From NCBI RefSeq assembly GCF_003001995.1, contig NZ_PVNB01000010.1, forward strand, positions 1 through 64,000: a stretch of DNA of 64,000 bases, read 5' to 3'. Shown here piece after piece: positions 1 through 64,000 of the stretch (the first letter of the stretch is position 1; each line of letters starts with the position of its first letter). This DNA comes from Orenia metallireducens. GTDB lineage: Bacteria > Bacillota > Halanaerobiia > Halobacteroidales > Halobacteroidaceae. The notes beneath the pieces were generated by a model. That model ran no database searches. It was not told the DNA's origin and worked only from the letters and a program-made list of their open reading frames with translations. The translations under genes and the position numbers were made by a program.

Positions 1-178
1 AGAGCATAATTAAAATTAATAAGGGCTTATGTTAGATATAGAAAAAATCAGGGATAGGTATATCTATGAGACGTCGTGAAACTCTGATACGTTAAATTAA
101 TAAGGGCTTATGTTAGATATAGAAAAAATCAGGGATAGGTATATCTATGAGACGTCGTGAAACTCTGATACGTTATGC
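1..178 (+). other. attC site, 5' part outside window, 3' half duplicated
   Basis: The R' box GTTATGC lies at 172-178 and the L' arm (GACGTCGTGAAACTCTGATAC) just before it, in the same arrangement as the complete attC sites downstream. The R'' and L'' arms are not inside the window. The 3' half is present twice in tandem, so a second R'-like GTTAAAT occurs at 91-97. It marks the start of the first complete cassette. Confidence 0.75.
13..174 (+). repeat. 81-bp tandem duplication of an attC 3' half
   Basis: Positions 13-93 and 94-174 are identical, an exact 81-bp direct duplication. The unit runs from the central spacer through the L' arm to the start of R'. It is probably a replication or recombination slip inside an attC site and not a functional second site, because only one set of left arms could exist. 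Confidence 0.95.
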
Positions 179-230
179 GAAATGCTAAGATTTTGATATA
201 TTGAGTTAATTAAAGAGGAGGAATATTTTT

Positions 231-1598
231 ATGGATGTAATAAGTGAAATTTATTGTTCTATTAAGGAACTTTTTGGTCCTAAAATTAATGTTGAAATTT
301 TAAAGACAGACCAGAAAGAGTTTAGTCATATTATTGGAAAAGAAATTTATCAAACTGTTAAAAATAGAAAGGAGCTTAATGAGAGAGAATTAGCCAAGAT
401 ACTAGGTGGTGATAATTATAAAGAAGAAGACTTACCTATTAATATAAAAGATATTAAGCCAAATGAAATATTTAAAAATGCTTTAAATTTCAATGATTTT
501 ATTTTAATAAATTTAGAACAATTTCCTTCCTTTTCTAGACTTATTAATTTTACTTATAATTCCAATAGATATCTTATAGTATTATCATCACCATTATTGA
601 ATCATCAGGAGAATATAGAGTTATTAAAAATTTATATTGCGAAGGTTAAAGATAGAATAAAAAATAGAAATAATAATATAATGATAGAATATTTAAAAAC
701 TTTTATTCCATCAAATTTTTGTGATAAATTTGAATTGATATATAATTTATTGATTAAAATGAGTATGCAAAAAATAGAAAATAAAAATGCAGATTTTGGA
801 TTAATATTTGTTAATCGATATTTGGATTTTAAAGAGCAATATAGTGATAGATTATTTTTTGATTTAAATGATGATTATGATATAAGAAACATTGAATTAG
901 TAAAACAGCCTTTTATGGAAGTTGCAGGAGGAGAAAAAAGTTTTTTATTGGTTAATAATGAATTTAAAATCAAGGGAATTTTCTTTCCGAATAAATCTTT
1001 AAAAGGATTAAAGTTTATAGATAGAGATCCTAAAGAATTACAGAATTGCTTAATTGCTAGAATTAAAGGAATAAATTTAATTAGAATGGTTTGTAATAAT
1101 AAAGTTGTTTTTGATATGCAGAATGGTTTGACAAGAACAAGAGATTATAATTCATTTCATAGAGCTATTAAAAAGGTATTAATCTCACTAGGATTTAAAA
1201 ATAATTACAATAATTTCCTTAGCAATCTTATTGAAATTTCAAATTTAAAAAAGGGAACTATATTAGTCATTGGTAAACAAGTAGAAGACAATAAATATTC
1301 AAAGTGTATTTCTGGCAATATAAGCTTGGTTAATAATGATGTTTATCGTAAATCTGTGCTTACTCAACTTTCTTTAACTGACGGTGCTGTATTAATAGAT
1401 AATAGTTTTAATATATACGGTTTTGGAGCTATATTAAATATTTATGAAAAAAATGATGATATTAATAATTCCGGAGGATCAAGAAGTTATATTGCTAGAC
1501 AATTTGCAAAAGAGAATCAAGAATTAGCAGTTATAAAAATATCAGAAGATGGACCTATATCTGTCTATTATAAAGGAGAATGTAAAATAGAAATTTAG
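231..1598 (+). CDS. DisA_N/diadenylate cyclase-like domain protein (integron cassette)
   Basis: This is a 455-residue protein with a good ribosome binding site (GAGGAGGAA) before the ATG. Its last ~120 residues resemble the diadenylate cyclase (DisA_N) fold: a GTILVIGKQ strand, the family signature LTDGAVLID with the DGA motif at about residues 382-390, and an ending SEDGPISVYYKGE like the SEETG.IS segment of the family. The second catalytic signature, normally GTRHRAA, is replaced by GGSRSYIARQF, so cyclase activity is uncertain. It may instead sense nucleotides, or make a different product. The first ~330 residues are not recognised and have no obvious membrane segment. It is the only gene of its cassette, and the stop lies 22 nt before the attC R'' box. 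Family membership is inferred by eye. Confidence 0.6.
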   Translation: MDVISEIYCSIKELFGPKINVEILKTDQKEFSHIIGKEIYQTVKNRKELNERELAKILGGDNYKEEDLPINIKDIKPNEIFKNALNFNDFILINLEQFPSFSRLINFTYNSNRYLIVLSSPLLNHQENIELLKIYIAKVKDRIKNRNNNIMIEYLKTFIPSNFCDKFELIYNLLIKMSMQKIENKNADFGLIFVNRYLDFKEQYSDRLFFDLNDDYDIRNIELVKQPFMEVAGGEKSFLLVNNEFKIKGIFFPNKSLKGLKFIDRDPKELQNCLIARIKGINLIRMVCNNKVVFDMQNGLTRTRDYNSFHRAIKKVLISLGFKNNYNNFLSNLIEISNLKKGTILVIGKQVEDNKYSKCISGNISLVNNDVYRKSVLTQLSLTDGAVLIDNSFNIYGFGAILNIYEKNDDINNSGGSRSYIARQFAKENQELAVIKISEDGPISVYYKGECKIEI

Positions 1599-1620
1599 TT
1601 TTATTGTAATTGTGCACTTC

Positions 1621-1751
1621 GCATAACATGAGATTAGCAACATCCCAATTGAGGTGTATAAATGAAGGTTTGGCTGACTTATGTGAGACTTAGAGTTTAT
1701 ATAAGAATATGAGCATTGGCGGGGACGTCGCGAATCTCAGGGACGTTATGC
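1621..1751 (+). other. attC recombination site 1
   Basis: R'' GCATAAC (1621-1627) is the exact complement of R' GTTATGC (1745-1751). The L arms GAGATTAGC and GCGAATCTC pair, followed inward by ACATCCC against GGGACGT. The length is 131 bp. The orientation is that of a cassette whose gene is on the + strand. Confidence 0.9.
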
Positions 1752-1780
1752 AAAATTAAGGCACTAGGGAGAGTGGTAAA

Positions 1781-2893
1781 ATGAAAGGATTAGAATTAGC
1801 TGAGAAATTTTTTAATCAAGTAGTATCAAAATTAATTGAAGATAATTTTCCTTTTTTAAAAAATAATTATGCAGGAGGATTATTAGGGTATGGTTCAGAT
1901 ATATTAGGGCATGATGATGAGTTATCAAAGGATCATGAATGGGGACCAAGATGTAATATATGGCTTAGCAATGATGATTATAATAAGTATGCGGAAGATA
2001 TAAGCAAGATGTTAGATGAAAAATTGCCAAAAAAGTTTTTAGGGTATTCTACAAGATATGTGCTTGATAAGGAATTGGGAGCGTTTGTTTCAACTGATGA
2101 TTTAGAAGATTCAATTCATCATGTTGGTATTAGTACTGTTTCTAGATATTTAAAGATTCAGCATGAAATAGAAAAAGACTTTAGTTTATATCAATGGTTA
2201 TGTATTCCTGAACAAAAACTATTGGAGTTAACTCGAGGTAAAATATTTTATGACCCAGTCGGTGATATAACAAGAGTTAGAAAAGAATTTGAATATTTAC
2301 CTGATGAAATTTGGAAATTTAAAATGTTGTATGCATGGAGTAGTTTAAATGATCTTGATATAGTTTGGGTTTGCTCAGTAAGAGATGAGATGCTTTCATC
2401 AAGGTTAGTAGTGAGTAAAATTATAGAAAGAATTGTAAGATTGACATTTCTACTTAATCGTAAGTATTATCCTGGAACTATGAAATGGTTTTCTAGAGAA
2501 TTTTATAACCTACCAAAATTAGCAGAAGAAATAGGACCTCAATTAGAAAAGTGTTTAGTTATGTCAAATATGAATAAGGTTATAGAGATACTTGAGAATG
2601 TATTTAAAATATTATTAGACGCACATAATGATCTTGAGATAACAGATACTATTAAATTGACAGAAAAAATGTTATCTAGAGGATTTAGAACTTTATCCTT
2701 TGATAATATTTTAGAAGCTTTATCTGATAGCCTCCCTACAAAGTTGAAAGAGATGGAGATATGGGGAGGATGTGACCAGTGGATAACAAATAGTGATATT
2801 TTAGTATGGTCAGAACAATATATAAAATTTGAAGAAATTTATAAAGCGAAAAGTAATAAAAAAAGAGATGGAGAAGGTGACCGCATTATATAA
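1781..2893 (+). CDS. DUF4037-type nucleotidyltransferase-like protein (integron cassette)
   Basis: This is a 370-residue soluble protein. Near residues 31-60 it carries a nucleotidyltransferase-like GYGSDILGHDDELSKD segment followed by EWGPRC, the pattern I associate with DUF4037 proteins: a G-S motif followed by acidic residues that could bind metal. The rest is helical, ending in a charged tail. Its substrate is unknown. Nucleotidyltransferases in mobile DNA may be antibiotic-modifying enzymes or toxin-antitoxin partners, but nothing here decides this. It is a single gene in its cassette, with the stop 18 nt before the attC. The family call rests on motif memory. Confidence 0.65.
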   Translation: MKGLELAEKFFNQVVSKLIEDNFPFLKNNYAGGLLGYGSDILGHDDELSKDHEWGPRCNIWLSNDDYNKYAEDISKMLDEKLPKKFLGYSTRYVLDKELGAFVSTDDLEDSIHHVGISTVSRYLKIQHEIEKDFSLYQWLCIPEQKLLELTRGKIFYDPVGDITRVRKEFEYLPDEIWKFKMLYAWSSLNDLDIVWVCSVRDEMLSSRLVVSKIIERIVRLTFLLNRKYYPGTMKWFSREFYNLPKLAEEIGPQLEKCLVMSNMNKVIEILENVFKILLDAHNDLEITDTIKLTEKMLSRGFRTLSFDNILEALSDSLPTKLKEMEIWGGCDQWITNSDILVWSEQYIKFEEIYKAKSNKKRDGEGDRII

Positions 2894-2911
2894 AGTACGT
2901 GCCTTAACTTC

Positions 2912-3042
2912 GCATAACAGCAGATTAGCTACATCCCAATTGAGAGGATAAATGAAGGTTGGGACTAACTTATGCAAGTCTTAGATTTTATATGAGATTA
3001 GGAGTATTAAAGGGGACGTCGCGAATCTGCGGGACGTTATAC
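2912..3042 (+). other. attC recombination site 2
   Basis: R'' GCATAAC (2912-2918), R' GTTATAC (3036-3042), L arms CAGATTAGC and GCGAATCTG. The length is 131 bp. The stretch around R'' (CGCATAACAGCAGAT) is the best match in the window to the target guides of the IS110 bridge RNA at 18.6-18.7 kb. Confidence 0.9.
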
Positions 3043-3116
3043 GAAATCATCAGTCAGATTATATTATTTTTTATGAGAATAATTAAAATTAATGATTTTA
3101 AGAGGGGGAGTAGTTT

Positions 3117-3740
3117 GTGGGTTATTTTAATAAAATAGGTTACTTGTATGTTGATTTACATCTGATGAAAGAATATGTGCAAATGTTTGAAGAAATGTTA
3201 GATGAAAAGTTAGAAGAGCTTAATTTGTGGACTGAGAAAGAATTAGCAAAATTAAATAATGATATGGATAGAGAAATTTTTATAGAAAATCATGTGATTG
3301 ATGAAAAATGGAAGCTAAATAGCGAGTTTCCTAATATGTTTAGAAAATCTTTGTTTGTATCTATATATTCGAGAATAGAGCATGAATTAAATAGAATATG
3401 TAGAAAATATGAAGGTGAATATGAAATAGATTTAAAAGATTTTAGAAAAGATAAAGGAATTAAAAGAGCACAAAAATATTTAAAAGAAGTTGTGAATGTA
3501 GACTTCCCTGATGAAACTAAAGAATGGAATAAAATAAATCACTATAATTTTATTAGAAATAACATAGTACATAATAAAAGTAAAATAACTAAAATTAAAA
3601 AAATACAATCATTTATTAATAGTGAAGCCACTATAGGACTTGATAATTTGAATTATATAAATATAAGAAAAGGATTTTGTTTAAAAGTAATTGAAACAAT
3701 GAGTAATTTTTTTGAACAGCTAAATAAAAAATTACCCTAA
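3117..3740 (+). CDS. HEPN-domain protein, putative ribonuclease (integron cassette)
   Basis: This 207-residue helical protein has a GTG start preceded by AGAGGGGGAG. Near residues 147-153 it has RNNIVHN, which fits the Rx4-6H motif of HEPN domains, whose members are often metal-independent RNases in toxin-antitoxin or abortive-infection systems. An earlier helix (residues ~78-95, FVSIYSRIEHELNRICRKY) fits the usual first HEPN helix with its conserved acidic and aromatic positions. No antitoxin-like gene is adjacent within the cassette. The ~450-bp tail instead contains a structured element (3784-3925). Function as an RNase is inferred from the motif only. Confidence 0.6.
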   Translation: MGYFNKIGYLYVDLHLMKEYVQMFEEMLDEKLEELNLWTEKELAKLNNDMDREIFIENHVIDEKWKLNSEFPNMFRKSLFVSIYSRIEHELNRICRKYEGEYEIDLKDFRKDKGIKRAQKYLKEVVNVDFPDETKEWNKINHYNFIRNNIVHNKSKITKIKKIQSFINSEATIGLDNLNYINIRKGFCLKVIETMSNFFEQLNKKLP

Positions 3741-3783
3741 CTTATCGGTTTATAAAATTTTATATAATTGTAAAAGAGAAATT

Positions 3784-3925
3784 AAAGAAGGGGTGCTGAG
3801 TGGCTACAATATTATTGTAGGTTCTAGTATTGAATAGTTCTAATTTTTATATGCCTCCTAGAACTCTTTAACAAGACGACAGGCTGAGTCAAAAATGTTT
3901 GCATTAGAACCACTCCCCTCTTTGC
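3784..3925 (+). ncRNA. putative structured RNA or small palindromic element
   Basis: The ends pair: AAAGAAGGGG (3784-3793) and GAGTGG (3798-3803) are complementary to CCACTCCCCTCTTT (3910-3923). Inside there are nested arms: GGTTCTA (3820-3826) with TAGAACC (3905-3911), AGTTCTA with TAGAACT, and a small ACAAT/ATTGT hairpin. There is no ORF. It could be a non-coding RNA linked to the HEPN gene or a MITE-like insertion. Strand is assumed from the gene. Confidence 0.35.
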
Positions 3926-4117
3926 ATTATTATAACATATTAGTAGAAGAAATAAAATTATTTTTATTTAAGATAAGTTAGTTTTTTAATGAGTGGACTA
4001 ATTTAATGAATATGAAATTGAAAAATATTCTATTATAAAAGATTTATGAAAATCATTTTATTGATATAGAACTTTATAATTGTAATATTAAAAAAATTCA
4101 AAGGTAGACTGTTGACT

Positions 4118-4134
4118 TCGTATAAAAGTTATAT
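4118..4134 (+). other. collapsed attC (R'' joined to R')
   Basis: TTCGTATAA, the outer R'' arm as in attC at 6264, is followed after two bases by GTTATAT, an R' box. The ~110-bp middle of the site is missing. It lies exactly where a cassette boundary is expected. Confidence 0.55.
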
Positions 4135-4372
4135 TAGAAAATTCAAAGAAAAAATTTATTAACAAAAATTTAATAAGGAGTGATAATTGTGAAGTATATA
4201 ATTGATGAAGTAGAAGTAGAAGGAATTAAATATAAAAATTATCAAAGAAATAAAAATAGTTTTTATAGCACAATATTTATACAAGTCGATGCAATGGCTG
4301 ATGAACAACAACGAAAAATATTAAAACAAAATGGACCTATGTCAATATCTTGGACACAAAAATTTGAACAAA

Positions 4373-5251
4373 TTAACTAGCTAACTTTAATTGTTTTTCA
4401 TACTCATTGGGAGTCATATAATCAATGCTCCCATGAATTCTAGATCTGTTATACCATGCTTCAATGAATTCAAATATAGCTAAATTTGCTTCTTTAAAAG
4501 ATTTATATAACTTATGATTAACTTCTTCCTTTTTTAAAATGGAATGAAATGATTCTATACATGCATTATCATAAGGGTTTCCTTTACCACTAAATGATTG
4601 TACTAAATCTAATTCTTTTACTTTATTTCTGTAAGTATTACTAGTATACTGAGTTCCTCTATCAGAATGAAGAATAACTACTTTGTCGGGTTTGCTATTT
4701 GAATAAGCCTTTTCTAGAGCTTTTATAGTTAAATCAGTAGTCATAGATTTATCAAAGGCATAACCAATAATTTTTCGCGTATGAAGATCCATAATTGATG
4801 CTAAATAGCACCAACTATCTTTAACAGTATAGATATAGGTAATATCAGATACCCATTTTTGATTGATAGAAGTCGTGGAGAAATCTCTTTTTAAAAGGTT
4901 TTCACCACATATGTCTTCAGATTTAGAAGAATAATGTTTAAATTTCTTATGCACAATTGACCTAATATCTAGTTTTTTCATTAATCTTTGTACTCTTTTA
5001 ATGCTAACATTCCAACCTGTTTTTGAGAGTTTTTTATGAATTTTAATAGCACCATATCGTTTTTTACTATTTAGATATATACCCATAATATCTTTTTCTA
5101 ATCTTTCATTTTCAAGCTCTCTATTGGACTTGGGTCTTGCCTTACGGTCATAATAAGTACTGCGAGCAACCCCCAGGACTGTGCATAATGATTTAACACC
5201 ATAATTATCTTTATTATCATCAATAAAAGTATCTAATTGCTTGTCATCTAT
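4373..5251 (-). CDS. IS3-family transposase OrfB (DDE integrase domain), made by -1 frameshift
   Basis: This is the catalytic half of the transposase. From the - strand, translation shifts from orfA at the run GCGAAAAAATAG (around 5251-5259) into the frame IDDKQLDTFIDDN..., which stays open to the stop at 4373. The DDE residues are visible: D in VSDITYIYT, D in LHSDRGTQYTS, and E in ACIESFHSILKKEE. An HTH_21-like segment precedes the rve core. The frame has ~292 residues, normal for the family. An internal ATG at 5086 would give only the C-terminal 237 residues and is not the true start. Confidence 0.88.
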   Translation of the reverse strand: MDDKQLDTFIDDNKDNYGVKSLCTVLGVARSTYYDRKARPKSNRELENERLEKDIMGIYLNSKKRYGAIKIHKKLSKTGWNVSIKRVQRLMKKLDIRSIVHKKFKHYSSKSEDICGENLLKRDFSTTSINQKWVSDITYIYTVKDSWCYLASIMDLHTRKIIGYAFDKSMTTDLTIKALEKAYSNSKPDKVVILHSDRGTQYTSNTYRNKVKELDLVQSFSGKGNPYDNACIESFHSILKKEEVNHKLYKSFKEANLAIFEFIEAWYNRSRIHGSIDYMTPNEYEKQLKLAS

Positions 5252-5508
5252 TTTTTCGCGAATATGGTTAAAGCCTTTTTTAAAATCTCTGCTTCCTGTT
5301 TAAGTCTTTGGTTCTCTTTCTTTATAGCTAAAAATTCTTTATAAGTAATAGTATTATTTTCATCAACATCTATTTCTGCATAAAGTTCAATCCAGTTATT
5401 TATAGAAGTTCTAGAAACACCATATTCACGAGCAAGCTCTGATTTAGATTTATTATCTGATTGATAAAGTTCTACTATCGTTTGTTTAAAATCTTCTGTA
5501 TAACTCAT
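5248..5508 (-). CDS. IS3-family transposase OrfA (helix-turn-helix subunit)
   Basis: This 86-residue protein begins MSYTEDFKQTIVELYQS, followed by the helix-turn-helix KSELAREYGVSRTSINNW and a leucine-rich coiled coil (residues ~57-82) used for multimerisation. It ends at TAG 5248-5250, immediately after the A6 slippery run that leads into OrfB. The start is the ATG at 5508, read on the - strand close to the IS right end. Confidence 0.9.
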   Translation of the reverse strand: MSYTEDFKQTIVELYQSDNKSKSELAREYGVSRTSINNWIELYAEIDVDENNTITYKEFLAIKKENQRLKQEAEILKKALTIFAKK

Positions 5509-5780
5509 ATAGACACACCCTTTCTTAATTATATTGTAATATGTTCAATAAAGTGTGTCCATGATTTTATACTAGCATCAAAAACAAATTTTAGGCAGGG
5601 AAAAAGGAAGTGAAAAATTTGATTTATTAATTGACATTAAAGTTAACACTTCTGAAAGAGACCTTATTTTTAATCAATCTTCTTATACAAAAAAGAAGGG
5701 GGTTACTATGGATATATTAAATGTCGAAAAAATTGATAAATAATTTTAAATTAAACAATATAATAAGGGGGAAATTAATT

Positions 5781-6203
5781 ATGTATTATGAAAAATTTAT
5801 AGATTTAAAGCCGAAGATTTTTGATGTTGTAAAACTAGCTAAAGAATATATGAGAGATTATGATGCTTTAGAGAAAGAATATGAAAGTAAAAAAGATGTA
5901 GATTTTATGGAAGAATTTGATGCTTTTCATGATATAGAATCTAAACAAAAATTGAGAAATTATCTGAAGAGTTTAACTAATGATGAAATAATGATTTTAC
6001 AGACTGTAATGTATATAGGTAGAGATGAAAGAAGAAAGATTTTAGAATCTAATTTTAATTATATTTTTAAACAAAAATTTGAGGTTTTGGGTTTTGAATT
6101 AGGAAAAGAAATTGATAGGTCAGCAGAAATTAGTATGATGATGTCTAAAAGTCCTTTAGCTAGATATTTAATAGAAGGAATTGGAAAATTGAGTTATGAA
6201 TAA
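5781..6203 (+). CDS. small hypothetical protein (integron cassette)
   Basis: This is a 140-residue soluble, helical protein. The start is the ATG at 5781, preceded by AAGGGGGAAA; an upstream in-frame extension to 5721 lacks a ribosome binding site. Recognisable segments are LTNDEIMILQTVMYIGRDER and a C-terminal KSPLARYLIEGI, which remind me of the DUF3775 family, though I cannot confirm this. It lies 37 nt after the broken cassette gene and 60 nt before the attC, so it was probably the second gene of that cassette. Function is unknown. Confidence 0.6.
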   Translation: MYYEKFIDLKPKIFDVVKLAKEYMRDYDALEKEYESKKDVDFMEEFDAFHDIESKQKLRNYLKSLTNDEIMILQTVMYIGRDERRKILESNFNYIFKQKFEVLGFELGKEIDRSAEISMMMSKSPLARYLIEGIGKLSYE

Positions 6204-6263
6204 TAGCTTCAAAATAGAAAAATTATACAAAATAAGTATTTAATTATGAAATCTGATGACTTC

Positions 6264-6394
6264 GTATAACATCAGCTTAACGACATCCCAGCTATGAGGA
6301 TTAATCAAAGTTGGGGCTGACTTATGTAAGATTGTAGCTTTATTAAAGATTGAGGGTATTAACTGGGACGTCGCGAAGCTGAGGGACGTTAGGT
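6264..6394 (+). other. attC recombination site 4
   Basis: R'' GTATAAC (6264-6270), R' GTTAGGT (6388-6394), L arms CAGCTTAAC and GCGAAGCTG. The length is 131 bp. The R' fits the classical GTTRRRY consensus. Confidence 0.9.
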
Positions 6395-6427
6395 GAAATG
6401 CTACTTTGCTTGAAAGGAGAGATTATT

Positions 6428-7426
6428 ATGAGTTTAAAAAAATTAAAAAAAGGAGATACAATAGCTTTTTATTCTCCTTCTTCTCCAGCAACTTATACTG
6501 CTCCAAAAAGATTTAAAAGAGCTAAGAAATATCTTAAAAATAAAGGGTTTAAGTTATTAGCTGGTAACTTGACTGGGAAAGAAGATTTTTATAGATCGGG
6601 TAATATAGAAGAGCGGGCAGAAGAACTAAATCAATTAATTAAAAATCCAGAAATAAAATGTATTATGTCAGTAATCGGAGGAACGAATTCTAATTCAATA
6701 TTACCTTATATTGATTATCAAGCATTCAAAAAGAATCCTAAGATTATGATAGGTTATTCAGACGTAACTGCTATTTTATTAGCAATATATGCTAAAACAG
6801 GAATAATGACTTTTTATGGACCAGCGTTAGTTCCTTCATTTGGAGAATTTCCACCTTTTGTTCATGATACATATAACTACTTTAGTGATATTTTAATAGA
6901 AGAGCAAAGGTTACCTTATATTTACAATCGGCCAGAATATTGGACAGATGAATATATAAATTGGGAAGAGAAGGAGAGAGAAAAAACTAAAAATAAAAAT
7001 GAGTGGATAACAGTTAATAAAGGTAAAGTAGTTGGAAGAGTAATTGGTGGAAATTTAAATGCTATGACAGGAATTTGGAAAAGTGAATATATGCCTGAAA
7101 TAAAAGAAGGAGATATTTTATTTATAGAAGATACAATGAAAACAGCTGCACATATGGAAAAATTATTTTCATTACTTAAAGTAAGTGGTGTATTTGATAA
7201 AATATCTGGAATTATTTTAGGGAAGCATGAGTTGTTTGATGATCAGGGAACTGATAGAGAGCCTTATGAGATATTAAAAGAAGTTCTAAGGGAAAAAAAC
7301 ATACCATTTCTAGCTAAGTTTGATTGTTGCCATACGCATCCAATGTTCACTTTGCCGATTGGTTCAAGAATTGAATTAGATGCTACTAATAAGAAGGTTA
7401 GCATATTGGATAGTTGGATAAGGTAG
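6428..7426 (+). CDS. S66 family peptidase (LD-carboxypeptidase / MccF-like)
   Basis: This 332-residue serine peptidase starts at the ATG at 6428, preceded by AAAGGAGA, and not at the longer in-frame ATG inside the attC. The nucleophile segment MIGYSDVTAIL (about residue 107), the LFIEDTMKTAAHMEKLF segment carrying the catalytic Glu, and the C-terminal FDCCHTHPMFTLPIGSR with the catalytic His match the S66 Ser-Glu-His triad. Family members either trim murein tetrapeptides (LdcA) or cleave the amide of microcin C-type peptide-nucleotide antibiotics (MccF). The location next to AAC(3) and FosA cassettes favours a self-protection role, but the sequence alone does not choose. Confidence 0.88.
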   Translation: MSLKKLKKGDTIAFYSPSSPATYTAPKRFKRAKKYLKNKGFKLLAGNLTGKEDFYRSGNIEERAEELNQLIKNPEIKCIMSVIGGTNSNSILPYIDYQAFKKNPKIMIGYSDVTAILLAIYAKTGIMTFYGPALVPSFGEFPPFVHDTYNYFSDILIEEQRLPYIYNRPEYWTDEYINWEEKEREKTKNKNEWITVNKGKVVGRVIGGNLNAMTGIWKSEYMPEIKEGDILFIEDTMKTAAHMEKLFSLLKVSGVFDKISGIILGKHELFDDQGTDREPYEILKEVLREKNIPFLAKFDCCHTHPMFTLPIGSRIELDATNKKVSILDSWIR

Positions 7427-7432
7427 CACTTC

Positions 7433-7562
7433 ACCTAACAGTAGCTTAGCGACATCCAGTTGTAGTGCATAAATAGGTGCTGGGAATTACTTATGAAATT
7501 CAGGTTGCATTATTAGGTTACATAGCATTGATGGGACGTCGCGAAGCTGCGGGACGTTAGGC
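7433..7562 (+). other. attC recombination site 5
   Basis: R'' ACCTAAC (7433-7439) and R' GTTAGGC (7556-7562) are perfect matches to the RYYYAAC/GTTRRRY consensus. L arms TAGCTTAGC and GCGAAGCTG. The R'' box begins only 6 nt after the stop codon of the peptidase gene. Confidence 0.92.
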
Positions 7563-7598
7563 GAAAGACCATAAATATAATACAGGAGCGTGAAAGAT

Positions 7599-8411
7599 AT
7601 GAGTGAGGGTTCTATAATTTCTGAAACAAAGGAACCAATTACAATAAATAGTTTATACCAAGATTTAATAAAACTTGGGGTTAATCGTGGAGATATCTTA
7701 TTAGTTCATTCATCCTTATCAAGTTTAGGGTGGGTATGCGGTGGTGCACAATCTGTTATAACTGCAATAATGAATGCCTTAGGAAAAGAAGGGACATTAG
7801 TTATGCCAGCTCATAGCGGAGATTGGAGTGATCCAGAAGAATGGGAAAATCCTCCTGTTCCCAAAGAATGGATAGATATGATATATGAAAATATGCCAGC
7901 ATTTGAACCTGATAAAACACCAACAAGAGGAATGGGATGTATTGCAGAATTATTTAGAACATTTCCTAATACATTAAGGTCAGATCATCCACAAGTATCA
8001 TTTTCTGCTAATGGTAAGTATGCAAAAGAAATTGTTGAGGAACATCTTTTAACACCACAGTTAGGTATGAAATCACCTCTAGGAAAGATACATGAATTAG
8101 GAGCAAAAGTTCTATTGTTGGGAGTGGGATATGATTCGTGCACTAGTTTTCATCTTTCAGAATCATTTATAGAAGAAATGCCAATGAAACGCGTAGGCAC
8201 TGCAATGTTAGATAAGGGTAAAAAAGTTTGGAAATGGTTTGATGACTATGATTATAATTCAGATGATTTTGAACTAATTGGGCAAAATTTTGAAGAAAAT
8301 ATTATAGTACATAAAGGTAAAGTTGGTAATGCAAACTGTAAGTTATTTGATATAAAAGATGGGGTGGATTATGCAAAATCATGGTTAAGAAAATATAGAT
8401 TTTCTAAATAG
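7599..8411 (+). CDS. AAC(3)-family aminoglycoside N-acetyltransferase
   Basis: This ~270-residue acetyl-CoA-dependent enzyme belongs to the AAC(3)/YokD family, which acetylates the 3-amino group of 2-deoxystreptamine aminoglycosides. Diagnostic segments are LLVHSSLSSLGWVCGG near the N-terminus, GTLVMPAHSGDWSDPEEW, TPTRGMGCIAELFR, the RSDHP segment with the catalytic-type His, and KVLLLGVGYDSCTSFHLSE. I place the start at ATG 7599, about 10 nt after CAGGAG; the GTG at 7590 is too close to that site. It is the only gene of its cassette, and that cassette carries an attC of a different type from its neighbours. Actual aminoglycoside resistance is inferred, since chromosomal relatives may have other substrates. 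Confidence 0.85.
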   Translation: MSEGSIISETKEPITINSLYQDLIKLGVNRGDILLVHSSLSSLGWVCGGAQSVITAIMNALGKEGTLVMPAHSGDWSDPEEWENPPVPKEWIDMIYENMPAFEPDKTPTRGMGCIAELFRTFPNTLRSDHPQVSFSANGKYAKEIVEEHLLTPQLGMKSPLGKIHELGAKVLLLGVGYDSCTSFHLSESFIEEMPMKRVGTAMLDKGKKVWKWFDDYDYNSDDFELIGQNFEENIIVHKGKVGNANCKLFDIKDGVDYAKSWLRKYRFSK

Positions 8412-8462
8412 ATATTAGATTAAAACTTTTTTATGGATTTTTAATGTGGGCCATGGTCCATC

Positions 8463-8573
8463 GCCTAACAAAATATTGCCGGTTCCATTCCTCACGTCAT
8501 TACACCCAAATTCCTCAACCTAAGATAGACATATCTAAGGTTGAGGAACTTCGGCAATACGGTTAAGTTATGT
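8463..8573 (+). other. attC recombination site 6, different family
   Basis: R'' GCCTAAC (8463-8469) and R' GTTATGT (8567-8573) flank L arms ATTGCCG and CGGCAAT. The core is a near-perfect hairpin, CCTCAACCT...AGGTTGAGG. The length is 111 bp. Apart from the box layout it shares no sequence with the other sites in this array, so the cassette probably came from another integron. Confidence 0.85.
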
Positions 8574-8668
8574 GCAATTGGGCTAGATGCTGTGTTAAAA
8601 GATTTTAATGTGATTATAAATTCAAAAAATAAAGTTTTGTTGAGAGGAGTGAGAGGAGAATGAGTTTT

Positions 8669-9076
8669 ATGATAAATGGGGTAAACCATATAACTTTTGC
8701 AGTTAGCAATTTAGATATATCTATAGAGTTTTATTCAGAATTATTAGGATTAAAATTAGTAGCACATTGGGATAAAGGAGCATATTTAATGGCAGGGAAT
8801 ATATGGATTGCTTTAAATTTAGACGAAAAAATCATATCAGAACCTAATCAAGATTATACACATATTGCATTTAATGTACTTTCAACAGAATATCCTAAGT
8901 TAATAGAAAGACTTAAAAAAGCAGGGGTAAAGACTTTTAAAAATAATACATCAGAAGGTGAATCTTTTTATTTTCTTGACCCTGATGGACATAAGTTAGA
9001 ATTACATTATAACACTATAGAAGACCGTTTGAAGTGGGCAAGGGAAAATGATTGGTCTTCTTTTGTTATTGGATAA
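8669..9076 (+). CDS. FosA-like fosfomycin thiol transferase
   Basis: This 135-residue VOC-fold metalloenzyme matches the FosA group closely. It has metal ligand His in GVNHITFAV (residue ~5), His in DYTHIAF (~62), and Glu in KLELH (~108), plus the potassium-loop/phosphonate segment SEGESFYFLDPDGHKLE. Early AHWDKGAYLMAG also follows FosA. These enzymes open the epoxide of fosfomycin with a thiol; the thiol used by this organism is unknown. The start is placed at ATG 8669, aligned with FosA and well spaced from GAGAGGAG; the ATG at 8660 is directly on the Shine-Dalgarno. It shares its cassette with the following gene. Confidence 0.88.
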   Translation: MINGVNHITFAVSNLDISIEFYSELLGLKLVAHWDKGAYLMAGNIWIALNLDEKIISEPNQDYTHIAFNVLSTEYPKLIERLKKAGVKTFKNNTSEGESFYFLDPDGHKLELHYNTIEDRLKWARENDWSSFVIG

Positions 9077-9103
9077 TAAAAATTCAAATAACTGGGTGAT
9101 GAT

Positions 9104-9592
9104 ATGTATTCATTAAAAGAAATTGTATGTGTTTATTATCTGGGTTTATCTAGTGGATATTTTGAAAAAGAAGATGTTATAAACTGGGCTGATAATTACA
9201 TTGAAAATAATGATGTTGAGGAAATTCCTTATAAAATGTTTGAAATATCTTTATCTTTAAGTGAATCTACTGTAGATTTAGCTTCTATGTTAAAAGAAAT
9301 TTTTATAGGTGATTTTTCAGGTAAACCTCTAATGGTTATTCTAGGATTTTGTTATAAAGATTTAAAAGATAATTTAAAAACATATGATGAGATTTTTAAT
9401 ATAATTTATAAATTGTCTTTACAATCAAGTTATTGTAATAATAATTATGAATTAACAAAATTAAATTATTTGAGCCAGGAGTATTATCTAGCAAAACAAC
9501 AGATATATGGAAATTTAAAAGAAATAAAAGATAAAACTTTAAGTTTTTTAGAGGAATATGAAAAATATGCTAAAGTTAATTATCTAGAGTAA
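9104..9592 (+). CDS. hypothetical protein, second gene of the fos cassette
   Basis: This 162-residue acidic, mostly helical protein has no signal peptide or membrane segment. It begins 27 nt after the FosA-like gene and ends 14 nt before the attC R'' box, so both genes move as one cassette. Segments such as VYYLGLSSGYFEKEDVINW and SLSLSESTVDLASMLKEIF look like small immunity-type proteins, but I do not recognise a family and assign no function. Confidence 0.6.
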   Translation: MYSLKEIVCVYYLGLSSGYFEKEDVINWADNYIENNDVEEIPYKMFEISLSLSESTVDLASMLKEIFIGDFSGKPLMVILGFCYKDLKDNLKTYDEIFNIIYKLSLQSSYCNNNYELTKLNYLSQEYYLAKQQIYGNLKEIKDKTLSFLEEYEKYAKVNYLE

Positions 9593-9606
9593 GACCGCCC
9601 AACTGC

Positions 9607-9738
9607 ACATAACAGCACCTTAGCGACATCCCAGTCATGAGCATAAATAAAGAGTCGGGGCTGACTTATCTAAGACTTAAAGTTTATTTGAAATTAGGAG
9701 CATTAAAGGGGACGTCGCGAAACTCAGGGACGTTATAT
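9607..9738 (+). other. attC recombination site 7
   Basis: R'' ACATAAC (9607-9613), R' GTTATAT (9732-9738), outer arms CACCTTAGCGACATCCC against GGGGACGTCGCGAAACTC. The length is 132 bp. It returns to the local attC family after the foreign site 6. Confidence 0.88.
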
Positions 9739-9786
9739 GACATAAATAAACTAGTGCTTAGCTTTAATGAAAGGAGCTTGAGAATA

Positions 9787-11028
9787 ATGATAATAAGTGA
9801 AGATGTGTTTAGTTTATCTATTCTTGTTGTTATAGGAGCAGGAATGTTAGTATATTATATTTACCAAAAACTAAATGAAATTTCTTCTGCTTCTTTAGAA
9901 GGATTTAAATCGAAATATCAAATAATAACCTATTTTAAAGAAACTAAAAAATTAATATTAAAAAAGAAATGGTTATTATTAGGTCCCTTAATGATTTATT
10001 TGTTAGAGTATTTAATTAATTCAATATTTTTTATTTATAATATAATATTTCAATATGGAATTGATTTTCTTTTTAATATGAGAACTATTAATTCGGCTGA
10101 AAAAGCAAGATCTATTTTTAAGTTTAAGAATATTTTTGGTTATATTAATGATTTGGTTAGCAGACCGATAAATTTCAACTTTCTATATTATGGCAGATTA
10201 ATTAATAATATATTTTTTATATTTGGAGCGTTATTGTTTGTTATTTTATTTAAAGTAGTTATTAAGAAGATAAAAAAGTATATTACAAGAGAAGATGAAG
10301 AGAAGATGAATTTTTTAAGAATGATTTTAAAATACACTTTAGTTTTTGGACTAGTTATTTTGGGGTTTAGGTTGTTTTTAATGAATGCGAGAAATGGAAT
10401 GAGTTCTATAAGTGAATCTACTAGATATTTTCTTGGTTTAGGGTTGATAATGAATGTAGCCTCTATAATCTTGTTTTCATTTTTGCAAGGGTTGATTTTA
10501 TTTGAGATAAGGGAGGGAGAGAAGGAATTAGATGGTCTGGATTTAAGAATAAAAAAATCATTAGGGAGTTTTGATCATTTGTTTAAATTTAATTTAATTT
10601 TATTTTTAATATTAAATATTCGAATGACTATGTATTTGATTCCTTTATTAGGAAATATAATATTTAATTCTTTACCGTGGCTCAAATATTTATTTATTTT
10701 AATTAATTTGATAATAGTTCTATTAACAATGTTTACTCCACATATTATTGTTTTTGAGGATAAAAATGTTGTAAAGGCATTGAAGGGAAGTATAGAATTT
10801 ATAACCTTTAATTTTTCAAGGTATATTTCCTTGATTATTGTACTTACAATTATTGAGTTTGTTTTTAGAAGTCTTTTAAGTAGTATCAATGTTTCAATTT
10901 ATGGATATATGTATAGTCATGTTTTAAATGGAATTTTTGGATTTATAAATATTGTCTTTCGTGTTGTTTTCCCTATAATATTGACTAAATTTTATTTTGA
11001 TTATAAGGATTATGAAAAGAGGATTTGA
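9787..11028 (+). CDS. multi-pass membrane protein (integron cassette)
   Basis: This ~413-residue integral membrane protein starts at ATG 9787 after AAAGGAG; the longer frame back into the attC is not real. There are about seven hydrophobic stretches, including residues ~8-26 (SILVVIGAGMLVYYIY), ~60-85, ~137-160, ~215-235, ~265-285 and two near the C-terminus. The loops are basic. No catalytic motif is visible, and it loosely resembles uncharacterised DUF-type membrane proteins with repeated gland-like hydrophobic blocks. A second unrelated-looking membrane protein of similar character occurs at 56754. Single gene in its cassette; function unknown. Confidence 0.65.
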   Translation: MIISEDVFSLSILVVIGAGMLVYYIYQKLNEISSASLEGFKSKYQIITYFKETKKLILKKKWLLLGPLMIYLLEYLINSIFFIYNIIFQYGIDFLFNMRTINSAEKARSIFKFKNIFGYINDLVSRPINFNFLYYGRLINNIFFIFGALLFVILFKVVIKKIKKYITREDEEKMNFLRMILKYTLVFGLVILGFRLFLMNARNGMSSISESTRYFLGLGLIMNVASIILFSFLQGLILFEIREGEKELDGLDLRIKKSLGSFDHLFKFNLILFLILNIRMTMYLIPLLGNIIFNSLPWLKYLFILINLIIVLLTMFTPHIIVFEDKNVVKALKGSIEFITFNFSRYISLIIVLTIIEFVFRSLLSSINVSIYGYMYSHVLNGIFGFINIVFRVVFPIILTKFYFDYKDYEKRI

Positions 11029-11069
11029 TTTTTCGACGTTTATTTACATCATATAACATGAGATTAGCG

Positions 11070-13113
11070 GTACGTCCTGGCAGGGTATATATTCTAGTGA
11101 GTGTGAATCTCATCAGAGTAAAGGTTAGCCACCAGCTCTGTATCGAGTCTTGGAGGGATTGCGGTAACGTAATCCTTTAAGTGTAGACAGAAAGTTAGCA
11201 AGGTAGAATCGACTGAATTGGTTTGTCAGCGGTGGATGGTTTTATCACGAAGTGGTTTTTAAATTTTAAAACCCGTAGGAATTGTATTGAGCTCCGAAAA
11301 CGATGCAACTGAGAAGGGTCGAAGCTGTCGCTAAAGTGGAAGACAGAATTTAATTATGCGTAAAAGGGCAAGTATAATTAGACATCTCCGGAGTCTAAGG
11401 CACTACCTCGCTAAACATTAAGAATATATAGAAACCCAGGGAGATCCTATCTGGTCTCTCCGCAAGGAGAGTATGCCCGATGAGCTGAAGAGGTGAAGAA
11501 GGCAAAAGCCAATAGGAAGTCGGATACTCTCATAGTACCAAAGAAACTGGGTAATTCTAGTGGAGGGAAGGAGTAGTAACAGATGAAACTGCAAGCAAGG
11601 GACACATCTATCGGACACAGAACCGAAGAAGGGGTGAGAACAAAACTTGTTCGCATAGCACAAAGAGCGAAAAGAGACAAAGCAGCAAAATTTTGCTCAT
11701 TAAGCCATTTGCTTTACAAGAGCACATTAATAGAAGCCTTTTGGAGACTTTCTCCAAAAGCAGCTCCAGGAGTAGATGGTAAAAGTAAAGAAAGTTATGC
11801 AGAAAATTTAGAAGAAAATATTACAGACTTATACAGCAGACTTAAAAGTAACTCTTTTATGCCTAATCCAGTAAAACGTAAATATATAAAGAAGATAGGC
11901 AGTAATAAAATGCGACCTCTTGGTATACCTGCAATAGAGGATAAGATAGTCCAGACAGCCTTAGTAATTATCTTAGAAAATATTTATGAACAAGATTTTC
12001 TACCATTCTCTTATGGATTTCGTCCTAATAGAAACTGTCATGATGCCTTAAAGAATCTAAGCAGAGACATAGGAACAAAGAAAGTTGGATATATCATAGA
12101 TGCAGACATCAAAGGATTCTTTGATAACGTAAATCATGAATGGCTGGGAAAATTTCTTCAGCATAGAATAAATGATAGTAAAATATTAAGGCTAGTTAAA
12201 AGATTTCTAAAAGCAGGAATATTAGAAGAAGGCAACTATTACGAAAGTAAAAGAGGTGTTCCCCAAGGTGGAACTTTATCTCCATTATTAGCAAATATCT
12301 ATCTTCACTATACTATCGACTTATGGTTTGATAGAGTAGTTACTAAATCCTGTAAAGGAGAAGCATATATTACAAGATATGCTGATGATATAGTATTCTG
12401 CTTCCAATATAAATCCGATGCTCAAAAGTTCTATTCTTCATTAAAAGATAGACTTAATAAATTTGATTTAAAACTATCAGAAGATAAGAGCAAGATGATA
12501 GAATTTGGGAGATTTGCTCAAAGAGATGCTAAGCGAAGAGGAGAAACCAAAGCAGAAACCTTTGATTTTTTGGGATTTACCCATTATTGCAGTAAAAGCC
12601 GGAGGGGAAGGTTTAAGCTTAAATGGAAGATAGCACGAAAGACATTTACCGTTAAGGTAAATGAATTTGGTGAATGGATTAAGGAAAATAGACACTTAGC
12701 AATAGATGAAATATGGAGAAAAGTAAATCAGAAATTAAGAGGACATTATCAATATTATGGAGTAAGTGATAACTGGAAAGGGTTAGAGAACTATAAAAGA
12801 GAAGTGATAAAACTACTGTATAAATGGCTTAATAGAAGAAGCCAACGAAACAGCATAACTTGGGAAGAATTAAGACAATTAATTAAAGTCTTCCCATTGG
12901 CAGAACCAAAGGTTAAGGTAAATCTTAATTCGGCTTTTGTGTAAAGAGGTTCATTTGGGGAGCCGTATGCTTAAATTGGGCACGTACGGTTCTGAGAGGG
13001 GTATACATCAACTTAATAAGGAGCAAATATTGTGACACTCATAGACGAAAGGGTGAGCAAACGGGGAAAACAAAGGGATTCCTAAGTTTAGAAGATGTAT
13101 ATATCTACTTACC
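11070..13113 (+). mobile_element. group II intron inserted in an attC site
   Basis: The 5' end GTACGTCCTGGCAGGGT at 11070 fits the group II start pattern. Domain V is clear at 12960-12992: GAGCCGTATGC pairs with GCACGTACGGTTC. Between them lies a reverse transcriptase/maturase gene. Downstream of domain V a long-range stem, GTATACATC (13001-13009) with GATGTATAT (13094-13102), encloses ~85 nt, so domain VI is unusually long. The 3' end is at 13112 or 13113; alignment with intact attC sites leaves a 1-nt ambiguity. Excision would restore a full attC. The intron lies in the same orientation as the cassette genes. Confidence 0.88.
11583..12944 (+). CDS. ltrA: group II intron reverse transcriptase/maturase
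   Basis: This 453-residue protein starts at ATG 11583, preceded by GGAAGGAG. RT motifs are in order: KMRPLGIPAIEDKIVQ, FSYGFRPNRNCHDAL, DADIKGFFDNVNHEWL, GVPQGGTLSPLLANIYL, and the catalytic RYADDIVFC (YADD box, about residue 262). A maturase domain X follows, with LRGHYQYYGVSDNW and KWLNRRSQ. There is no C-terminal HNH endonuclease, so mobility probably uses structured or single-stranded targets. It splices and mobilises the host intron (11070-13113). The exact intron class cannot be assigned by eye. The frame is intact. Confidence 0.95.
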   Translation: MKLQARDTSIGHRTEEGVRTKLVRIAQRAKRDKAAKFCSLSHLLYKSTLIEAFWRLSPKAAPGVDGKSKESYAENLEENITDLYSRLKSNSFMPNPVKRKYIKKIGSNKMRPLGIPAIEDKIVQTALVIILENIYEQDFLPFSYGFRPNRNCHDALKNLSRDIGTKKVGYIIDADIKGFFDNVNHEWLGKFLQHRINDSKILRLVKRFLKAGILEEGNYYESKRGVPQGGTLSPLLANIYLHYTIDLWFDRVVTKSCKGEAYITRYADDIVFCFQYKSDAQKFYSSLKDRLNKFDLKLSEDKSKMIEFGRFAQRDAKRRGETKAETFDFLGFTHYCSKSRRGRFKLKWKIARKTFTVKVNEFGEWIKENRHLAIDEIWRKVNQKLRGHYQYYGVSDNWKGLENYKREVIKLLYKWLNRRSQRNSITWEELRQLIKVFPLAEPKVKVNLNSAFV

Positions 13114-13273
13114 ACATCACAGCTATGAGGATGAATCAAAGTCGTGGATGACTTATATAGGATTGTATTTTTATTAGAATTGGGAGTATTAACTGGGACG
13201 TCGCGAAGCTGAGGGACGTTATCTGACATATGCCAAATGGTAATTTTTTCTAAATCGAGAAGGAGAATAATTA

Positions 13274-13903
13274 ATGGAAAAAACAGAAAAAACAATAACT
13301 GCTTACAATAAGAATTCAGAGGATTACACAAATAAGTTTATGAATTTTCCGCTATATGAAAAGAAAATTAAAGAATTTATTTCATTTCTTGATTGTGGGA
13401 ATGAAGTTTTAGATTTAGGTTGTGGTCCGGGTAATGTATTAAAATGGCTTTGTTCTTCAGGGAAAGAATTTTCGATTACAGGAGTAGACTTTTCGGAGAA
13501 AATGTTAAAAATAGCCGAAAAAAATATTCCAGAGGGTAAATTTTACTGTGAAGATATAACAAATATTAGTTTTGATGAAAGTACTTTTGATGTTATAATA
13601 TTATCTTTTTGTATTGTTCATTTAGATGATAATGAGATGAAAGTTGTTTTAGAGAAAGTATCTAAATATTTAAGAAATAAAGGGAAAATTTATTTAAGTT
13701 TTATGGAAGGAAAAGAACCCGGATTTGAAACAACTAGTTTTTCAAAAGAAGAAATTTACTATAATTATTATGAAGCAGATAAAGTTAGAGATTTATTAGC
13801 AAATTACGATTTTGAAATACTTAAATTATCTAAGCAAGATTATCCAGAACCAGATGGATCAGTAACAACAGATGTTTTTATTTTTGCAGAAAAGAATGAG
13901 TAA
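13274..13903 (+). CDS. class I SAM-dependent methyltransferase (integron cassette)
   Basis: This 209-residue protein starts at ATG 13274, after AGAAGGAGAA. Motif I is VLDLGCGPGNVLKWL (residues ~49-63), motif II GVDFSEKMLKIAEKN, motif III FDVIILSFCIVHLDD, which together give the usual Rossmann SAM-binding fold. The substrate is unknown; the short C-terminal part (EPGFETTSFSKEEIYYNYY) is typical of small-molecule methyltransferases. It is followed after 27 nt by a flavodoxin gene in the same cassette. Confidence 0.85.
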   Translation: MEKTEKTITAYNKNSEDYTNKFMNFPLYEKKIKEFISFLDCGNEVLDLGCGPGNVLKWLCSSGKEFSITGVDFSEKMLKIAEKNIPEGKFYCEDITNISFDESTFDVIILSFCIVHLDDNEMKVVLEKVSKYLRNKGKIYLSFMEGKEPGFETTSFSKEEIYYNYYEADKVRDLLANYDFEILKLSKQDYPEPDGSVTTDVFIFAEKNE

Positions 13904-13930
13904 TAAAAGTTACAGAAGGGAGTTTATTTG

Positions 13931-14416
13931 ATGAAATTAGCAATTTTATATCACAGTAAAACTGGAAATACAAAAGAAGTAGGAGAGATAATTGCCGTAG
14001 GAGCAAGAGAAGTAACAGATGTTGAAGTAAAATGTATGAGCATTAATGATATTGATTATGAATATTTAAATGAAGCTAAAACTGTTATTTTTGGTTGCCC
14101 GACTTATTATGCAGATTTTTCTTGGCAGATGAAAAAATGGTTTGATGAATCATGGGGTTGTAAACTTGGAGGTAAATTAGGAGCTATGTTTGCTACAGAG
14201 GATTATTTGGGTGGAGGAGCAGATTTTACTTTGTTAACTTTAGCTGGACATATGTTAGTTAAAGGAATGTTAGTATATTCGGGAGGTTCAGCTGAAGGAC
14301 AACCCTATACTCATTATGGAGTTGTATGTATTAAAAATGGTGATTCTGAGCAAAGAGAAAGAGCAAAGATTTTTGGGAAAAGAATAGCTTTAAAGACTAT
14401 AGAACTTTTTAAATAA
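13931..14416 (+). CDS. flavodoxin-fold NAD(P)H/FMN protein (integron cassette)
   Basis: This 161-residue protein starts at ATG 13931, placed after AGAAGGGAG. The N-terminal FMN phosphate loop LYHSKTGNTKEVGEII is diagnostic. FGCPTYYADFSWQMKKW and the LGAMFATEDYLGGGADFTLL segment follow the flavodoxin/WrbA-like pattern, including the ring-stacking loops. It likely binds FMN and reduces quinones or nitro compounds or carries electrons. With the methyltransferase upstream it forms a two-gene cassette. A role in detoxification is only an inference. Confidence 0.85.
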   Translation: MKLAILYHSKTGNTKEVGEIIAVGAREVTDVEVKCMSINDIDYEYLNEAKTVIFGCPTYYADFSWQMKKWFDESWGCKLGGKLGAMFATEDYLGGGADFTLLTLAGHMLVKGMLVYSGGSAEGQPYTHYGVVCIKNGDSEQRERAKIFGKRIALKTIELFK

Positions 14417-14457
14417 AAATATGTTAGTTGATGTAATCACTATGTTAGGTATACGTC

Positions 14458-14591
14458 AGATAACAGCAGATTAGCTACATCCCAACTGGTGACCATAGAT
14501 GAAGGTACAGATGAATTATGTTAGACTTAGTTGTTTAGTTTGGAGTTAGGAGCATTAGATGGGGACGTCGTGAATCTGCGGGACGTTAGAC
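14458..14591 (+). other. attC recombination site 9
   Basis: R'' AGATAAC (14458-14464), R' GTTAGAC (14585-14591), L arms CAGATTAGC and GTGAATCTG. The length is 134 bp. It is the upstream boundary of the graspetide cassette. Confidence 0.88.
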
Positions 14592-14629
14592 GACATTTGA
14601 AATAAGTTAATATAAGGAGGTATAAAATA

Positions 14630-14851
14630 TTGAATCCATTTATAGTTAAATATTCTTCTAATTATGAATCTGATGAGAGTAGGGAATTTAATTTATGTAA
14701 ATTTGATTATGAACGTGATGTAATGACATTAAAAAGTAATGGACAACCTGTTATTTATAGTAATATTTCATTTAAAATGACAGGCTCTAAAGGAACAGCC
14801 GCGAAACATGATCCGACTAGTGATGAATCTACAGACAGGGGGGGGATATAA
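14630..14851 (+). CDS. graspetide precursor peptide 1
   Basis: This 73-residue peptide has a TTG start 8 nt after TAAGGAGG. It has the three features shared by all three tandem peptides: an N-terminal PFIVKYS, a central YDY/YER..V pattern, and a C-terminal Ser/Thr-Asp/Glu core, here HDPTSDESTDRGGI. The core has hydroxyl donors (T, S) and acidic acceptors (D, E) suited to ester crosslinks made by the ATP-grasp ligase encoded downstream. It alone ends in GGI after the DR, because a G8 run is read through. Its stop overlaps the next start (TAATG). The RiPP precursor role is inferred from arrangement and core composition. Confidence 0.8.
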   Translation: MNPFIVKYSSNYESDESREFNLCKFDYERDVMTLKSNGQPVIYSNISFKMTGSKGTAAKHDPTSDESTDRGGI

Positions 14852-15066
14852 TGAAGTTACCTTTTATATTAAATTATAGTGAAGATAATTTGCAAATTGA
14901 AAACGGAAATAATGATTTTGTATATCATTATGAGAAAGATGTATTAGTTTGGAATGATAACAAAAAAGAACCTGTTGTGAATGGAGATATACCAATACAA
15001 TTATCTGGTTCTTATATAACTAAAGCAAAAGAAGATTCAACAAGTGATGAAAGTACTGATAGATAG
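14851..15066 (+). CDS. graspetide precursor peptide 2
   Basis: This 71-residue peptide begins PFILNYS and ends SGSYITKAKEDSTSDESTDR, with a YHYEKDVLVW segment in the middle. The G8 run just upstream acts as its Shine-Dalgarno. The last ~12 residues are nearly identical to those of peptides 1 and 3, while the middle differs, the usual sign of a conserved modified core with a diverging leader. Ester links between S/T and D/E side chains are expected. Any protease that releases the core is not encoded here. Confidence 0.82.
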   Translation: MKLPFILNYSEDNLQIENGNNDFVYHYEKDVLVWNDNKKEPVVNGDIPIQLSGSYITKAKEDSTSDESTDR

Positions 15067-15093
15067 AATATAAGAAAGGGTGGGTTATTTATA

Positions 15094-15303
15094 ATGGAAC
15101 CATTTATTTCAAAATATAGTATATCTAAAGAAAAATCTTATGTTGAACAAAATTTATATAAATATGACTATGTTAAGGATATATTAGTTTATAAAAAATC
15201 AAATGATCCTGTTATTGAAGGAGTAATACCGTTATATTTGAGTGGGTCTTATATAACAGAGGCAGGAAAAGATTCAACAACTGATGAAAGTACTGATAGA
15301 TAA
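15094..15303 (+). CDS. graspetide precursor peptide 3
   Basis: This 69-residue peptide has N-terminal PFISKYS, a middle YDYVKDILVY, and C-terminus SGSYITEAGKDSTTDESTDR. It differs from peptide 2 in the core by S to T at one position, which keeps the hydroxyl. The ribosome binding site is AGAAAGGGTGGG. It is separated by 26 nt from the ligase gene. The three peptides are paralogues arisen by tandem duplication within the cassette. Confidence 0.82.
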   Translation: MEPFISKYSISKEKSYVEQNLYKYDYVKDILVYKKSNDPVIEGVIPLYLSGSYITEAGKDSTTDESTDR

Positions 15304-15329
15304 AAATATAAATTAAAGGAGACATTAAT

Positions 15330-16295
15330 ATGATCCTTATAATTACTAATAAAGAAGATATAACTGCTGATTATGTAGTGTTAGAATTACAAAAAAGGAA
15401 TATTGAATATATTAGGATAAATACAGAAGATTTTCCTACAAAGAGTTTTAGTAGTGTAATTTTCAATAAGAATACAGAATTGATTTTTAATACCCCAAAT
15501 AAAAAAATAAATTTAAGTAAAATTAAAAGTGTTTGGTATAGAAGACCTATTAAGCCGAATATAGATTCATCAATAAAAAATGAAGCTGTTAGAGAATTTT
15601 GTTTAAATGAAGCTAGAGATTTTTTAAGGGGATTATGGTATTCGCTTGATTGCTTTTGGGTAAGTGATATGGAAGCTATTAGGAAAGCAGAACATAAAAT
15701 ATATCAATTAAAAATTGCTAAAGAGCTTGGTTTAAATATTCCTAAAACTATAATAAGTAATAATCCAGAAAAAGTTGAAAGATTCTATCATAATTGTAAT
15801 GGCGAAATGATTATAAAACCTTTGTTTGTAGGTTTTATAGATGATGAAAAACCTAAGGCGATATATACAAGCCAAGTAAATTTAATGGATTTACAAGAAA
15901 AAGATTCTATCAAGTATATCCCATCAATATTTCAGAAAAAAATAAATAAAAAGTTTGATATTAGAGTTACTATTATAGGAGAAAAAGTTTTTGCAGCTGA
16001 AATCCATGTAAATAGAAATAATAAAGAAAAAGTTATTGATTGGAGGAAATTAAAAATAGAACAGTTAGATCATTTTGAACATGATTTACCTATAAATTTA
16101 AAAAACAAACTGATTAAATTAGTGAAAAAATTAGGGTTAGAATTTGGAGCGATTGATTTAGCTGTTACTGAAGAAGGAGAATATATTTTTTTCGAAATAA
16201 ATCCAAATGGGCAATGGGCATGGTTAGAGGAAACTATGGATTGGCCTTTAAGTAAAGAAATTGTAGATTTATTAATTAGAGGAGATAATAAATGA
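15330..16295 (+). CDS. MvdD-like ATP-grasp peptide ligase (graspetide macrocyclase)
   Basis: This 321-residue ATP-grasp enzyme starts at ATG 15330 after AAAGGAG. The N-terminal SVWYRRPIKPN and later LKIAKELGLNIPKT segments, the ATP-contact MIIKPLFVGF, the DIRVTIIGEKVFAAEI strand and the metal-binding end FFEINPNGQWAWLE are characteristic of microviridin/graspetide ligases of the MvdC/MvdD type. These link side-chain hydroxyls of Ser/Thr to Asp/Glu carboxylates in a precursor core. Three candidate precursors lie directly upstream. The stop overlaps the start of the next gene (ATGA), so the two are translationally coupled. No N-acetyltransferase or second ligase is present, so only ester (or amide) rings of one enzyme are expected. 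Confidence 0.88.
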   Translation: MILIITNKEDITADYVVLELQKRNIEYIRINTEDFPTKSFSSVIFNKNTELIFNTPNKKINLSKIKSVWYRRPIKPNIDSSIKNEAVREFCLNEARDFLRGLWYSLDCFWVSDMEAIRKAEHKIYQLKIAKELGLNIPKTIISNNPEKVERFYHNCNGEMIIKPLFVGFIDDEKPKAIYTSQVNLMDLQEKDSIKYIPSIFQKKINKKFDIRVTIIGEKVFAAEIHVNRNNKEKVIDWRKLKIEQLDHFEHDLPINLKNKLIKLVKKLGLEFGAIDLAVTEEGEYIFFEINPNGQWAWLEETMDWPLSKEIVDLLIRGDNK

Positions 16296-17182
16296 TTAAT
16301 TTTGAAAAAATAAAGGGAAAAGCATTAGATTTCAAGCATAAATTGCCTTTTGAGGGTGATTGGTTATTTGTCACTTTCTCTAATACTAGTGACGATTTAG
16401 CCAGAGAAGATGGAGAAAAAGTTAAAGAAAAGATTAGAAATGGTGGGTTAAGAAATAATAACTATAAAATAATAAATCAGCTTAATAAATTTTCAAATGA
16501 TCGGATGGCTAAAATTGACGGAAGGAGTAAATTAGTTAGAGAAAAAGCTAAATTAATTTGGCAATCTGCAGGAGTTATTTTTACTGTTTTTTTTACTATT
16601 ACAGGTTTATTAATTAAAAATTTTAATCATCTAGCATTTAGCATAAAAGCAATTATTTTTGTATTGACTATATTTATGATATTTCATTTAAGTAGAGCAT
16701 TAAAAGTTTCTATAAATGTTATTACCAGAGAAGAAGATATTATTTTCGCTAGTGATAATCTGATAGAAATAGCTGAGGAATCAGAAAATGAATCAGATTA
16801 TTTAGAAAAGATGACCTTAGAGGAAATAAATAATTCAAATTTTAAAAATAAATTTATTACTAAAAGAGTGAATAAAGTTATCAAAGCTCAAATTTCTCTT
16901 GTTTGGGGTATTATATATTTAGCTTCAATTTTAATATTAATTATTGGATGTTTATTTTTTTATGATAATAATCCTAGCGATAGTCACTTCCTTAATAATA
17001 AAAAGAATATTTCTGTATTATCTAATAATGAAAAAGAAAAGACTAAAAGTAATATAAAAAAAATAAAACTGAATTTAAAAAAGGATAATATTATAAATAA
17101 AACAGATTTTTCTTTAAGTAATTTTAAATTTAGATTTGATGAAGACACTGGAAAGGTTGTAATTATTAAAGAAAGTAAATAA
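16292..17182 (+). CDS. membrane protein linked to the graspetide operon
   Basis: This 296-residue protein overlaps the ligase gene by 4 nt. The N-terminal half contains EGDWLFVTFSNTSDD and a charged region. Hydrophobic helices lie at about residues 90-108 (AGVIFTVFFTITGLLI), 117-136 and 202-224 (LVWGIIYLASILILIIGCLF). The C-terminal ~65 residues are Lys/Asn-rich. I do not recognise a family. As the last gene of the operon it could serve immunity, export or a membrane-tethered sensing role; no ATPase or peptidase motif supports a transporter. It is the only non-biosynthetic gene of the cassette. Confidence 0.7.
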   Translation: MINFEKIKGKALDFKHKLPFEGDWLFVTFSNTSDDLAREDGEKVKEKIRNGGLRNNNYKIINQLNKFSNDRMAKIDGRSKLVREKAKLIWQSAGVIFTVFFTITGLLIKNFNHLAFSIKAIIFVLTIFMIFHLSRALKVSINVITREEDIIFASDNLIEIAEESENESDYLEKMTLEEINNSNFKNKFITKRVNKVIKAQISLVWGIIYLASILILIIGCLFFYDNNPSDSHFLNNKKNISVLSNNEKEKTKSNIKKIKLNLKKDNIINKTDFSLSNFKFRFDEDTGKVVIIKESK

Positions 17183-17345
17183 CATAAATTACTGTAAATT
17201 TCAAACATCGTCTAAACCAGCTAATAAAAGTCAAGAATAAATTAAAAAATATTTACATACCTAAAAATGAGCATGATAAAATAAGCTTACTTTTCAGCAA
17301 ACTTTGAAAATTTAGCAAAATATTAAACTTTTAATCTAATAGTTA

Positions 17346-18554
17346 TTATTTTATTTTAAACATCTCGTTATTCTTCCAAACCCCATAAATTGTTCTTAAA
17401 AGCTTATTGGCAGTAGCGATAATAGCAACTTTATATGGTTTTCCTTGTTCGCGTTTTTGGTTATAATAGTCATATAGGAGTTGATTATTAGGTCTTACTT
17501 TAACTTTTCTCACAGCAGCAGTAGTTGCTTGGTAGAGTGACTTCCGAAGGTAAGTTGAGCCTCGTTTAGATATCTTATTATTGGTCGCTTTAAATCTACC
17601 TGATTGATAGACGCTGGGGTCTAGACCAGCATAAGCAGTTAACTGTTTAGTAGTAGGAAATCTATGAATATCACCAATCTCTCCTGTAATACTGGCTGCT
17701 GTTAACTTTCCTACTCCTGGTATCGACAGGAGTAAAGGAAAGGCATAAGAAAGCTTAGCATACTTTGTAATTTCAGTTTTTAAATCTTTTAAAATAGCTT
17801 TCTGGGTCAAGAGTAATTCTATATAATGCTTTAGAACCCGAATACTAGAGCTTTGAGCTACTTTATAGGATAAGCTTTCTTTAGCAGCAGCCATTAATTC
17901 TTTAACTTTATTATCTATCCATTTTTGATTATGATTACTTATCTTTAAAATAGATTTAAGCTGATTAATATCAGCATCTAAGATATCTTCAGGTGTAGAA
18001 AAAGCAGAGAGAACCTTTAAGGATGTAATACTACATAACTTAGCAAAAACTTCATTATATTGAGGAAAAATTAAGTCAACTAGGCTCATAAATTTAAGTT
18101 GAGTCTCTCTGTGAAGTTCATTAAAGCTCTCATATTGGCGAGTAAGATTCTTTAGTTCTGCAGTTTCTTCTGGGATATTGGCTTGTGGTTTAAAGTTATT
18201 CAGGTAATAAACCTGTGCAATTCTATGGGTATCAATAGGGTCTGTCTTGATCTTACGGATGTTTCTCTTCTTCTCTTTATGAGTTTGAATAGGATTAAGC
18301 TCTATTACTTCATACCCACCTTTCATAAAAGAATATTTAAGGGGTTTAGAGAAGTTCCCTGTGGCTTCTAAAACAACCCTAGGCTGTTTACCACTTGCTT
18401 TCTTTAAATCTTTGAGTAATTTAAAAGCAATTACTATTTCTTGGCGAGTATTAGCAAAGGAAATAGGAGAAGTAAAGACCTGTCCATAAGCTAAAAAAGC
18501 TGTAGCATAACTATTAGATTTTGATACATCAATACTTAAAATAGGTTGATTCAT
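17346..18554 (-). CDS. IS110-family transposase (DEDD/serine recombinase)
   Basis: This is a 402-residue RNA-guided recombinase. The RuvC-like half shows the DEDD residues: D in SIDVSKSNSYA, E in VVLEATGNFSKPL, and the pair in KTDPIDTHRIAQ. The C-terminal Tnp domain has IPGVGKLTAASITGEIGDI, the LTAYAGLDP motif and the Ser-bearing ISKRGSTYLRKSLY. The coiled coil between the domains is intact. Length is normal. The start is ATG at 18554 with GGAGGAC before it on the - strand. It should work with the RNA encoded just upstream to join the element circle to target DNA. Confidence 0.95.
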   Translation of the reverse strand: MNQPILSIDVSKSNSYATAFLAYGQVFTSPISFANTRQEIVIAFKLLKDLKKASGKQPRVVLEATGNFSKPLKYSFMKGGYEVIELNPIQTHKEKKRNIRKIKTDPIDTHRIAQVYYLNNFKPQANIPEETAELKNLTRQYESFNELHRETQLKFMSLVDLIFPQYNEVFAKLCSITSLKVLSAFSTPEDILDADINQLKSILKISNHNQKWIDNKVKELMAAAKESLSYKVAQSSSIRVLKHYIELLLTQKAILKDLKTEITKYAKLSYAFPLLLSIPGVGKLTAASITGEIGDIHRFPTTKQLTAYAGLDPSVYQSGRFKATNNKISKRGSTYLRKSLYQATTAAVRKVKVRPNNQLLYDYYNQKREQGKPYKVAIIATANKLLRTIYGVWKNNEMFKIK

Positions 18555-18594
18555 TTGAGTCCTCCTTGTTAACCAGGTTTCTTAACCAACGACT

Positions 18595-18735
18595 TTCCAC
18601 AGGTTCGTGTTGTGATACGAGTTCAAAGACTCAACCAGCTCAATTGTGGTATAAGTGTTGACTAGGAATTGAACAGTTTATGCGACGAAATCAAAGCTCC
18701 AACAGCAGATGCGTTCTTTATCCTGGTTTCTATTT
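18595..18735 (-). ncRNA. putative IS110 bridge RNA
   Basis: It lies in the non-coding left end upstream of the transposase. Read on the - strand, the order of matches is: AACAGCAGAT complement (18701-18710), TTATGCGACG complement (18678-18687), AACCAGCT complement (18633-18640), then TTCGT complement (18604-18608). The first two match the left and right halves of attC R'' targets, and the last two match the element's own joined ends (AAACCAGCT and TTCGTAT). This is the order target loop, then donor loop, known for IS621-type bridge RNAs. A TATAAT-like box on the - strand (18742-18747) could be its promoter. Ends are approximate. Confidence 0.6.
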
Positions 18736-18975
18736 ACTCTTATTATAATAATAAATAAGAGTACATACCAGATTGAACTGGCTATGTACCCTATTATACG
18801 AACAGCACCTTAGTGACATCCTAATTGAGGTTTTGACTTATGTAATACTTAGAGTTTATCTGAGATTAAGAGTATTATCGAGGACGTCGCGAAGCTCAGG
18901 GACGTTACACGACATGCTTATTCGCTAATATAGTCTTCACCATAGCAAACGCACTCATTTCTTTTATTTTTGAAT

Positions 18976-19017
18976 ATGTTTATAGTAAAATAACTATGTT
19001 TATGTTATAATAAACAT
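18976..19017 (+). promoter_or_regulatory. promoter with palindromic operator of the fic gene
   Basis: ATGTTTA occurs at 18976 and 18996, and its inverse TAAACAT at 19011-19017. The -10 box TATAAT (19006-19011) lies inside the palindrome, and the -35 region is weak. A repressor bound here would block the promoter. The C-terminal winged helix of the Fic protein is a candidate for autoregulation. Confidence 0.5.
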
Positions 19018-19066
19018 GGTCATAAAAAAACAAATGAATATATTAATAAGGAGAGTGAGTATATTT

Positions 19067-20113
19067 ATGATGTCTTTTAGAAATGAGAAGTTAAAGAATA
19101 AGAATATTCCAATGAATATAGTGAGGTTAGTAGGAAAGATAAATGAATATAAAGGAAAACAAGATTTATATATGAATCAGTCTCCACAAATATTAGAAAA
19201 GTTAAAAGAAGTAGCAATTGTTCAAAGTACTAAAGCTTCTAATAGTATAGAAGGAATAGTTGTTACTGATCAAAGATTAAAAAAGATAATGGAAGACGAT
19301 ACAAATATTAAAGATCGTTCTGAAGGAGAAATTGCTGGGTATAAAGGTGTTTTAAATACAATCCATACTTCTTATGATGCTATTCCAATAAATCCTAATA
19401 TAATTTTGCAATTGCATAGAGATTTATATAAATTTGTTCCCGCAGATGGAGGAAGATGGAAGAATCAAGATAATATTATTGGTGAAATATTACCTAATGG
19501 AGAGAGGTATATAAGGTTTAAGCCGTTATCAGCATATCAAACTCCAAAAGCCATGGAGGAATTATGTAATTACTTAAATAAAGAAATGAGAGAGGAAAAT
19601 ATTGACCCTTTAATATTAATAGGAACTTTCATATTGGATTTCTTATGTATTCATCCCTTTAATGATGGAAATGGTAGAATGTCAAGGTTATTAACACTAT
19701 TATTATTATATAAATATGACTATAAAGTTGGAAGATATATTAGTTTAGAGAAAATAATTGAGGAGAGCAAATCTAGTTATTATAAAACTTTGAATCAATC
19801 TTCTACAGGTTGGCATGATAGTAACCATAACATTTTTATTTGGTTAGATTATTTTTTAGGTACTTTACTTGTTGCTTATAAAGAATTTGAAGATAGAGTA
19901 GGCTTAGTAAAAAGCAAAAAAGGAAATAAAAGTTTTCGAGTAGAAGAGGCTGTTAAAAGTGTATTAGGAACTTTTACTAAAGAAGACATAAGAAATGCTT
20001 GTCCTGATGTTTCTGATTCTACAATTGATAGGGTGTTTAGAAAGTTAAAAAAAGAAGGGATTATAGAAGTACTAGGAAAAGGAAGAAGTGCAGAATGGAA
20101 GAGGTTAAAGTAG
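19067..20113 (+). CDS. Fic family protein with inhibitory motif and C-terminal winged helix
   Basis: This ~348-residue protein has the Fic core HPFNDGNGRMSRLL (full HPFx[D/E]GNGRxxR), so it should transfer AMP or a similar group to a hydroxyl side chain. An N-terminal inhibitory helix STKASNSIEG matches the [S/T]xxxE[G/N] motif, which blocks ATP binding until relieved. The C-terminal ~60 residues (FTKEDIRNACPDVSDSTIDR) form a winged helix-turn-helix. The upstream frame to 19016 overlaps the operator, so the start is taken at ATG 19067, 13 nt after AAGGAG. It is a single-gene cassette between attC 10 and a collapsed attC, and probably a self-contained toxin-like or regulatory unit. Confidence 0.9.
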   Translation: MMSFRNEKLKNKNIPMNIVRLVGKINEYKGKQDLYMNQSPQILEKLKEVAIVQSTKASNSIEGIVVTDQRLKKIMEDDTNIKDRSEGEIAGYKGVLNTIHTSYDAIPINPNIILQLHRDLYKFVPADGGRWKNQDNIIGEILPNGERYIRFKPLSAYQTPKAMEELCNYLNKEMREENIDPLILIGTFILDFLCIHPFNDGNGRMSRLLTLLLLYKYDYKVGRYISLEKIIEESKSSYYKTLNQSSTGWHDSNHNIFIWLDYFLGTLLVAYKEFEDRVGLVKSKKGNKSFRVEEAVKSVLGTFTKEDIRNACPDVSDSTIDRVFRKLKKEGIIEVLGKGRSAEWKRLK

Positions 20114-20127
20114 CTAAGAGTATTCGG

Positions 20128-20158
20128 CACGTCGTGTAAACAAGAGTTACACGACATG
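20128..20158 (+). other. collapsed attC (R'' joined to R')
   Basis: GTCGTGTAA (20131-20139) is followed after seven bases by its exact complement TTACACGAC (20147-20155), with GCA and TGC continuing the pairing loosely. The right half (GTTACACGACATGCT) is identical to the R' end of attC 10. The whole central stem is missing. Confidence 0.65.
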
Positions 20159-20268
20159 CTAAGTTCTGTGTGTTTTTTGTAAGAGTGTATTACTTTTAAT
20201 TTCTCTAAAAATACGATATAATATTGTTAAATTGAAGCAATTATAGTAGTTACTGAGGGATATTTAAT

Positions 20269-21163
20269 ATGAAAAAAGAAATGTTAGACCCTAAAGTTGA
20301 TTTTGTATTTAAGAAGATATTTGGTTCTGAAAAACATCCAGAAATATTAATTGCATTTTTGAATAGTGTTTTTGGAACTAAGGGAACAGAAGAAGAAATT
20401 ATAAGTGTAAAAATAGAAAATTCAGATATAAATAAAGACTGGGAAGATGATAAGTTTAGCCGATTAGATATAAAAGCAACAGCTAATAATAATGCTAAGA
20501 TAAATATAGAGATTCAATTGAAAAATCAATATAATATGAAGAGAAATTATATTATTGGAGTAAATTATTTGAATCAAAAATGGAAGAAGGAGACTCTTAT
20601 CGAAAATTACAAAAGACTGTAACAATAAATATTTTGAATTTTAATTATTTAAGGGAGAATAGTAGGTATCATAATACTTATTTATTGAAGGAAAAGAGGC
20701 TAATGAGGTATTAACTGATTTGCAAGAAATTCATTTTATAGAGTTGCCAAAACTAAATGCAGATAGGTTTAAAAGTGTTGATGAGGTGGAAAGTAAGAGA
20801 GATGAGGATAACTTAATTCCTTGGGCACTATTTTTGAAAAATCCTGATAGCGAGGTGATAAGAATGCTTGAGGAAAGAATAAAAGAGTTGAAAGAAGCAG
20901 CGGAAGTATTAGAATTATTAAGTCATGATAAAAAAGCTAGAGAATTATATGAGAGTCGTCAAAAAGCAATTCATGACCAAGTTACTAATATAATAGGTGC
21001 CACAGAAGAAGCGAGAGAAGAAGGAATAAAATTAGGCGAAGAAAAAGGAAGAATGAAAGAGAAAATTGAAACTGCTAAAAATTTATTAAGTATGGGATTA
21101 GATATAGAAAAAGTAGTTAAGGCAACAGGTTTAAATAAAGAAAAGGTAGAAAAATTGAAATAA
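20269..21163 (+). pseudogene. Rpn/PD-(D/E)XK nuclease family transposase, frameshifted
   Basis: The N-terminal frame (20269-20622) begins MLDPKVDFVFKKIFGSE and carries the nuclease core FSRLDIKATANNNAKINIEIQL, with D and E-x-Q of PD-(D/E)XK. It stops after ENYKRL. The frame shift to TVTINILNFNYL... (from ~20608) and a second shift near 20690 restore the family end IHFIELPKL and the coiled C-terminus (20720-21163). The family consists of recombination-promoting nucleases that are often decayed. Two frameshifts make it non-functional. It forms the last cassette with an attC of recognisable sequence. Confidence 0.82.
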
Positions 21164-21171
21164 AGTTAAAT

Positions 21172-21211
21172 CCCTGAGTAGTTATATTTTAAGCTCAGGG
21201 GTTATTTTTTT
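21172..21211 (+). terminator. Rho-independent terminator
   Basis: CCCTGAG (21172-21178) pairs with CTCAGGG (21194-21200) and is followed by a T-rich run. It lies directly after the Rpn pseudogene. Confidence 0.85.
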
Positions 21212-21288
21212 ATCTTGCCAATGGAAATAAAATGTTAAAATTATTAAAAATAGTAACATTGGATTAAATGTTTAAAAAGAGCATGTCG

Positions 21289-22050
21289 GATAAACCAGCT
21301 AATAAAAGTCAAGAATAAATTTTAATTTATTCAAATAATTAAAATAGGCATGACAAAATAAGTTTACCTTTCAGCAAACTTCAAAAAATTAATAAATTAT
21401 TCAGTTTTTAATCTAATAGGCATTACTTTGTTTTAAAAAATTCATTATTATTCCAAATCCCATAAATTGTTCTTAAAAGATTATTGGCAGTAGCGATAAC
21501 AGCGACTTTATATTGTTTTCCCTTAACTTTTCTCACAGCAGCTATTAATTATTCAATTTTATTGTCTATCTATTTTTGATTGTGATTACTTATCTTTAAA
21601 ATAGATTTAAGCTGATTAATATCAGCAACTAAGATAGCTTCAGGTGTAGAAAAAGCTGAGATCATCTTTAAAGATGTAATACTACATAACTTAGCAAAAA
21701 CTTGATTATATTGAGGAAAAAATTAAGTCAACAATGCTCATGAATTTAAGTTGAGTTTCTCTGTAAAGATCATTAAAACCTTCATATGGGCGAGTAAGAT
21801 TTTTTAGTTCTGCAGTTTCTTCTGGAATATTGGCTTGTGGTTTAAAGTTATTTACTTAATAATATACGTTCTTCTTATTATAATAATAGGGTACACACCA
21901 GATTGAACTGGTACCCTATCATACGAACAGCAGATTAGTAACATCCAAATTCAGGTATATAACTAAGGGATGGGCTGATTTATGCAAGACTTAGAATTTA
22001 TCTGAGAATAGGAGTAGTATCGACACCTTGGGAAGCTTAAGGACTTTATC
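21289..22050 (+). other. degenerate attC site 11, split by an IS110 remnant
   Basis: GGATAA (21289-21294) joined to C (21928) rebuilds R'' GGATAAC followed by AGCAGATTAGTAACATCC. The 3' half is worn: CACCTTGGGAAGCTTAAGG stands for the usual GGGACGTCGCGAAGCTC arm, and CTTTATC (22044-22050) for R'. It may no longer recombine. Confidence 0.75.
21295..21925 (-). mobile_element. decayed IS110-family copy at the same attC position
   Basis: Both ends match the intact copy (ACCAGCTAATAAAAGTC at 21295 and CTATCATACG at 21925), but the inside has shrunk from ~1.6 kb to 631 bp. Pieces of the transposase gene (for example 21460-21560 and 21560-21850) remain with stops and deletions, and the guide-bearing part of the left end is gone. 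It is inserted between AA and C of the R'' box, exactly as in the copy at 17216. Confidence 0.88.
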
Positions 22051-22317
22051 CCAAATTTGAGGTCTATATTATAGATATTTTAAGATTAAAGATTTTATTT
22101 TAAAAAGAGTAACAGTATAAATATTGTTAATCTTATAGAAGAAGTAGTTAATATTATTAGAAATAAGGAAAACAATTATTAGAAGTTATTTGCTATTTAA
22201 ATTATAATTTTTCTAAACAATCAAATCTAAGCGATTAGAAAAATTGGATATATTTGTTTTTTATGAGTGGAGGGGTACATAATGGTTGATTATTACTAAT
22301 CAGTAAGGAGGATCACA
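22051..22317. other. intergenic region before the ABC exporter
   Basis: This AT-rich stretch shows an imperfect hairpin AATCTAAGCGATTAG (22223-22240) and the ribosome binding site AAGGAGG before the TTG start at 22318. Nothing else is recognised. Confidence 0.4.
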
Positions 22318-24075
22318 TTGAAAAAACAACTAGAAAGGAAAGAGATACTTAAGTTATACTTGTGGACATTAAGCTATTTCAAACCAGTTATATTATTAAC
22401 CCTCTTTTATATATTATGTGGAGGGATTATGATTTGGGGAGAATTAATGATTCCACGTCGGATGGGATATGTAATTGATAATGTACTTCCATTAAAAGAG
22501 ATGGTACCTCTAAGAAATCAAATTCTGATTTTATGTGGGATTGTTGTACTGATTTTAATTTTAAAAGCAATCTTCTACTTCTTGGAACAGATTATAGCTA
22601 ATAAAATTACTAAGAATCAACAGACTGATTTAATGGTGAAGTTACAAAAGTTAGGATTTTCTTACTATGAGAAGGTGCCAACAGGACAGATTATATCTTT
22701 ATTTGAGAATGCAGTAAAAGAGACACAGCAGACTTATACCTTCTTATTCCCACAATTTATTTACAATTTAGCCAAGTTTGTAGTACCTTCGATTGTTCTA
22801 ATTTTTGGTGAGCCTATATTTTTTATTGCTGCAATGATTGGAAATATCATTTATGTATTTGTTAATCAATTTGCAAATAAAAAAATACATTATTATTTAG
22901 GTGTTGAAACAAAAGCTGCCCATGCATCACAGCAGTCTTTATATGATGCTATTGTAGCTAAAACTGAATTAAAAGCAATGGGCAGCAAAGACTGGTTTAT
23001 AGAAAAGACGATAGAAGATTTTAATCAATTTAGGATTCCACGAATGTGGTCAGTATTTTGGCGACATTTTCGTTATACAACTGTTGGACTGACATTAACA
23101 ATTTCAATTTTTCTATTTTATTTTTATGGTTTGGATTTAGTAAAAAGTGGTGAGTTATTACTAGGAGAATTTATTGGCTATAGCTTTCTGATGGGACTTG
23201 TATCACGAGGCTTTTCAGTCTTTTTTTATATTATTCCTGCTCAATATCATGCCCTAAATTATGCGAAATATCTACATGACTTTTTAAAGTTAGAGCCAGA
23301 TGTTAGAGAAGATAATAACTGTTTAAAGGTTGAACTTGATCAATTCGATATTGAATTCAAAAATGTCTCCTTTGCTTATAAAGATAGTCAGCCAATTATC
23401 AATAATCTCTCTTTGATAATTCCAGCAGGAAAGAAGACTGCCATTGTAGGAGAAAGTGGTAGTGGGAAGTCCACATTATTAAAGCTGATCGGGCGATTTT
23501 ATGACGTTAATCAGGGTCAAATTTTAATGGGAGGATATGACATTAAAAAGCTTAAATTAGAGCATTTAAGACAGAACTTTGGCTATGTGTTTCAGGATAC
23601 TTATTTATTTAATATGTCCATTAGAGATAATATTAAGTTTGGCAATCCTGATGCAAGCGATGAAGAAGTCATTAAGGCATCCAAACTTGCCAGTGCCCAT
23701 CAGTTTATTATGGAGACAGAAGATGGCTATGATACCATAGTTGGTGAAGGTGGTGTGCGTTTATCTGGTGGTCAAAAACAACGGATTTCAATAGCTAGAA
23801 TGCTGCTTAAAAAACCCCCGATCATTCTATTAGATGAAGCGACATCTGCTCTAGATAATGTCACTGAAGCAGCTGTTAAGCAATCCTTAGAAAAGTTAGC
23901 AGTTAATAAAACAGTTGTTACTGTAGCACATCGACTTTCTACAATTATGGACTATGATTCAATTATAGTGCTTAAAGCAGGCAAAATCGTTGAAGAAGGT
24001 ACATATCAAAGCTTAATGGATCAGAAAGGACTATTTTATCAACTAGTAATTAGAGGTGTTAATGATGAACTCTAG
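22318..24075 (+). CDS. ABC exporter half-transporter 1 (MsbA/LmrA type)
   Basis: This 585-residue protein has an N-terminal transmembrane domain (about six helices, residues ~20-310) fused to a nucleotide-binding domain (NBD). The NBD has Walker A VGESGSGKST, Q-loop VFQDTYLF, signature LSGGQKQR, Walker B IILLDEATSALD and the H-loop AHRLS. The start is TTG 22318 after AAGGAGG. Its 3' end overlaps the second half-transporter, so the two probably form a heterodimer exporting drugs, lipids or peptides. It follows a decayed attC and precedes another, so it was plausibly a two-gene cassette. Whether it exports the graspetide made 5 kb upstream is speculation. Confidence 0.92.
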   Translation: MKKQLERKEILKLYLWTLSYFKPVILLTLFYILCGGIMIWGELMIPRRMGYVIDNVLPLKEMVPLRNQILILCGIVVLILILKAIFYFLEQIIANKITKNQQTDLMVKLQKLGFSYYEKVPTGQIISLFENAVKETQQTYTFLFPQFIYNLAKFVVPSIVLIFGEPIFFIAAMIGNIIYVFVNQFANKKIHYYLGVETKAAHASQQSLYDAIVAKTELKAMGSKDWFIEKTIEDFNQFRIPRMWSVFWRHFRYTTVGLTLTISIFLFYFYGLDLVKSGELLLGEFIGYSFLMGLVSRGFSVFFYIIPAQYHALNYAKYLHDFLKLEPDVREDNNCLKVELDQFDIEFKNVSFAYKDSQPIINNLSLIIPAGKKTAIVGESGSGKSTLLKLIGRFYDVNQGQILMGGYDIKKLKLEHLRQNFGYVFQDTYLFNMSIRDNIKFGNPDASDEEVIKASKLASAHQFIMETEDGYDTIVGEGGVRLSGGQKQRISIARMLLKKPPIILLDEATSALDNVTEAAVKQSLEKLAVNKTVVTVAHRLSTIMDYDSIIVLKAGKIVEEGTYQSLMDQKGLFYQLVIRGVNDEL

Positions 24076-25774
24076 TCTATTATTTATGTTTAAATATATA
24101 AAGCAAAAACGCTGGTTTCTGTTAGGATATTTGGCACTAGTTTTAGAAAGTTTAACACCAATTATTGCAATCTTATTACAACGTGACTTGATCGATAAAG
24201 TTTTTATCGACAAGCAGTATCAGCAATTTCATAGATTAATCGTTCTGTATGCTATTTTCTTCTTTGGACCTAAATTATGGTTTACTGTTAGAAGAGTGAC
24301 TTTTTTCCATATCAGTTATCATCTTCAAATGTCTTTAACCAAGGAGTTCTTGTTAAAAATCTATGATCTACCAGCTGTAATTTTTAATAAGGAGCATGTT
24401 GGCAAACTATTAAACCATATCAGAACTGATATAGCTGAAGCCAGTGATTTAGCTATTAATAAGCTACTGTCAGATTTGGTAAAAAGTATTGTTACTATTC
24501 TATTCTTAGCCTATTTATTAGCACAACTTAGTCTGATAATGTTAGTAGTGGTAATAACAGTAGCAATTATTTATTATCTTTTGCTCAATAAATTTGGTGA
24601 TAAAACTAAAGAATTTTCACAGCGAGTTAAAGAACAAAAAGCTAAAGTTTCTATTACTATTGAAGAAAGTATTTCAGCAGTTAGAGAGATCGTAGCCTAT
24701 AATCGTCAGGATTGGCAGCTTAAGAATTATGAGCAAAAGTTTTCAAACTATTTTAAGGCGATTATCAAGGAGGCATTATTTAAAGTCAAAATATTATTTA
24801 TCAGTGAACCTTTTCTTTATGGAACCAAGCTTGTTGTTATTTTCTTTGGAGCTATGAGTGTGATTTCTAATCAAATTTCACTAGGTGAATTTGTGGTAAG
24901 TTTTACTCTAGTTAATCAATTAGTAACAGAGCTTGGACAAGTATTTGAACAGACTTTAATAGGTAGAAGACTAGTGGCTTCTGTTGAATGTATTCAGTCT
25001 ATAATGGGGCAGGAAAGTACTAAGTTTGGTTTAATTGATTTCAATGGTGAGATTGAGTCAATACAATTTAAAAATGTAACCTTTAGCTATTTGGCTGATT
25101 CTGCTCCTGTACTCAATAATCTATCCATTGATTTTCCAATCGGTAAGAAAATTGCTATTGTTGGTGAAAGTGGTAGTGGGAAGTCAACTATTGCCCAGTT
25201 ATTACTTCGAGTCTATTCACCTAATCAAGGAGAAGTTTGTATTAATGGTCTTCCAGTTACTAGTTATGGCGAGCAATATCCAGATAAAATTTCAGTAGTC
25301 TTTCAACAGCCACATTTTATACCTTCATCAATCAAAGAAAATCTGGTATTTGATCAAAAATATGATCAATTGCAGATTGAAAATGCCTGTACTGAAATGT
25401 TGTGTCATAATTTTATTGTAGGATTTCCAAGTCAATACGAAACTCAAGTTGGTGAGCGTGGAATTAGCTTATCTGGTGGACAGAAGCAAAGACTTGCACT
25501 ATCAAGAGCAATTTTAAAAAATACAGAAGTGCTTATTTTAGATGAAGCAACCTCAGCCTTGGATACTGAAACAGAATTTAAAGTTCAACAGAATCTAGAT
25601 AAATTAAGAAAAGGAAAGACAACAATTATTATAGCTCATAGAATATCAACTATTCAAAATTCAGATCTCATCTATGTTTTAGACAAAGGTAAGGTTGTTG
25701 CCCAAGGTACACATGAAAAGTTAATAAATGAATCTCCTATATATAAGAAGCTATATACTGTTCAACTAAGTTGA
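24062..25774 (+). CDS. ABC exporter half-transporter 2
   Basis: This ~570-residue partner of the preceding gene has the same layout: membrane domain, then NBD with Walker A VGESGSGKST, signature LSGGQKQR, Walker B VLILDEATSALD and AHRIS. The start lies at ATG 24062 or 24065 inside the upstream gene, indicating translational coupling. The Walker B Glu is present in both subunits, so there is no obvious degenerate site. A worn attC begins ~30 nt after the stop. Confidence 0.92.
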   Translation: MMNSSLLFMFKYIKQKRWFLLGYLALVLESLTPIIAILLQRDLIDKVFIDKQYQQFHRLIVLYAIFFFGPKLWFTVRRVTFFHISYHLQMSLTKEFLLKIYDLPAVIFNKEHVGKLLNHIRTDIAEASDLAINKLLSDLVKSIVTILFLAYLLAQLSLIMLVVVITVAIIYYLLLNKFGDKTKEFSQRVKEQKAKVSITIEESISAVREIVAYNRQDWQLKNYEQKFSNYFKAIIKEALFKVKILFISEPFLYGTKLVVIFFGAMSVISNQISLGEFVVSFTLVNQLVTELGQVFEQTLIGRRLVASVECIQSIMGQESTKFGLIDFNGEIESIQFKNVTFSYLADSAPVLNNLSIDFPIGKKIAIVGESGSGKSTIAQLLLRVYSPNQGEVCINGLPVTSYGEQYPDKISVVFQQPHFIPSSIKENLVFDQKYDQLQIENACTEMLCHNFIVGFPSQYETQVGERGISLSGGQKQRLALSRAILKNTEVLILDEATSALDTETEFKVQQNLDKLRKGKTTIIIAHRISTIQNSDLIYVLDKGKVVAQGTHEKLINESPIYKKLYTVQLS

Positions 25775-25800
25775 TCATTTTATAAATTTTATGAGATAGA

Positions 25801-25888
25801 GGATAAAGGAAAGTATAGCTAACTTATGTGAGGTTGTTAGTTTTAATTAGAGGTTGGACGTAGCGAAGTTGCAGAATGCTAGCTGACA
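25801..25888 (+). other. degenerate attC (3' part)
   Basis: CTTATGTGAGGTTGTTAG resembles the conserved centre of the array's attC sites, and TTGGACGTAGCGAAGTTGCAG matches their L' arm GGGACGTCGCGAAGCTGAGG. The R' box has decayed to GCTAGCT before GACAT. The 5' arms are missing. Confidence 0.7.
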
Positions 25889-25931
25889 TGGTCTTATAGC
25901 TATGAAAATAAGGGGAGGGAAAACACTATTT

Positions 25932-26903
25932 ATGATTGATAATGCTGTGTTAAAAGAGGTAGTTGATAAATTTGGTGGAAATTATTCAACTTTAAAATTG
26001 TTAGGTGGTTTTAATGATAGCGTTTATGAGGTAAAAGTCAATAATGAAAGTTTTATAATAAAATTCTTCTTACCTTCTCAGACTAATAAATCTCTAATTA
26101 GAGGAGAGTTAAATTGGATTAATTATTTAGCAGAGAATGGGATGAATGTAGCTAAACCAGTTTTTTCACTTCAAGATAACCTTATTGAGGAAGTTAAAGA
26201 GAACAATACTTTATATTATTATGTTATATTTGAAAAAGTAGGAGGAGACTTTATTGATGAAAAAGATTGGGAAAAAGACTTAATTGTGAAGTGGGGACGT
26301 GCCATGGGCAAAATGCACAATCTAGCCAAGAGTTATGTAGTATCGACTGTAGGTAAAATCAAAGATTGGAAAACAACTGATATTTTAATTAATCCTCCTA
26401 GAGAAGTAAGTGATTCTATTTTAGAAAAGTGGGAGGAGTATGTGGAAAAACTTAAATCTTTTCCTACGTGTAAAGAATGCTATGGAATTATACATAATGA
26501 TTTACATCAGGGAAATCTTTATTTTGATAATGGAAAAGTTCAACTATTTGATTTTGGAGACTGTGAATATAATTGGTTTATTTATGATATTAGTATTTCT
26601 TTATATCATGCAATTCAAGGGATTTCTTTAAATCAGAAAGAAGATAACTTGAACTTTGCTACTAAATTCATGAAAAATTTCATGCAAGGGTATAGACTAG
26701 AAAATAATATAGCTGATAAATGGATTGAGAAAATACCATTTTTCTTAGAGTATAGACAGATATATTCTTATCTATATATATTAAAGCACTTAAATAGATA
26801 TAATGTTGATGAGAGGGTTAAGGAGATATTAGAAGAAATGAAATATCGAATAGAAAATGGTATATCCTATTTACAAGGTTTTGACATCGAGCAGTTTATA
26901 TAA
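25932..26903 (+). CDS. APH/choline kinase-like phosphotransferase
   Basis: This ~323-residue protein-kinase-fold enzyme has the catalytic loop IIHNDLHQGNLYFD (HxDxxxxN) and metal-binding VQLFDFGDCEYNW, characteristic of the aminoglycoside phosphotransferase/homoserine kinase superfamily. The N-terminal KLLGGFNDSVYEV and later FIIKFFLP give the nucleotide-binding lobe. The start is taken at ATG 25932, ~12 nt after GGGGAGGG; the first ATG (25902) lacks a site. It lies between two attC fossils and is therefore probably a former cassette gene. Substrate unknown; antibiotic phosphorylation is possible, and small-metabolite or protein phosphorylation (SrkA-like) equally so. Confidence 0.85.
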   Translation: MIDNAVLKEVVDKFGGNYSTLKLLGGFNDSVYEVKVNNESFIIKFFLPSQTNKSLIRGELNWINYLAENGMNVAKPVFSLQDNLIEEVKENNTLYYYVIFEKVGGDFIDEKDWEKDLIVKWGRAMGKMHNLAKSYVVSTVGKIKDWKTTDILINPPREVSDSILEKWEEYVEKLKSFPTCKECYGIIHNDLHQGNLYFDNGKVQLFDFGDCEYNWFIYDISISLYHAIQGISLNQKEDNLNFATKFMKNFMQGYRLENNIADKWIEKIPFFLEYRQIYSYLYILKHLNRYNVDERVKEILEEMKYRIENGISYLQGFDIEQFI

Positions 26904-26907
26904 TAAT

Positions 26908-26960
26908 GGATTAGCAACATTCTAGTTGAGGTGCATAAATGATAGTTTGGACTAACTTAT
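26908..26960 (+). other. attC fossil (5' half)
   Basis: GGATTAGCAACATTCTAGTT is nearly the same as the L'' arm region of attC 1, and the following GAGGTGCATAAATGATAGTT and ACTTATG match the attC centre. The R' half is gone. It is the last element of the continuous array. Confidence 0.75.
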
Positions 26961-27080
26961 GATATATTTTTACATATTTACTTGAAATAAAGAAGGAAAT
27001 TACTAATTCTATATTAAATATATAGTGTAAGTTCAAAATAAGAAGTGTATAAAAATATGATGGGAGGATTAGTGTAGTAT

Positions 27081-27971
27081 ATGGAGAATAAAGAATTGCG
27101 GGAACAATTTAAAAAGGCATTAGATAGTACAATTGAAAAATTTCAAGATGAAAAGAAGTGTTTAGCAGGATTTCTTATAGGGAGTATGAGTCATGATTTA
27201 ATCTGGGAATGGTCTGATCTTGAAATATTATTAATCTTTGATGAGAGTTATCAGGGTTCTTCCTCTTATCATCTTTTGGAACATAATGTTCATGTAGCAT
27301 TAAATATCAGAACAATTAATGAATTTAAAGAATATCTGGCAAGCACTAATGTTGCTGATTATTGGTTTTGTGCTCTTTCAAAGAGTACTCTTCTTTTTTG
27401 TAAAGACATAACTTTGGAAGAAGACTTTGAAGATATCTTTTATTATGGAGAAAAAGATAGAGAGATTGAGATGCTACTGGGCTTTTCTAATGCTGTATAT
27501 TATTTAAATAAGGCTGAAAAGAATTTTCGGGTGAAAAAGAATAGTGAGAATGCTATTTACTTTATTCCTCAAATAGCAGAGGGGATAGCCTGGTTGGAAG
27601 TTGCTCGAAATCGTTCTATTCCGGAAAGAGAAATTATAGCTCAGGCTCGCAAGATAAATCCTGATATATTTAAGAGAATATATGATCTTCTATTTTATGA
27701 AGAAGTAACAGCAGAACTAATTGACCAGATTCTTAAAGACTGTTATCAGTATCTTAAGGAGAATACAGAAGAGGTATATCGCCCGATAATATCTTATTTA
27801 AACGAACATGGTACATTAAAGGATTTCTCTTTAAAAACAAGAGAACATGGATTTGGGATAAACTATAATTGGTTATATCGAGTGGGTATAGCTGATAGAT
27901 ACATAGAGCCTATAAAGATAAATAATCAAAAAGAAGAGTTCTATCAGATAGGTTATAGATTGAATAAATAA
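27081..27971 (+). CDS. nucleotidyltransferase-fold protein
   Basis: This 296-residue protein has an N-terminal DNA polymerase beta-like nucleotidyltransferase segment: GFLIGSMSHDLIWEWSDLEI (GS motif plus acidic pair, residues ~31-50), followed by VHVALNIRT. A helical C-terminal domain (FSNAVYYLNKAEKNF...) resembles HEPN-like or kanamycin-nucleotidyltransferase C-domains. The ribosome binding site is GGGAGG. It precedes the UvrA paralogue by 51 nt, likely in one transcript. Antibiotic nucleotidylation is possible; substrate unknown. Confidence 0.75.
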   Translation: MENKELREQFKKALDSTIEKFQDEKKCLAGFLIGSMSHDLIWEWSDLEILLIFDESYQGSSSYHLLEHNVHVALNIRTINEFKEYLASTNVADYWFCALSKSTLLFCKDITLEEDFEDIFYYGEKDREIEMLLGFSNAVYYLNKAEKNFRVKKNSENAIYFIPQIAEGIAWLEVARNRSIPEREIIAQARKINPDIFKRIYDLLFYEEVTAELIDQILKDCYQYLKENTEEVYRPIISYLNEHGTLKDFSLKTREHGFGINYNWLYRVGIADRYIEPIKINNQKEEFYQIGYRLNK

Positions 27972-28022
27972 TTTGTTTAGAGATTAGTTTCTTTATTATA
28001 AAATAAGGAAGGTGTTTTTATA

Positions 28023-30881
28023 TTGGAGAACCATATTAAGATAAATGGAGCTCGAGAGCATAATCTTAAAAACATAGATGTTGAAATACCACATGGCAAG
28101 CATACAGTGATAAGTGGTGTCAGTGGTTCGGGAAAATCAACCCTGGCTTATGACATTATATATGCTGCTGGACAAAAACGTCTACTGGATTGTCTTTCCG
28201 AGCAGGTAAAAATGTTTAGCAGTCAGCTTAAACAGCCCGATATTAATTATATTAAAGGACTTACCCCAGTAGTCAGTTTGAAGCAATATAAACCGCGGAA
28301 AAACCCACGAGCAACAATAGGAACTTTATCAGAGCTCAGCACATATCTTCGCTATTTATATTCTCTCATAGGTCATGGTAGCTGTCCTTACTGCAACAAG
28401 AAATTTCCTGTCAGGTCACTAAGCTATCTTATTAAAGAACTACAAAAGCTGCCAGAAATGACTATAGTAGAACTCCAGTTTCCTGTATATAAAAACAAGT
28501 CGAAAAAATATGATCAATTTTTTGCTCAGTTACGTGCTAGGGGTTATAAAAAGATAGAGATAGATGGAGAACGAAAAGATCTGCGTGACTGGATTCAGAT
28601 AGATCAAGATCCAGAATCTATAATGGTAGTTGCCAGTAAAATTCAAATAAAAGAAGAGTTTAATAGAAGTGATATTAAGGCTGTACAAAAGTCCATTGAA
28701 GAGGGACATGGTTTTATTAGGATTGTAATACCAGATCTTGAAGAGCGGAGAAAATGTGAATCGTTTTTCCAGAAACATGGATGTCCAGAACACGGAATCT
28801 TTGTTGCTGATATCTTACCTTCATTTTTCTCCTTCAATGATTTGAATAGTGCATGTGATGAATGTAATGGAACAGGGATAACCAAGACTGCCTATCCTAC
28901 TATGGTGGTGAAAGATAAAAAGAAAAGTCTTAAGGATGGAGCTTTATTTCCCGACTTTTGTAACAAAAGACAGGCATTTAAATATCTGCGTATGTATAGT
29001 CTAGCTAAACATTATGGTTTTTCTTTTGAGAAACCATTTGACGCCTTACCTGATTATGCCAAAGATTTAATCTTTTATGGAACAAAGAAGGAGACCTTTC
29101 CACTCTTGAGACCTGATGACTATACTAAGGAGCTACCTCGATATATTGCACAGCTAGGTGAACAAGTAGAGTTTGAGGGGATAATAAATCAGATAAATCG
29201 AGAATATCAAGAGAGTAAGGGCAGAGAACTGAAAAACTGGGAAAAAGATTTTTATGATAGGTTTATGGTTAATGAAAGATGTCAATCCTGTCATGGGACA
29301 AGGTTAAAGCCACAGAGACAATACATACATATAAATGACTATAGTTATTACCAGCTGGGGAATATGGAACTTAAGGATTTAAAGAATTTTATTGAAGATA
29401 TAGAAATCCCAGTAGAGAAGGAAGAGGCTCTTCTACCAGTAATAGATGAGGTGAGATCAAGACTGAATTCTTTAGTAGAGATTGGTCTGGATTATATTAG
29501 TTTAAATAGAAGAGCAGATACACTTTCAGGTGGAGAATATCAGAGGGTGCGTATGGCAGGACAGATAGACTCTGATCTGATGGGACTAACTTATATAATT
29601 GATGAACCTACTGTTGGTTTACATGGTACAGATAATGAAAAGGTAATTAATTTATTGGAAAAAATGTGTGCACAGGGTAATACTGTTATTACCATAGAGC
29701 ACGACCTGGATATAATTAAAAGGGCGGATTATCTTATTGAAATGGGTCCTGCTGCAGGTGTGAATGGCGGTCAAATAATAAGTAGTGGAACAGTTGAAGA
29801 GGTTATCAAAAACGATAAATCGGTGATAGCTACTTTCTTAAATTCAGAAGATAATAGTATAGATGATAAAAAGTTTTCTTTTGAGAAAAATAATTCTATT
29901 AGGATAGTTTGTGCCAAAGAAAATAATCTCAAGAATATAGATGTGTCCATACCTTTAAACAGTCTGGTCTGTTTAACTGGCATTTCAGGGTCAGGTAAGA
30001 GTTCATTAGGGATAGAAATTCTGTATAAGGCCCTTTGGTCTAAGTTACATGATCCTAGAGTTATACCAGGTAAACATAAACATATTGAAGGTCTGGAAAA
30101 GATAAAGGATGTTTACTGTATTGATCAGTCATCAGTAGGGAACTCTCCAAGATCTACACCAGCTACTTATATTGGTATATTTGATCGAATAAGGGATATT
30201 TTTGCTGCTACAGATGATGCCATAAAGTATAATCTCGACCATAAATCATATTACTCTTTTAACTCCAAGGGGGGATGTCCATCATGTAAGGGGATGGGAT
30301 ATCTTGATTCCCATATTCATTACTTAGGAGATTTACAGACAACTTGCCCTGAATGTAAAGGTAATCAATATAGTGAAGAAGTTCTGGAGGTTTTTTATAA
30401 GGGTAAGAATATTAAGCAGGTTCTTGAACTTGATTTCGCAGAAGCACTTTCGTTCTTTGAGGATAATGAGTATATACATCATAAGATAAGTTATGTTTGT
30501 GATCTTGGTCTTGGATATATGAAACTAGGTCAACCAACCAATACCATATCTGGGGGAGAGGCACATAGGCTATGTCTGGCTAAAGAGATAGGTAAGGTAC
30601 GCGGGACTAAAAATATGCTATATATTATGGATGAGCCAACGACAGGTTTACATTCCAAAGATATAAAAAGGTTAATCAAAGCTATTCGATCCCTGATAAG
30701 AAATGGAAATTCTGTATTAGTTATAGAGCATAATACTGATGTAATCAAAGATGCAGATTACATTATTGATATGGGACCAGGAGCTGGAAAGCATGGAGGA
30801 GAGGTGGTAGTTGCTGGAACTCTTCATGATATAATAGCTTGTCCTGAATCTAAGACCGGTCAGTATATAATAACAACATAA
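28023..30881 (+). CDS. UvrA paralogue (excinuclease-type ABC ATPase)
   Basis: This 952-residue protein with TTG start after AAGGAAGGTG has two ABC ATPase modules with Walker [11 protein letters not shown] and [10 protein letters not shown], signatures LSGGEYQR and ISGGEAHR, and Walker [13 protein letters not shown] and [12 protein letters not shown]. Zinc-binding pairs are [28 protein letters not shown] and CPECKGNQ. The insertion between modules is reduced compared with the housekeeping UvrA, which is the pattern of UvrA-like resistance or specialised repair proteins. It is unlikely to be the housekeeping copy because no uvrB or uvrC is adjacent. The role is probably defence against DNA-binding drugs, by inference. 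Confidence 0.85.
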
Positions 30882-31008
30882 ATCGATGAAGTAATAACTG
30901 GTTTAAGGGGACTGTTTAAAAAGATACTTAGATAAAATGTATTTATTGATTATAATAGTGAGACAAAAAATTAAGTATTTTCTATGATTATCATTACATA
31001 TACTTAAC

Positions 31009-31046
31009 AAGAAGACTAATTGTTTTTCGATTGGTCTTCTTTTTTA
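31009..31046 (+). terminator. Rho-independent terminator after the uvrA-like gene
   Basis: AAGAAGACTAAT (31009-31020) pairs with ATTGGTCTTCTT (31030-31041), followed by a T-run. The 5' gap from the uvrA stop (30882-31008) has no ORF. Confidence 0.85.
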
Positions 31047-31175
31047 TGTTATAAAAGTAATAAAATACAAAATATTTAACACAACATTAATATAAAATAT
31101 TAAGTTTTGAAGATTTATAGCAATCAATCTAGAATTTATAGTATTAAACATGATTTATTAATTTCACTTTGTATT

Positions 31176-31484
31176 ATGCCTTCGTTAGTAGATGTGGCTG
31201 ATTGTTATCATACCAAAATAATTACTACTTCTGAAAAAGCAAAGATGCCAGGGGCAGAACATATTGAATTTTGTCCATAGCAGGCAGATGAAATTGCTAG
31301 AGAAATTATTAAAACAGCTATTGAAAATTATCCTGTTAGAGTAAAAGATAGGATTAAGGTATCTGACGAAAAAATGGATGGGATTGTAGGCTGTAATAAT
31401 CCTAAATTAGAGCAAGATAAAGCTCATATTGAAGTTGCTAAAGAATGCACTTATAAAAAAACTGCTAAAACATTATTTAAATAA
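31176..31484 (+). pseudogene. cooS: remnant of carbon monoxide dehydrogenase catalytic subunit (cooS)
   Basis: The frame from 31176 reads ...DVADCYHTKIITTSEKAK then PGAEHIEFCP, stop TAG 31278-31280, then QADEIAREIIKTAIENYP and on to TAA 31482. This matches a stretch in the C-terminal part of the Ni-CODH subunit (T.FITTS.KAKIPGA.HIEF and IAKEIV..AIENYP). Only ~100 residues of ~640 remain, with an internal stop. It is joined directly to a cooC remnant, so a deletion removed most of the CODH locus. Confidence 0.75.
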
Positions 31485-31842
31485 GTCTGAGTATACTCTG
31501 ATTATGGATATGGAAGCTGGAATTGAGCATTTAGGTAGAGGAACTACAGAAAATATAGATGTCTTAATCGCGGTTGTAGAACCTAATTTGCGTTCAGTAG
31601 AGACAGTAGAACGAATAAATAGATTAGCTCAGGATATAGGGATTAAAAATAATGTAGCTGTATTAAATAAGGTTAAAAGTCTAAGAGAGAAACAAATTAT
31701 TGAGGAGAAATTAAGTGTCCCTCTTATTTATACTATTCCCTATAGTGATGGTGTTGGTGAAGCAGATATTAAAGGGACTTCTGCCTATGATGAAGATGAA
31801 GAATTAATGAAGATGATGCTAGAATTAAAGAAAAAATTATAA
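31429..31842 (+). pseudogene. cooC: C-terminal remnant of CooC-type nickel-insertion ATPase
   Basis: The ~125 residues after YTLIMDMEAGIEHLGRGTT match the second half of CooC (MinD-like ATPase that matures Ni-CODH), including the IDVLIAVVEPNLRSVETVER and VAVLNKVKS segments. The N-terminal P-loop is absent because the sequence upstream is the cooS remnant in another frame. Without a Walker A it cannot bind ATP as CooC does. There is no ribosome binding site at the nominal ATG. Confidence 0.82.
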
Positions 31843-32034
31843 GTATAATAAGTATAAGTTGTTGGAATTGATATCTTATAAATTAGCTAATAAGGCTTAT
31901 ATTTATCATAGATCTGATCCGATATTTAGTTTCTTTTTAGTATTAAAAAGTAAATATGAAGGGCTTTATAGCTAAATGATGAAAATAATTATAGTAGTAT
32001 ATTTAATTTTTTATCAGTGCCAGGAGGTCTAATA

Positions 32035-33981
32035 ATGAACAAAACAATCGGAGTTATAGCCCACGTCGATGCAGGTAAGACGACATTTTCAGAAGGGCTG
32101 TTATATCATACTAATACAATTAGAGAACTGGGTCGAGTAGATCATCAGAGTTCTTATCTGGATACTCATCAGCTAGAAAAAGAGCGAGGTATCACTATCT
32201 TTTCTGAACAGGCTGTGATGGATTATAAAGGAGATACTTATTATTTAATCGATACCCCTGGTCATGTGGATTTTTCCCCGGAGATGGAAAGAACGATCAT
32301 GGTGATGGATTATGCTATCATCATTGTTAGTGCTGTCGAAGGTGTACAGGGGCATACCGAAACAGTTTGGGAGTTAATAAAGAAGCATCAGATACCAGCC
32401 TTCTTCTTTATTAATAAGATTGATAGAATTGGAGCAGATGTAGAAAGAGTTATGGAAGAAATCAGAGTTAATTTGACTGAAGATGTCTGCCTTCTTAACT
32501 CTTCTGTAAATGAAGACTTGGAGGAAGAGGTAATAGAGTTTGTAGCAGAGAGAAATAATAAACTCTTAGAACTATATCTTGATGGTGACTATAGTAAAGA
32601 AATCTGGTTAAATCAGATAAGAAAAATGATTGAAAAGAACAGATTAGATCTAGCTAGCAGTGGTTCAGCTTTACAGGATCAAGGAGTTATTGAATTTTTT
32701 GATAACTTTCATCAGCTGACAGAAACTAACTATACTGACCAAGATTTTAAAGCAAGAATCTATAAAATAGGTCATGATGATCAGGGGAATAGAATCTCAT
32801 TTATGAAAATATTAGGTGGAAGTATAAATGTTAGAGATGAGCTGAGTTATCTAGCTGGTGATGATGAAATCAGTGAAAAGATAACTCAGCTAAGAGTCTA
32901 CAATGGAGAAAAATATGAAACAGTAGAATCTGCTAGGGCTGGTCAGCTAGTGGGGGTGATGGGATTATCCAAAAGTAGAGCTGGATTGGGGTTAGGAAAT
33001 GTTGATCAAGCACCAGCTTATAATATGATAGCTACTTTAAGATCGAAGGTTATTTTTGATGCTTCAACAAATATCAAGGAAGTCCTAAGAGTTTTCAAGG
33101 TTTTAAATGATGAAGATCCTTCTCTGCAAGTTGCTTGGCAGGAAGAGCTACAGGAGCTTCAGATTAATGTAATGGGACCGATTCAGCTTGAGATATTAAA
33201 GGAAATTGTTAAGGATAGATTTGATTTGAATATAGATTTTGGTGAGCCTGGGATTATCTATAAAGAGACAATCACTGGTGAAGTTTTTGGCTATGGTCAC
33301 TTTGAGCCTCTGAGACATTATGCTGAGGTTCATCTCAAGATCGAGTCAGAAGAGAGAGGGAGTGGGATAGTTTTTGAAAACTTATGCCATGTCGATGCTT
33401 TAAGCAGAGGAAATCAGAATCTGGTTAAGCAGCATATCTTTGAGAAGGGGCACAAAGGCTTACTGACAGGAAGTCCTTTAACTGATCTAAAGATTTCCTT
33501 AATAACAGGAAGAGGACATAATAAGCATACTTCGGGAGGAGATTTTAGAGAAGCTACCTATCGAGCTTTACGACAGGGGCTGGAAAAGGCCGATAATATC
33601 CTCCTTGAACCTTACTATGGCTTTAAGATAAAAGTAGATTTAGATGATCTGGGCAGGGTTTTAGCGGATATTCAGAAGGCTAGTGGCACTTTTGAACCTC
33701 CCAAGATTATAGAAGATAAGGCTATAATTAAAGGGAGAGCCCCTGTAGCTACTTTTATGAATTATCCGACTGAATTATTAGCTTTTACCAGTGGTAAGGG
33801 AATGATAAACTTAACATTTAGTGGCTATGATATTTGCCATAATCAAGAGGAGGTTATTAAGAGAATCAACTATAATAAGGATGCAGATAAGGAGTATAGT
33901 TCATCCTCTATCTTTTGTTCTAAAGGTCAAGGCTATACAGTGCCATGGTATGAAGCAGAGGAGCAGATGCATTGTGGCTAA
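32035..33981 (+). CDS. TetM-like ribosomal protection GTPase
   Basis: This 648-residue EF-G-like GTPase starts at ATG 32035, preceded by AGGAGGT. The G motifs are AHVDAGKTTFSEG (G1), RGITIF (G2), DTPGHVDF (G3) and INKIDR (G4). Domains II-V follow, ending with a C-terminal part (MINLTFSGYDICHNQEE) as in the Tet(M)/TetB(P) translation-factor family. Such proteins remove tetracycline from the ribosome, but clostridial chromosomal relatives often do not confer measurable resistance. The last ~30 residues carry three Cys (IFCSKG, MHCG). Its own short transcript is followed by the terminator at 34106. Confidence 0.85.
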   Translation: MNKTIGVIAHVDAGKTTFSEGLLYHTNTIRELGRVDHQSSYLDTHQLEKERGITIFSEQAVMDYKGDTYYLIDTPGHVDFSPEMERTIMVMDYAIIIVSAVEGVQGHTETVWELIKKHQIPAFFFINKIDRIGADVERVMEEIRVNLTEDVCLLNSSVNEDLEEEVIEFVAERNNKLLELYLDGDYSKEIWLNQIRKMIEKNRLDLASSGSALQDQGVIEFFDNFHQLTETNYTDQDFKARIYKIGHDDQGNRISFMKILGGSINVRDELSYLAGDDEISEKITQLRVYNGEKYETVESARAGQLVGVMGLSKSRAGLGLGNVDQAPAYNMIATLRSKVIFDASTNIKEVLRVFKVLNDEDPSLQVAWQEELQELQINVMGPIQLEILKEIVKDRFDLNIDFGEPGIIYKETITGEVFGYGHFEPLRHYAEVHLKIESEERGSGIVFENLCHVDALSRGNQNLVKQHIFEKGHKGLLTGSPLTDLKISLITGRGHNKHTSGGDFREATYRALRQGLEKADNILLEPYYGFKIKVDLDDLGRVLADIQKASGTFEPPKIIEDKAIIKGRAPVATFMNYPTELLAFTSGKGMINLTFSGYDICHNQEEVIKRINYNKDADKEYSSSSIFCSKGQGYTVPWYEAEEQMHCG

Positions 33982-34040
33982 TGAAAAATTATTCTATAAT
34001 AATATAGAAATAATCGTAAATATTTAAGTAAAAGATAAAG

Positions 34041-34105
34041 AGTAGAAATAGAGAGTAGAAATAGAGAGTAGAAATAGAGAGTAGAAATAGAGAGTAGAAA
34101 TAGAG
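34041..34105 (+). repeat. 13-bp tandem repeat, five copies
   Basis: AGTAGAAATAGAG is repeated five times without variation and ends directly at the terminator stem. Perfect identity suggests recent slippage. Confidence 0.95.
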
Positions 34106-34132
34106 AGCCGGGGTATTTGCCCCGGCTTTTTT
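34106..34132 (+). terminator. strong Rho-independent terminator after the TetM-like gene
   Basis: AGCCGGGG pairs with CCCCGGCT around a short ATTTG loop, followed by T6. It is preceded by the 13-bp repeat array. Confidence 0.95.
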
Positions 34133-34257
34133 ATGTAATAATATATTTTCACAGTTATTTTTGGGATTTTAAAGAACTAAAGTGGAATACTAATTTAAGA
34201 CTAAAGACTAAAGACTAATCAACTAATAATATCGAATTTATTAAGGAGCTGAAATAA

Positions 34258-35154
34258 ATGATACAACCATCATATATAGGTTTATATAAGTCAGGAGAAT
34301 TAGAAGAAAGGGTAGAGAAGGCTTATCAAATATTGGAAGATTGTACTCTCTGCCCCCATCACTGCCATGTTGACCGTAGCAAGGGGGAGCTTGGTTATTG
34401 TAAAACAGGGGATAAGATTAGGATTGCTAGTTTTGGACCGCATTTTGGAGAAGAAGGACCATTAGTTGGTAGTTATGGGTCAGGTACTATCTTTTTTAGT
34501 GGTTGTAACTTAAGGTGTGTTTATTGTCAGAATTATGATATAAGCCAAGTTCCTGCTGGAGATGAGATTGATAAGAAGAAATTAGCTCAAATTATGCTTT
34601 CATTACAGAAACAGGGTTGCCATAATATTAACTTTGTTACTCCAAGCCATATGATTCATGCTCTCTTAGCAGCAATCTTAGAAGGAGTAAAGAAAGGTCT
34701 TAGGATTCCAATTGTTTATAATTCAGGAGGATATGATGACTTAGAGGTATTACAACTCTTAGATGGGGTGGTTGATATCTATATGCCTGATCTTAAATAT
34801 GCTGATGAAGAGACTGGGTTAAAGTATTCAAAGGTTGAAAGATACATGACAATTGTTAAGACTGCTTTAAAGGAGATGCATCGACAGGTAGGAGATTTAC
34901 AGATAAGAGATGGTTTAGCGACCAAAGGATTAATTATTCGTCATTTAATATTACCAGAAAATCTAGCAGGTACTGAAGAGGTTATAAACTTTATTGCTCA
35001 AGAATTATCACCAAATACTTATGTGAATATTATGGAACAATACTACCCAGCATATAAAGCTAAAGAGTATAAGGAACTTAGCCGCTCTATTACCTCAACA
35101 GAGTTTGATTATGCTATAAAGCTTGCCAAAAATGCTGGGCTTAACTTAATTTAG
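34258..35154 (+). CDS. radical SAM protein, PflA-like (AmmeMemoRadiSam-type)
   Basis: This 298-residue protein has the radical SAM cluster motif CNLRCVYCQNYD (CxxxCxxC, around residue 86) preceded by an extra Cys-rich CTLCPHHCHVDR segment (residues ~30-41). This is the pattern of PflA-related proteins such as YqgC/AmrS. GCHNINFVTPSHM follows the family. It should generate a 5'-deoxyadenosyl radical; substrate unknown. Start ATG 34258 after AAGGAG. It stands alone between a terminator and the liv promoter region. Confidence 0.88.
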   Translation: MIQPSYIGLYKSGELEERVEKAYQILEDCTLCPHHCHVDRSKGELGYCKTGDKIRIASFGPHFGEEGPLVGSYGSGTIFFSGCNLRCVYCQNYDISQVPAGDEIDKKKLAQIMLSLQKQGCHNINFVTPSHMIHALLAAILEGVKKGLRIPIVYNSGGYDDLEVLQLLDGVVDIYMPDLKYADEETGLKYSKVERYMTIVKTALKEMHRQVGDLQIRDGLATKGLIIRHLILPENLAGTEEVINFIAQELSPNTYVNIMEQYYPAYKAKEYKELSRSITSTEFDYAIKLAKNAGLNLI

Positions 35155-35500
35155 AATTAAGTATGTTAAGTAAAAAAATTATTAGGAGAAGAGGCTTAGC
35201 AGAGCTAGAAGTAGTACCTAATATTGCTTCTGCTGAAAATGATGAAATTTATATTATGTTGACGTGGGTGTTGTTTTAAATGTCTTATGGAATTGAGAAA
35301 TGTAAGAATCAATTTTAAGAATTCGAATATATTTTACATAAACTTAACACAAAAAGTATTGTTCCAGTATTTTTTAACACAAACTTGACATATAATGATA
35401 AAAGTTATATAATTTCTCTTATAGTTAACATGTAGTTCACATTGACGTTTAGTTAATAATTCTTTAAATTTTTAAAATATATTCAAAAGGAGGGAAAGAT
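35155..35500 (+). other. intergenic region upstream of liv genes
   Basis: A possible 38-codon ORF (35164-35280, MLSKKIIRRRGLAELEVV...) has no ribosome binding site and may be a fragment. The rest is AT-rich and contains the liv promoter at 35385-35413 and a ~90-nt leader. Confidence 0.5.
35385..35413 (+). promoter_or_regulatory. consensus sigma-70/A promoter of the liv operon
   Basis: TTGACA (35385-35390) and TATAAT (35408-35413) are separated by exactly 17 bp, a perfect consensus. The repeated TTAACACAAA upstream could be a regulator site. Confidence 0.85.
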
Positions 35501-36277
35501 ATGCTCAAGGTTAAAGAAGCTGTCAAAGAATTCAATGGATTTAGAGCGGTTAATCGCTGTTCAATAGATGTTCCAGCCAATAAAATTACTGGTTTAATAG
35601 GTCCAAATGGTGCAGGTAAGACTACCTTATTTAATCTGATTTCTGGAGGACTTACGTTAGATACAGGCGAGGTCTGGTTTAATCAAGAACGAATCGATCA
35701 ATTACCAGCCCATAAGATTGTCCATAAGGGATTATATCGTACCTTTCAAATTCCTAGGGCTTTAGAGAAGATGACAACTATCGAAAATCTAATGCTAGTA
35801 CCAGCTAATCAGCTAGGGGAGAAGATTTGGAACTCATGGTTTAGAAATAAACAGGTTAAGGCTGAAGAACAAAAGATTAAGGCTAGGGCAGAGGAGGTTT
35901 TAGGATTTTTAGAGTTGACCCATGTTAAGTATGAACTTGCTGGAAATTTGTCGGTAGGTCAGAAGAAGCTTTTGGAATTGGGAAGGGCTTTAATGTCTGA
36001 TCCAGATATGATTCTACTAGATGAACCAGCAGCAGGAGTCAATCCTACTTTGATGAAAAAAATTGCTGAGAATATTCGTAAGCTCCAGCAACAAGGTAAG
36101 ACCTTCTTGTTAATCGAACATAATATGGATTTAATCATGGATATATGTGATAAGGTGATTGTAATGAATAATGGCGAGCATTTAATTGAGGGAACACCTC
36201 AGGAGGTTCGCAATAATAAAGAGGTTTTAGAAGCCTATCTTGGTGTAGAGGAGGGTCACAATGATATTGCAGGTTAA
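35501..36277 (+). CDS. livG: branched-chain amino acid ABC transporter ATP-binding protein LivG
   Basis: This 258-residue ATPase has Walker A GPNGAGKTTLFNLISGG, the LivG-type Q-loop region KGLYRTFQIPRALEKM, signature LSVGQKKLLELGRAL and Walker B MILLDEPAAGVNP. It energises uptake of leucine, isoleucine or valine, or a related ligand. The ribosome binding site is AGGAGGGA. Overlaps the start of livF by 17 nt in the same operon order (G, F, H, M), with the binding protein following separately. Confidence 0.92.
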   Translation: MLKVKEAVKEFNGFRAVNRCSIDVPANKITGLIGPNGAGKTTLFNLISGGLTLDTGEVWFNQERIDQLPAHKIVHKGLYRTFQIPRALEKMTTIENLMLVPANQLGEKIWNSWFRNKQVKAEEQKIKARAEEVLGFLELTHVKYELAGNLSVGQKKLLELGRALMSDPDMILLDEPAAGVNPTLMKKIAENIRKLQQQGKTFLLIEHNMDLIMDICDKVIVMNNGEHLIEGTPQEVRNNKEVLEAYLGVEEGHNDIAG

Positions 36278-36965
36278 GGATGTAGTCTCTGGCTATGGAG
36301 ATATGGATATCCTCCATGGAATCTCTATAGAGGTCAATCAAGGGGAGATTGTTTCTATTGTCGGTCCCAATGGCTCAGGTAAATCAACTACCCTGAAGAC
36401 AATCTTTGGTTTAGTCAATTTAAAGCAAGGAGAGGTTCTTTATTATGGTGATTCAATCAATCAAAATACCCCAGATCAGCTAGTAGGATTAGGATTATCC
36501 TTTGTACCCCAAAGTGATAATGTCTTTCCTTCATTGACAGTCCATGAGAATCTGGAGATGGGGGCTTTTATAAGTAAGACCAATAAGAAGTATAGATTTG
36601 ATTTAATCTATGATCTCTTTCCACCATTAAAGGAGAAGAGAAAGACCCAGGCTGGTAACTTAAGTGGTGGGCAAAGGCAGATGGTAGCCTTTGGGCGAGC
36701 CTTGATTATGGAGCCTGAGCTACTCTTATTAGATGAACCAACAGCTGGTTTATCACCACTTTATATCGATATGATCTTAGAAAAGGTGGCTGAGATAAAT
36801 AAGGAAACTGGAGTATCAGTTCTAATGGTAGAGCAGAATGCTAAGAAGGCTTTAAAGATGTCAGATAGAGGATATGTCTTGGCAGCTGGACAGAAGAAGT
36901 ATGAAGATACAGGGCAAGCTTTATTAAATAATGAAGAGGTAGCACAACTTTTCCTTGGGGGGTGA
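36261..36965 (+). CDS. livF: branched-chain amino acid ABC transporter ATP-binding protein LivF
   Basis: This 234-residue second ATPase of the importer has Walker A GPNGSGKSTTLKTIFG, Q-loop FVPQSDNVF, signature LSGGQRQMVAFGRAL and Walker B LLLLDEPTAGLSP. The start follows GAGGAGGGT within the livG 3' end. The stop TGA overlaps the ATG of livH. Confidence 0.93.
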   Translation: MILQVKDVVSGYGDMDILHGISIEVNQGEIVSIVGPNGSGKSTTLKTIFGLVNLKQGEVLYYGDSINQNTPDQLVGLGLSFVPQSDNVFPSLTVHENLEMGAFISKTNKKYRFDLIYDLFPPLKEKRKTQAGNLSGGQRQMVAFGRALIMEPELLLLDEPTAGLSPLYIDMILEKVAEINKETGVSVLMVEQNAKKALKMSDRGYVLAAGQKKYEDTGQALLNNEEVAQLFLGG

Positions 36966-37828
36966 TGGTATTGTTATTACAATTAATCAGTAATGGGATT
37001 ATCTTAGGATGTATAATTGCTTTAGGTTCGATTGGTTTATCATTATTATATGGAATTTTAAAGTTTGGTAACTTTGCTCATGGTGATATGATGACTTTAG
37101 GGGCATATTTTGCTTTTTTATTTAAGGTACAATTGGGGATGCCAATGTGGGCAGCTTTTGTGCTGGCAATGGCTCTAACAGCATTTGTGGCTATTATTGT
37201 AGATCAGATTATCTATAAGTCATTAAGAAAGAGTGACTCGATCATACTCCTAATCGGTTCAGTAGGTATTGCCTTGATTTTAAGGAACTTTATCCAATTA
37301 ATCTGGGGACCACAGAATCACTTTTATGATAAAGGGATTCAGATGCCTATCAAATTAGGTTTAGGTGTTAGAGTCAAACCAAATCAGATTTTAATCTTAG
37401 TGGTGACAGTAGCTTTGGTAATCTTGGCACATTTATTCTTAAGGAAAACTAAGATGGGAAAAGCAATGAGAGCAATGTCTGATAATATGGATTTGGCTAA
37501 AGTAACAGGAATCAATACTGAGCAGGTCATCAAATGGACTTGGGTTTTAGGTGCAGTGTTGACAGCTGCAGCAGGAATCTTATTAGGAATCGATACTCAT
37601 CTATCACCTAGTATGGGGTGGAATTTACTGTTACCTTTATTTGCTGCAACTATCTTAGGAGGGATAGGTAGTCCCTATGGAGCTATGCTAGGTGGTTTAG
37701 TGATAGGAGTTTCTCAGGAACTTTCTACATTGATTATTCCTCCAACTTATAAACCAGGTGTTGCCTTTCTGATTATGTTACTGATGTTATTAATCAAGCC
37801 AACTGGTCTGATGGGAAGGAGTGTTTAA
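36965..37828 (+). CDS. livH: branched-chain amino acid ABC transporter permease LivH
   Basis: This ~287-residue inner-membrane permease starts at ATG 36965 (or GTG 36962), overlapping the livF stop. Family segments are YGILKFGNFAHGDMMTLGAY near the N-terminus and AAGILLGIDTHLSPSMGW, with the coupling-region FAATILGGIGSPYGA. About eight hydrophobic helices. Pairs with LivM. Confidence 0.93.
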   Translation: MVLLLQLISNGIILGCIIALGSIGLSLLYGILKFGNFAHGDMMTLGAYFAFLFKVQLGMPMWAAFVLAMALTAFVAIIVDQIIYKSLRKSDSIILLIGSVGIALILRNFIQLIWGPQNHFYDKGIQMPIKLGLGVRVKPNQILILVVTVALVILAHLFLRKTKMGKAMRAMSDNMDLAKVTGINTEQVIKWTWVLGAVLTAAAGILLGIDTHLSPSMGWNLLLPLFAATILGGIGSPYGAMLGGLVIGVSQELSTLIIPPTYKPGVAFLIMLLMLLIKPTGLMGRSV

Positions 37829-37830
37829 CT

Positions 37831-38763
37831 ATGATATCCTATTTAATCTTCTTTTTAATTATCTGTGGTATTTATGGGATTATGACCTTAGGATTGAACC
37901 TACAATGGGGCTATACAGGTCTATTTAATATAGGAGTTGCTGGATTTTGGGCAGTGGGGGCTTATACCTCAGCTATTTTGACTAAACCACCAGTCCCAGA
38001 GCATTTAGGAGGCTTTAATCTACCTTTTATTGTTGGGATTTTGGCAGCTGCTGTAGTCAGTGGAATAATAGCCTTTTTAATTGGGATTCCTACCTTACGC
38101 TTACGTGAAGATTATTTAGCGATTGCTACAATTGGCATAGCTGAGATCATCCGTTTAATTGTTAAAAATGAAGAGTGGTTGACCAATGGAGTAAGGGGTA
38201 TCTCAGGTATTCCCAAACCTTTTCACTCACTGTTAGGTAATGCTTATAACTTCTTCTATCTTATCTTGGTAATAGTGGTTTTAGCGATAATCTATTTTAT
38301 CATTCAACGCGGGATTCAATCTCCCTGGGGTAGAGTCTTGCGGGCTATTCGTGAGGATGAAGAGGTGGCTACAACTGCTGGAAAGGATGTCTTTCGTTAT
38401 CGTTTAGAATCTTTGATCTTAGGAGCGATGATTATGGGAGTAGGTGGAGCGATCTATGCTCATTTCACTTCTTTTATCAGCCCGGAAGCCTTTAAACCGA
38501 TGCAAGGAACCTTTCTAGTCTGGGTAATGTTGATTATAGGCGGTAGTGGCAATAGTCTAGGTGCTTTGCTAGGGGCATTAATCACTTGGAGTATCTGGTC
38601 AGGTACAGAGATTTTAACTTCATTTCTACCCTCAGCAATTACAACTCAAGCTGCAGCCTTTAGAGTTATTTTAATTGGAGTACTATTAGAGGTAGTCTTG
38701 TTGACTAAACCAGAAGGATTATTGGGGGAAGATCCTCATGTTTCATCAGTACTTAAAGAGTAG
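37831..38763 (+). CDS. livM: branched-chain amino acid ABC transporter permease LivM
   Basis: This 310-residue permease begins 2 nt after livH. Family motifs are MTLGLNLQWGYTGLFNIGVA, GIPTLRLREDYLAIATIGIAE, LRAIREDEEVATTAGKD and WVMLIIGGSGNSLGALLGA. About eight to nine transmembrane helices. The last gene before a hairpin-rich gap; livK follows after 329 nt with its own ribosome binding site. Confidence 0.93.
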   Translation: MISYLIFFLIICGIYGIMTLGLNLQWGYTGLFNIGVAGFWAVGAYTSAILTKPPVPEHLGGFNLPFIVGILAAAVVSGIIAFLIGIPTLRLREDYLAIATIGIAEIIRLIVKNEEWLTNGVRGISGIPKPFHSLLGNAYNFFYLILVIVVLAIIYFIIQRGIQSPWGRVLRAIREDEEVATTAGKDVFRYRLESLILGAMIMGVGGAIYAHFTSFISPEAFKPMQGTFLVWVMLIIGGSGNSLGALLGALITWSIWSGTEILTSFLPSAITTQAAAFRVILIGVLLEVVLLTKPEGLLGEDPHVSSVLKE

Positions 38764-38830
38764 AGTTTTTTCTATTATTTTAATCTGTGCTGTTAATTGA
38801 TACTTTTACTTTATTATTGAAAATATTTTT

Positions 38831-38884
38831 CGGGAAAGCTTATCAGCTTTTTTCCCGAGTGACTTTTAGCATTGCCCTAAAAGT
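38831..38884 (+). terminator. tandem hairpins between livM and livK
   Basis: CGGGAAAGCT pairs with AGCTTTTTTCCCG (38831-38857), followed by ACTTTTAG pairing with CTAAAAGT (38862-38884). The first carries a T-run in its 3' arm instead of after it. They may attenuate transcription or protect the upstream mRNA. The rest of the gap 38764-39092 shows no gene. Confidence 0.5.
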
Positions 38885-39092
38885 AACCAAAAGGTCTAGA
38901 AAAAAATTAAACTCACTCAGCAAGCAATATAATGAATAATATCATTTGTTAGATTCTTTAATAATTAAAATTTGATTTAATCTAAATTTTCTGTTCAATT
39001 TTTGCTTCGTTCAAACATTAATTTTTTTCACCTTTAAAAAGCTTAACTATTAATTATCAACTATCAACTGATTTAAAAAGGAGGAGTTTCTA

Positions 39093-40352
39093 ATGTTTAA
39101 GAAGAGAAAATTCATTTTATCAATAATATTATCTTTGGTGTTAGCTTTATTATTGACTGCTTGTGGAGGTAATGTAGAGAAGACAGCCAAGAAAGAGGAA
39201 GCAACAAGTAAAGAGGTTATTAAAGTAGGTACTTTGGTTCCCTTAACAGGTGGCTTAGCTTCTTATGGTCAGTTCTGTCAGCAAGCGACTATCTTAGCTG
39301 AAGAGTTGATCAATGAGCAAGGAGGTTTACTTGATGGTAAGAAGTTAAAGTTAGTACACATGGATACTCAAACTAATCCTCAAGCGGGAGTTGATGCAGC
39401 TCAAAAGTTAGTTTCAATCAATAATGTACCAGCCTTTGTAGGTGCTTTATCTAGTGGAGTAAGTATTCCAGTAGCTGAGAGTGTAGCAGTACCTAACCAA
39501 GTTGTTCAAATCTCTCCTTCATCTACTTCACCAGTCATTACAGGCTTAGATGATAATGATTTTGTCTTTAGAACTGTACCATCAGATAGCTTACAAGGTA
39601 TTGTAGCTGGAGATTTAGCAGTTGATCTAGGTTATAAGAAGATGGCGATTATTTATGTTAACAATGACTATGGTAAAGGTTTATCAGAAGCAGTTACAGC
39701 AGAGTTTGAACAGAAAAGTGGAACAATAACTTCATCTATTGGATTTGAGCCAAATAAGGCTTCTTATCGTGGGGAATTACAGAAAGCTGCTGAAGGTGAT
39801 CCAGAAGTCTTATACTTGATTGCTTATACCGATGATGGAGGGACTACTATCATTCGTCAATCCTTAGAAGGAGGATTCTTTGATAAATTCTTATTCTCTG
39901 ATGGTTTAAAGGCTCCTGAAGTTGCTGAGGGAATTGAAAAGTATTTAGAAGGTACTTATGGAACTGCTCCAACCTCTATGCCAGGTGGAAATGGACCAGA
40001 GTTATTTAAGGCAGCTTATAAAAAAGAGTTTGGTAAAATACCTCCAAAACCTTATATGGATACTTCTTATGATGCTACCTTTGTGATAGCTTTAGGGATA
40101 GAGAAGGCTGGAAAAGCTGATGGTCCTGCTATTCAAAAGGCACTTAGAGAATTATTATCTTTAGATGGTGTTCCAGTAACAGTTAATGAATGGTCAAAGG
40201 CTAAGCAGCTGATTAAAGAAGGAAAGAAGATTAGATATGAAGGGGCTAGTGGACCAGTCTTCTTCAATGAGGCAGGAGATGTACAAGGTGCCATTGGTAT
40301 CTGGAAGATAAGTAATGGAGATATTGTTAGTGAAGATGTAATAGTAAAATAA
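39093..40352 (+). CDS. livK: branched-chain amino acid ABC transporter substrate-binding lipoprotein LivK
   Basis: This 419-residue periplasmic binding protein has an N-terminal signal with lipobox LLTACGG (Cys at residue ~24), so the mature protein is lipid-anchored. The type I binding-protein fold shows IKVGTLVPLTGGLASYGQF, INEQGGLLDGKKLKL, and DTQTNPQAGVDAAQKL. Ligand is a branched-chain amino acid or related molecule. The ribosome binding site is AAGGAGGAG. Followed by a terminator. Confidence 0.93.
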   Translation: MFKKRKFILSIILSLVLALLLTACGGNVEKTAKKEEATSKEVIKVGTLVPLTGGLASYGQFCQQATILAEELINEQGGLLDGKKLKLVHMDTQTNPQAGVDAAQKLVSINNVPAFVGALSSGVSIPVAESVAVPNQVVQISPSSTSPVITGLDDNDFVFRTVPSDSLQGIVAGDLAVDLGYKKMAIIYVNNDYGKGLSEAVTAEFEQKSGTITSSIGFEPNKASYRGELQKAAEGDPEVLYLIAYTDDGGTTIIRQSLEGGFFDKFLFSDGLKAPEVAEGIEKYLEGTYGTAPTSMPGGNGPELFKAAYKKEFGKIPPKPYMDTSYDATFVIALGIEKAGKADGPAIQKALRELLSLDGVPVTVNEWSKAKQLIKEGKKIRYEGASGPVFFNEAGDVQGAIGIWKISNGDIVSEDVIVK

Positions 40353-40362
40353 ACTAACTGCT

Positions 40363-40391
40363 AAAGACCGAGCAAATGCTCGGTCTTTATT
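40363..40391 (+). terminator. Rho-independent terminator after livK
   Basis: AAAGACCGAGCA pairs with TGCTCGGTCTTT around two bases, followed by ATTT. It ends the liv unit. The following ~270 nt (to 40663) hold no gene, only AT-rich leader sequence. Confidence 0.9.
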
Positions 40392-40663
40392 TAGTGGAGA
40401 TAAAAGGATTTTTATTAAGGTGATTTTAAATAAAGCTATCATTTAATATAATACTTAAATTTACTAATTATCTCTAATTAATGTTTTATAATTAATTAGA
40501 CATTGTTAGGATATGTTGATATAATTATTTTGTTATGTTAGTATTTTGGTATCGATGGAATTTATTAAAAATTTAAATTTAGCTAGAGATCCTTCTTATC
40601 TACTTGTGATTTATAGCTGGATTTAACTTTAATAATTATATTTAAAAATGAAAGGAGAAAATT

Positions 40664-42037
40664 ATGAAGAATTATATCAAGAATTTCGTATTAGTAGTTA
40701 TGGTAGCTTTAGTTGGACTAGTATCTGTAAATGTAACTGCCTATGGAGAGGGGATAGAGGAGGTTTCTTTACTCGATAAGATAAAAGATATATATATGGT
40801 TGATGCCGATGCTGAGAGTAAGAATGTTCCTTTTGTATACTACATAAATGAAGCAGGGTTTATGATAGGTGATTTTTATTATAATACTAACCTATTTGAT
40901 AATGAAACGAAGCTTACTTCAGTTATCATGTATGCTCCAGGGAGTGATATGATTACTTCCTTTAATGATTTAAGGGATTATCCTTTAACGGAGAAGTTGT
41001 CTTTAGGTGCAAAACTTAAGGTGATTAAATATAATGATATTAAAAATGGAGCTATCGGTAATGATAGTTCTAATGAAGAGATTCCTGAGGAGTATATGAA
41101 TGCTTTGCATAAATTTAAAGGTTTAGAAGGTGGAGAAAGAGATTTTGTGTATGGTGTAGCCACTGGACAAATAACAGAGAAGATGATAAATGATAATCCA
41201 ACATACCAATATCTATATAATAAAAATAAAGATTTAATAAATACACTAGAAGATGATAGAGATAAATTAGATGGATATCAATTATACCATGGTTGGAATA
41301 ATAGCTTAGGATTTAATTTAACTTATGATATTAATGAAAATAATGCTATTATTAGTGAGTATAATTATGAGGAATTGACCAGTCAGGTCAGGGATTATAA
41401 ATCAGATACAATCTCTGTAGCTTGGGAGAATAAAGATGTAGATAATGAGAATAATCCAAGAGAGGGTCATCGAGTTATCACTAGGGTTAAGAAGAGTTTA
41501 GACCTATTGGGTCATGATAATGAGAATAACTGGGACTATATGAAGTATACCTTAGATTTTAGAAAGTACTTCCCAGTATTTAAAAATTCAACTCTAGCTG
41601 TTAGAATGAGAACTCAATCTACCACTGGCGAGAAGAGAATTGATCAAGAAAGAAGTGCTTTACTAAAGTTCCAGACTGGAGATCCAACAGCTGCAGTCTA
41701 TACCTATGCTCCTTTCTTTGATATGTCATTATTAGGGGATCTAGATACAATGAAGGGCTACAATTATTATCGCTTTTATGATAATAACTCTGTCTTATAC
41801 CAGACAGAGTTAAGAATACCAATGGATCATATTCTGACAGGCCTACAAGGTAATATTTACTTTGAAGCAGGTAGGGTAAGTGCTGATTTTGATAAGGAGT
41901 TATTTACTAAAGATATGCATTATTCGGGAGGTTTAGGAGTTAGATACTTCTTTAATGAACATGTGATAATCCGAACTGATGTAGGTGTCTCTGAAGAGGG
42001 GACACAATTTAGAATGAATATCGGTCAAACTTTCTAG
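40664..42037 (+). CDS. Omp85/BamA-like outer-membrane beta-barrel protein
   Basis: This 457-residue protein has a Sec signal peptide (basic MKNYIKN, hydrophobic core to about residue 27). The C-terminal half alternates polar and apolar residues as in beta-strands and resembles the Omp85 surface-antigen domain: MKGYNYYRFYDNNSVLYQTE, GNIYFEAGRVSADF, HYSGGLGVRYFF, ending FRMNIGQTF with a terminal Phe, the outer-membrane insertion signal. POTRA domains are absent, so it resembles a small patatin-less Omp85 or a generic barrel. It supports a diderm cell envelope. The N-terminal ~230 residues are variable. Confidence 0.78.
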   Translation: MKNYIKNFVLVVMVALVGLVSVNVTAYGEGIEEVSLLDKIKDIYMVDADAESKNVPFVYYINEAGFMIGDFYYNTNLFDNETKLTSVIMYAPGSDMITSFNDLRDYPLTEKLSLGAKLKVIKYNDIKNGAIGNDSSNEEIPEEYMNALHKFKGLEGGERDFVYGVATGQITEKMINDNPTYQYLYNKNKDLINTLEDDRDKLDGYQLYHGWNNSLGFNLTYDINENNAIISEYNYEELTSQVRDYKSDTISVAWENKDVDNENNPREGHRVITRVKKSLDLLGHDNENNWDYMKYTLDFRKYFPVFKNSTLAVRMRTQSTTGEKRIDQERSALLKFQTGDPTAAVYTYAPFFDMSLLGDLDTMKGYNYYRFYDNNSVLYQTELRIPMDHILTGLQGNIYFEAGRVSADFDKELFTKDMHYSGGLGVRYFFNEHVIIRTDVGVSEEGTQFRMNIGQTF

Positions 42038-42049
42038 TAAATAATATAA

Positions 42050-42091
42050 GAGTTATGATAATATATATTATCATAACTCTTTGTTTTTTAT
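42050..42091 (+). terminator. Rho-independent terminator
   Basis: GAGTTATGATAAT pairs with ATTATCATAACTC around a short AT loop, followed by a T-rich run. It lies directly after the barrel gene. Confidence 0.9.
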
Positions 42092-42196
42092 TTTTATAGT
42101 TTTAACAGTTTGCTTATACTTAAACTAGATAGGAGGATTAACCTAAAAAATAGAGAATTATTATTTGGTATCTAAGTATAGTCAGGAGGACTTATA

Positions 42197-43321
42197 ATGA
42201 AGATAAAAGGGATTGCTACATCAATTGTAGATAGATTGGTTGCTAAGACTGTAGAGTTAGGGCAAGGAAGAGTAGCAGGATTGATTGCTTTTGTCAATTC
42301 TAAAGGTTATATAGATTCAGCTGCAGAGATGGTCTTTGGAGAAGGTGTTTCTTTGCGGAAGGTCTTATCTAAGATTACTACTGAGCAAGATTTGACTTTA
42401 TTTGAATTAATCAACCTTTTACCTGAAAATGCAGTCTTGGTCAAGACTGATCCAGGTTCTACAGGGATTATTGAGCATCCAATAGGAGTCGATTTATTGA
42501 ATACTCCTATTGTGAAGATTGGGGTTAAAATGGGAAGAAAGTCTGGTATAGGAATTGTTTATCCAGATAGTAGAATCTTTGATTTAATCAGTTATGAAGA
42601 GGATTTAGAGTTAAAGAAGTTGACAGTTAAGACTATGGAAGAGGAGCATGCTTTAGTAGAGGAGATTTATGATTTGAGTCATGAGTTCTTAAAGTTTTAT
42701 CAGAAATTAGCTGAAGTAGAGATTTCAGAGGTGGAATTTAATCCAAAGCAGATCAAAGCTTCACTAAAATTAGATACTATAGAGATTAAATCTATTGATA
42801 AGGGTCTAGTAGAAGAGCTAGTCAATAAATCTATGGAGATAGAACAGGGTGTAGAGGTAGGTACTATAGCCAAGGTAATAGATGGTCATGTGCTAAGAGC
42901 GGGTGAGCTAGTAACTGGTGGAATTGGCTATGTTCCAAGTAGGAAACTCTCTTCTAGCTATACCGATATCACTGGAATATCATCCTTAGAAGTCTATAGT
43001 AAGCATATCCCCCTAGATACAGTGATCGTTCATACCCATCCTGGAGGGACTGGGGTGATGCATAGTGGTGATGCTGAGAATGGTCCAGATTTATTTGGTA
43101 GACCTATCATTGCTATTGGCCATGACCAAAAGGGTCAGATTAAAGGTGCAACAGTTATTGAGGTAAGTGATAAATTGGCCAAATTAGATGGAGAGTATAG
43201 TTATGCCAATGATATGTATAGTGAAGCAGAGACTGTAGATGAGGAGATCAAGTATAGGAATATGATGCATGATATCGATAAAGAGTATACTAAGCTTTCT
43301 AAACCTATTAAGATTTTATAA
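42197..43321 (+). CDS. JAMM-motif metalloprotease-like protein
   Basis: This 374-residue cytosolic protein has, in its C-terminal half, VIVHTHPGGTGVMHSGDAEN (about residues 277-296), i.e. H-x-H-P...S-x-x-D, the zinc motif of JAB/MPN (JAMM) peptidases. The N-terminal ~200 residues (VAGLIAFVNSKGYIDSAAEM, IGVDLLNTPIVKIGVKMGRK) are not recognised. A role in isopeptide or peptide hydrolysis is inferred from the motif only. The ribosome binding site is AGGAGGAC. Monocistronic. Confidence 0.7.
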   Translation: MKIKGIATSIVDRLVAKTVELGQGRVAGLIAFVNSKGYIDSAAEMVFGEGVSLRKVLSKITTEQDLTLFELINLLPENAVLVKTDPGSTGIIEHPIGVDLLNTPIVKIGVKMGRKSGIGIVYPDSRIFDLISYEEDLELKKLTVKTMEEEHALVEEIYDLSHEFLKFYQKLAEVEISEVEFNPKQIKASLKLDTIEIKSIDKGLVEELVNKSMEIEQGVEVGTIAKVIDGHVLRAGELVTGGIGYVPSRKLSSSYTDITGISSLEVYSKHIPLDTVIVHTHPGGTGVMHSGDAENGPDLFGRPIIAIGHDQKGQIKGATVIEVSDKLAKLDGEYSYANDMYSEAETVDEEIKYRNMMHDIDKEYTKLSKPIKIL

Positions 43322-43426
43322 GTCTATTAGGTTATATCCTATTTAAGAATTAATTTAGGAATTGAATAATATTTACCAGAATAATGGTCAAGGTTCTGGA
43401 TAGAATATTAATGGAGGTGGTTAGAT

Positions 43427-43477
43427 ATGACTTCATTATTCCTAAAAGAGAGTCTGTTTTGGAGCAATGCCGAATAG
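43427..43477 (+). CDS. very short ORF (16 codons) with strong ribosome binding site
   Basis: ATG 43427 follows GGAGGTGG and encodes MTSLFLKESLFWSNAE. It is followed by ~75 nt and a strong terminator (43552), so it forms its own small transcription unit. Comparable units lie at 47913 and 53415. It may be a leader peptide or a small protein. The surrounding 43322-43795 has no other gene. Confidence 0.4.
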   Translation: MTSLFLKESLFWSNAE

Positions 43478-43551
43478 ATTTTCAATAGGTCTATAGTGAA
43501 GGTTCTATTCTTTAACCATCTAACAGTTGGGTTATTTATAAACAACTCAAC

Positions 43552-43589
43552 CACAGCAGTAGGAGCTGAGAAGTTCCTGCTGTTTTTTT
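43552..43589 (+). terminator. Rho-independent terminator after the 16-codon ORF
   Basis: ACAGCAG plus AGGA pairs with TTCCTGCTGT, followed by T7. A weaker hairpin (GTTGGGTT with AACTCAAC) lies just upstream. Confidence 0.85.
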
Positions 43590-43795
43590 ATTATCCATTA
43601 GATTTAATTGGAATTCTAGTATTAAGATAGAGGTTTTTCTATAATTATAAAGAAGTAAATTTAGAAATAAGTCAATATTAAGTTGCTCAGCCAATAACTG
43701 CTTTTAAAGTAGTAGAAAGTCACTTATTTTAAGTTTGACCAGCTAAAGGATAAAGTAAAATAAGTTTGGTCGTCATTTATAAGGAGGAATAAGGC

Positions 43796-44179
43796 TTGAA
43801 AAGAGAAGAGATGTTAAAGTTGTTTAAACAGTACACAGAGGGATGGAAAGAGTGGAATAAAGCCATGATTCTGGGTTGTTTAGATACTAATTCTATAATT
43901 ACAGAATTTAATGGGAAATGCTTTAGTGGAATAGAGCAGATAAGAAGATGGTTAAGTGATTGGGAGAAGGAAGGCAATAGGGTAAGCCAATGGGATATCA
44001 AGAATGAATATTATGATTTAGACTCTAAGGTAGCAGTATTTGAATGGGAATTTAGTTGTATGATAGGTAGTGATAAGCATCATTTTAAAGGAAGCAGTAT
44101 AGTTAAGTATCATAAAAATTTAATAAAAGAGATGAGAGAGTATCAAATGGAAGCAGAGTGTTATTATCCATGTGAATAA
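43796..44179 (+). CDS. NTF2/SnoaL-like small protein
   Basis: This 127-residue protein has TTG start after AAGGAGGAA. The pattern MLKLFKQYTEGWKEWNKAMI, DTNSIITEFNGKCFSGIEQI and VAVFEWEFSCMIGSDKHHFKG is that of the cone-shaped NTF2/SnoaL-like fold. These are enzymes or binding proteins for diverse small molecules; nothing narrows it here. Single gene. Confidence 0.75.
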   Translation: MKREEMLKLFKQYTEGWKEWNKAMILGCLDTNSIITEFNGKCFSGIEQIRRWLSDWEKEGNRVSQWDIKNEYYDLDSKVAVFEWEFSCMIGSDKHHFKGSSIVKYHKNLIKEMREYQMEAECYYPCE

Positions 44180-44403
44180 TTAATATTAAAGGTTATTTGG
44201 TTGTTTATACTAGAATAATTAAAGAATATTAAATTCAGATTTGAGATAATATTTAAAGTTGAAAAGGTGAGAATGAGTTTATATTAGCAAAATTTGTATC
44301 TGTATATCTCATAAATTTGTGGAGCATTATCGGAGAGAGCAGTCTATTTCTCTTAACATTAAAAAATGTCATCATAAAAATATGATTGAAAGGTATGTTA
44401 ATA

Positions 44404-45357
44404 ATGAAAAAATTTATACTGCTAACATTATTCATAATTTTGTTCTCTACTAGCATTAAAGCTGAAGAAGACTATTTAGGGCAAGATTTATCTTGTTTAA
44501 AAGATTCAAATGGTAAAATAGTAGAATTAAATAGTGATATTATCAAGTTAGAAGATTATGATTCTAATATTGACACTAAAAAACGAGTTGAAAATTTATT
44601 GGATAAATATAATTTTTATAGAATAAATTATTTAAGTGATGGTTTAAGAGTTGTAGGTTACATGGTTAAACCTAAAAAAGAAGGAAAATACCCTGTTATC
44701 ATTTGGAATAGAGGAGGGAATAGGGAATTTGCTAAAATAACCAAAAATGAACTGGTTTACTTTTCTCAGTTAGCCTCCAGAGGTTATGTTGTTATAGCTT
44801 CTCAATATAGAGGTAATGATGGTGGAGAAGGAAAAGAAGAATTTGGAGGAAAAGATATTAATGATGTATTGAATTTGATACCATTGGTAAAGAGTTTACC
44901 TTTTACTGATAATAATAAGATTGTGATGTTTGGAGTTTCTAGAGGAGGAATGATGACCTATTTAGCAATAAAAAAAGGTGCAGATATCAAAGCGGCTGTA
45001 ATAGATTGTGGACCTACAGATTTAATTCAAACTTATAATGAAAGAAATTATGTAATGAGAAAGGTACTTGAAGAATTAATTGGGGGGAGTCCAAGGGAGA
45101 TGAAGGATGAATATATAAAACGTTCTGCATATTATTGGCCTGAAAAGATTGAAGTACCCGTATTAATCTTACATGGTAAATTTGATCAAAAGGTTAAAGT
45201 AAGTCAAGCAGAAAAATTAGCAAAGAAATTAGAAGAGCTGGATAAAGAATATAAATTAATATTATATAATGACTCTCATGGAATTATTATACCAAGCAAT
45301 TGGAAAAAATGGAATAAAGAAATGTTTAAATGGTTCGATAAATATTTAAATGATTAA
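44404..45357 (+). CDS. secreted alpha/beta hydrolase, S9 peptidase-like
   Basis: This ~317-residue protein starts at ATG 44404 (GAAAGG 10 nt upstream) with a signal peptide MKKFILLTLFIILFSTSIKA. The hydrolase domain has the nucleophile elbow GVSRGGMM (about residue 182), acid LHGKFDQKV and His NDSHG, in the order of dipeptidyl-peptidase/acylaminoacyl-peptidase enzymes. YPVIIWNRGGN and ASQYRGNDGG also fit. It acts outside the cytoplasmic membrane on peptides. Followed by attC fossils, so it could be an old cassette gene. Confidence 0.82.
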   Translation: MKKFILLTLFIILFSTSIKAEEDYLGQDLSCLKDSNGKIVELNSDIIKLEDYDSNIDTKKRVENLLDKYNFYRINYLSDGLRVVGYMVKPKKEGKYPVIIWNRGGNREFAKITKNELVYFSQLASRGYVVIASQYRGNDGGEGKEEFGGKDINDVLNLIPLVKSLPFTDNNKIVMFGVSRGGMMTYLAIKKGADIKAAVIDCGPTDLIQTYNERNYVMRKVLEELIGGSPREMKDEYIKRSAYYWPEKIEVPVLILHGKFDQKVKVSQAEKLAKKLEELDKEYKLILYNDSHGIIIPSNWKKWNKEMFKWFDKYLND

Positions 45358-45367
45358 AAACTACTAC

Positions 45368-45430
45368 GATCATATAATATATGATTAAAGAGCATAGATG
45401 AAATTTAAGATGACTTATGTAAGATTACAA
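45368..45430 (+). other. attC fossil (5' and central part)
   Basis: CATATAATATATGATTA resembles a worn R''/L'' arm, and AGCATAGATGAAATTTAAGA plus TGACTTATGTAAGATTACAA match the conserved centre of the array's attC sites. The 3' arms are missing. Confidence 0.5.
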
Positions 45431-45477
45431 TAAAAGTTTTACCCTAAATTAGCAGAGTTAATTTTCATTATATATTG

Positions 45478-45597
45478 AATGGCAAATATCCCAGTTGAGA
45501 GTATAAATCAAAGTAGTATTGGCTTATCCAAGATTGTAGTTTTAATAAGGGATTGGGAGCACTAGTGGGGATGTCAAAAATTTGCATGATATTATGT
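45478..45597 (+). other. degenerate attC
   Basis: ATATCCCAGTTGAGAGTATA, then GGCTTATCCAAGATTGTAGT, GGGAGCACTAGTGGGGATGT and ATTATGT follow the order of the attC centre, L' arm and R' box of the array 20 kb upstream. Every arm has mutations, so recombination is unlikely. Confidence 0.65.
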
Positions 45598-45648
45598 AAA
45601 ACCAGTTTTTAAATTATAGGTAAATAGATTATTATGGAGTGATTAAAA

Positions 45649-46707
45649 ATGATATCAGATATTTATTATCGTAAGAAGATAAATACACCGTATTTGTCAT
45701 TAATATTTATTTTTACTTGTTTATTAGTATCTATACCAACCTATTTCTTTCCTGAATTATATCAAATTTTTAATGGAAGTAGTCAAGAAATTTATTTATG
45801 GCAACATATTACTTTTATTTTTGAACATGGCTCTAATACTTTGCCACTTTTCGTTCATTTACTAACTAATATATCAGTAATAGCCTTTTTTGGAGTTATA
45901 TCAGAACGTATATTAGGAGTTAAAAGATTTTTGATTTTATCCTTAAGTTCATTTGTAATATACTATATTTATTTTCATATTAACAATTTATCTGGAAATG
46001 GGGCTTCTGGAGTGATATGGTCTTATACTTCTGTGAGTTTTTTCTCAATAATTTATATGTATAAATTTAATAAAAATAAATTAAAAGAGGATAGACTTTA
46101 TTATTTGGCTATATTACTATTAATATTTACTTGGGTAGGTGTTACAATAGCAGATTTTATTATAAATAAAGAACTTTCTTATGGAATTGGGTCTCATATT
46201 ATCAGCGTACTTGTTGGTTTTGGATTTGTGCTAATTTGGAAAAATCATATAGAAAAACGTATAGATAAAATCATAAGTAAAGATATAGATATTAAATTAG
46301 ATTTATCTAAATTAGAGAAAATAATTGTTAAAATTAGCTTAGTAGTACCAATAATGATTTTAGTAGTTTTATTAATGTTTTTCAATGGCTTGTTGACCAG
46401 TCATATATCTCCTTCTAAAGTCGAAAGTATTAATCCAGTAAGTAATAATATAACAGCTATAAATAAGTCAAATAATCAAATTGAAATTAAGTTTACTTAT
46501 CCAATGAAAGAGATAAATTCGATACATAGTAGTATTATAGGACGCAAAAAGTGTTCAATTAAATCTAAATGGATTGATAATAAGACTTATATAATAAAAT
46601 TTAATAGAAAACTTTATTCTGATGAAAAAGTGAAGATTATTTTAAGTGAGATATATGATTCTAAAGGCCGTGTTTTTAATGATGATATAATACTTGAATA
46701 TGATTAA
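45649..46707 (+). CDS. rhomboid-family intramembrane protease with C-terminal Ig-like domain
   Basis: This 352-residue protein has about six membrane helices in its first ~245 residues. The serine motif NGASGVIWS (GxSG, about residue 122) in one helix and the His in GSHIISVLVGFGF in a later helix give the rhomboid Ser-His dyad; the early HLLTNISVIAFFG matches the H-x-x-x-N helix. The last ~100 residues (NNITAINKSNNQIEIKFTYP) look like an extracytoplasmic SbsA/Big_5-like beta-sandwich, unusual for a rhomboid. It lies just after an attC fossil. Confidence 0.78.
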   Translation: MISDIYYRKKINTPYLSLIFIFTCLLVSIPTYFFPELYQIFNGSSQEIYLWQHITFIFEHGSNTLPLFVHLLTNISVIAFFGVISERILGVKRFLILSLSSFVIYYIYFHINNLSGNGASGVIWSYTSVSFFSIIYMYKFNKNKLKEDRLYYLAILLLIFTWVGVTIADFIINKELSYGIGSHIISVLVGFGFVLIWKNHIEKRIDKIISKDIDIKLDLSKLEKIIVKISLVVPIMILVVLLMFFNGLLTSHISPSKVESINPVSNNITAINKSNNQIEIKFTYPMKEINSIHSSIIGRKKCSIKSKWIDNKTYIIKFNRKLYSDEKVKIILSEIYDSKGRVFNDDIILEYD

Positions 46708-46731
46708 TTACTAAGTATGGAGGGGTAATAG

Positions 46732-47475
46732 ATGAACAAAATTGATATAGATTTTATTATGGACTCATATGAGGGAGCAATTCCTAATTATAGTAGTGCT
46801 GCCAAGGAGCTTGGAATGTGGGAGTCTGAATAATATATCTTTGATAAATATTTTGAGAAGGATAAAGATATTTTAGATATTGGTTGTGGAGCAGGTAGAA
46901 CAACATTTGCTCTATATAATAGAGGATACAAAAATATAATTGGCTTAGATTTATCTCAGAATATGATAGCTGCTGCTAAAGAAATCAATAAGATAAAAAA
47001 GTATGATATAGAATTTGTACAAGGTGATGCAACTAGTTTAGAGTTTGAGGATAATTCCTTTGATTATGCTTTGTTTTCTTTTAATGGGATAATGCAGATT
47101 CCTTATAGTAAAAACAGAATAAACGCCTTAAAGGAAATTAGAAGAGTATTAAAATATAATGGCACATTTATATTTACAACCCATGATAGAAATGAGGAGG
47201 AAGAGTTCAAAGAATTTTGGAATAGTGAAAAAGAAAGGTGGAATAAGGGACTGCAGGATCAGCGTCTATATGAGTATGGTGATAGAATAACTGGCTCTAA
47301 AAATGAAAAGGGTGAAATATATATTCATATTCCTGATAGAGAGGAAGTCTTAGAGAGTATAGTTGCAGCAGGGTTTAAACTTGTAGAAGATTTTTATAGA
47401 CGGGAGTTATTTGCTGAAAGTGATAAAGTGAGAGAGTTTTCAGGTGAGTGTAGATTCTGGGTGGTAAAGAAATAA
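46732..47475 (+). pseudogene. SAM methyltransferase gene with in-frame stop
   Basis: From ATG 46732 (after GGAGGGG) the frame reads MNKIDIDFIMDSYEGAIPN..., meets TAA at 46831-46833, and continues in the same frame with DILDIGCGAGRTTFALYNRG, GLDLSQNMIAAAKE and FDYALFSFNGIMQIP to 47475. One base change (for example CAA to TAA) explains it. A shorter protein from ATG 46963 would lack the SAM-binding motif I. Otherwise the fold is complete. Confidence 0.85.
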
Positions 47476-48051
47476 TTTGAGATAGATAATATGGAAGTAT
47501 TCAAGCAATAATGTCAGAAGATAAGGTCTGAGATATTAACAGAGATGGATTTAGTCAGACACCAATGAAATAAGTATCTTAGAGATGATGATAAGCTTTC
47601 TTTAATTACTTTTACTGTTCTTATTTGTGTCTATTTGTGACCATTCGAGGTTTCAAAGTTTTGGCTTATTTTTATTTCACTTTAGACTTGGACATCTATA
47701 TTTTCAGTAGATATCAATAAAATTTTGAATAAAGGATATAGGAGCTTAGGAGATTATAATTGTTTTAGTTAAATGAATCCTAATTCCTATAATTAAGGAT
47801 ATTAAAGGAATAATGATATTTTTTATCCATAAAACACTTGAAATTCCCAAAACTTTATTATAGTATATATATACGCCAAATTTTTGTAAATATATTGCAA
47901 GGAGGTGTATTAATGAATTTAAAGATAAATAATCGTAGGTAATGGTTATTATAATCAGTAAAGGATTTTTTAAACAGTAACTTCTAACCGATTAGAAAAA
48001 CTGTTCAGTATTATTGATATAGGAGAAGATAATAGTTAAAAGGAGGTCTAG
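47476..48051. other. intergenic region with tiny ORF and hairpin
   Basis: This 576-bp stretch contains no normal gene. A 9-codon ORF (47913-47942, MNLKINNRR) follows a perfect AAGGAGGTG. A hairpin AACAGT...ACTGTT with inner TTCTAA/TTAGAA lies at 47974-48007. The first 350 bp show nothing recognisable. Confidence 0.45.
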
Positions 48052-49230
48052 ATGGAAAAACTACAAATTCACGAAAAAAAGAGTGATTATAGACCTGAGG
48101 ATGTAGATTTTTTGCCAGAAAAGATTGCTATACTCGATCAACACTTTCAAAGCTTAATCAAAGAAGATAAGCTACAAGGTGCCAGTTACTTAATCTCAAG
48201 AGATGATAAAATTTTTGCTCATAAGTCAATGGGTAAGTTACGTGCTGACAAGAATGATGATAGAGATTTAATGCCTGATTCTATTAGGGAAATTCAATCT
48301 ATCACAAAACTATTTACTACAGTGGCTATCATGCAGCTAGTTGAGAAGGGTGCAATCAGACTAGATCAACCTGTGATGGAGATATTAGAAGAATTTAATA
48401 AACCATTATTTGCTAAGATTACAATCTTTCATCTTCTAACCCATACCTCAGGTTTAGCTGCTGATCCAGGTGCATATTTTGAGCCATATCCAAGTGATTG
48501 GAGTTGGTCTAATAAAAAAGAATGGATTAAGGAAATTTTAAGGGGGCATACCAGAGTAGAACCAGGTAAAGAATGGGGGGATTTTTCAGCTGGTTTTGCA
48601 ATATTGGCAGCAATTATATCTAAAAAGAGTGGTATGATTTATGAAGATTATATAATGGAGAATATTCTTAAACCTCTCGGTATGAAAGATACTAGTTTTG
48701 GAATTAGGGGTATGGATTTAGATAATGTAGAAGCAATAAGAGCTAAGGTTGATAGGACATGTATTAATTATCAAACACCAGATACTGAAGAATTAATAGA
48801 ATTAATAACCAAAGAAGAAAAAGATAATTTAAAATGTAAAGAGTTACGACCAAGTGGAGGTATATACTCTACTTTAGAAGACTTACAGAAGTTTGGGCAG
48901 ATGTTTTTGAATAAAGGCAGATACAATAATAAACAGATTATTTCACGTAAAAGTGTAGAGGCGATGACAAGAAATCATTTAAAGGGTGTTAAAGATTATT
49001 GTTGGAATGCAGGTGGAGTAGAAAAAGAGTACGGATTAGGATTTAAAGTGCATTCTAATACTCAGTTATTATCACCGGGATCCTTTTCACATGAGGGAGC
49101 TGGTCTTTGTGGTTTGTATATCGATCCAGTTGAGAATATGATGATGACTTTTTTCTGTCCTCTTGTTGATGAGTGGGTAGCTGAATCAATTATTAATACT
49201 TTAAATATAGTTTGGTCAGGAATATTATAA
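48052..49230 (+). CDS. serine beta-lactamase/esterase-like protein 1
   Basis: This 392-residue protein belongs to the beta-lactamase class C/PBP-like superfamily (Pfam Beta-lactamase). The nucleophile motif SxxK is SITKLF (about residue 82), followed by LLTHTSGLAADPG. The usual Y-x-N/S Tyr is replaced: EWGDFSAGFAIL has Phe where its neighbour has Tyr, which may reduce activity. The C-terminal SHEGAGLCGLYIDP carries an H-x-G-like motif. No signal peptide is present, so it is cytosolic and probably an esterase or peptidase. A close paralogue follows 59 nt downstream. Confidence 0.82.
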   Translation: MEKLQIHEKKSDYRPEDVDFLPEKIAILDQHFQSLIKEDKLQGASYLISRDDKIFAHKSMGKLRADKNDDRDLMPDSIREIQSITKLFTTVAIMQLVEKGAIRLDQPVMEILEEFNKPLFAKITIFHLLTHTSGLAADPGAYFEPYPSDWSWSNKKEWIKEILRGHTRVEPGKEWGDFSAGFAILAAIISKKSGMIYEDYIMENILKPLGMKDTSFGIRGMDLDNVEAIRAKVDRTCINYQTPDTEELIELITKEEKDNLKCKELRPSGGIYSTLEDLQKFGQMFLNKGRYNNKQIISRKSVEAMTRNHLKGVKDYCWNAGGVEKEYGLGFKVHSNTQLLSPGSFSHEGAGLCGLYIDPVENMMMTFFCPLVDEWVAESIINTLNIVWSGIL

Positions 49231-49289
49231 AGAATTTAGGGATATGTAAAGTAGGTATATTATGAATAAATATTAATGGAGGTTTTAAG

Positions 49290-50459
49290 ATGAGTGAGTT
49301 AAAGATTCATAAAAAGAAGACCAATTATACACCTAAAGATGTGGATTTTTCATCAAAACAGATTGATGTACTTGATAGTCACCTAAAAAATTTAGTAAAA
49401 GAAAATAGACTCCAAGGAGCTAGTTATCTGATTTCAAGAGATGATAAGATCTTTGTAAATAAGTCAATGGGTAAATTACGTGCTGAAAAGGATGACAATA
49501 GAGATTTAATGCCTGGGTCAATCAGAAGAGTAGCCTCAGTTACAAAGTTATTTACTTCAGTGGCTATGATGCAGTTAGTTGAGCAGGGAATAATCAGAAT
49601 AGACCAGCTTGTAATGGAGATATTAGAGGAATTTGATAAACCTTTATTTAATAAGGTTACAATCTTTCATCTTCTAACCCATACTTCTTGTATATTTCCT
49701 GATCCAGACGCATATTTTGAACCATATCCAGCTAGTTGGGGTTGGTATAACGAAGAAAAATGGATTGAAGAAATTTTAAGAGGTCACACCAGACTTAATC
49801 TAGGTAAAGAATGGAGTTATTCTTCAGCCTGTTTTGCGATACTAGGAGAAATTATTTCTAGAAAGAGTGGTATGCTTTATGAAGACTATGTAGCTGAAAA
49901 TATTCTTAAGCCACTTGGTATGGAGGATAGTACATTTTTTGTCAATGATGATTTAGAAGATATTGAAGCAATAAAGATAAAATTTGATAGAATTTGTTTT
50001 AATCGCGAGGTTAGTGAGCAAGAGATAGAAAAATGGATTGAAGATATGAAAAATAGACCTAAATGGGCAGTTCCTGCTGCTGGGGGAGGACTTTTCTCTA
50101 CTTTAGAAGACTTACAAAAGTTTGGACAAATGCTTTTAAACAAAGGCAGATACAATAATAAACAGATTATTTCACGTAAAAGTGTAGAAGCAATGACGAG
50201 AAATCAATTAAAGGATGTGAAAGATTATTGTTGGGATGCTGGAGGAGCAGAAAAGGAGTATGGACTAGGCTTTAGAGTTCATTCTAACTTTCACTTGTTA
50301 TCACCGGGAACTTTCTCCCATGAAGGTGCAGGACTGTGTGGGTTATTTATGGATCCAGTAGAGAATATTGTCTTTGCATATATTTGTCCTCTTGTTGATG
50401 AATGGGTGCCTGAAGCGGTTAATAATCAAGTAAATATAGTCTGGTCGGGAATTTTATAA
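49290..50459 (+). CDS. serine beta-lactamase/esterase-like protein 2
   Basis: This 389-residue paralogue of the previous gene shares most of its sequence. SxxK is SVTKLF, the second motif is intact (EWSYSSACFAIL, Tyr-Ser-Ser), and the third is SHEGAGLCGLFMDP. HTSCIFPDPD replaces HTSGLAADPG of copy 1. No signal peptide. The pair precedes an ABC-2 exporter by 29 nt and may form one transcript, suggesting a linked role in handling an exported compound, by inference. Confidence 0.85.
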   Translation: MSELKIHKKKTNYTPKDVDFSSKQIDVLDSHLKNLVKENRLQGASYLISRDDKIFVNKSMGKLRAEKDDNRDLMPGSIRRVASVTKLFTSVAMMQLVEQGIIRIDQLVMEILEEFDKPLFNKVTIFHLLTHTSCIFPDPDAYFEPYPASWGWYNEEKWIEEILRGHTRLNLGKEWSYSSACFAILGEIISRKSGMLYEDYVAENILKPLGMEDSTFFVNDDLEDIEAIKIKFDRICFNREVSEQEIEKWIEDMKNRPKWAVPAAGGGLFSTLEDLQKFGQMLLNKGRYNNKQIISRKSVEAMTRNQLKDVKDYCWDAGGAEKEYGLGFRVHSNFHLLSPGTFSHEGAGLCGLFMDPVENIVFAYICPLVDEWVPEAVNNQVNIVWSGIL

Positions 50460-50488
50460 AGTATATAAAGAATACAAGGAGTAGAAAT

Positions 50489-51289
50489 ATGTTAAGAACA
50501 ATCAAAGGAGTTGCTTTTGCTACATATAAAGAATGGGCTGCCTATAGAAGTCATATGTTAGTATCTTTATTCGTTGGTCCTCTTTATTTTTTAGTACAGT
50601 ATTATATTTGGAGTTCAGTTTATACAGGACAGGATCTTATCAATGGCTTTAGCTTAATTCAGATGCTGACCTATTATGGGATCACAACACTAATTAATTA
50701 TTGTATAATGGATTTTGCTGGTTGGAATCTACAGATGTTAATCAGAACAGGGCGTTTTATTACTTTTATGCTACGCCCTGTTTCTCATAGGTTATTTGCT
50801 TTTAGTCAGAAGATTGGTCATCGAATGCTAGGCTTTTGTTTAGAATTACTGCCTGTTTATTTAGTATTTACTATAGCATTTGATATTCATCTTATTCCAG
50901 CTAATATTCTCTGGTCAATCTTATCGATATTTTTAGGCTTTATGATGATGTTTTTAGTCAATTACTGTATTGGTATCACTGGATTTTGGTTAACTAGAAC
51001 CGATGGTATTAGAAGTATTATCCTTTTGTTTAGGAATGTATTTGCGGGAGTATTCATTCCTCTTACTTTTTTTCCAGAGTTATTACAGAAGATATTATTC
51101 TTTCTTCCCTTTCAATACATCTCCTATGTACCAGTAAGAGTATTTATAGGAGATTATCAACTAGGAGGTATGGAATTTACTATAGCTCAAATTGTAGGTA
51201 TTCAGGCTATTTATGTGATTATGATGTTATTGCTCTCTGAACTAATGTGGAGAAAGGGAATTAAGAAGTTTACGGGGGTGGGAGCATGA
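50489..51289 (+). CDS. ABC-2 type transporter permease 1
   Basis: This 266-residue protein has about six hydrophobic helices and the cytoplasmic NLQMLIRTGRFITFMLRPVS segment typical of ABC2_membrane_6 (DUF990) permeases. FFPELLQKILFFLPFQYISY is also characteristic. It overlaps the second permease (ATGA), which overlaps the ATPase region, giving a three-gene exporter. The ribosome binding site is AAGGAG. Confidence 0.87.
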   Translation: MLRTIKGVAFATYKEWAAYRSHMLVSLFVGPLYFLVQYYIWSSVYTGQDLINGFSLIQMLTYYGITTLINYCIMDFAGWNLQMLIRTGRFITFMLRPVSHRLFAFSQKIGHRMLGFCLELLPVYLVFTIAFDIHLIPANILWSILSIFLGFMMMFLVNYCIGITGFWLTRTDGIRSIILLFRNVFAGVFIPLTFFPELLQKILFFLPFQYISYVPVRVFIGDYQLGGMEFTIAQIVGIQAIYVIMMLLLSELMWRKGIKKFTGVGA

Positions 51290-52071
51290 TTCATGCTATC
51301 AAGATATTTTTAAGCGGGGTCAAGGTGGCTCTTGCTTCTAGGATGGCATATCGGGGAGATTTTATTATTCGGCTGATTGTAATGTTAATAGGTGATTTAT
51401 TATTTCCTATGATTACATTATTGATATATCAATCTGGTGCTTCCTTTCCAGGCTGGAATCTTTATGAAGTACTTTTGATTCAGGCTGTATTTATGATTGC
51501 TAAAGGGATCTCTTTTCCCTTCTTTTATGGAATGGTTTATAATATATTGAATAAGGTTAGAGAGGGTACCTTTGATTTGATGTTAATCAAGCCTTGTTCC
51601 ATATTATATTTCTCTGTAGTCAGTAGTTTTAATATAGAGTATATTGGAAGTTTTTTTGGGGGAGTAACTATACTAATCTATGCATTAGCAAATCTACAGA
51701 TAGGTATTAGTCTAATTTCTTGGATGAATTTTTTAGTTTTATTTGCTTTCTCTATCTTAGTATTATTATCCTTCACTTTGATCATGTCAGGTACTTTATT
51801 CAAGTGGGTTGGCAATAGTAGAGTTTATGAAATCTTTAATGCAATTTCTACTTTTAGTTTATATCCAAATACAATCTATTCAAAGGCTTTTCAAAATTTA
51901 ATTTCATATATTATCCCCATTGCTATGATTGCATTTTATCCAGCAGCAGCTTTGTTGAATAGATTAAATAGTGGTGTTTTTTATTCAATTATTGTCTGTT
52001 GTCTATTCTTTTTAATCAGTAGGGCTTTTTGGTACATGATGTTAAAAAATTATACTAGTGCAGGTGGTTAA
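51286..52071 (+). CDS. ABC-2 type transporter permease 2
   Basis: This 261-residue permease overlaps the previous gene by 4 nt. Six hydrophobic helices, with VREGTFDLMLIKPCSILYFS as the coupling-region hallmark, and FSLYPNTIYSKAFQNLISYI near the C-terminus. Forms a heterodimeric channel with permease 1. Confidence 0.87.
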   Translation: MIHAIKIFLSGVKVALASRMAYRGDFIIRLIVMLIGDLLFPMITLLIYQSGASFPGWNLYEVLLIQAVFMIAKGISFPFFYGMVYNILNKVREGTFDLMLIKPCSILYFSVVSSFNIEYIGSFFGGVTILIYALANLQIGISLISWMNFLVLFAFSILVLLSFTLIMSGTLFKWVGNSRVYEIFNAISTFSLYPNTIYSKAFQNLISYIIPIAMIAFYPAAALLNRLNSGVFYSIIVCCLFFLISRAFWYMMLKNYTSAGG

Positions 52072-52073
52072 TA

Positions 52074-53045
52074 GTGATACATGTTAAAGATTTAAAAAAA
52101 ACATACAAAAGTTATCGAAGAGGAAGTAATTTTTTAGAAACATTAAAGAGTATTTTCAAGAGGAAAACAGATTATGTAGATGCAGTTAAGGGTATTTCCT
52201 TTGATATAGCGAAAGGTGAATTGATAGGATTTATAGGCCCTAATGGGGCTGGTAAGTCTACTACTTTGAAAATGCTAACTGGAGTATTACATCCTACATC
52301 AGGAGAAGTTGAGATAATGGGATATACTCCATGGCAGGATAGAAAGAAGTATGTAGCTAATATTGGAGCTGTTTTTGGTCAAAAGTCACAGTTAATCTGG
52401 GATATTCCTCCAATAGATGCCTTTTATATGAATAAGGCTATTTATAACATTCCTGATGATGAGTTTGAAGAGACTAAGAATAAATTAGTAAAGTTGCTTG
52501 AGGTTGAGGAGTTAATCAAAAAGCCAACTAGACAATTATCTCTAGGTCAAAGAATGAAATGTGAATTTATTATGGCTATGCTCCATAATCCAGATATAGT
52601 CTTTCTTGACGAGCCCACCATTGGTCTTGATGTGATAGCTAAAGAAACCATTAGAAATTTTATAGAAGAGATGAATAAAAGAGGCGTTACTTTTATTTTA
52701 ACTACCCATGATTTAGGGGATATAGAACACCTAGCTCGTAGAGTTATTTTTATCAATAATGGAGAGATTATCTTTGATGATTCAATAGAGTATCTACGAA
52801 AACAACTAGGGGATAAAAAATATATTAAATTAAAGACTGATAACAAGATGGAGCAATTATCAATTCCTGGTATTGATTACAAAAAGATAATCTCTAATCA
52901 GGAATTTGAGATAGAATTAGATAATTCAGCAATTAAACTCAAAGATTTTATAGAAATTATCAATCAGAAGGCAGGGATATTGGATATGAATATACAGGAG
53001 TTGCCTATAGAAAGTGCTATTAAGGTACTCTATGGGAAGAGATGA
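52074..53045 (+). CDS. ABC-2 exporter ATP-binding protein
   Basis: This 323-residue ATPase has GTG start 3 nt after the second permease. Walker A GPNGAGKSTTLKMLTG, Q-loop GAVFGQKSQL (a glycine-rich variant typical of this exporter type), signature LSLGQRMKCEF, Walker B IVFLDEPTIGLD and H-loop TTHDLGD. A C-terminal ~80-residue extension is also typical. Substrate unknown. The stop lies inside a fragment of a DinB-like gene. Confidence 0.9.
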   Translation: MIHVKDLKKTYKSYRRGSNFLETLKSIFKRKTDYVDAVKGISFDIAKGELIGFIGPNGAGKSTTLKMLTGVLHPTSGEVEIMGYTPWQDRKKYVANIGAVFGQKSQLIWDIPPIDAFYMNKAIYNIPDDEFEETKNKLVKLLEVEELIKKPTRQLSLGQRMKCEFIMAMLHNPDIVFLDEPTIGLDVIAKETIRNFIEEMNKRGVTFILTTHDLGDIEHLARRVIFINNGEIIFDDSIEYLRKQLGDKKYIKLKTDNKMEQLSIPGIDYKKIISNQEFEIELDNSAIKLKDFIEIINQKAGILDMNIQELPIESAIKVLYGKR

Positions 53046-53205
53046 AAAGATAGAATGGTTTGGTGAAGAGAAGACAATTTATGCTCATTTAGCGGCAATG
53101 ATCTCCCATGAAGCTACGCATGTGGGACAAATTGTTGCCTTCTGTTATGCAGAAAATATTCAGATTCCTCAGGAGATTGTTAATAGAATGGCATTATCAA
53201 ATTAG
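53032..53205 (+). pseudogene. C-terminal fragment of a DinB-like protein
   Basis: The frame reads MGRDEKIEWFGEEKTIYAHL then MISHEATHVGQIVAFCYAEN. HE..H.GQI is the last helix of DinB/YfiT-type four-helix metal proteins. Only ~57 of ~160 residues remain, and the frame begins inside the ABC ATPase 3' end. A deletion probably joined the two genes. Confidence 0.7.
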
Positions 53206-53327
53206 AGAATAAACTAAAATATTTTAATGAAAGTTTAAGTTATGTTAAATTTAGGATCAATCTAATTAGAAATTTATAAACTATAAAGGATTATCTTAAT
53301 TAAATTGTTAAAACTTACAAAAAGTTC

Positions 53328-53357
53328 TTGACATAATATGTGAATCATAGATATACT
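53328..53357 (+). promoter_or_regulatory. promoter of a small-ORF transcript
   Basis: TTGACA (53328-53333) and TATACT (53352-53357) with an 18-bp spacer. It lies ~60 nt upstream of the 31-codon ORF. A similar TTGAAA...TATACT pair occurs near 62685-62714. Confidence 0.7.
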
Positions 53358-53414
53358 ATATATAGAATTGAAAAATTAAATAATAAATATAAATTAGAAG
53401 GGAGGTCGTAAAGA

Positions 53415-53510
53415 ATGAGAATTTCAACTATAATTCGTTTATTGATTAATGTTGTTGAAGTATTAAAAATCAAAGATAATTTTGCGACCTGCCCAGGGAT
53501 TAGTATATAA
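53415..53510 (+). CDS. 31-codon small ORF with attenuator-like downstream hairpin
   Basis: ATG 53415 follows GGGAGGTCG and encodes a 31-residue peptide: MRISTIIRLLINVVEVLKIK then DNFATCPGISI. It has its own promoter and terminator. The segment GACCTGC in the ORF (53486-53492) is complementary to GCAGGTC in the terminator's 5' arm (53556-53562), so an alternative pairing could switch the terminator. It could be a leader peptide or a small amphipathic protein. Confidence 0.5.
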   Translation: MRISTIIRLLINVVEVLKIKDNFATCPGISI

Positions 53511-53553
53511 AGTTATGGTATATATTTCTATTGCCATAGATCAATATCGAAAG

Positions 53554-53586
53554 GCGCAGGTCATAGTGACCTGTGCTTTTTATTTT
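53554..53586 (+). terminator. Rho-independent terminator of the small-ORF transcript
   Basis: GCGCAGGTCA pairs with TGACCTGTGC around a TAG loop, then T5. See the small ORF for possible alternative pairing. Confidence 0.9.
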
Positions 53587-53642
53587 CAATATAATGATTA
53601 ATTTTATTCATTATTATTAAAATAATCCAAATTTTGATTATT

Positions 53643-53682
53643 TAGCCACAGGTAATTATAATTACCTGTGGCTATTTTTTTT
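53643..53682. terminator. long palindromic terminator, possibly bidirectional
   Basis: TAGCCACAGGTAATTA is followed immediately by its perfect complement TAATTACCTGTGGCTA and T8. No gene ends directly before it, so it may shield the small-ORF unit. Confidence 0.85.
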
Positions 53683-53739
53683 GATAAATGATTTGGTTGT
53701 AATAGGGTTGTGATTTTAGCAAAGGAAGGTGATTTAGTT

Positions 53740-53871
53740 ATGTATAACTTAAAGCAAAATCAGTATTTTGAAATTAAAAATTTAATTAAAGAGGGAATAC
53801 AATCACCTGATATTTTAATTATATTAGAAGAAAATTATACAGATTGTATATTAAGGAGGAATTTAGATTAA
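53740..53871 (+). CDS. small ORF, 43 codons
   Basis: ATG 53740 follows AAAGGAAGGTG. The product begins MYNLKQNQYFEIKNLIKEG and stops after 43 residues. It resembles the first helices of some GNAT proteins and may be a remnant. No function assigned. Confidence 0.35.
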   Translation: MYNLKQNQYFEIKNLIKEGIQSPDILIILEENYTDCILRRNLD

Positions 53872-53872
53872 G

Positions 53873-54022
53873 GTGAAGATAAAAGGTTTAATTAAAGAGA
53901 AAGTAGCAGTGATTGATAGTATTAACAATCCTATAAAAACAGAGGAGAGAATAGAAGAAGCAATTAATCTAGGCTATGATGTGATTGTAACCTTTGCAGA
54001 TTATGATTATTCATTAAGCTAG
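53873..54022 (+). CDS. small ORF, 49 codons
   Basis: GTG 53873 follows AAGGAGGA (12-nt spacing), starting MKIKGLIKEKVAVIDSINN and ending in AINLGYDVIVTFADYDYSLS. Not recognised. It lies directly before an acetyltransferase remnant. Confidence 0.35.
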   Translation: MKIKGLIKEKVAVIDSINNPIKTEERIEEAINLGYDVIVTFADYDYSLS

Positions 54023-54024
54023 AT

Positions 54025-54150
54025 GGTATTGGAAGGAAAATGTTGAAGGCTTTATTAGATTGGGCTGATAAGAAAGGATTTGTAAAAAATTTCTTTAAGG
54101 ATCGATGTTAGTAATACAAGAGCAGTGAAATTATATTAAAAAACGGTATT
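54025..54150 (+). pseudogene. remnant of a GNAT acetyltransferase C-terminus
   Basis: The frame reads ...GRKMLKALLDWADKKGFVKN..., the acetyl-CoA-binding GxGxxLL..ADKKGF pattern. Then stops and deletions interrupt it. Only the last third is recognisable. Confidence 0.5.
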
Positions 54151-54167
54151 TAAGGAGTTGTTTGAAA

Positions 54168-55004
54168 ATGAACCTTAATAAACTTATAAATCTTTCGCAA
54201 AAACCTAAATTATTTGAAAGAAGTGAGACAGTATTTTGGGATGACCCACATATCTCAAAGAAGATGTTAGAGGCTCATCTTAATCCTGACTTAGAAGGAG
54301 CTAGTAGAAAATTTGCAACTATTGATGCCTCAGTTAAATGGTTGGATGAAGATATCTTTCCTAATAAGGATATTAAGATTCTTGATCTAGGGTGTGGACC
54401 AGGATTATATACATCTCGTTTGGCTAAATTAGGCTATTCTATCACTGGAATCGATTATTCCCAGCGTTCCATTAATTATGCTAAAGAGAAAGCAGAGGAA
54501 GAAAACTTAGATATTGAATATATTTATCAAAATTATCTGACTATTGACTATGAAGAAGAATTTGATGTAATTATGCTAATTTATTGTGATTTTGGAGCAC
54601 TGACCAATGAAGAAAGAGATCTTTTACTTAAGAAAATCTATCAAGCTTTAAAAGCAGGCGGTATCTTTATTACTGATGTATTTAGTGATAAAAATAAAGG
54701 TAACAGTGATTTAGGTAGACATTGGGAGCTTACAGATGATGGATTCTGGAATAAAAAACCTCATCTAGCATTGACAGAAACCTTCTTATATTCAGAAGAT
54801 GATACCTTCCTAAATCAGACACTAGTTATGACTGAAGATAAAGAGATTAGTGTTTATAGACTTTTCAATCATTGCTATACTAAAGCAACTATAACTGATG
54901 TATTAAACGAGTTTGACTTTAAAGATCATAGCTATTATTCTGATGTGACAGGAAAAGATTACTCTGAAGAATCGAAAACTTTAGCGGTAGTTACAAAGAA
55001 ATAA
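54168..55004 (+). CDS. class I SAM-dependent methyltransferase
   Basis: This ~278-residue protein starts at ATG 54168, 10 nt after AAGGAG. Motif I is IKILDLGCGPGLYTSRLAKL, then GIDYSQRSINYAKEKAEEE and FDVIMLIYCDFGALTNEERD, and LKAGGIFITDVFSDKNKG. The N-terminal ~65 residues (FWDDPHISKKMLEAHLNPD) and the LALTETFLYSED part are typical of a Firmicute methyltransferase group of unknown substrate. Single gene, followed by a long inverted repeat. Confidence 0.85.
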   Translation: MNLNKLINLSQKPKLFERSETVFWDDPHISKKMLEAHLNPDLEGASRKFATIDASVKWLDEDIFPNKDIKILDLGCGPGLYTSRLAKLGYSITGIDYSQRSINYAKEKAEEENLDIEYIYQNYLTIDYEEEFDVIMLIYCDFGALTNEERDLLLKKIYQALKAGGIFITDVFSDKNKGNSDLGRHWELTDDGFWNKKPHLALTETFLYSEDDTFLNQTLVMTEDKEISVYRLFNHCYTKATITDVLNEFDFKDHSYYSDVTGKDYSEESKTLAVVTKK

Positions 55005-55038
55005 TATCAACTTTGATATAAGTGGTTGTAAGAAGGAA

Positions 55039-55087
55039 GTATTAACGACACATGTTAAATAGTAAGAATTCATGATGTCGTTAATAC
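55039..55087. terminator. inverted repeat, probable terminator
   Basis: GTATTAACGACA (55039-55050) pairs with TGTCGTTAATAC (55076-55087) around a 25-nt loop that contains CATG on both sides. There is only a short T-rich tail, so it may be a weak terminator or an operator. Confidence 0.5.
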
Positions 55088-55182
55088 CTCTTATTTAAGG
55101 GGTTAAACGAAAGATATTGTTAAGATATGAGTTATCGGAAATCGTATTTTGAAAATAAAATATTAAAAGAGGTGTACTATAT

Positions 55183-56148
55183 ATGAAGTTAAGGTTTGAA
55201 ATGCTAAATAAGAAGCATGTAAAAGTAGCAGCAGATTTGGTTATGGCTGCCTATCAAGAAGAAAATAAGTTAGTACCGTATCTTCCAATGGAGAATAATT
55301 ACTTTAATATCTTTGAGGAAAAAATAAAAGATTTGTTTGTTAATGGTTCAGGTGTTGTTGCTATTTCTGGTAATAAAGTAGTGGGTTTTCTTGCTGGATA
55401 TGAAATTGAGCAGTTATGGGGAAAATGTAAGGGGATTTATACTCCTTTATATGGGAATGGAGCTATTTATAAAAATCGTAGGAAAATATATCAAGAATTA
55501 TATAAACATACATCAGATTTATGGGTAAAAAATAACTATACCCAGCATGCAATCACCTTATATGCACAAGATAAAGAAACTATTGATACTTGGTTTTGGT
55601 TAGGCTTTGGACTTAGATGTGTTGACGCTATTCGTGAGGTTTCTTCTATTAAGAAAATTAATCGAAATATTAGTATTAAAAAAGTTGAAGAAAATGACAT
55701 ATCATCTTTAGCAAATGTTCAAAATGACCTTCATATGTATTTTAGGAACTCACCAATGTTTATGCCAGCTCAGAAAGAAGATCCCATTCAATATTTAAAG
55801 GAATGGTTAAGTAAAGATAACCATCATTTATGGATTGCATATGATAGTGAGCAGAAAAAAGCTTTAGGATTAATGAAAATTGAGCCATCAGGTGAGAGAT
55901 TTATTACTGAACATCCTAAAATGAGGAATATAACTGGTGTATATGTTGATAAGAAATATAGACAAAAAAAGATTGGTGTATCCTTGCTAGGAGCAATACA
56001 AGAATGGCTATTAGAAAATGATTACAAGCTTTGCGGAGTAGATTATGAGTCTTTCAATATTTTAGGAAGTAATTTTTGGAATAAGTATTTTACTCCTTAT
56101 ACTTATAGTTTAGTAAGGCGTATAGATGAAAGAATTTTAGAGTTATAA
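55183..56148 (+). CDS. GNAT N-acetyltransferase, two-domain
   Basis: This 321-residue protein has two GNAT-like modules. The N-terminal one is degenerate (VVAISGNKVVGFLAGYEIEQ). The C-terminal one has NITGVYVDKKYRQKKIGVSLLGAI, a Q/RxxGxG/A-type acetyl-CoA loop in modified form, and WLLENDYKLCGVDYESFN. Acceptor unknown. The ribosome binding site is AAAGAGGTG. Confidence 0.82.
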   Translation: MKLRFEMLNKKHVKVAADLVMAAYQEENKLVPYLPMENNYFNIFEEKIKDLFVNGSGVVAISGNKVVGFLAGYEIEQLWGKCKGIYTPLYGNGAIYKNRRKIYQELYKHTSDLWVKNNYTQHAITLYAQDKETIDTWFWLGFGLRCVDAIREVSSIKKINRNISIKKVEENDISSLANVQNDLHMYFRNSPMFMPAQKEDPIQYLKEWLSKDNHHLWIAYDSEQKKALGLMKIEPSGERFITEHPKMRNITGVYVDKKYRQKKIGVSLLGAIQEWLLENDYKLCGVDYESFNILGSNFWNKYFTPYTYSLVRRIDERILEL

Positions 56149-56753
56149 TATAACTTGAGGTGTTATGGGACTTCCGATAACAGGTCGTTAGTGACGTTCA
56201 GCTTGGCGGTTAGAAATGGGGCAAGAGGTGACTTATGAAATTAAGCAGTTAGAAGGTTATAAATTATATTATAAGGTATCTGATAAAGGTGATCCATTGA
56301 TACTAATTCATAGGAGTTCGGTATAAAATTGAATATGATAAGTGGTTAATAGTTATTTTAGGTAATTCTGATTATAAAACAGAAGAAAATAAAGATCAAT
56401 AAAAACAATAATATAATTAATAAATAATTAAAGATATTTTTGGTGATAGAAAGAAAATAATAGAAAATGTTTTTGGTAAGGCTGTAAACGATGTGAAAGA
56501 GATCCATACTTTATCTGAGATTATCGACATGCTATTTAGATGATAAATAGATCTTACAGTAGAGATATTAGTTGCTGAAAATACAAATAACTTTATTAAT
56601 CATATGAAGTATATTCATGGATAGCTTGTTTATATATTGATAAGAAATAAAGAGGTGATATAGATAATGTAAAAAAACATCTCCTGTAGTTAATGTTAGA
56701 AATAACAGTTTAGGTTAAATATAATAAAATATATTTTTGGAAAGGAGAACTAT
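56149..56753 (+). other. decayed region with attC fossil and gene remnants
   Basis: An attC fossil lies at 56175-56245. A 32-codon remnant (56228-56326) reads VTYEIKQLEGYKLYYKVSDK and GDPLILIHRS, the start of an alpha/beta hydrolase (...G.P.ilIHG). Further AT-rich sequence to 56753 contains short frames with stops only. Confidence 0.55.
56175..56245 (+). other. attC fossil
   Basis: CGATAACAGGTCGTTAGTGA then CGTTCAGC copies the R''/L'' arm and ACATCCCAGC segment of the array's attC sites, and GGTGACTTATGAAATTAAGC their centre. The 3' arms are not recognisable. Confidence 0.55.
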
Positions 56754-57497
56754 ATGAACTTAGATTTATCATTTATTAAAAGTGCTGTTAAATTTAGTAA
56801 AAAGATTTTTGTTTTAATTTTGAGCTACATATTAATTAATATTGTCAACGATTGGGGGGATTTTTTAAAGTATAATAACTATAAATTTGAATTTATCTTA
56901 ATAGGTTTATTCAATATAATAATTATTATTTTCTTTTATCCTGGCATGTATTATTTAATTAAGGAAAAATTATATGGAAATCTTATAAACATAAAAGTAT
57001 TTTTAAGAGGGGTAAAAAAATATTATAAGAGATTATTGTTAGTGAGTTTAGTTCTTGGAATAATAGGAACAGTAATATATTTTCCTATAATGTTAATAAC
57101 ATATAAAAATAATCAAATTGTGGGTGAAATCTTTAAAGCTATTTTTTTCACTCTGTTCACATATTTTACTGCGTTTGCGGCTCCTATTATAATTCTTGAG
57201 AATTATAATAGTTGGGACTCAATAGTATATACATTTAGATATTCTATAAAAGAAATTAGAAATAATCTACAAATATTTCTAATAATTATTTTAAAATATA
57301 TTATCACATCATTACTTACTTTGATATCTTTTAACTTTGCTTATAGCTCTTATCGGTACTGGGTATTAAGCTTTATAAAAGATGGGGTTGATTCTTATTT
57401 TAATATATTAATATTCATAATTGCGTTATTGATGTTAAAAGAAAATTTAATAAGAACAGATTCAATAGCTGATAATAAAACGCCGTCCTTCAAATAA
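56754..57497 (+). CDS. multi-pass membrane protein
   Basis: This 247-residue protein has about six hydrophobic helices: residues ~17-32 (IFVLILSYILINIV), ~46-66, ~93-112, ~125-147, ~170-190 and ~213-228. EIRNNLQIFLIIILKYI and APIIILENYNSWDSIVYTFR resemble DUF-type glycerophosphoryl-like or stage II integral proteins with repeated membrane segments. Similar in style to the cassette protein at 9787. Function unknown. The ribosome binding site is AAAGGAGAA. Confidence 0.65.
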   Translation: MNLDLSFIKSAVKFSKKIFVLILSYILINIVNDWGDFLKYNNYKFEFILIGLFNIIIIIFFYPGMYYLIKEKLYGNLINIKVFLRGVKKYYKRLLLVSLVLGIIGTVIYFPIMLITYKNNQIVGEIFKAIFFTLFTYFTAFAAPIIILENYNSWDSIVYTFRYSIKEIRNNLQIFLIIILKYIITSLLTLISFNFAYSSYRYWVLSFIKDGVDSYFNILIFIIALLMLKENLIRTDSIADNKTPSFK

Positions 57498-57787
57498 TAG
57501 CGATAAGCTATATCTTAATAAAGTTAACAGTACAATTTTCAAAGTTAAGATACTGGTTTCTTGAAATACAATAATTAAATTAAAAGAATGGCTTTTATAT
57601 TGGCTGAAATAAGATCATATTTAAAACTTATGTTAGAAATAATAATTTAGAAAGTAAAAGAAAATAGGATTAATTATAGTCAATGTAAAAGAATTTTCTG
57701 TATGTTTACAGGTATTGCAATTGTGATTGAGTATAGTAGAATAATTAAGGCTCTGGATATGAGAGTATTTAAAGGTCTCTTTATCGG
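57498..57787. other. intergenic region, no gene seen
   Basis: 290 bp of AT-rich sequence after the membrane protein gene, with short frames only. Confidence 0.5.
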
Positions 57788-58609
57788 TTGCTAAGAACCT
57801 TTCAGTCTTTGAAGGAAATTCCAGATTTTATGAGTGACTTTCGTCTTACATATCATCTTGGTGGATTATATTATCTAAATTCAGACAAAGATTTAAAAGC
57901 ATACAATGATCTCTTGCAAGAAGCTTTAGATATTGCTGCTAGCTCTGGAATAGAAGATGTATCAATTCACCCGCCCTTTATTGGTGAAGATATAAGTCTA
58001 AGAGATCTATCTAGAGAATACTTTAAAGAAATAATTAAAGAGTGGTTGCTAAAATATAAGAATGAAGGTATAGGTTTATCCCTTGAAACTCATGTTTCAG
58101 CAGAATATTTTATCTTTAATGGTCTTGAAGATTATGCTGAGCATAGCTGGCATGTCTGTTTATCTGCTTTAATGCTAAAAGATTATGCTGATGAAAAGAT
58201 TAATATTGATAAAGTTATTAAAATGCTACTTATCCATGATCTAGGCGAGATTGATTCATGAGATACTATTATATATGAAAGTGAAAAGACAGAATTGAAA
58301 GAGAACGAGGCTGATGGGGTTAGACGTTTATTAGGTATTCTACCTGAGGGTAAGACAGAGGAATATATGGAGCTATGGTATGAATTTGAAGCAGGAAAAA
58401 CAGCCGACTCAAAATTTGCAAAAGCTATTGACCGTATCCCACCATTGTTCCATAACCTATACGGAGAAGGACATAGTTGGAAGGAAAATAAGATATCCAA
58501 AGAAAAAGTTTTTTCATTAAATAGCCGTATAAGTGAAGGAAGTCAGAAATTATGGCAAGCAATAGAAGCTAAGTTGAATGAAGCTGTTTCTAATGGAATT
58601 CTTAAGTAG
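57788..58609 (+). pseudogene. chimeric remnant: TIM-barrel isomerase fragment fused to an HD-domain hydrolase, with stop
   Basis: The first ~115 residues (FRLTYHLGGLYYL, SSGIEDVSIHPPFIGE, GLSLETHVSAEYFIFNGLED) look like part of a xylose-isomerase-type TIM barrel. From YAEHSWHVCLSALM the frame becomes an HD-domain phosphohydrolase (H..HV, then LLIHDLGEID), as in the YfbR/HDDC2 family. TGA at 58259-58261 stands where Gly is expected (DSGDT), and the same frame continues to 58609 with FAKAIDRIPPLFHNLYGEG. No start codon with a ribosome binding site is seen. A deletion joined two genes, and a point mutation added a stop. Confidence 0.75.
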
Positions 58610-58699
58610 GTTTTCTATTTTCCTTTTGATATCAATAAACTAGAGTTCTAATAATGATGGTCTGATTCAATACATTTATAAATAATGGGAGGAATTATT

Positions 58700-59491
58700 A
58701 TGAATTATATTACTAAGAACAAAGAAGCTTGGGAGGAAGCCTTTGAGCGGGCAACAGCTTGGGGTAATGATATAGAAAAACGCTTAGCTAAAGAGGAATA
58801 TCCTTTTATTGAGAAGGTTTTAGTTGATGAGTTAGTAAATTATGACTTTACTGACAAGAAAATTGCTCAATTTTGTTGTAACAATGGTAGGGAACTCTTA
58901 TCAATTATGAATTTTGGTGCTGATAGCGAGGTTGGTTTTGATATTGCAGAAAATATGGTGGATTTTGCTAATCAAACAGCTCAAAACTTAGGGATTAATT
59001 GCAGCTTTGTGGCTACTAATATTCTGGAAATAGATCAAAAGTATTATAATAGCTTTGATTATATTTTTATCACAATTGGAGCATTGACCTGGTTTGAAGA
59101 TTTATTACCCTTTTTTAGGAAAGTATCACAATGTCTAAAGGAAGGTGGTAGATTGATAATTAACGAATGCCATCCAGTAACTAATATGCTAGGAGCAAAT
59201 GGAGAAGAGCAATATGATCAAGAAACACCTAATATATTGATTTATTCCTACTTTAAAGATAATGCTTGGATTGAAAATGATGGTATGGGTTATATGAATG
59301 GAGAGAATTATGAATCAAAGACCTTCTATAGCTATTCCCATACCTTTACAGAGATAATAAATGCAATCTGTCAAAATGGGATGAGTATCAATAAATTAAT
59401 GGAATTTGATTATGATATTTCTGAAATGTTTAGCAACTTAAACAATAGAGGAATACCATTAAGCTATATTTTGATTAGCCAAAAAGTTTGA
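58700..59491 (+). CDS. class I SAM-dependent methyltransferase
   Basis: This ~263-residue protein starts at ATG 58700 with GGGAGG upstream. Motif I is modified: KIAQFCCNNGRELLSIMNFG in place of LDLGCG.G, then EVGFDIAENMVDFANQTAQ and FDYIFITIGALTWFEDLLPF. RLIINECHPVTNM follows. Such CCNNGRE variants form a distinct Firmicute methyltransferase group. Substrate unknown. Ends before an inverted repeat. Confidence 0.82.
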   Translation: MNYITKNKEAWEEAFERATAWGNDIEKRLAKEEYPFIEKVLVDELVNYDFTDKKIAQFCCNNGRELLSIMNFGADSEVGFDIAENMVDFANQTAQNLGINCSFVATNILEIDQKYYNSFDYIFITIGALTWFEDLLPFFRKVSQCLKEGGRLIINECHPVTNMLGANGEEQYDQETPNILIYSYFKDNAWIENDGMGYMNGENYESKTFYSYSHTFTEIINAICQNGMSINKLMEFDYDISEMFSNLNNRGIPLSYILISQKV

Positions 59492-59497
59492 TTTTTT

Positions 59498-59527
59498 GGT
59501 TACTTTTTCATCAAGGAAAAAGGTAAC
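59498..59527. terminator. inverted repeat, probable terminator
   Basis: GGTTACTTTTTC pairs with GAAAAAGGTAAC around a short loop. It lies 6 nt after the methyltransferase stop. A related sequence (ACTTTTAG/CTAAAAGT) occurs after livM. Confidence 0.5.
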
Positions 59528-59693
59528 TCGCCATTCAGGCGAAACCTGGACTAAGATAAAGTAAAATTTTTAATAAAAACTTAAAACTAAGATGTTATTA
59601 GAAAGATAAAAAGAAAGCTATATATTCACTGATCTATCTTATAATATTAGAGAGAAAAATATAATAACAGTACCTAAAAAGGTTGTGATTTAA

Positions 59694-61604
59694 ATGATAA
59701 CATTATCTAAAGTAAATAAAAATTATGGTTTTGAAGCAGTCTTAGAGAATTTTTCAATGACGATAAATAGCGGTGAAAAAGTCGGTTTAATTGGTGCCAA
59801 TGGCTCAGGAAAATCGACGGTTTTTAAGCTATTGGCAGGAATTGAAAGTCCAGATCAAGGTATGATAGCCATTAGTCAAGGACTAAAGGTAGGCTATATG
59901 AATCAGATGATAGACTATAAAGAACAAGAGACTGTTGAAGAAAGATTGTTAGTTAATTTTGATTATTTACAGCAGTTAGAGGAGAGATTAAGAGAATTGG
60001 AAGTAACGATGAAAAACTTAACTAACAATCAGCTAGAGAAGAAGCTCAAGGAGTATTCTAAATTATCTACTAAGTATGAAGTATCAGGAGGCTATACTTA
60101 TCAAAGTCAGATTGATCAAGTAGTTCAGGGGCTAGGTTTAGATTCTTTAAAAGGTAACTTGATTTCAGAGCTAAGTGGTGGAGAACGGGCAAGGGTACAG
60201 ATAGCAGAATTGCTCTTAACAGAACCTGATATCCTACTTTTAGATGAGCCTACTAATCACCTTGATTTTAAGGCTATTAATTGGCTAGAAGAGTATATCA
60301 ACAATTATAGCGGGACAGTAATTATTATCTCCCATGATCGTTATTTTCTCGATAAGACTATTGATCGGATTATAGAAATCAAACATGGTCAAGCAGAAGA
60401 GTATGCTGGGAATTATTCTTATTATTTAACGGAACGAAAAAAGCGTTATCAGTTAGCACTTAAGCAATATAATAATCAACAGAAAGAGATTAAAAGGAAA
60501 GAAGAGACAATTAAACAGTTACGAAATTGGGGTAAGCAGAGTGATAATGAGAAATTCTATAAACGGGCAGCTAGTATGGAGAAACAATTAGCTAAGATAG
60601 ATAAATTAGATAACCCAGATTTAGGTGATTCTGATTTTAATCTTGATTTTGCTGCTGATAGAAGTGGTCAGGAAGTAGTTGTTTTAGATCAGGTTTCTAA
60701 AACCTTTGGGGACAAGCTCCTATTTAAAAATATAGATTTAAAGATATTTTATGGACAAAAAGTAGGGTTAATTGGTCCTAATGGCTCTGGCAAGACTACC
60801 TTGCTCAGACTTTTATTAGATGAAGAAGTTGCTGATAAAGGTAATATTAAGCTAGGAGCTAATGTTAAGATCGGTTATCTATCTCAACACCAAGAGCTAG
60901 AAAATCAAGACTTGACTTTATTAGAAGCCTTTAGAGCTGATGCTCCACCGATGTATGAATCTAAAGCGAGAACTATTCTAGCTAGCTATGGTTTCAAGGG
61001 AGATAATGTCTTTAGATATATTAAAGAGTTAAGCGGTGGCGAACGGGTACGCTTCCATCTGTTGAAGATGATGCATAGTGAGATAAACTTCTTAATTTTA
61101 GATGAACCTACTAACCATTTAGATATCAAATCGATTGAGATTTTAGAAGAGACTTTGGCAGATTATCAAGGTACATTATTAGTAGTTTCCCATGATCGCT
61201 ATTTTCTAAATAAAACTATAGATAGCTTGTATGTAGTAGAGACTAAAGATGTGAAGCATTATGCTGGAAATTATGATTATTACCAGCAAAAAATAAAGTT
61301 AGAAAAAGCTAGACAGTTCAGAGAGAAAGAAAATAGTAAGAAGAATAGTAATAAAAAGGTACAAATTAAATCTCAAACCAGTTCTAGTAATAGCTTAAAG
61401 AAAAAGCTGGAAGCTATAGAGAGTCAAATATTGGAGTTGGAAGTTAAGCTAGAAGAGAATAATCAATTGATGATGGAGCCACAGAATTTGAATGATTATG
61501 AATATTTGAATCAGCTAAAAGATGATAATGAAAATATTCACTTGAAATTAGAAGCTTTAATCAACAGTTGGGAAGATATTAGCTTAGAAATTGAGAAGGT
61601 ATAA
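59694..61604 (+). CDS. ABC-F protein (ribosome-associated ATPase)
   Basis: This 636-residue soluble protein has two ABC domains and no membrane segment. The first has Walker A GANGSGKSTVFKLLAG, signature LSGGERARVQIAELL and Walker B LLLDEPTNHLD. The second has GPNGSGKTTLLRLLLD, LSGGERVRFHLLKMM and LILDEPTNHLD. The P-site linker (residues ~245-315, Lys/Gln-rich) and a C-terminal coiled coil (~555-630) are present. ABC-F members act on the ribosomal E-site, either as translation factors (YdiF/Uup) or antibiotic-protection proteins. The coiled-coil tail favours the YdiF/Uup side, but the assignment is open. Confidence 0.9.
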   Translation: MITLSKVNKNYGFEAVLENFSMTINSGEKVGLIGANGSGKSTVFKLLAGIESPDQGMIAISQGLKVGYMNQMIDYKEQETVEERLLVNFDYLQQLEERLRELEVTMKNLTNNQLEKKLKEYSKLSTKYEVSGGYTYQSQIDQVVQGLGLDSLKGNLISELSGGERARVQIAELLLTEPDILLLDEPTNHLDFKAINWLEEYINNYSGTVIIISHDRYFLDKTIDRIIEIKHGQAEEYAGNYSYYLTERKKRYQLALKQYNNQQKEIKRKEETIKQLRNWGKQSDNEKFYKRAASMEKQLAKIDKLDNPDLGDSDFNLDFAADRSGQEVVVLDQVSKTFGDKLLFKNIDLKIFYGQKVGLIGPNGSGKTTLLRLLLDEEVADKGNIKLGANVKIGYLSQHQELENQDLTLLEAFRADAPPMYESKARTILASYGFKGDNVFRYIKELSGGERVRFHLLKMMHSEINFLILDEPTNHLDIKSIEILEETLADYQGTLLVVSHDRYFLNKTIDSLYVVETKDVKHYAGNYDYYQQKIKLEKARQFREKENSKKNSNKKVQIKSQTSSSNSLKKKLEAIESQILELEVKLEENNQLMMEPQNLNDYEYLNQLKDDNENIHLKLEALINSWEDISLEIEKV

Positions 61605-61746
61605 GTTATAGGTTATCTTTTAGAGAAGAGTCTTTAGAACAGAGTTTACTGTTTTTAAAGCTAAGGTTAGTCAATTGAAAGTGAATATAAAAGAGTAGTT
61701 ATTATAAAAAAGTAGTTATTATAAAAAATATATTGGAGGAATTAAT

Positions 61747-62292
61747 TTGAAGACAATCAATTATGAAAAATTAACAAAAGATGAAGTAGAATTATCATTA
61801 TTTTCAAACTTTAATCGCTATCAAGATGTAAAGAAATGCTGGCGCAAAGAAAATGGAGACTTGATATTGAAAGAAATTTCTTTCACTGAACAGTGGGGTC
61901 CTAATGAGTATAAACATCTTGTTAACTGCCTTAAGAATACTATAGAAACAGGTGGGACAGTATTTAGTGTATTTGAAAATAATGGCAACAGCCTTGTTGG
62001 ATTTGCATCTTTAGAAAATCAACTTTTTGGAACTGCAAATCAATATTTGCAACTTTCAAGTATTCACATCTCTTATAAAAATCGTGGGATGGGAATAGGA
62101 AAGAGGTTATTTTCTCTTGTTTGTGAGCAGGCAATAGAAATGGGTGCAAAAAAGTTATATATTTCTGCACATTCATCACAAGAGACACAGGCTTTTTATA
62201 AAGCTGTGGGCTGTGTAGAAGCGATAGAGCATAATGAAGCATTAGTTGCTAAAGAACCATATGATTGTCAATTAGAATATAGATTATTCTAG
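61747..62292 (+). CDS. GNAT N-acetyltransferase
   Basis: This 181-residue protein has TTG start after TTGGAGGA. Acetyl-CoA loop SYKNRGMGIGKRLFSLVCEQA (R-G-x-G-I-G/K at about residues 112-118) and KLYISAHSSQETQAFYKAVG (last helix, Y/F-x-x-x-G) are diagnostic. The N-terminal region SFTEQWGPNEYKHLVNCLKN is typical of a Firmicute streptothricin-acetyltransferase-like or YjaB-like subgroup. Acceptor unknown. Confidence 0.85.
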   Translation: MKTINYEKLTKDEVELSLFSNFNRYQDVKKCWRKENGDLILKEISFTEQWGPNEYKHLVNCLKNTIETGGTVFSVFENNGNSLVGFASLENQLFGTANQYLQLSSIHISYKNRGMGIGKRLFSLVCEQAIEMGAKKLYISAHSSQETQAFYKAVGCVEAIEHNEALVAKEPYDCQLEYRLF

Positions 62293-62895
62293 TTAAAAGA
62301 AATTATATTTGGTAATAGATGTTGATAGCTGGAAACAGCAGGTTAAGTACATCTCAGTAATGATGAGATTGTAAGGAATAGATTTTATATTTCAGCAGAA
62401 TAATTTTTCAATCAAAAGATTAAAATGAAAGGAATTTGGTTCAATAGAGACCAGAAGCAAAACTATTGGGAAGATATAAAAGAGATTGATAGTTTAGAGA
62501 AGATAAAAGAGATCTTCTTTTAATAATGGTCTTATTTATGTTGCTAGGTATAATCAGAAGGTCTTAAAGTGGCTATATGGAAATCAGGAATTGATCAAGA
62601 GTGCTCTTAGGTGTTTAGAATAATAAAATCAAAAGAGGATAAGAAAAAAATACATTAGTTTACACAAATCATAACTAAAACCTTGAAATATAGTTAATGG
62701 TGAATATATACTATATATAATAGCATTGGATAAAGATGTAGAATAATCTAATTAAAAGGAGTTGATAACTATGATTTAGCCATAAATACTTCCTGACCTA
62801 ATCGCTTAGAAATTAATATATTGTCACGACCTATCTGAAGGTAGATATAAATAATAAATTTAGTGTAACTAGATTTAAATTAGAGAGGGGATAAG
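62293..62895 (+). other. decayed intergenic region with attC fossil and short remnants
   Basis: It holds an attC fossil (62331-62367) and a 32-codon frame (62424-62522, MKGIWFNRDQKQNYWEDIKE...) that looks like a gene fragment. A promoter-like TTGAAA/TATACT pair lies near 62685-62714, followed by AAAAGGAG and ATGATTTAG. No full gene. Confidence 0.5.
62331..62367 (+). other. attC fossil (5' arm)
   Basis: GGAAACAGCAGGTTAAGTAC then ATCTCAGTAATGATGAG corresponds to the R''/L'' arm and ACATCCCAGT segment of intact attC sites. The rest is not found. Confidence 0.5.
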
Positions 62896-63357
62896 ATGAA
62901 GATTAGAAGAGCACAGATAAATGATTTAAAGGTGATTAAAGAATTATATTGGCTGTTAGACGGTGATGCAGTATATTATCAACCAGAACATTTTATTAGA
63001 ACTCAAAGACCTGATGATTTTATCCTTGACAGTATCAAGAGTGAGAAAGCAGATTTTTTATTAGTGGAAGAAGACAATAGAACTATCGGTTTTGCTTTAC
63101 TAAGAGATAATCAAACCGCAAAGATCAGCTGTTTACAAGAGCATAGATATCTCCAGGTCGATGATTTGGTAATTGCAAAAGAGTATCGGGATCAAGGCTA
63201 TGGTTCTAAGTTGTTAGCAGCAGCTAAAAGTTGGGGTCAGGATAGAAATTTAGAGTTCTTAAGGTTATCTGTTTTTTCTAAAAATGAAGGAGGAATTAGA
63301 TTTTATGAGCGCCATGGATTGCAAGAGAGAATGATAAAGATGGAGTGTGAATTGTAA
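62896..63357 (+). CDS. GNAT N-acetyltransferase
   Basis: This 153-residue single-domain protein has acetyl-CoA loop IAKEYRDQGYGSKLLAAAKS (R/Q-x-x-G-x-G/A) and the end FSKNEGGIRFYERHGLQER. The N-terminal MKIRRAQINDLKVIKELYW is the usual GNAT start. Ribosome binding site GAGAGGGG. Acceptor unknown. Confidence 0.88.
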   Translation: MKIRRAQINDLKVIKELYWLLDGDAVYYQPEHFIRTQRPDDFILDSIKSEKADFLLVEEDNRTIGFALLRDNQTAKISCLQEHRYLQVDDLVIAKEYRDQGYGSKLLAAAKSWGQDRNLEFLRLSVFSKNEGGIRFYERHGLQERMIKMECEL

Positions 63358-63413
63358 AAGCTTTAGATAATATTTGTTGCTATAAATTGACTTTATTTAA
63401 TGAGGTGAATCAA

Positions 63414-64000
63414 GTGGATAGAAAACTGACCTTCAATCAAGATGTAAAAAATTATGACAAGTTTAGACCTAGCTATCCTAAAGAGTTGTTTAAAGAGATT
63501 ATTGATTATTCTGGTCTTGACTGTAATAAGCATTCACTTGAAATTGGGATCGGGACTGGTCAAGCAACTAGACCGATTTTAGAGACAGGTTGTGCTGTTA
63601 GAGCAATTGAATTCGGAGATAAATTAGCAGATTATTCAAAAGAAAAATTTAGTAGTTACAATAATTTTAAGATTAAGAATATCTCCTTTGAAGACTTTGA
63701 ATGTGACTCTAATAGCATTGATTTAGTTTATTCTGCGACTGCTTTTCATTGGCTTCCAGAGGAAATTGCTTATCCAAAAGTCCTTGATTTACTTAAGAGG
63801 GGTGGTACGATGACTCTTTTTTGGAATCGTCCCTTTGTTGGCAGAGACAATGATCCTCTTCATCAAGAGATTCAAGCTATTTACGATAAGTATAGACCAT
63901 CAACTAAGGTTCTGATTGAGCATGATCAAGAGAGGTATAATAAGAGAATTGATACAATTAAAAAGTATGGTTTTGTAGACTTAGAGTTCAAATTGTTTCA
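63414..64000 (+). CDS. SAM-dependent methyltransferase, 3' end outside window
   Basis: GTG 63414 follows GAGGTG; the frame is open to the window end (~195 residues seen). NQDVKNYDKFRPSYPKELF, SLEIGIGTGQATRPILETG (motif I) and SIDLVYSATAFHWLPEE are typical of the YafE/tetracenomycin-like class I methyltransferases that begin with a ..Y...RP.YP pattern. Substrate unknown. Confidence 0.85.
   Translation, partial: MDRKLTFNQDVKNYDKFRPSYPKELFKEIIDYSGLDCNKHSLEIGIGTGQATRPILETGCAVRAIEFGDKLADYSKEKFSSYNNFKIKNISFEDFECDSNSIDLVYSATAFHWLPEEIAYPKVLDLLKRGGTMTLFWNRPFVGRDNDPLHQEIQAIYDKYRPSTKVLIEHDQERYNKRIDTIKKYGFVDLEFKLF

Follow-up and report, generated by a model that had tools for sequence, protein, structure and literature searches.

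Targeting of integron attC sites by group II introns has so far been mainly a trait of group IIC introns, which read a folded DNA hairpin and lie antisense; these IIC-attC introns use a short IBS1, with a stem-loop in place of IBS2. Mobile group II introns are bounded by the consensus GUGYG...AY and carry a branch-point A in domain 6 (D6), 7-8 nt from the 3′ end. IIC-attC introns insert at R″ (TTGT/T; here and below a slash marks a junction) in the bottom strand, opposite to the cassettes (PMC7923331). Sonbol and Siam (2021; PMC7923331) describe a single CL1/IIB1 intron just after an attC and in the same orientation as the cassettes, as well as class E introns in truncated form, and they cite an IIC intron of Enterobacter cloacae that likewise has the cassette orientation. 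This closest open paper contains no description of base-pairing insertion at L″. Integrons in Firmicutes as such are already known (PMC8618304); in the open-access literature, no paper was found linking Halanaerobi- names with integron and attC, and the sole paper naming both integron and Acetohalobium is on Rh50 permeases.

The window, the whole 64,000-nt stretch of Orenia metallireducens DNA analysed here, is one contig of a 4.1 Mb genome in 95 contigs. A 2,044-nt group II intron at 11070-13113 (+) splits an attC of this window between L″ and the ACATC box (TTAGCG/ACATC) and has the orientation of the cassette genes. It very probably belongs to a retrohoming group II lineage, here termed A, which is set apart from the IIC-attC introns by position, strand and pairing and whose regular target would be the top strand of attC. 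Lineage A and the group IIC-attC introns (S.ma.I2 and relatives) both specialise on attC, but the latter use the folded bottom strand at R″, lie antisense and have no EBS2, whereas lineage A uses the top strand at L″/ACATC, lies sense and has a long EBS1 and an EBS2 candidate (PMC7923331; PMC8876359). The CL1/IIB1 intron UHB.I2 from the Tanatar-5 soda lake is non-IIC, as lineage A probably is, and similarly endonuclease-less, in cassette orientation and from a hypersaline habitat, but it is a single case just past an attC with exons that are not conserved, whereas the 11 copies of lineage A share one fixed position within attC (PMC7923331). The Enterobacter cloacae intron, as cited there, lies sense in an attC like lineage A but is of class IIC and a single case. 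The orientation that the original prediction had set against that of IIC-attC introns holds, although with these precedents it is not entirely new (PMC7923331).

Limits and parts of the intron

The first 19 kb of the window are a cassette array with typical attC sites, and further attC sites of the same genome lie on contigs C18, C47, and C58. The R″-L″-L′-R′ architecture between single-gene cassettes is found at 29-32 distinct sites, with arm pairing far above that of shuffled arms. At the contig start (window 68-175), an attC-like right half occurs twice in tandem with an 81-nt period. Tyrosine recombinases whose C-terminus resembles that of IntI reach 213-252 bits on TIGR02249, for which the cut-off is 265; the match falls into two stretches and leaves out profile positions ∼180-234. 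These recombinases (L116 1177-2343, L119 1204-2244, and L033 174-1217) have an extra N-terminal part, and the IntI-like genes of L116 and L119 are followed downstream by an attC in the same orientation. The features of the interrupted site are as follows:

11047-11069 (+): 5′ exon, attC R″ box CATCATATAAC and L″ arm ATGAGATTAGCG (= IBS2 + IBS1), read from the sequence in a layout common to 11 copies
11070-13113 (+): group II intron GUACG...CUACUUACC, 2044 nt, delimited by Rfam, the Halonatronum copy, the empty attC core and the D6 ends of related introns
11106-11113 (+): EBS2 candidate AATCTCAT, complementary to ATGAGATT in L″ of the 5′ exon
11328-11334 (+): EBS1 candidate with the preceding base, UCGCUAA, complementary to TTAGCG/A and identical in the window, L040, L167, and L168
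11583-12944 (+): intron-encoded protein, 453 aa, reverse transcriptase (RT; YADD) and maturase X domain, from the open reading frame and profile matches
12960-12993 (+): domain 5 (D5), 34 nt, AGC-type triad, from Rfam and fold (z = -4.2)
12994-13113 (+): D6, bulged A seven bases before the 3′ end in the predicted fold, tip enlarged by a ∼70-nt segment
13114-13228 (+): 3′ exon, ACATC box, central part, L′ arm GCGAAGCTGAG and R′ box GTTATCTGACAT, read from the sequence

The 5′ exon ends in ...ATGAGATTAGCG at 11069 (in longer form, ...TAACATGAGATTAGCG followed by GTACGTCC), the intron runs from GTACGTCC to CTACTTACC, and the 3′ exon begins at 13114 with ACATCACAGC. The proposed group II intron between L″ and ACATC of an attC is borne out by its RT reading frame, by the restored core and by Rfam matches to D1-D4 (RF02005 at 11104-11403, E 3.5e-36) and D5 (RF00029 at 12958-13017, E 1.5e-4, above the gathering score). 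Removal of the intron in silico gives TTAGCG/ACATC, and the same core (TTAGCGAC) occurs in 18 of 32 intron-free attCs among the fetched sequences. Related introns stop at the homologous D6 base (CTACTCGAC/), which supports the 3′ limit at 13113; an alternative 3′ end, CTTAC/CACATC, was ruled out on this ground and because its extra base is present in no empty attC. The intron ends are GUACG...ACC in the window and GUGCG...ACC in Halonatronum, both departing from the consensus, and deviant ends have been reported for UHB.I2 as well (PMC7923331).

D5 and D6 have canonical predicted folds, but the ∼70 nt at the D6 tip are not present in the Halonatronum copy, and the window copy could be impaired by them. 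A segment of ∼70-90 nt (ATTGTGACACTCATAGACGAAAGGGTGAGCAAACGG...CTAAGTT; window 13016-13095, L018 9170-9255, L091, and L171) occurs in D6 of introns of lineage A and of a second family, B, and also within the 5′ portion of introns from a third family, which is associated with terminators; the segment is not in the Halonatronum A or B copies and matches no Rfam family beyond the intron itself. D1 contains a short palindromic repeat (CACGAAG-GGTTTT...AAAACC-CGTAGG, window 11237-11278), which is scattered elsewhere in this and related genomes (L008, L014, L015, L016, and L156). D1 matches on contigs C14, C48, C17, and C7 were rejected as further introns since they correspond to this repeat.

The RT reading frame is intact, retains the YADD motif and scores 364 bits on TIGR04416 (cut-off 300); among Pfam profiles, RVT_1 is clear and GIIM scores 22.1, slightly below its cut-off of 23. 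A profile search of the 453-aa protein found no endonuclease domain. The nearest solved RT is LtrA (171 bits), followed by GsI-IIC (148 bits). In the RT tree, the window and Halonatronum proteins form their own branch, neighboured by an RT from a Magnetococcales MAG with no attC in its 3′ flank. RTs at ∼50% identity belong to introns at unrelated insertion sites wherever these could be checked, and attC homing is thus probably a trait of the window/Halonatronum branch. The plasmids searched gave no close RT, all matches being <60% identical.

Predicted pairing with the L″ arm and copies in the order

EBS1 and EBS2 are candidates with positions read from the sequence. UCGCUAA complements the last six exon bases and the first base of the 3′ exon (TTAGCGA, present in 18/32 empty attCs) and is unchanged in all four copies that retain the region; the U preceding EBS1 could pair with the A of the 3′ exon in an IIA-like manner. 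The L″ arm of the window is a perfect complement of the EBS2 candidate, which is matched by only 3/32 empty attCs with wobble allowed. The EBS2 stretch differs from copy to copy and frequently matches the local target badly, so that target choice probably depends chiefly on the conserved core.

The closest copy (L040, from NZ_KI912097.1) is in Halonatronum saccharophilum, a member of the same family as the organism of the window, and its RT and DNA are 81% and 83% identical, respectively, to those of the window intron. This intron of the same lineage has the same insertion point in attC, orientation, EBS1 and EBS2, but it lies in a different attC with well-paired arms (4 Watson-Crick pairs and 1 wobble), lacks the D6 insert and is accompanied by the 5′ part of a family B intron in R′ of the same attC. 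The intron thus needs no mismatched arms. When the first 512 nt of the intron were searched against 13 genomes of the order, the total of copies or relics came to eleven, spread over seven genomes and six genera and counting those of the window and Halonatronum. All eleven 5′ junctions are TTAG[CT]G/ in the left half of an attC and on the cassette strand, so that the same point has been targeted repeatedly and independently. The R″ box precedes the junction in nearly all copies (degenerate in L175 and slightly altered in others); in a twelfth fragment (L173), the junction is unrecognisable. The whole insertion point within attC is kept in the window and Halonatronum copies only, and the remaining copies are mostly truncated, without a reading frame or fused to family B. 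Across the remaining 46 genomes of the class, every match was shorter than 60 nt, and viral contigs gave no match to the exact junction pattern.

In the proposed mechanism, the intron RNA would read the L″ arm: EBS1 and its preceding base (UCGCUAA) would pair with the conserved core TTAGCG/A, and a looser pairing would join EBS2 to the variable part of L″. By reverse splicing, the intron would then enter at the L″/ACATC boundary, invariably in the orientation of the cassettes; the sequence predicted as target for the Halonatronum intron is TTAGCGACATC. As the protein has no endonuclease domain, single-stranded attC DNA would probably be needed, at a replication fork or on the strand left open by bottom-strand folding. 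The sense orientation means that the intron may splice out of cassette transcripts, and its presence may affect the excision and mobility of cassettes.

Unequal arms of the interrupted attC

The following intron-free sites bear on the origin of the interrupted attC:

1622-1755 (+): attC "site 1", five variable L″ bases identical to those of the intron site
6270-6398 (+): attC "site 4", nearest relative of the 3′ exon half
9609-9745 (+): neighbouring intron-free attC, arms pairing at 1/5, below the intron site (mismatched arms GCACC versus TGAGT)

The original prediction read the intron site as two halves of different attCs with poorly pairing L arms. Its literal resemblances stand: the variable L″ bases (TGAGA) are those of site 1, and site 4 is the best match to the right half. 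Of the variable bases, 3/5 pair, with no wobble pairs, which is in the lower tail but inside the range of 29 intron-free attCs. Pairing between L″ and L′ at the five variable bases of these 29 sites is 5/5 in 13, 4/5 in 10, 3/5 in five and 1/5 in one; with wobble pairs counted, 3/29 are at or below the intron site, and the empty neighbour (9609-9736) is the worst of the set, with 1/5, or 2/5 with wobble. In predictions of the bottom-strand fold of the joined attC, several intact sites also failed to give the canonical fold at the cut points used. The uneven arms appear to fall within the normal variation among attCs, perhaps accentuated by the match to EBS2, and the resemblance of the left arm to ATGAGATT has another reason in its perfect complementarity to the EBS2 candidate.

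As a refinement of the main explanation, the left arm may have been adjusted by exon co-conversion, in which homing would have given it the exon of the donor, or by drift after insertion to a perfect EBS2 fit that would favour splicing, at the cost of L″/L′ pairing. The rarity of such a fit among empty attCs and the identical EBS2 of Halonatronum speak for this adjustment, but EBS2 fits poorly in other copies, and a simple match to a pre-existing TGAGA arm would appear identical in one genome; the adjustment is possible, if rather unlikely.

Recombination between introns in neighbouring attCs, joining a left and a right half and deleting or swapping the cassettes between them, is improbable. 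The likeness of the left arm to site 1 and of the right half to site 4 agrees with such an event, and the A/B hybrids of relatives described below indicate that rearrangement between introns in attC arrays occurs. However, the RT of the window is single in its genome, where the search for other copies yielded no second intron of type A and no reciprocal product, and the arm mismatch is equalled or exceeded at intron-free attCs, the outcome that the original prediction had itself named as speaking against it. When both halves of the intron site were aligned to seven local sites, the left part had 19 matches and 5 mismatches to site 4 and the right part 95 and 16, with no significant difference between the two (Fisher p = 0.53); against site 1, the values were 20/4 and 75/35 (p = 0.21). 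Both tests have low power, since most of the left arm is common to all attCs.

That an unspecialised intron landed by chance in a single attC, as its one intact copy in the genome would allow, is extremely unlikely: TTAG[CT]G within an attC precedes all eleven insertions, across six genera, and EBS1 is complementary to the attC core. Membership in the group IIC-attC introns, suggested by nothing beyond the location in an attC, was excluded on position, strand, orientation and pairing and has next to no probability: the intron lies at L″/ACATC on the top strand and sense, not at R″ on the bottom strand and antisense, the complementarity between EBS1 and the junction spans 7 nt and the EBS2 candidate 8 nt where a short IBS1 and a stem-loop would be expected, its D5 is of the AGC type, and its RT is closer to LtrA than to GsI-IIC.

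Family B and the remodelling of attC arrays

A second intron family, B, has an RT ∼35% identical to that of the window intron and matches the D1-D4 model RF02003. In 6/8 distinct 5′ ends, the first intron base comes directly after GGGACGTT in the R′ box of an attC; at the 3′ end, the intron in most cases adjoins the beginning of a cassette, for example ATGTGAAA. Loci of this family (L094, L105, L183, L195, L213, and L040 5588-5731) read ...GGGACGTT/G(T/C)ATGTCCAGCG... in sense orientation. A further intron type at L095, L103, and L112 (GTGCGACCAGCC... in L112) begins a few bases downstream of the R′ box (GACGTTATGTGACA/GTGCG), in cassette orientation.

One attC of Halonatronum (L040 3460-5731) houses both an A intron and the 5′ part of a B intron. 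In two other genomes (G002 and G001), A/B hybrids have the 5′ end of A at L″ and the 3′ end of B at R′, with the right half of the attC missing, which is the structure expected to be left by a deletion between A and B introns of one attC; such hybrids are seen at L171 (two copies), L167, and L168. This arrangement indicates that introns remodel attC arrays in relatives, although not demonstrably in the window; the partners are introns of different families, and the site is lost in the process.

Under the preferred reading of a lineage A that regularly targets the top strand of attC, a different kind of intron would read the same recombination site as the IIC-attC introns but on the other strand and by base-pairing, sit sense and be transcribed with the cassettes, a convergent specialisation on one recombination site. 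Lineage A would provide natural guide sequences for attC, and the proposed link between intron and cassette formation is directly testable in culturable organisms such as Halonatronum. More tentatively, and with somewhat less than even confidence, attC may be a shared landing zone for at least two non-IIC-attC intron families (A at L″ and B at the R′ box), both sense, whose mutual rearrangement would lead to intron-containing recombination sites and remodelled arrays; if so, integron cassettes would evolve in part under the regular influence of introns.
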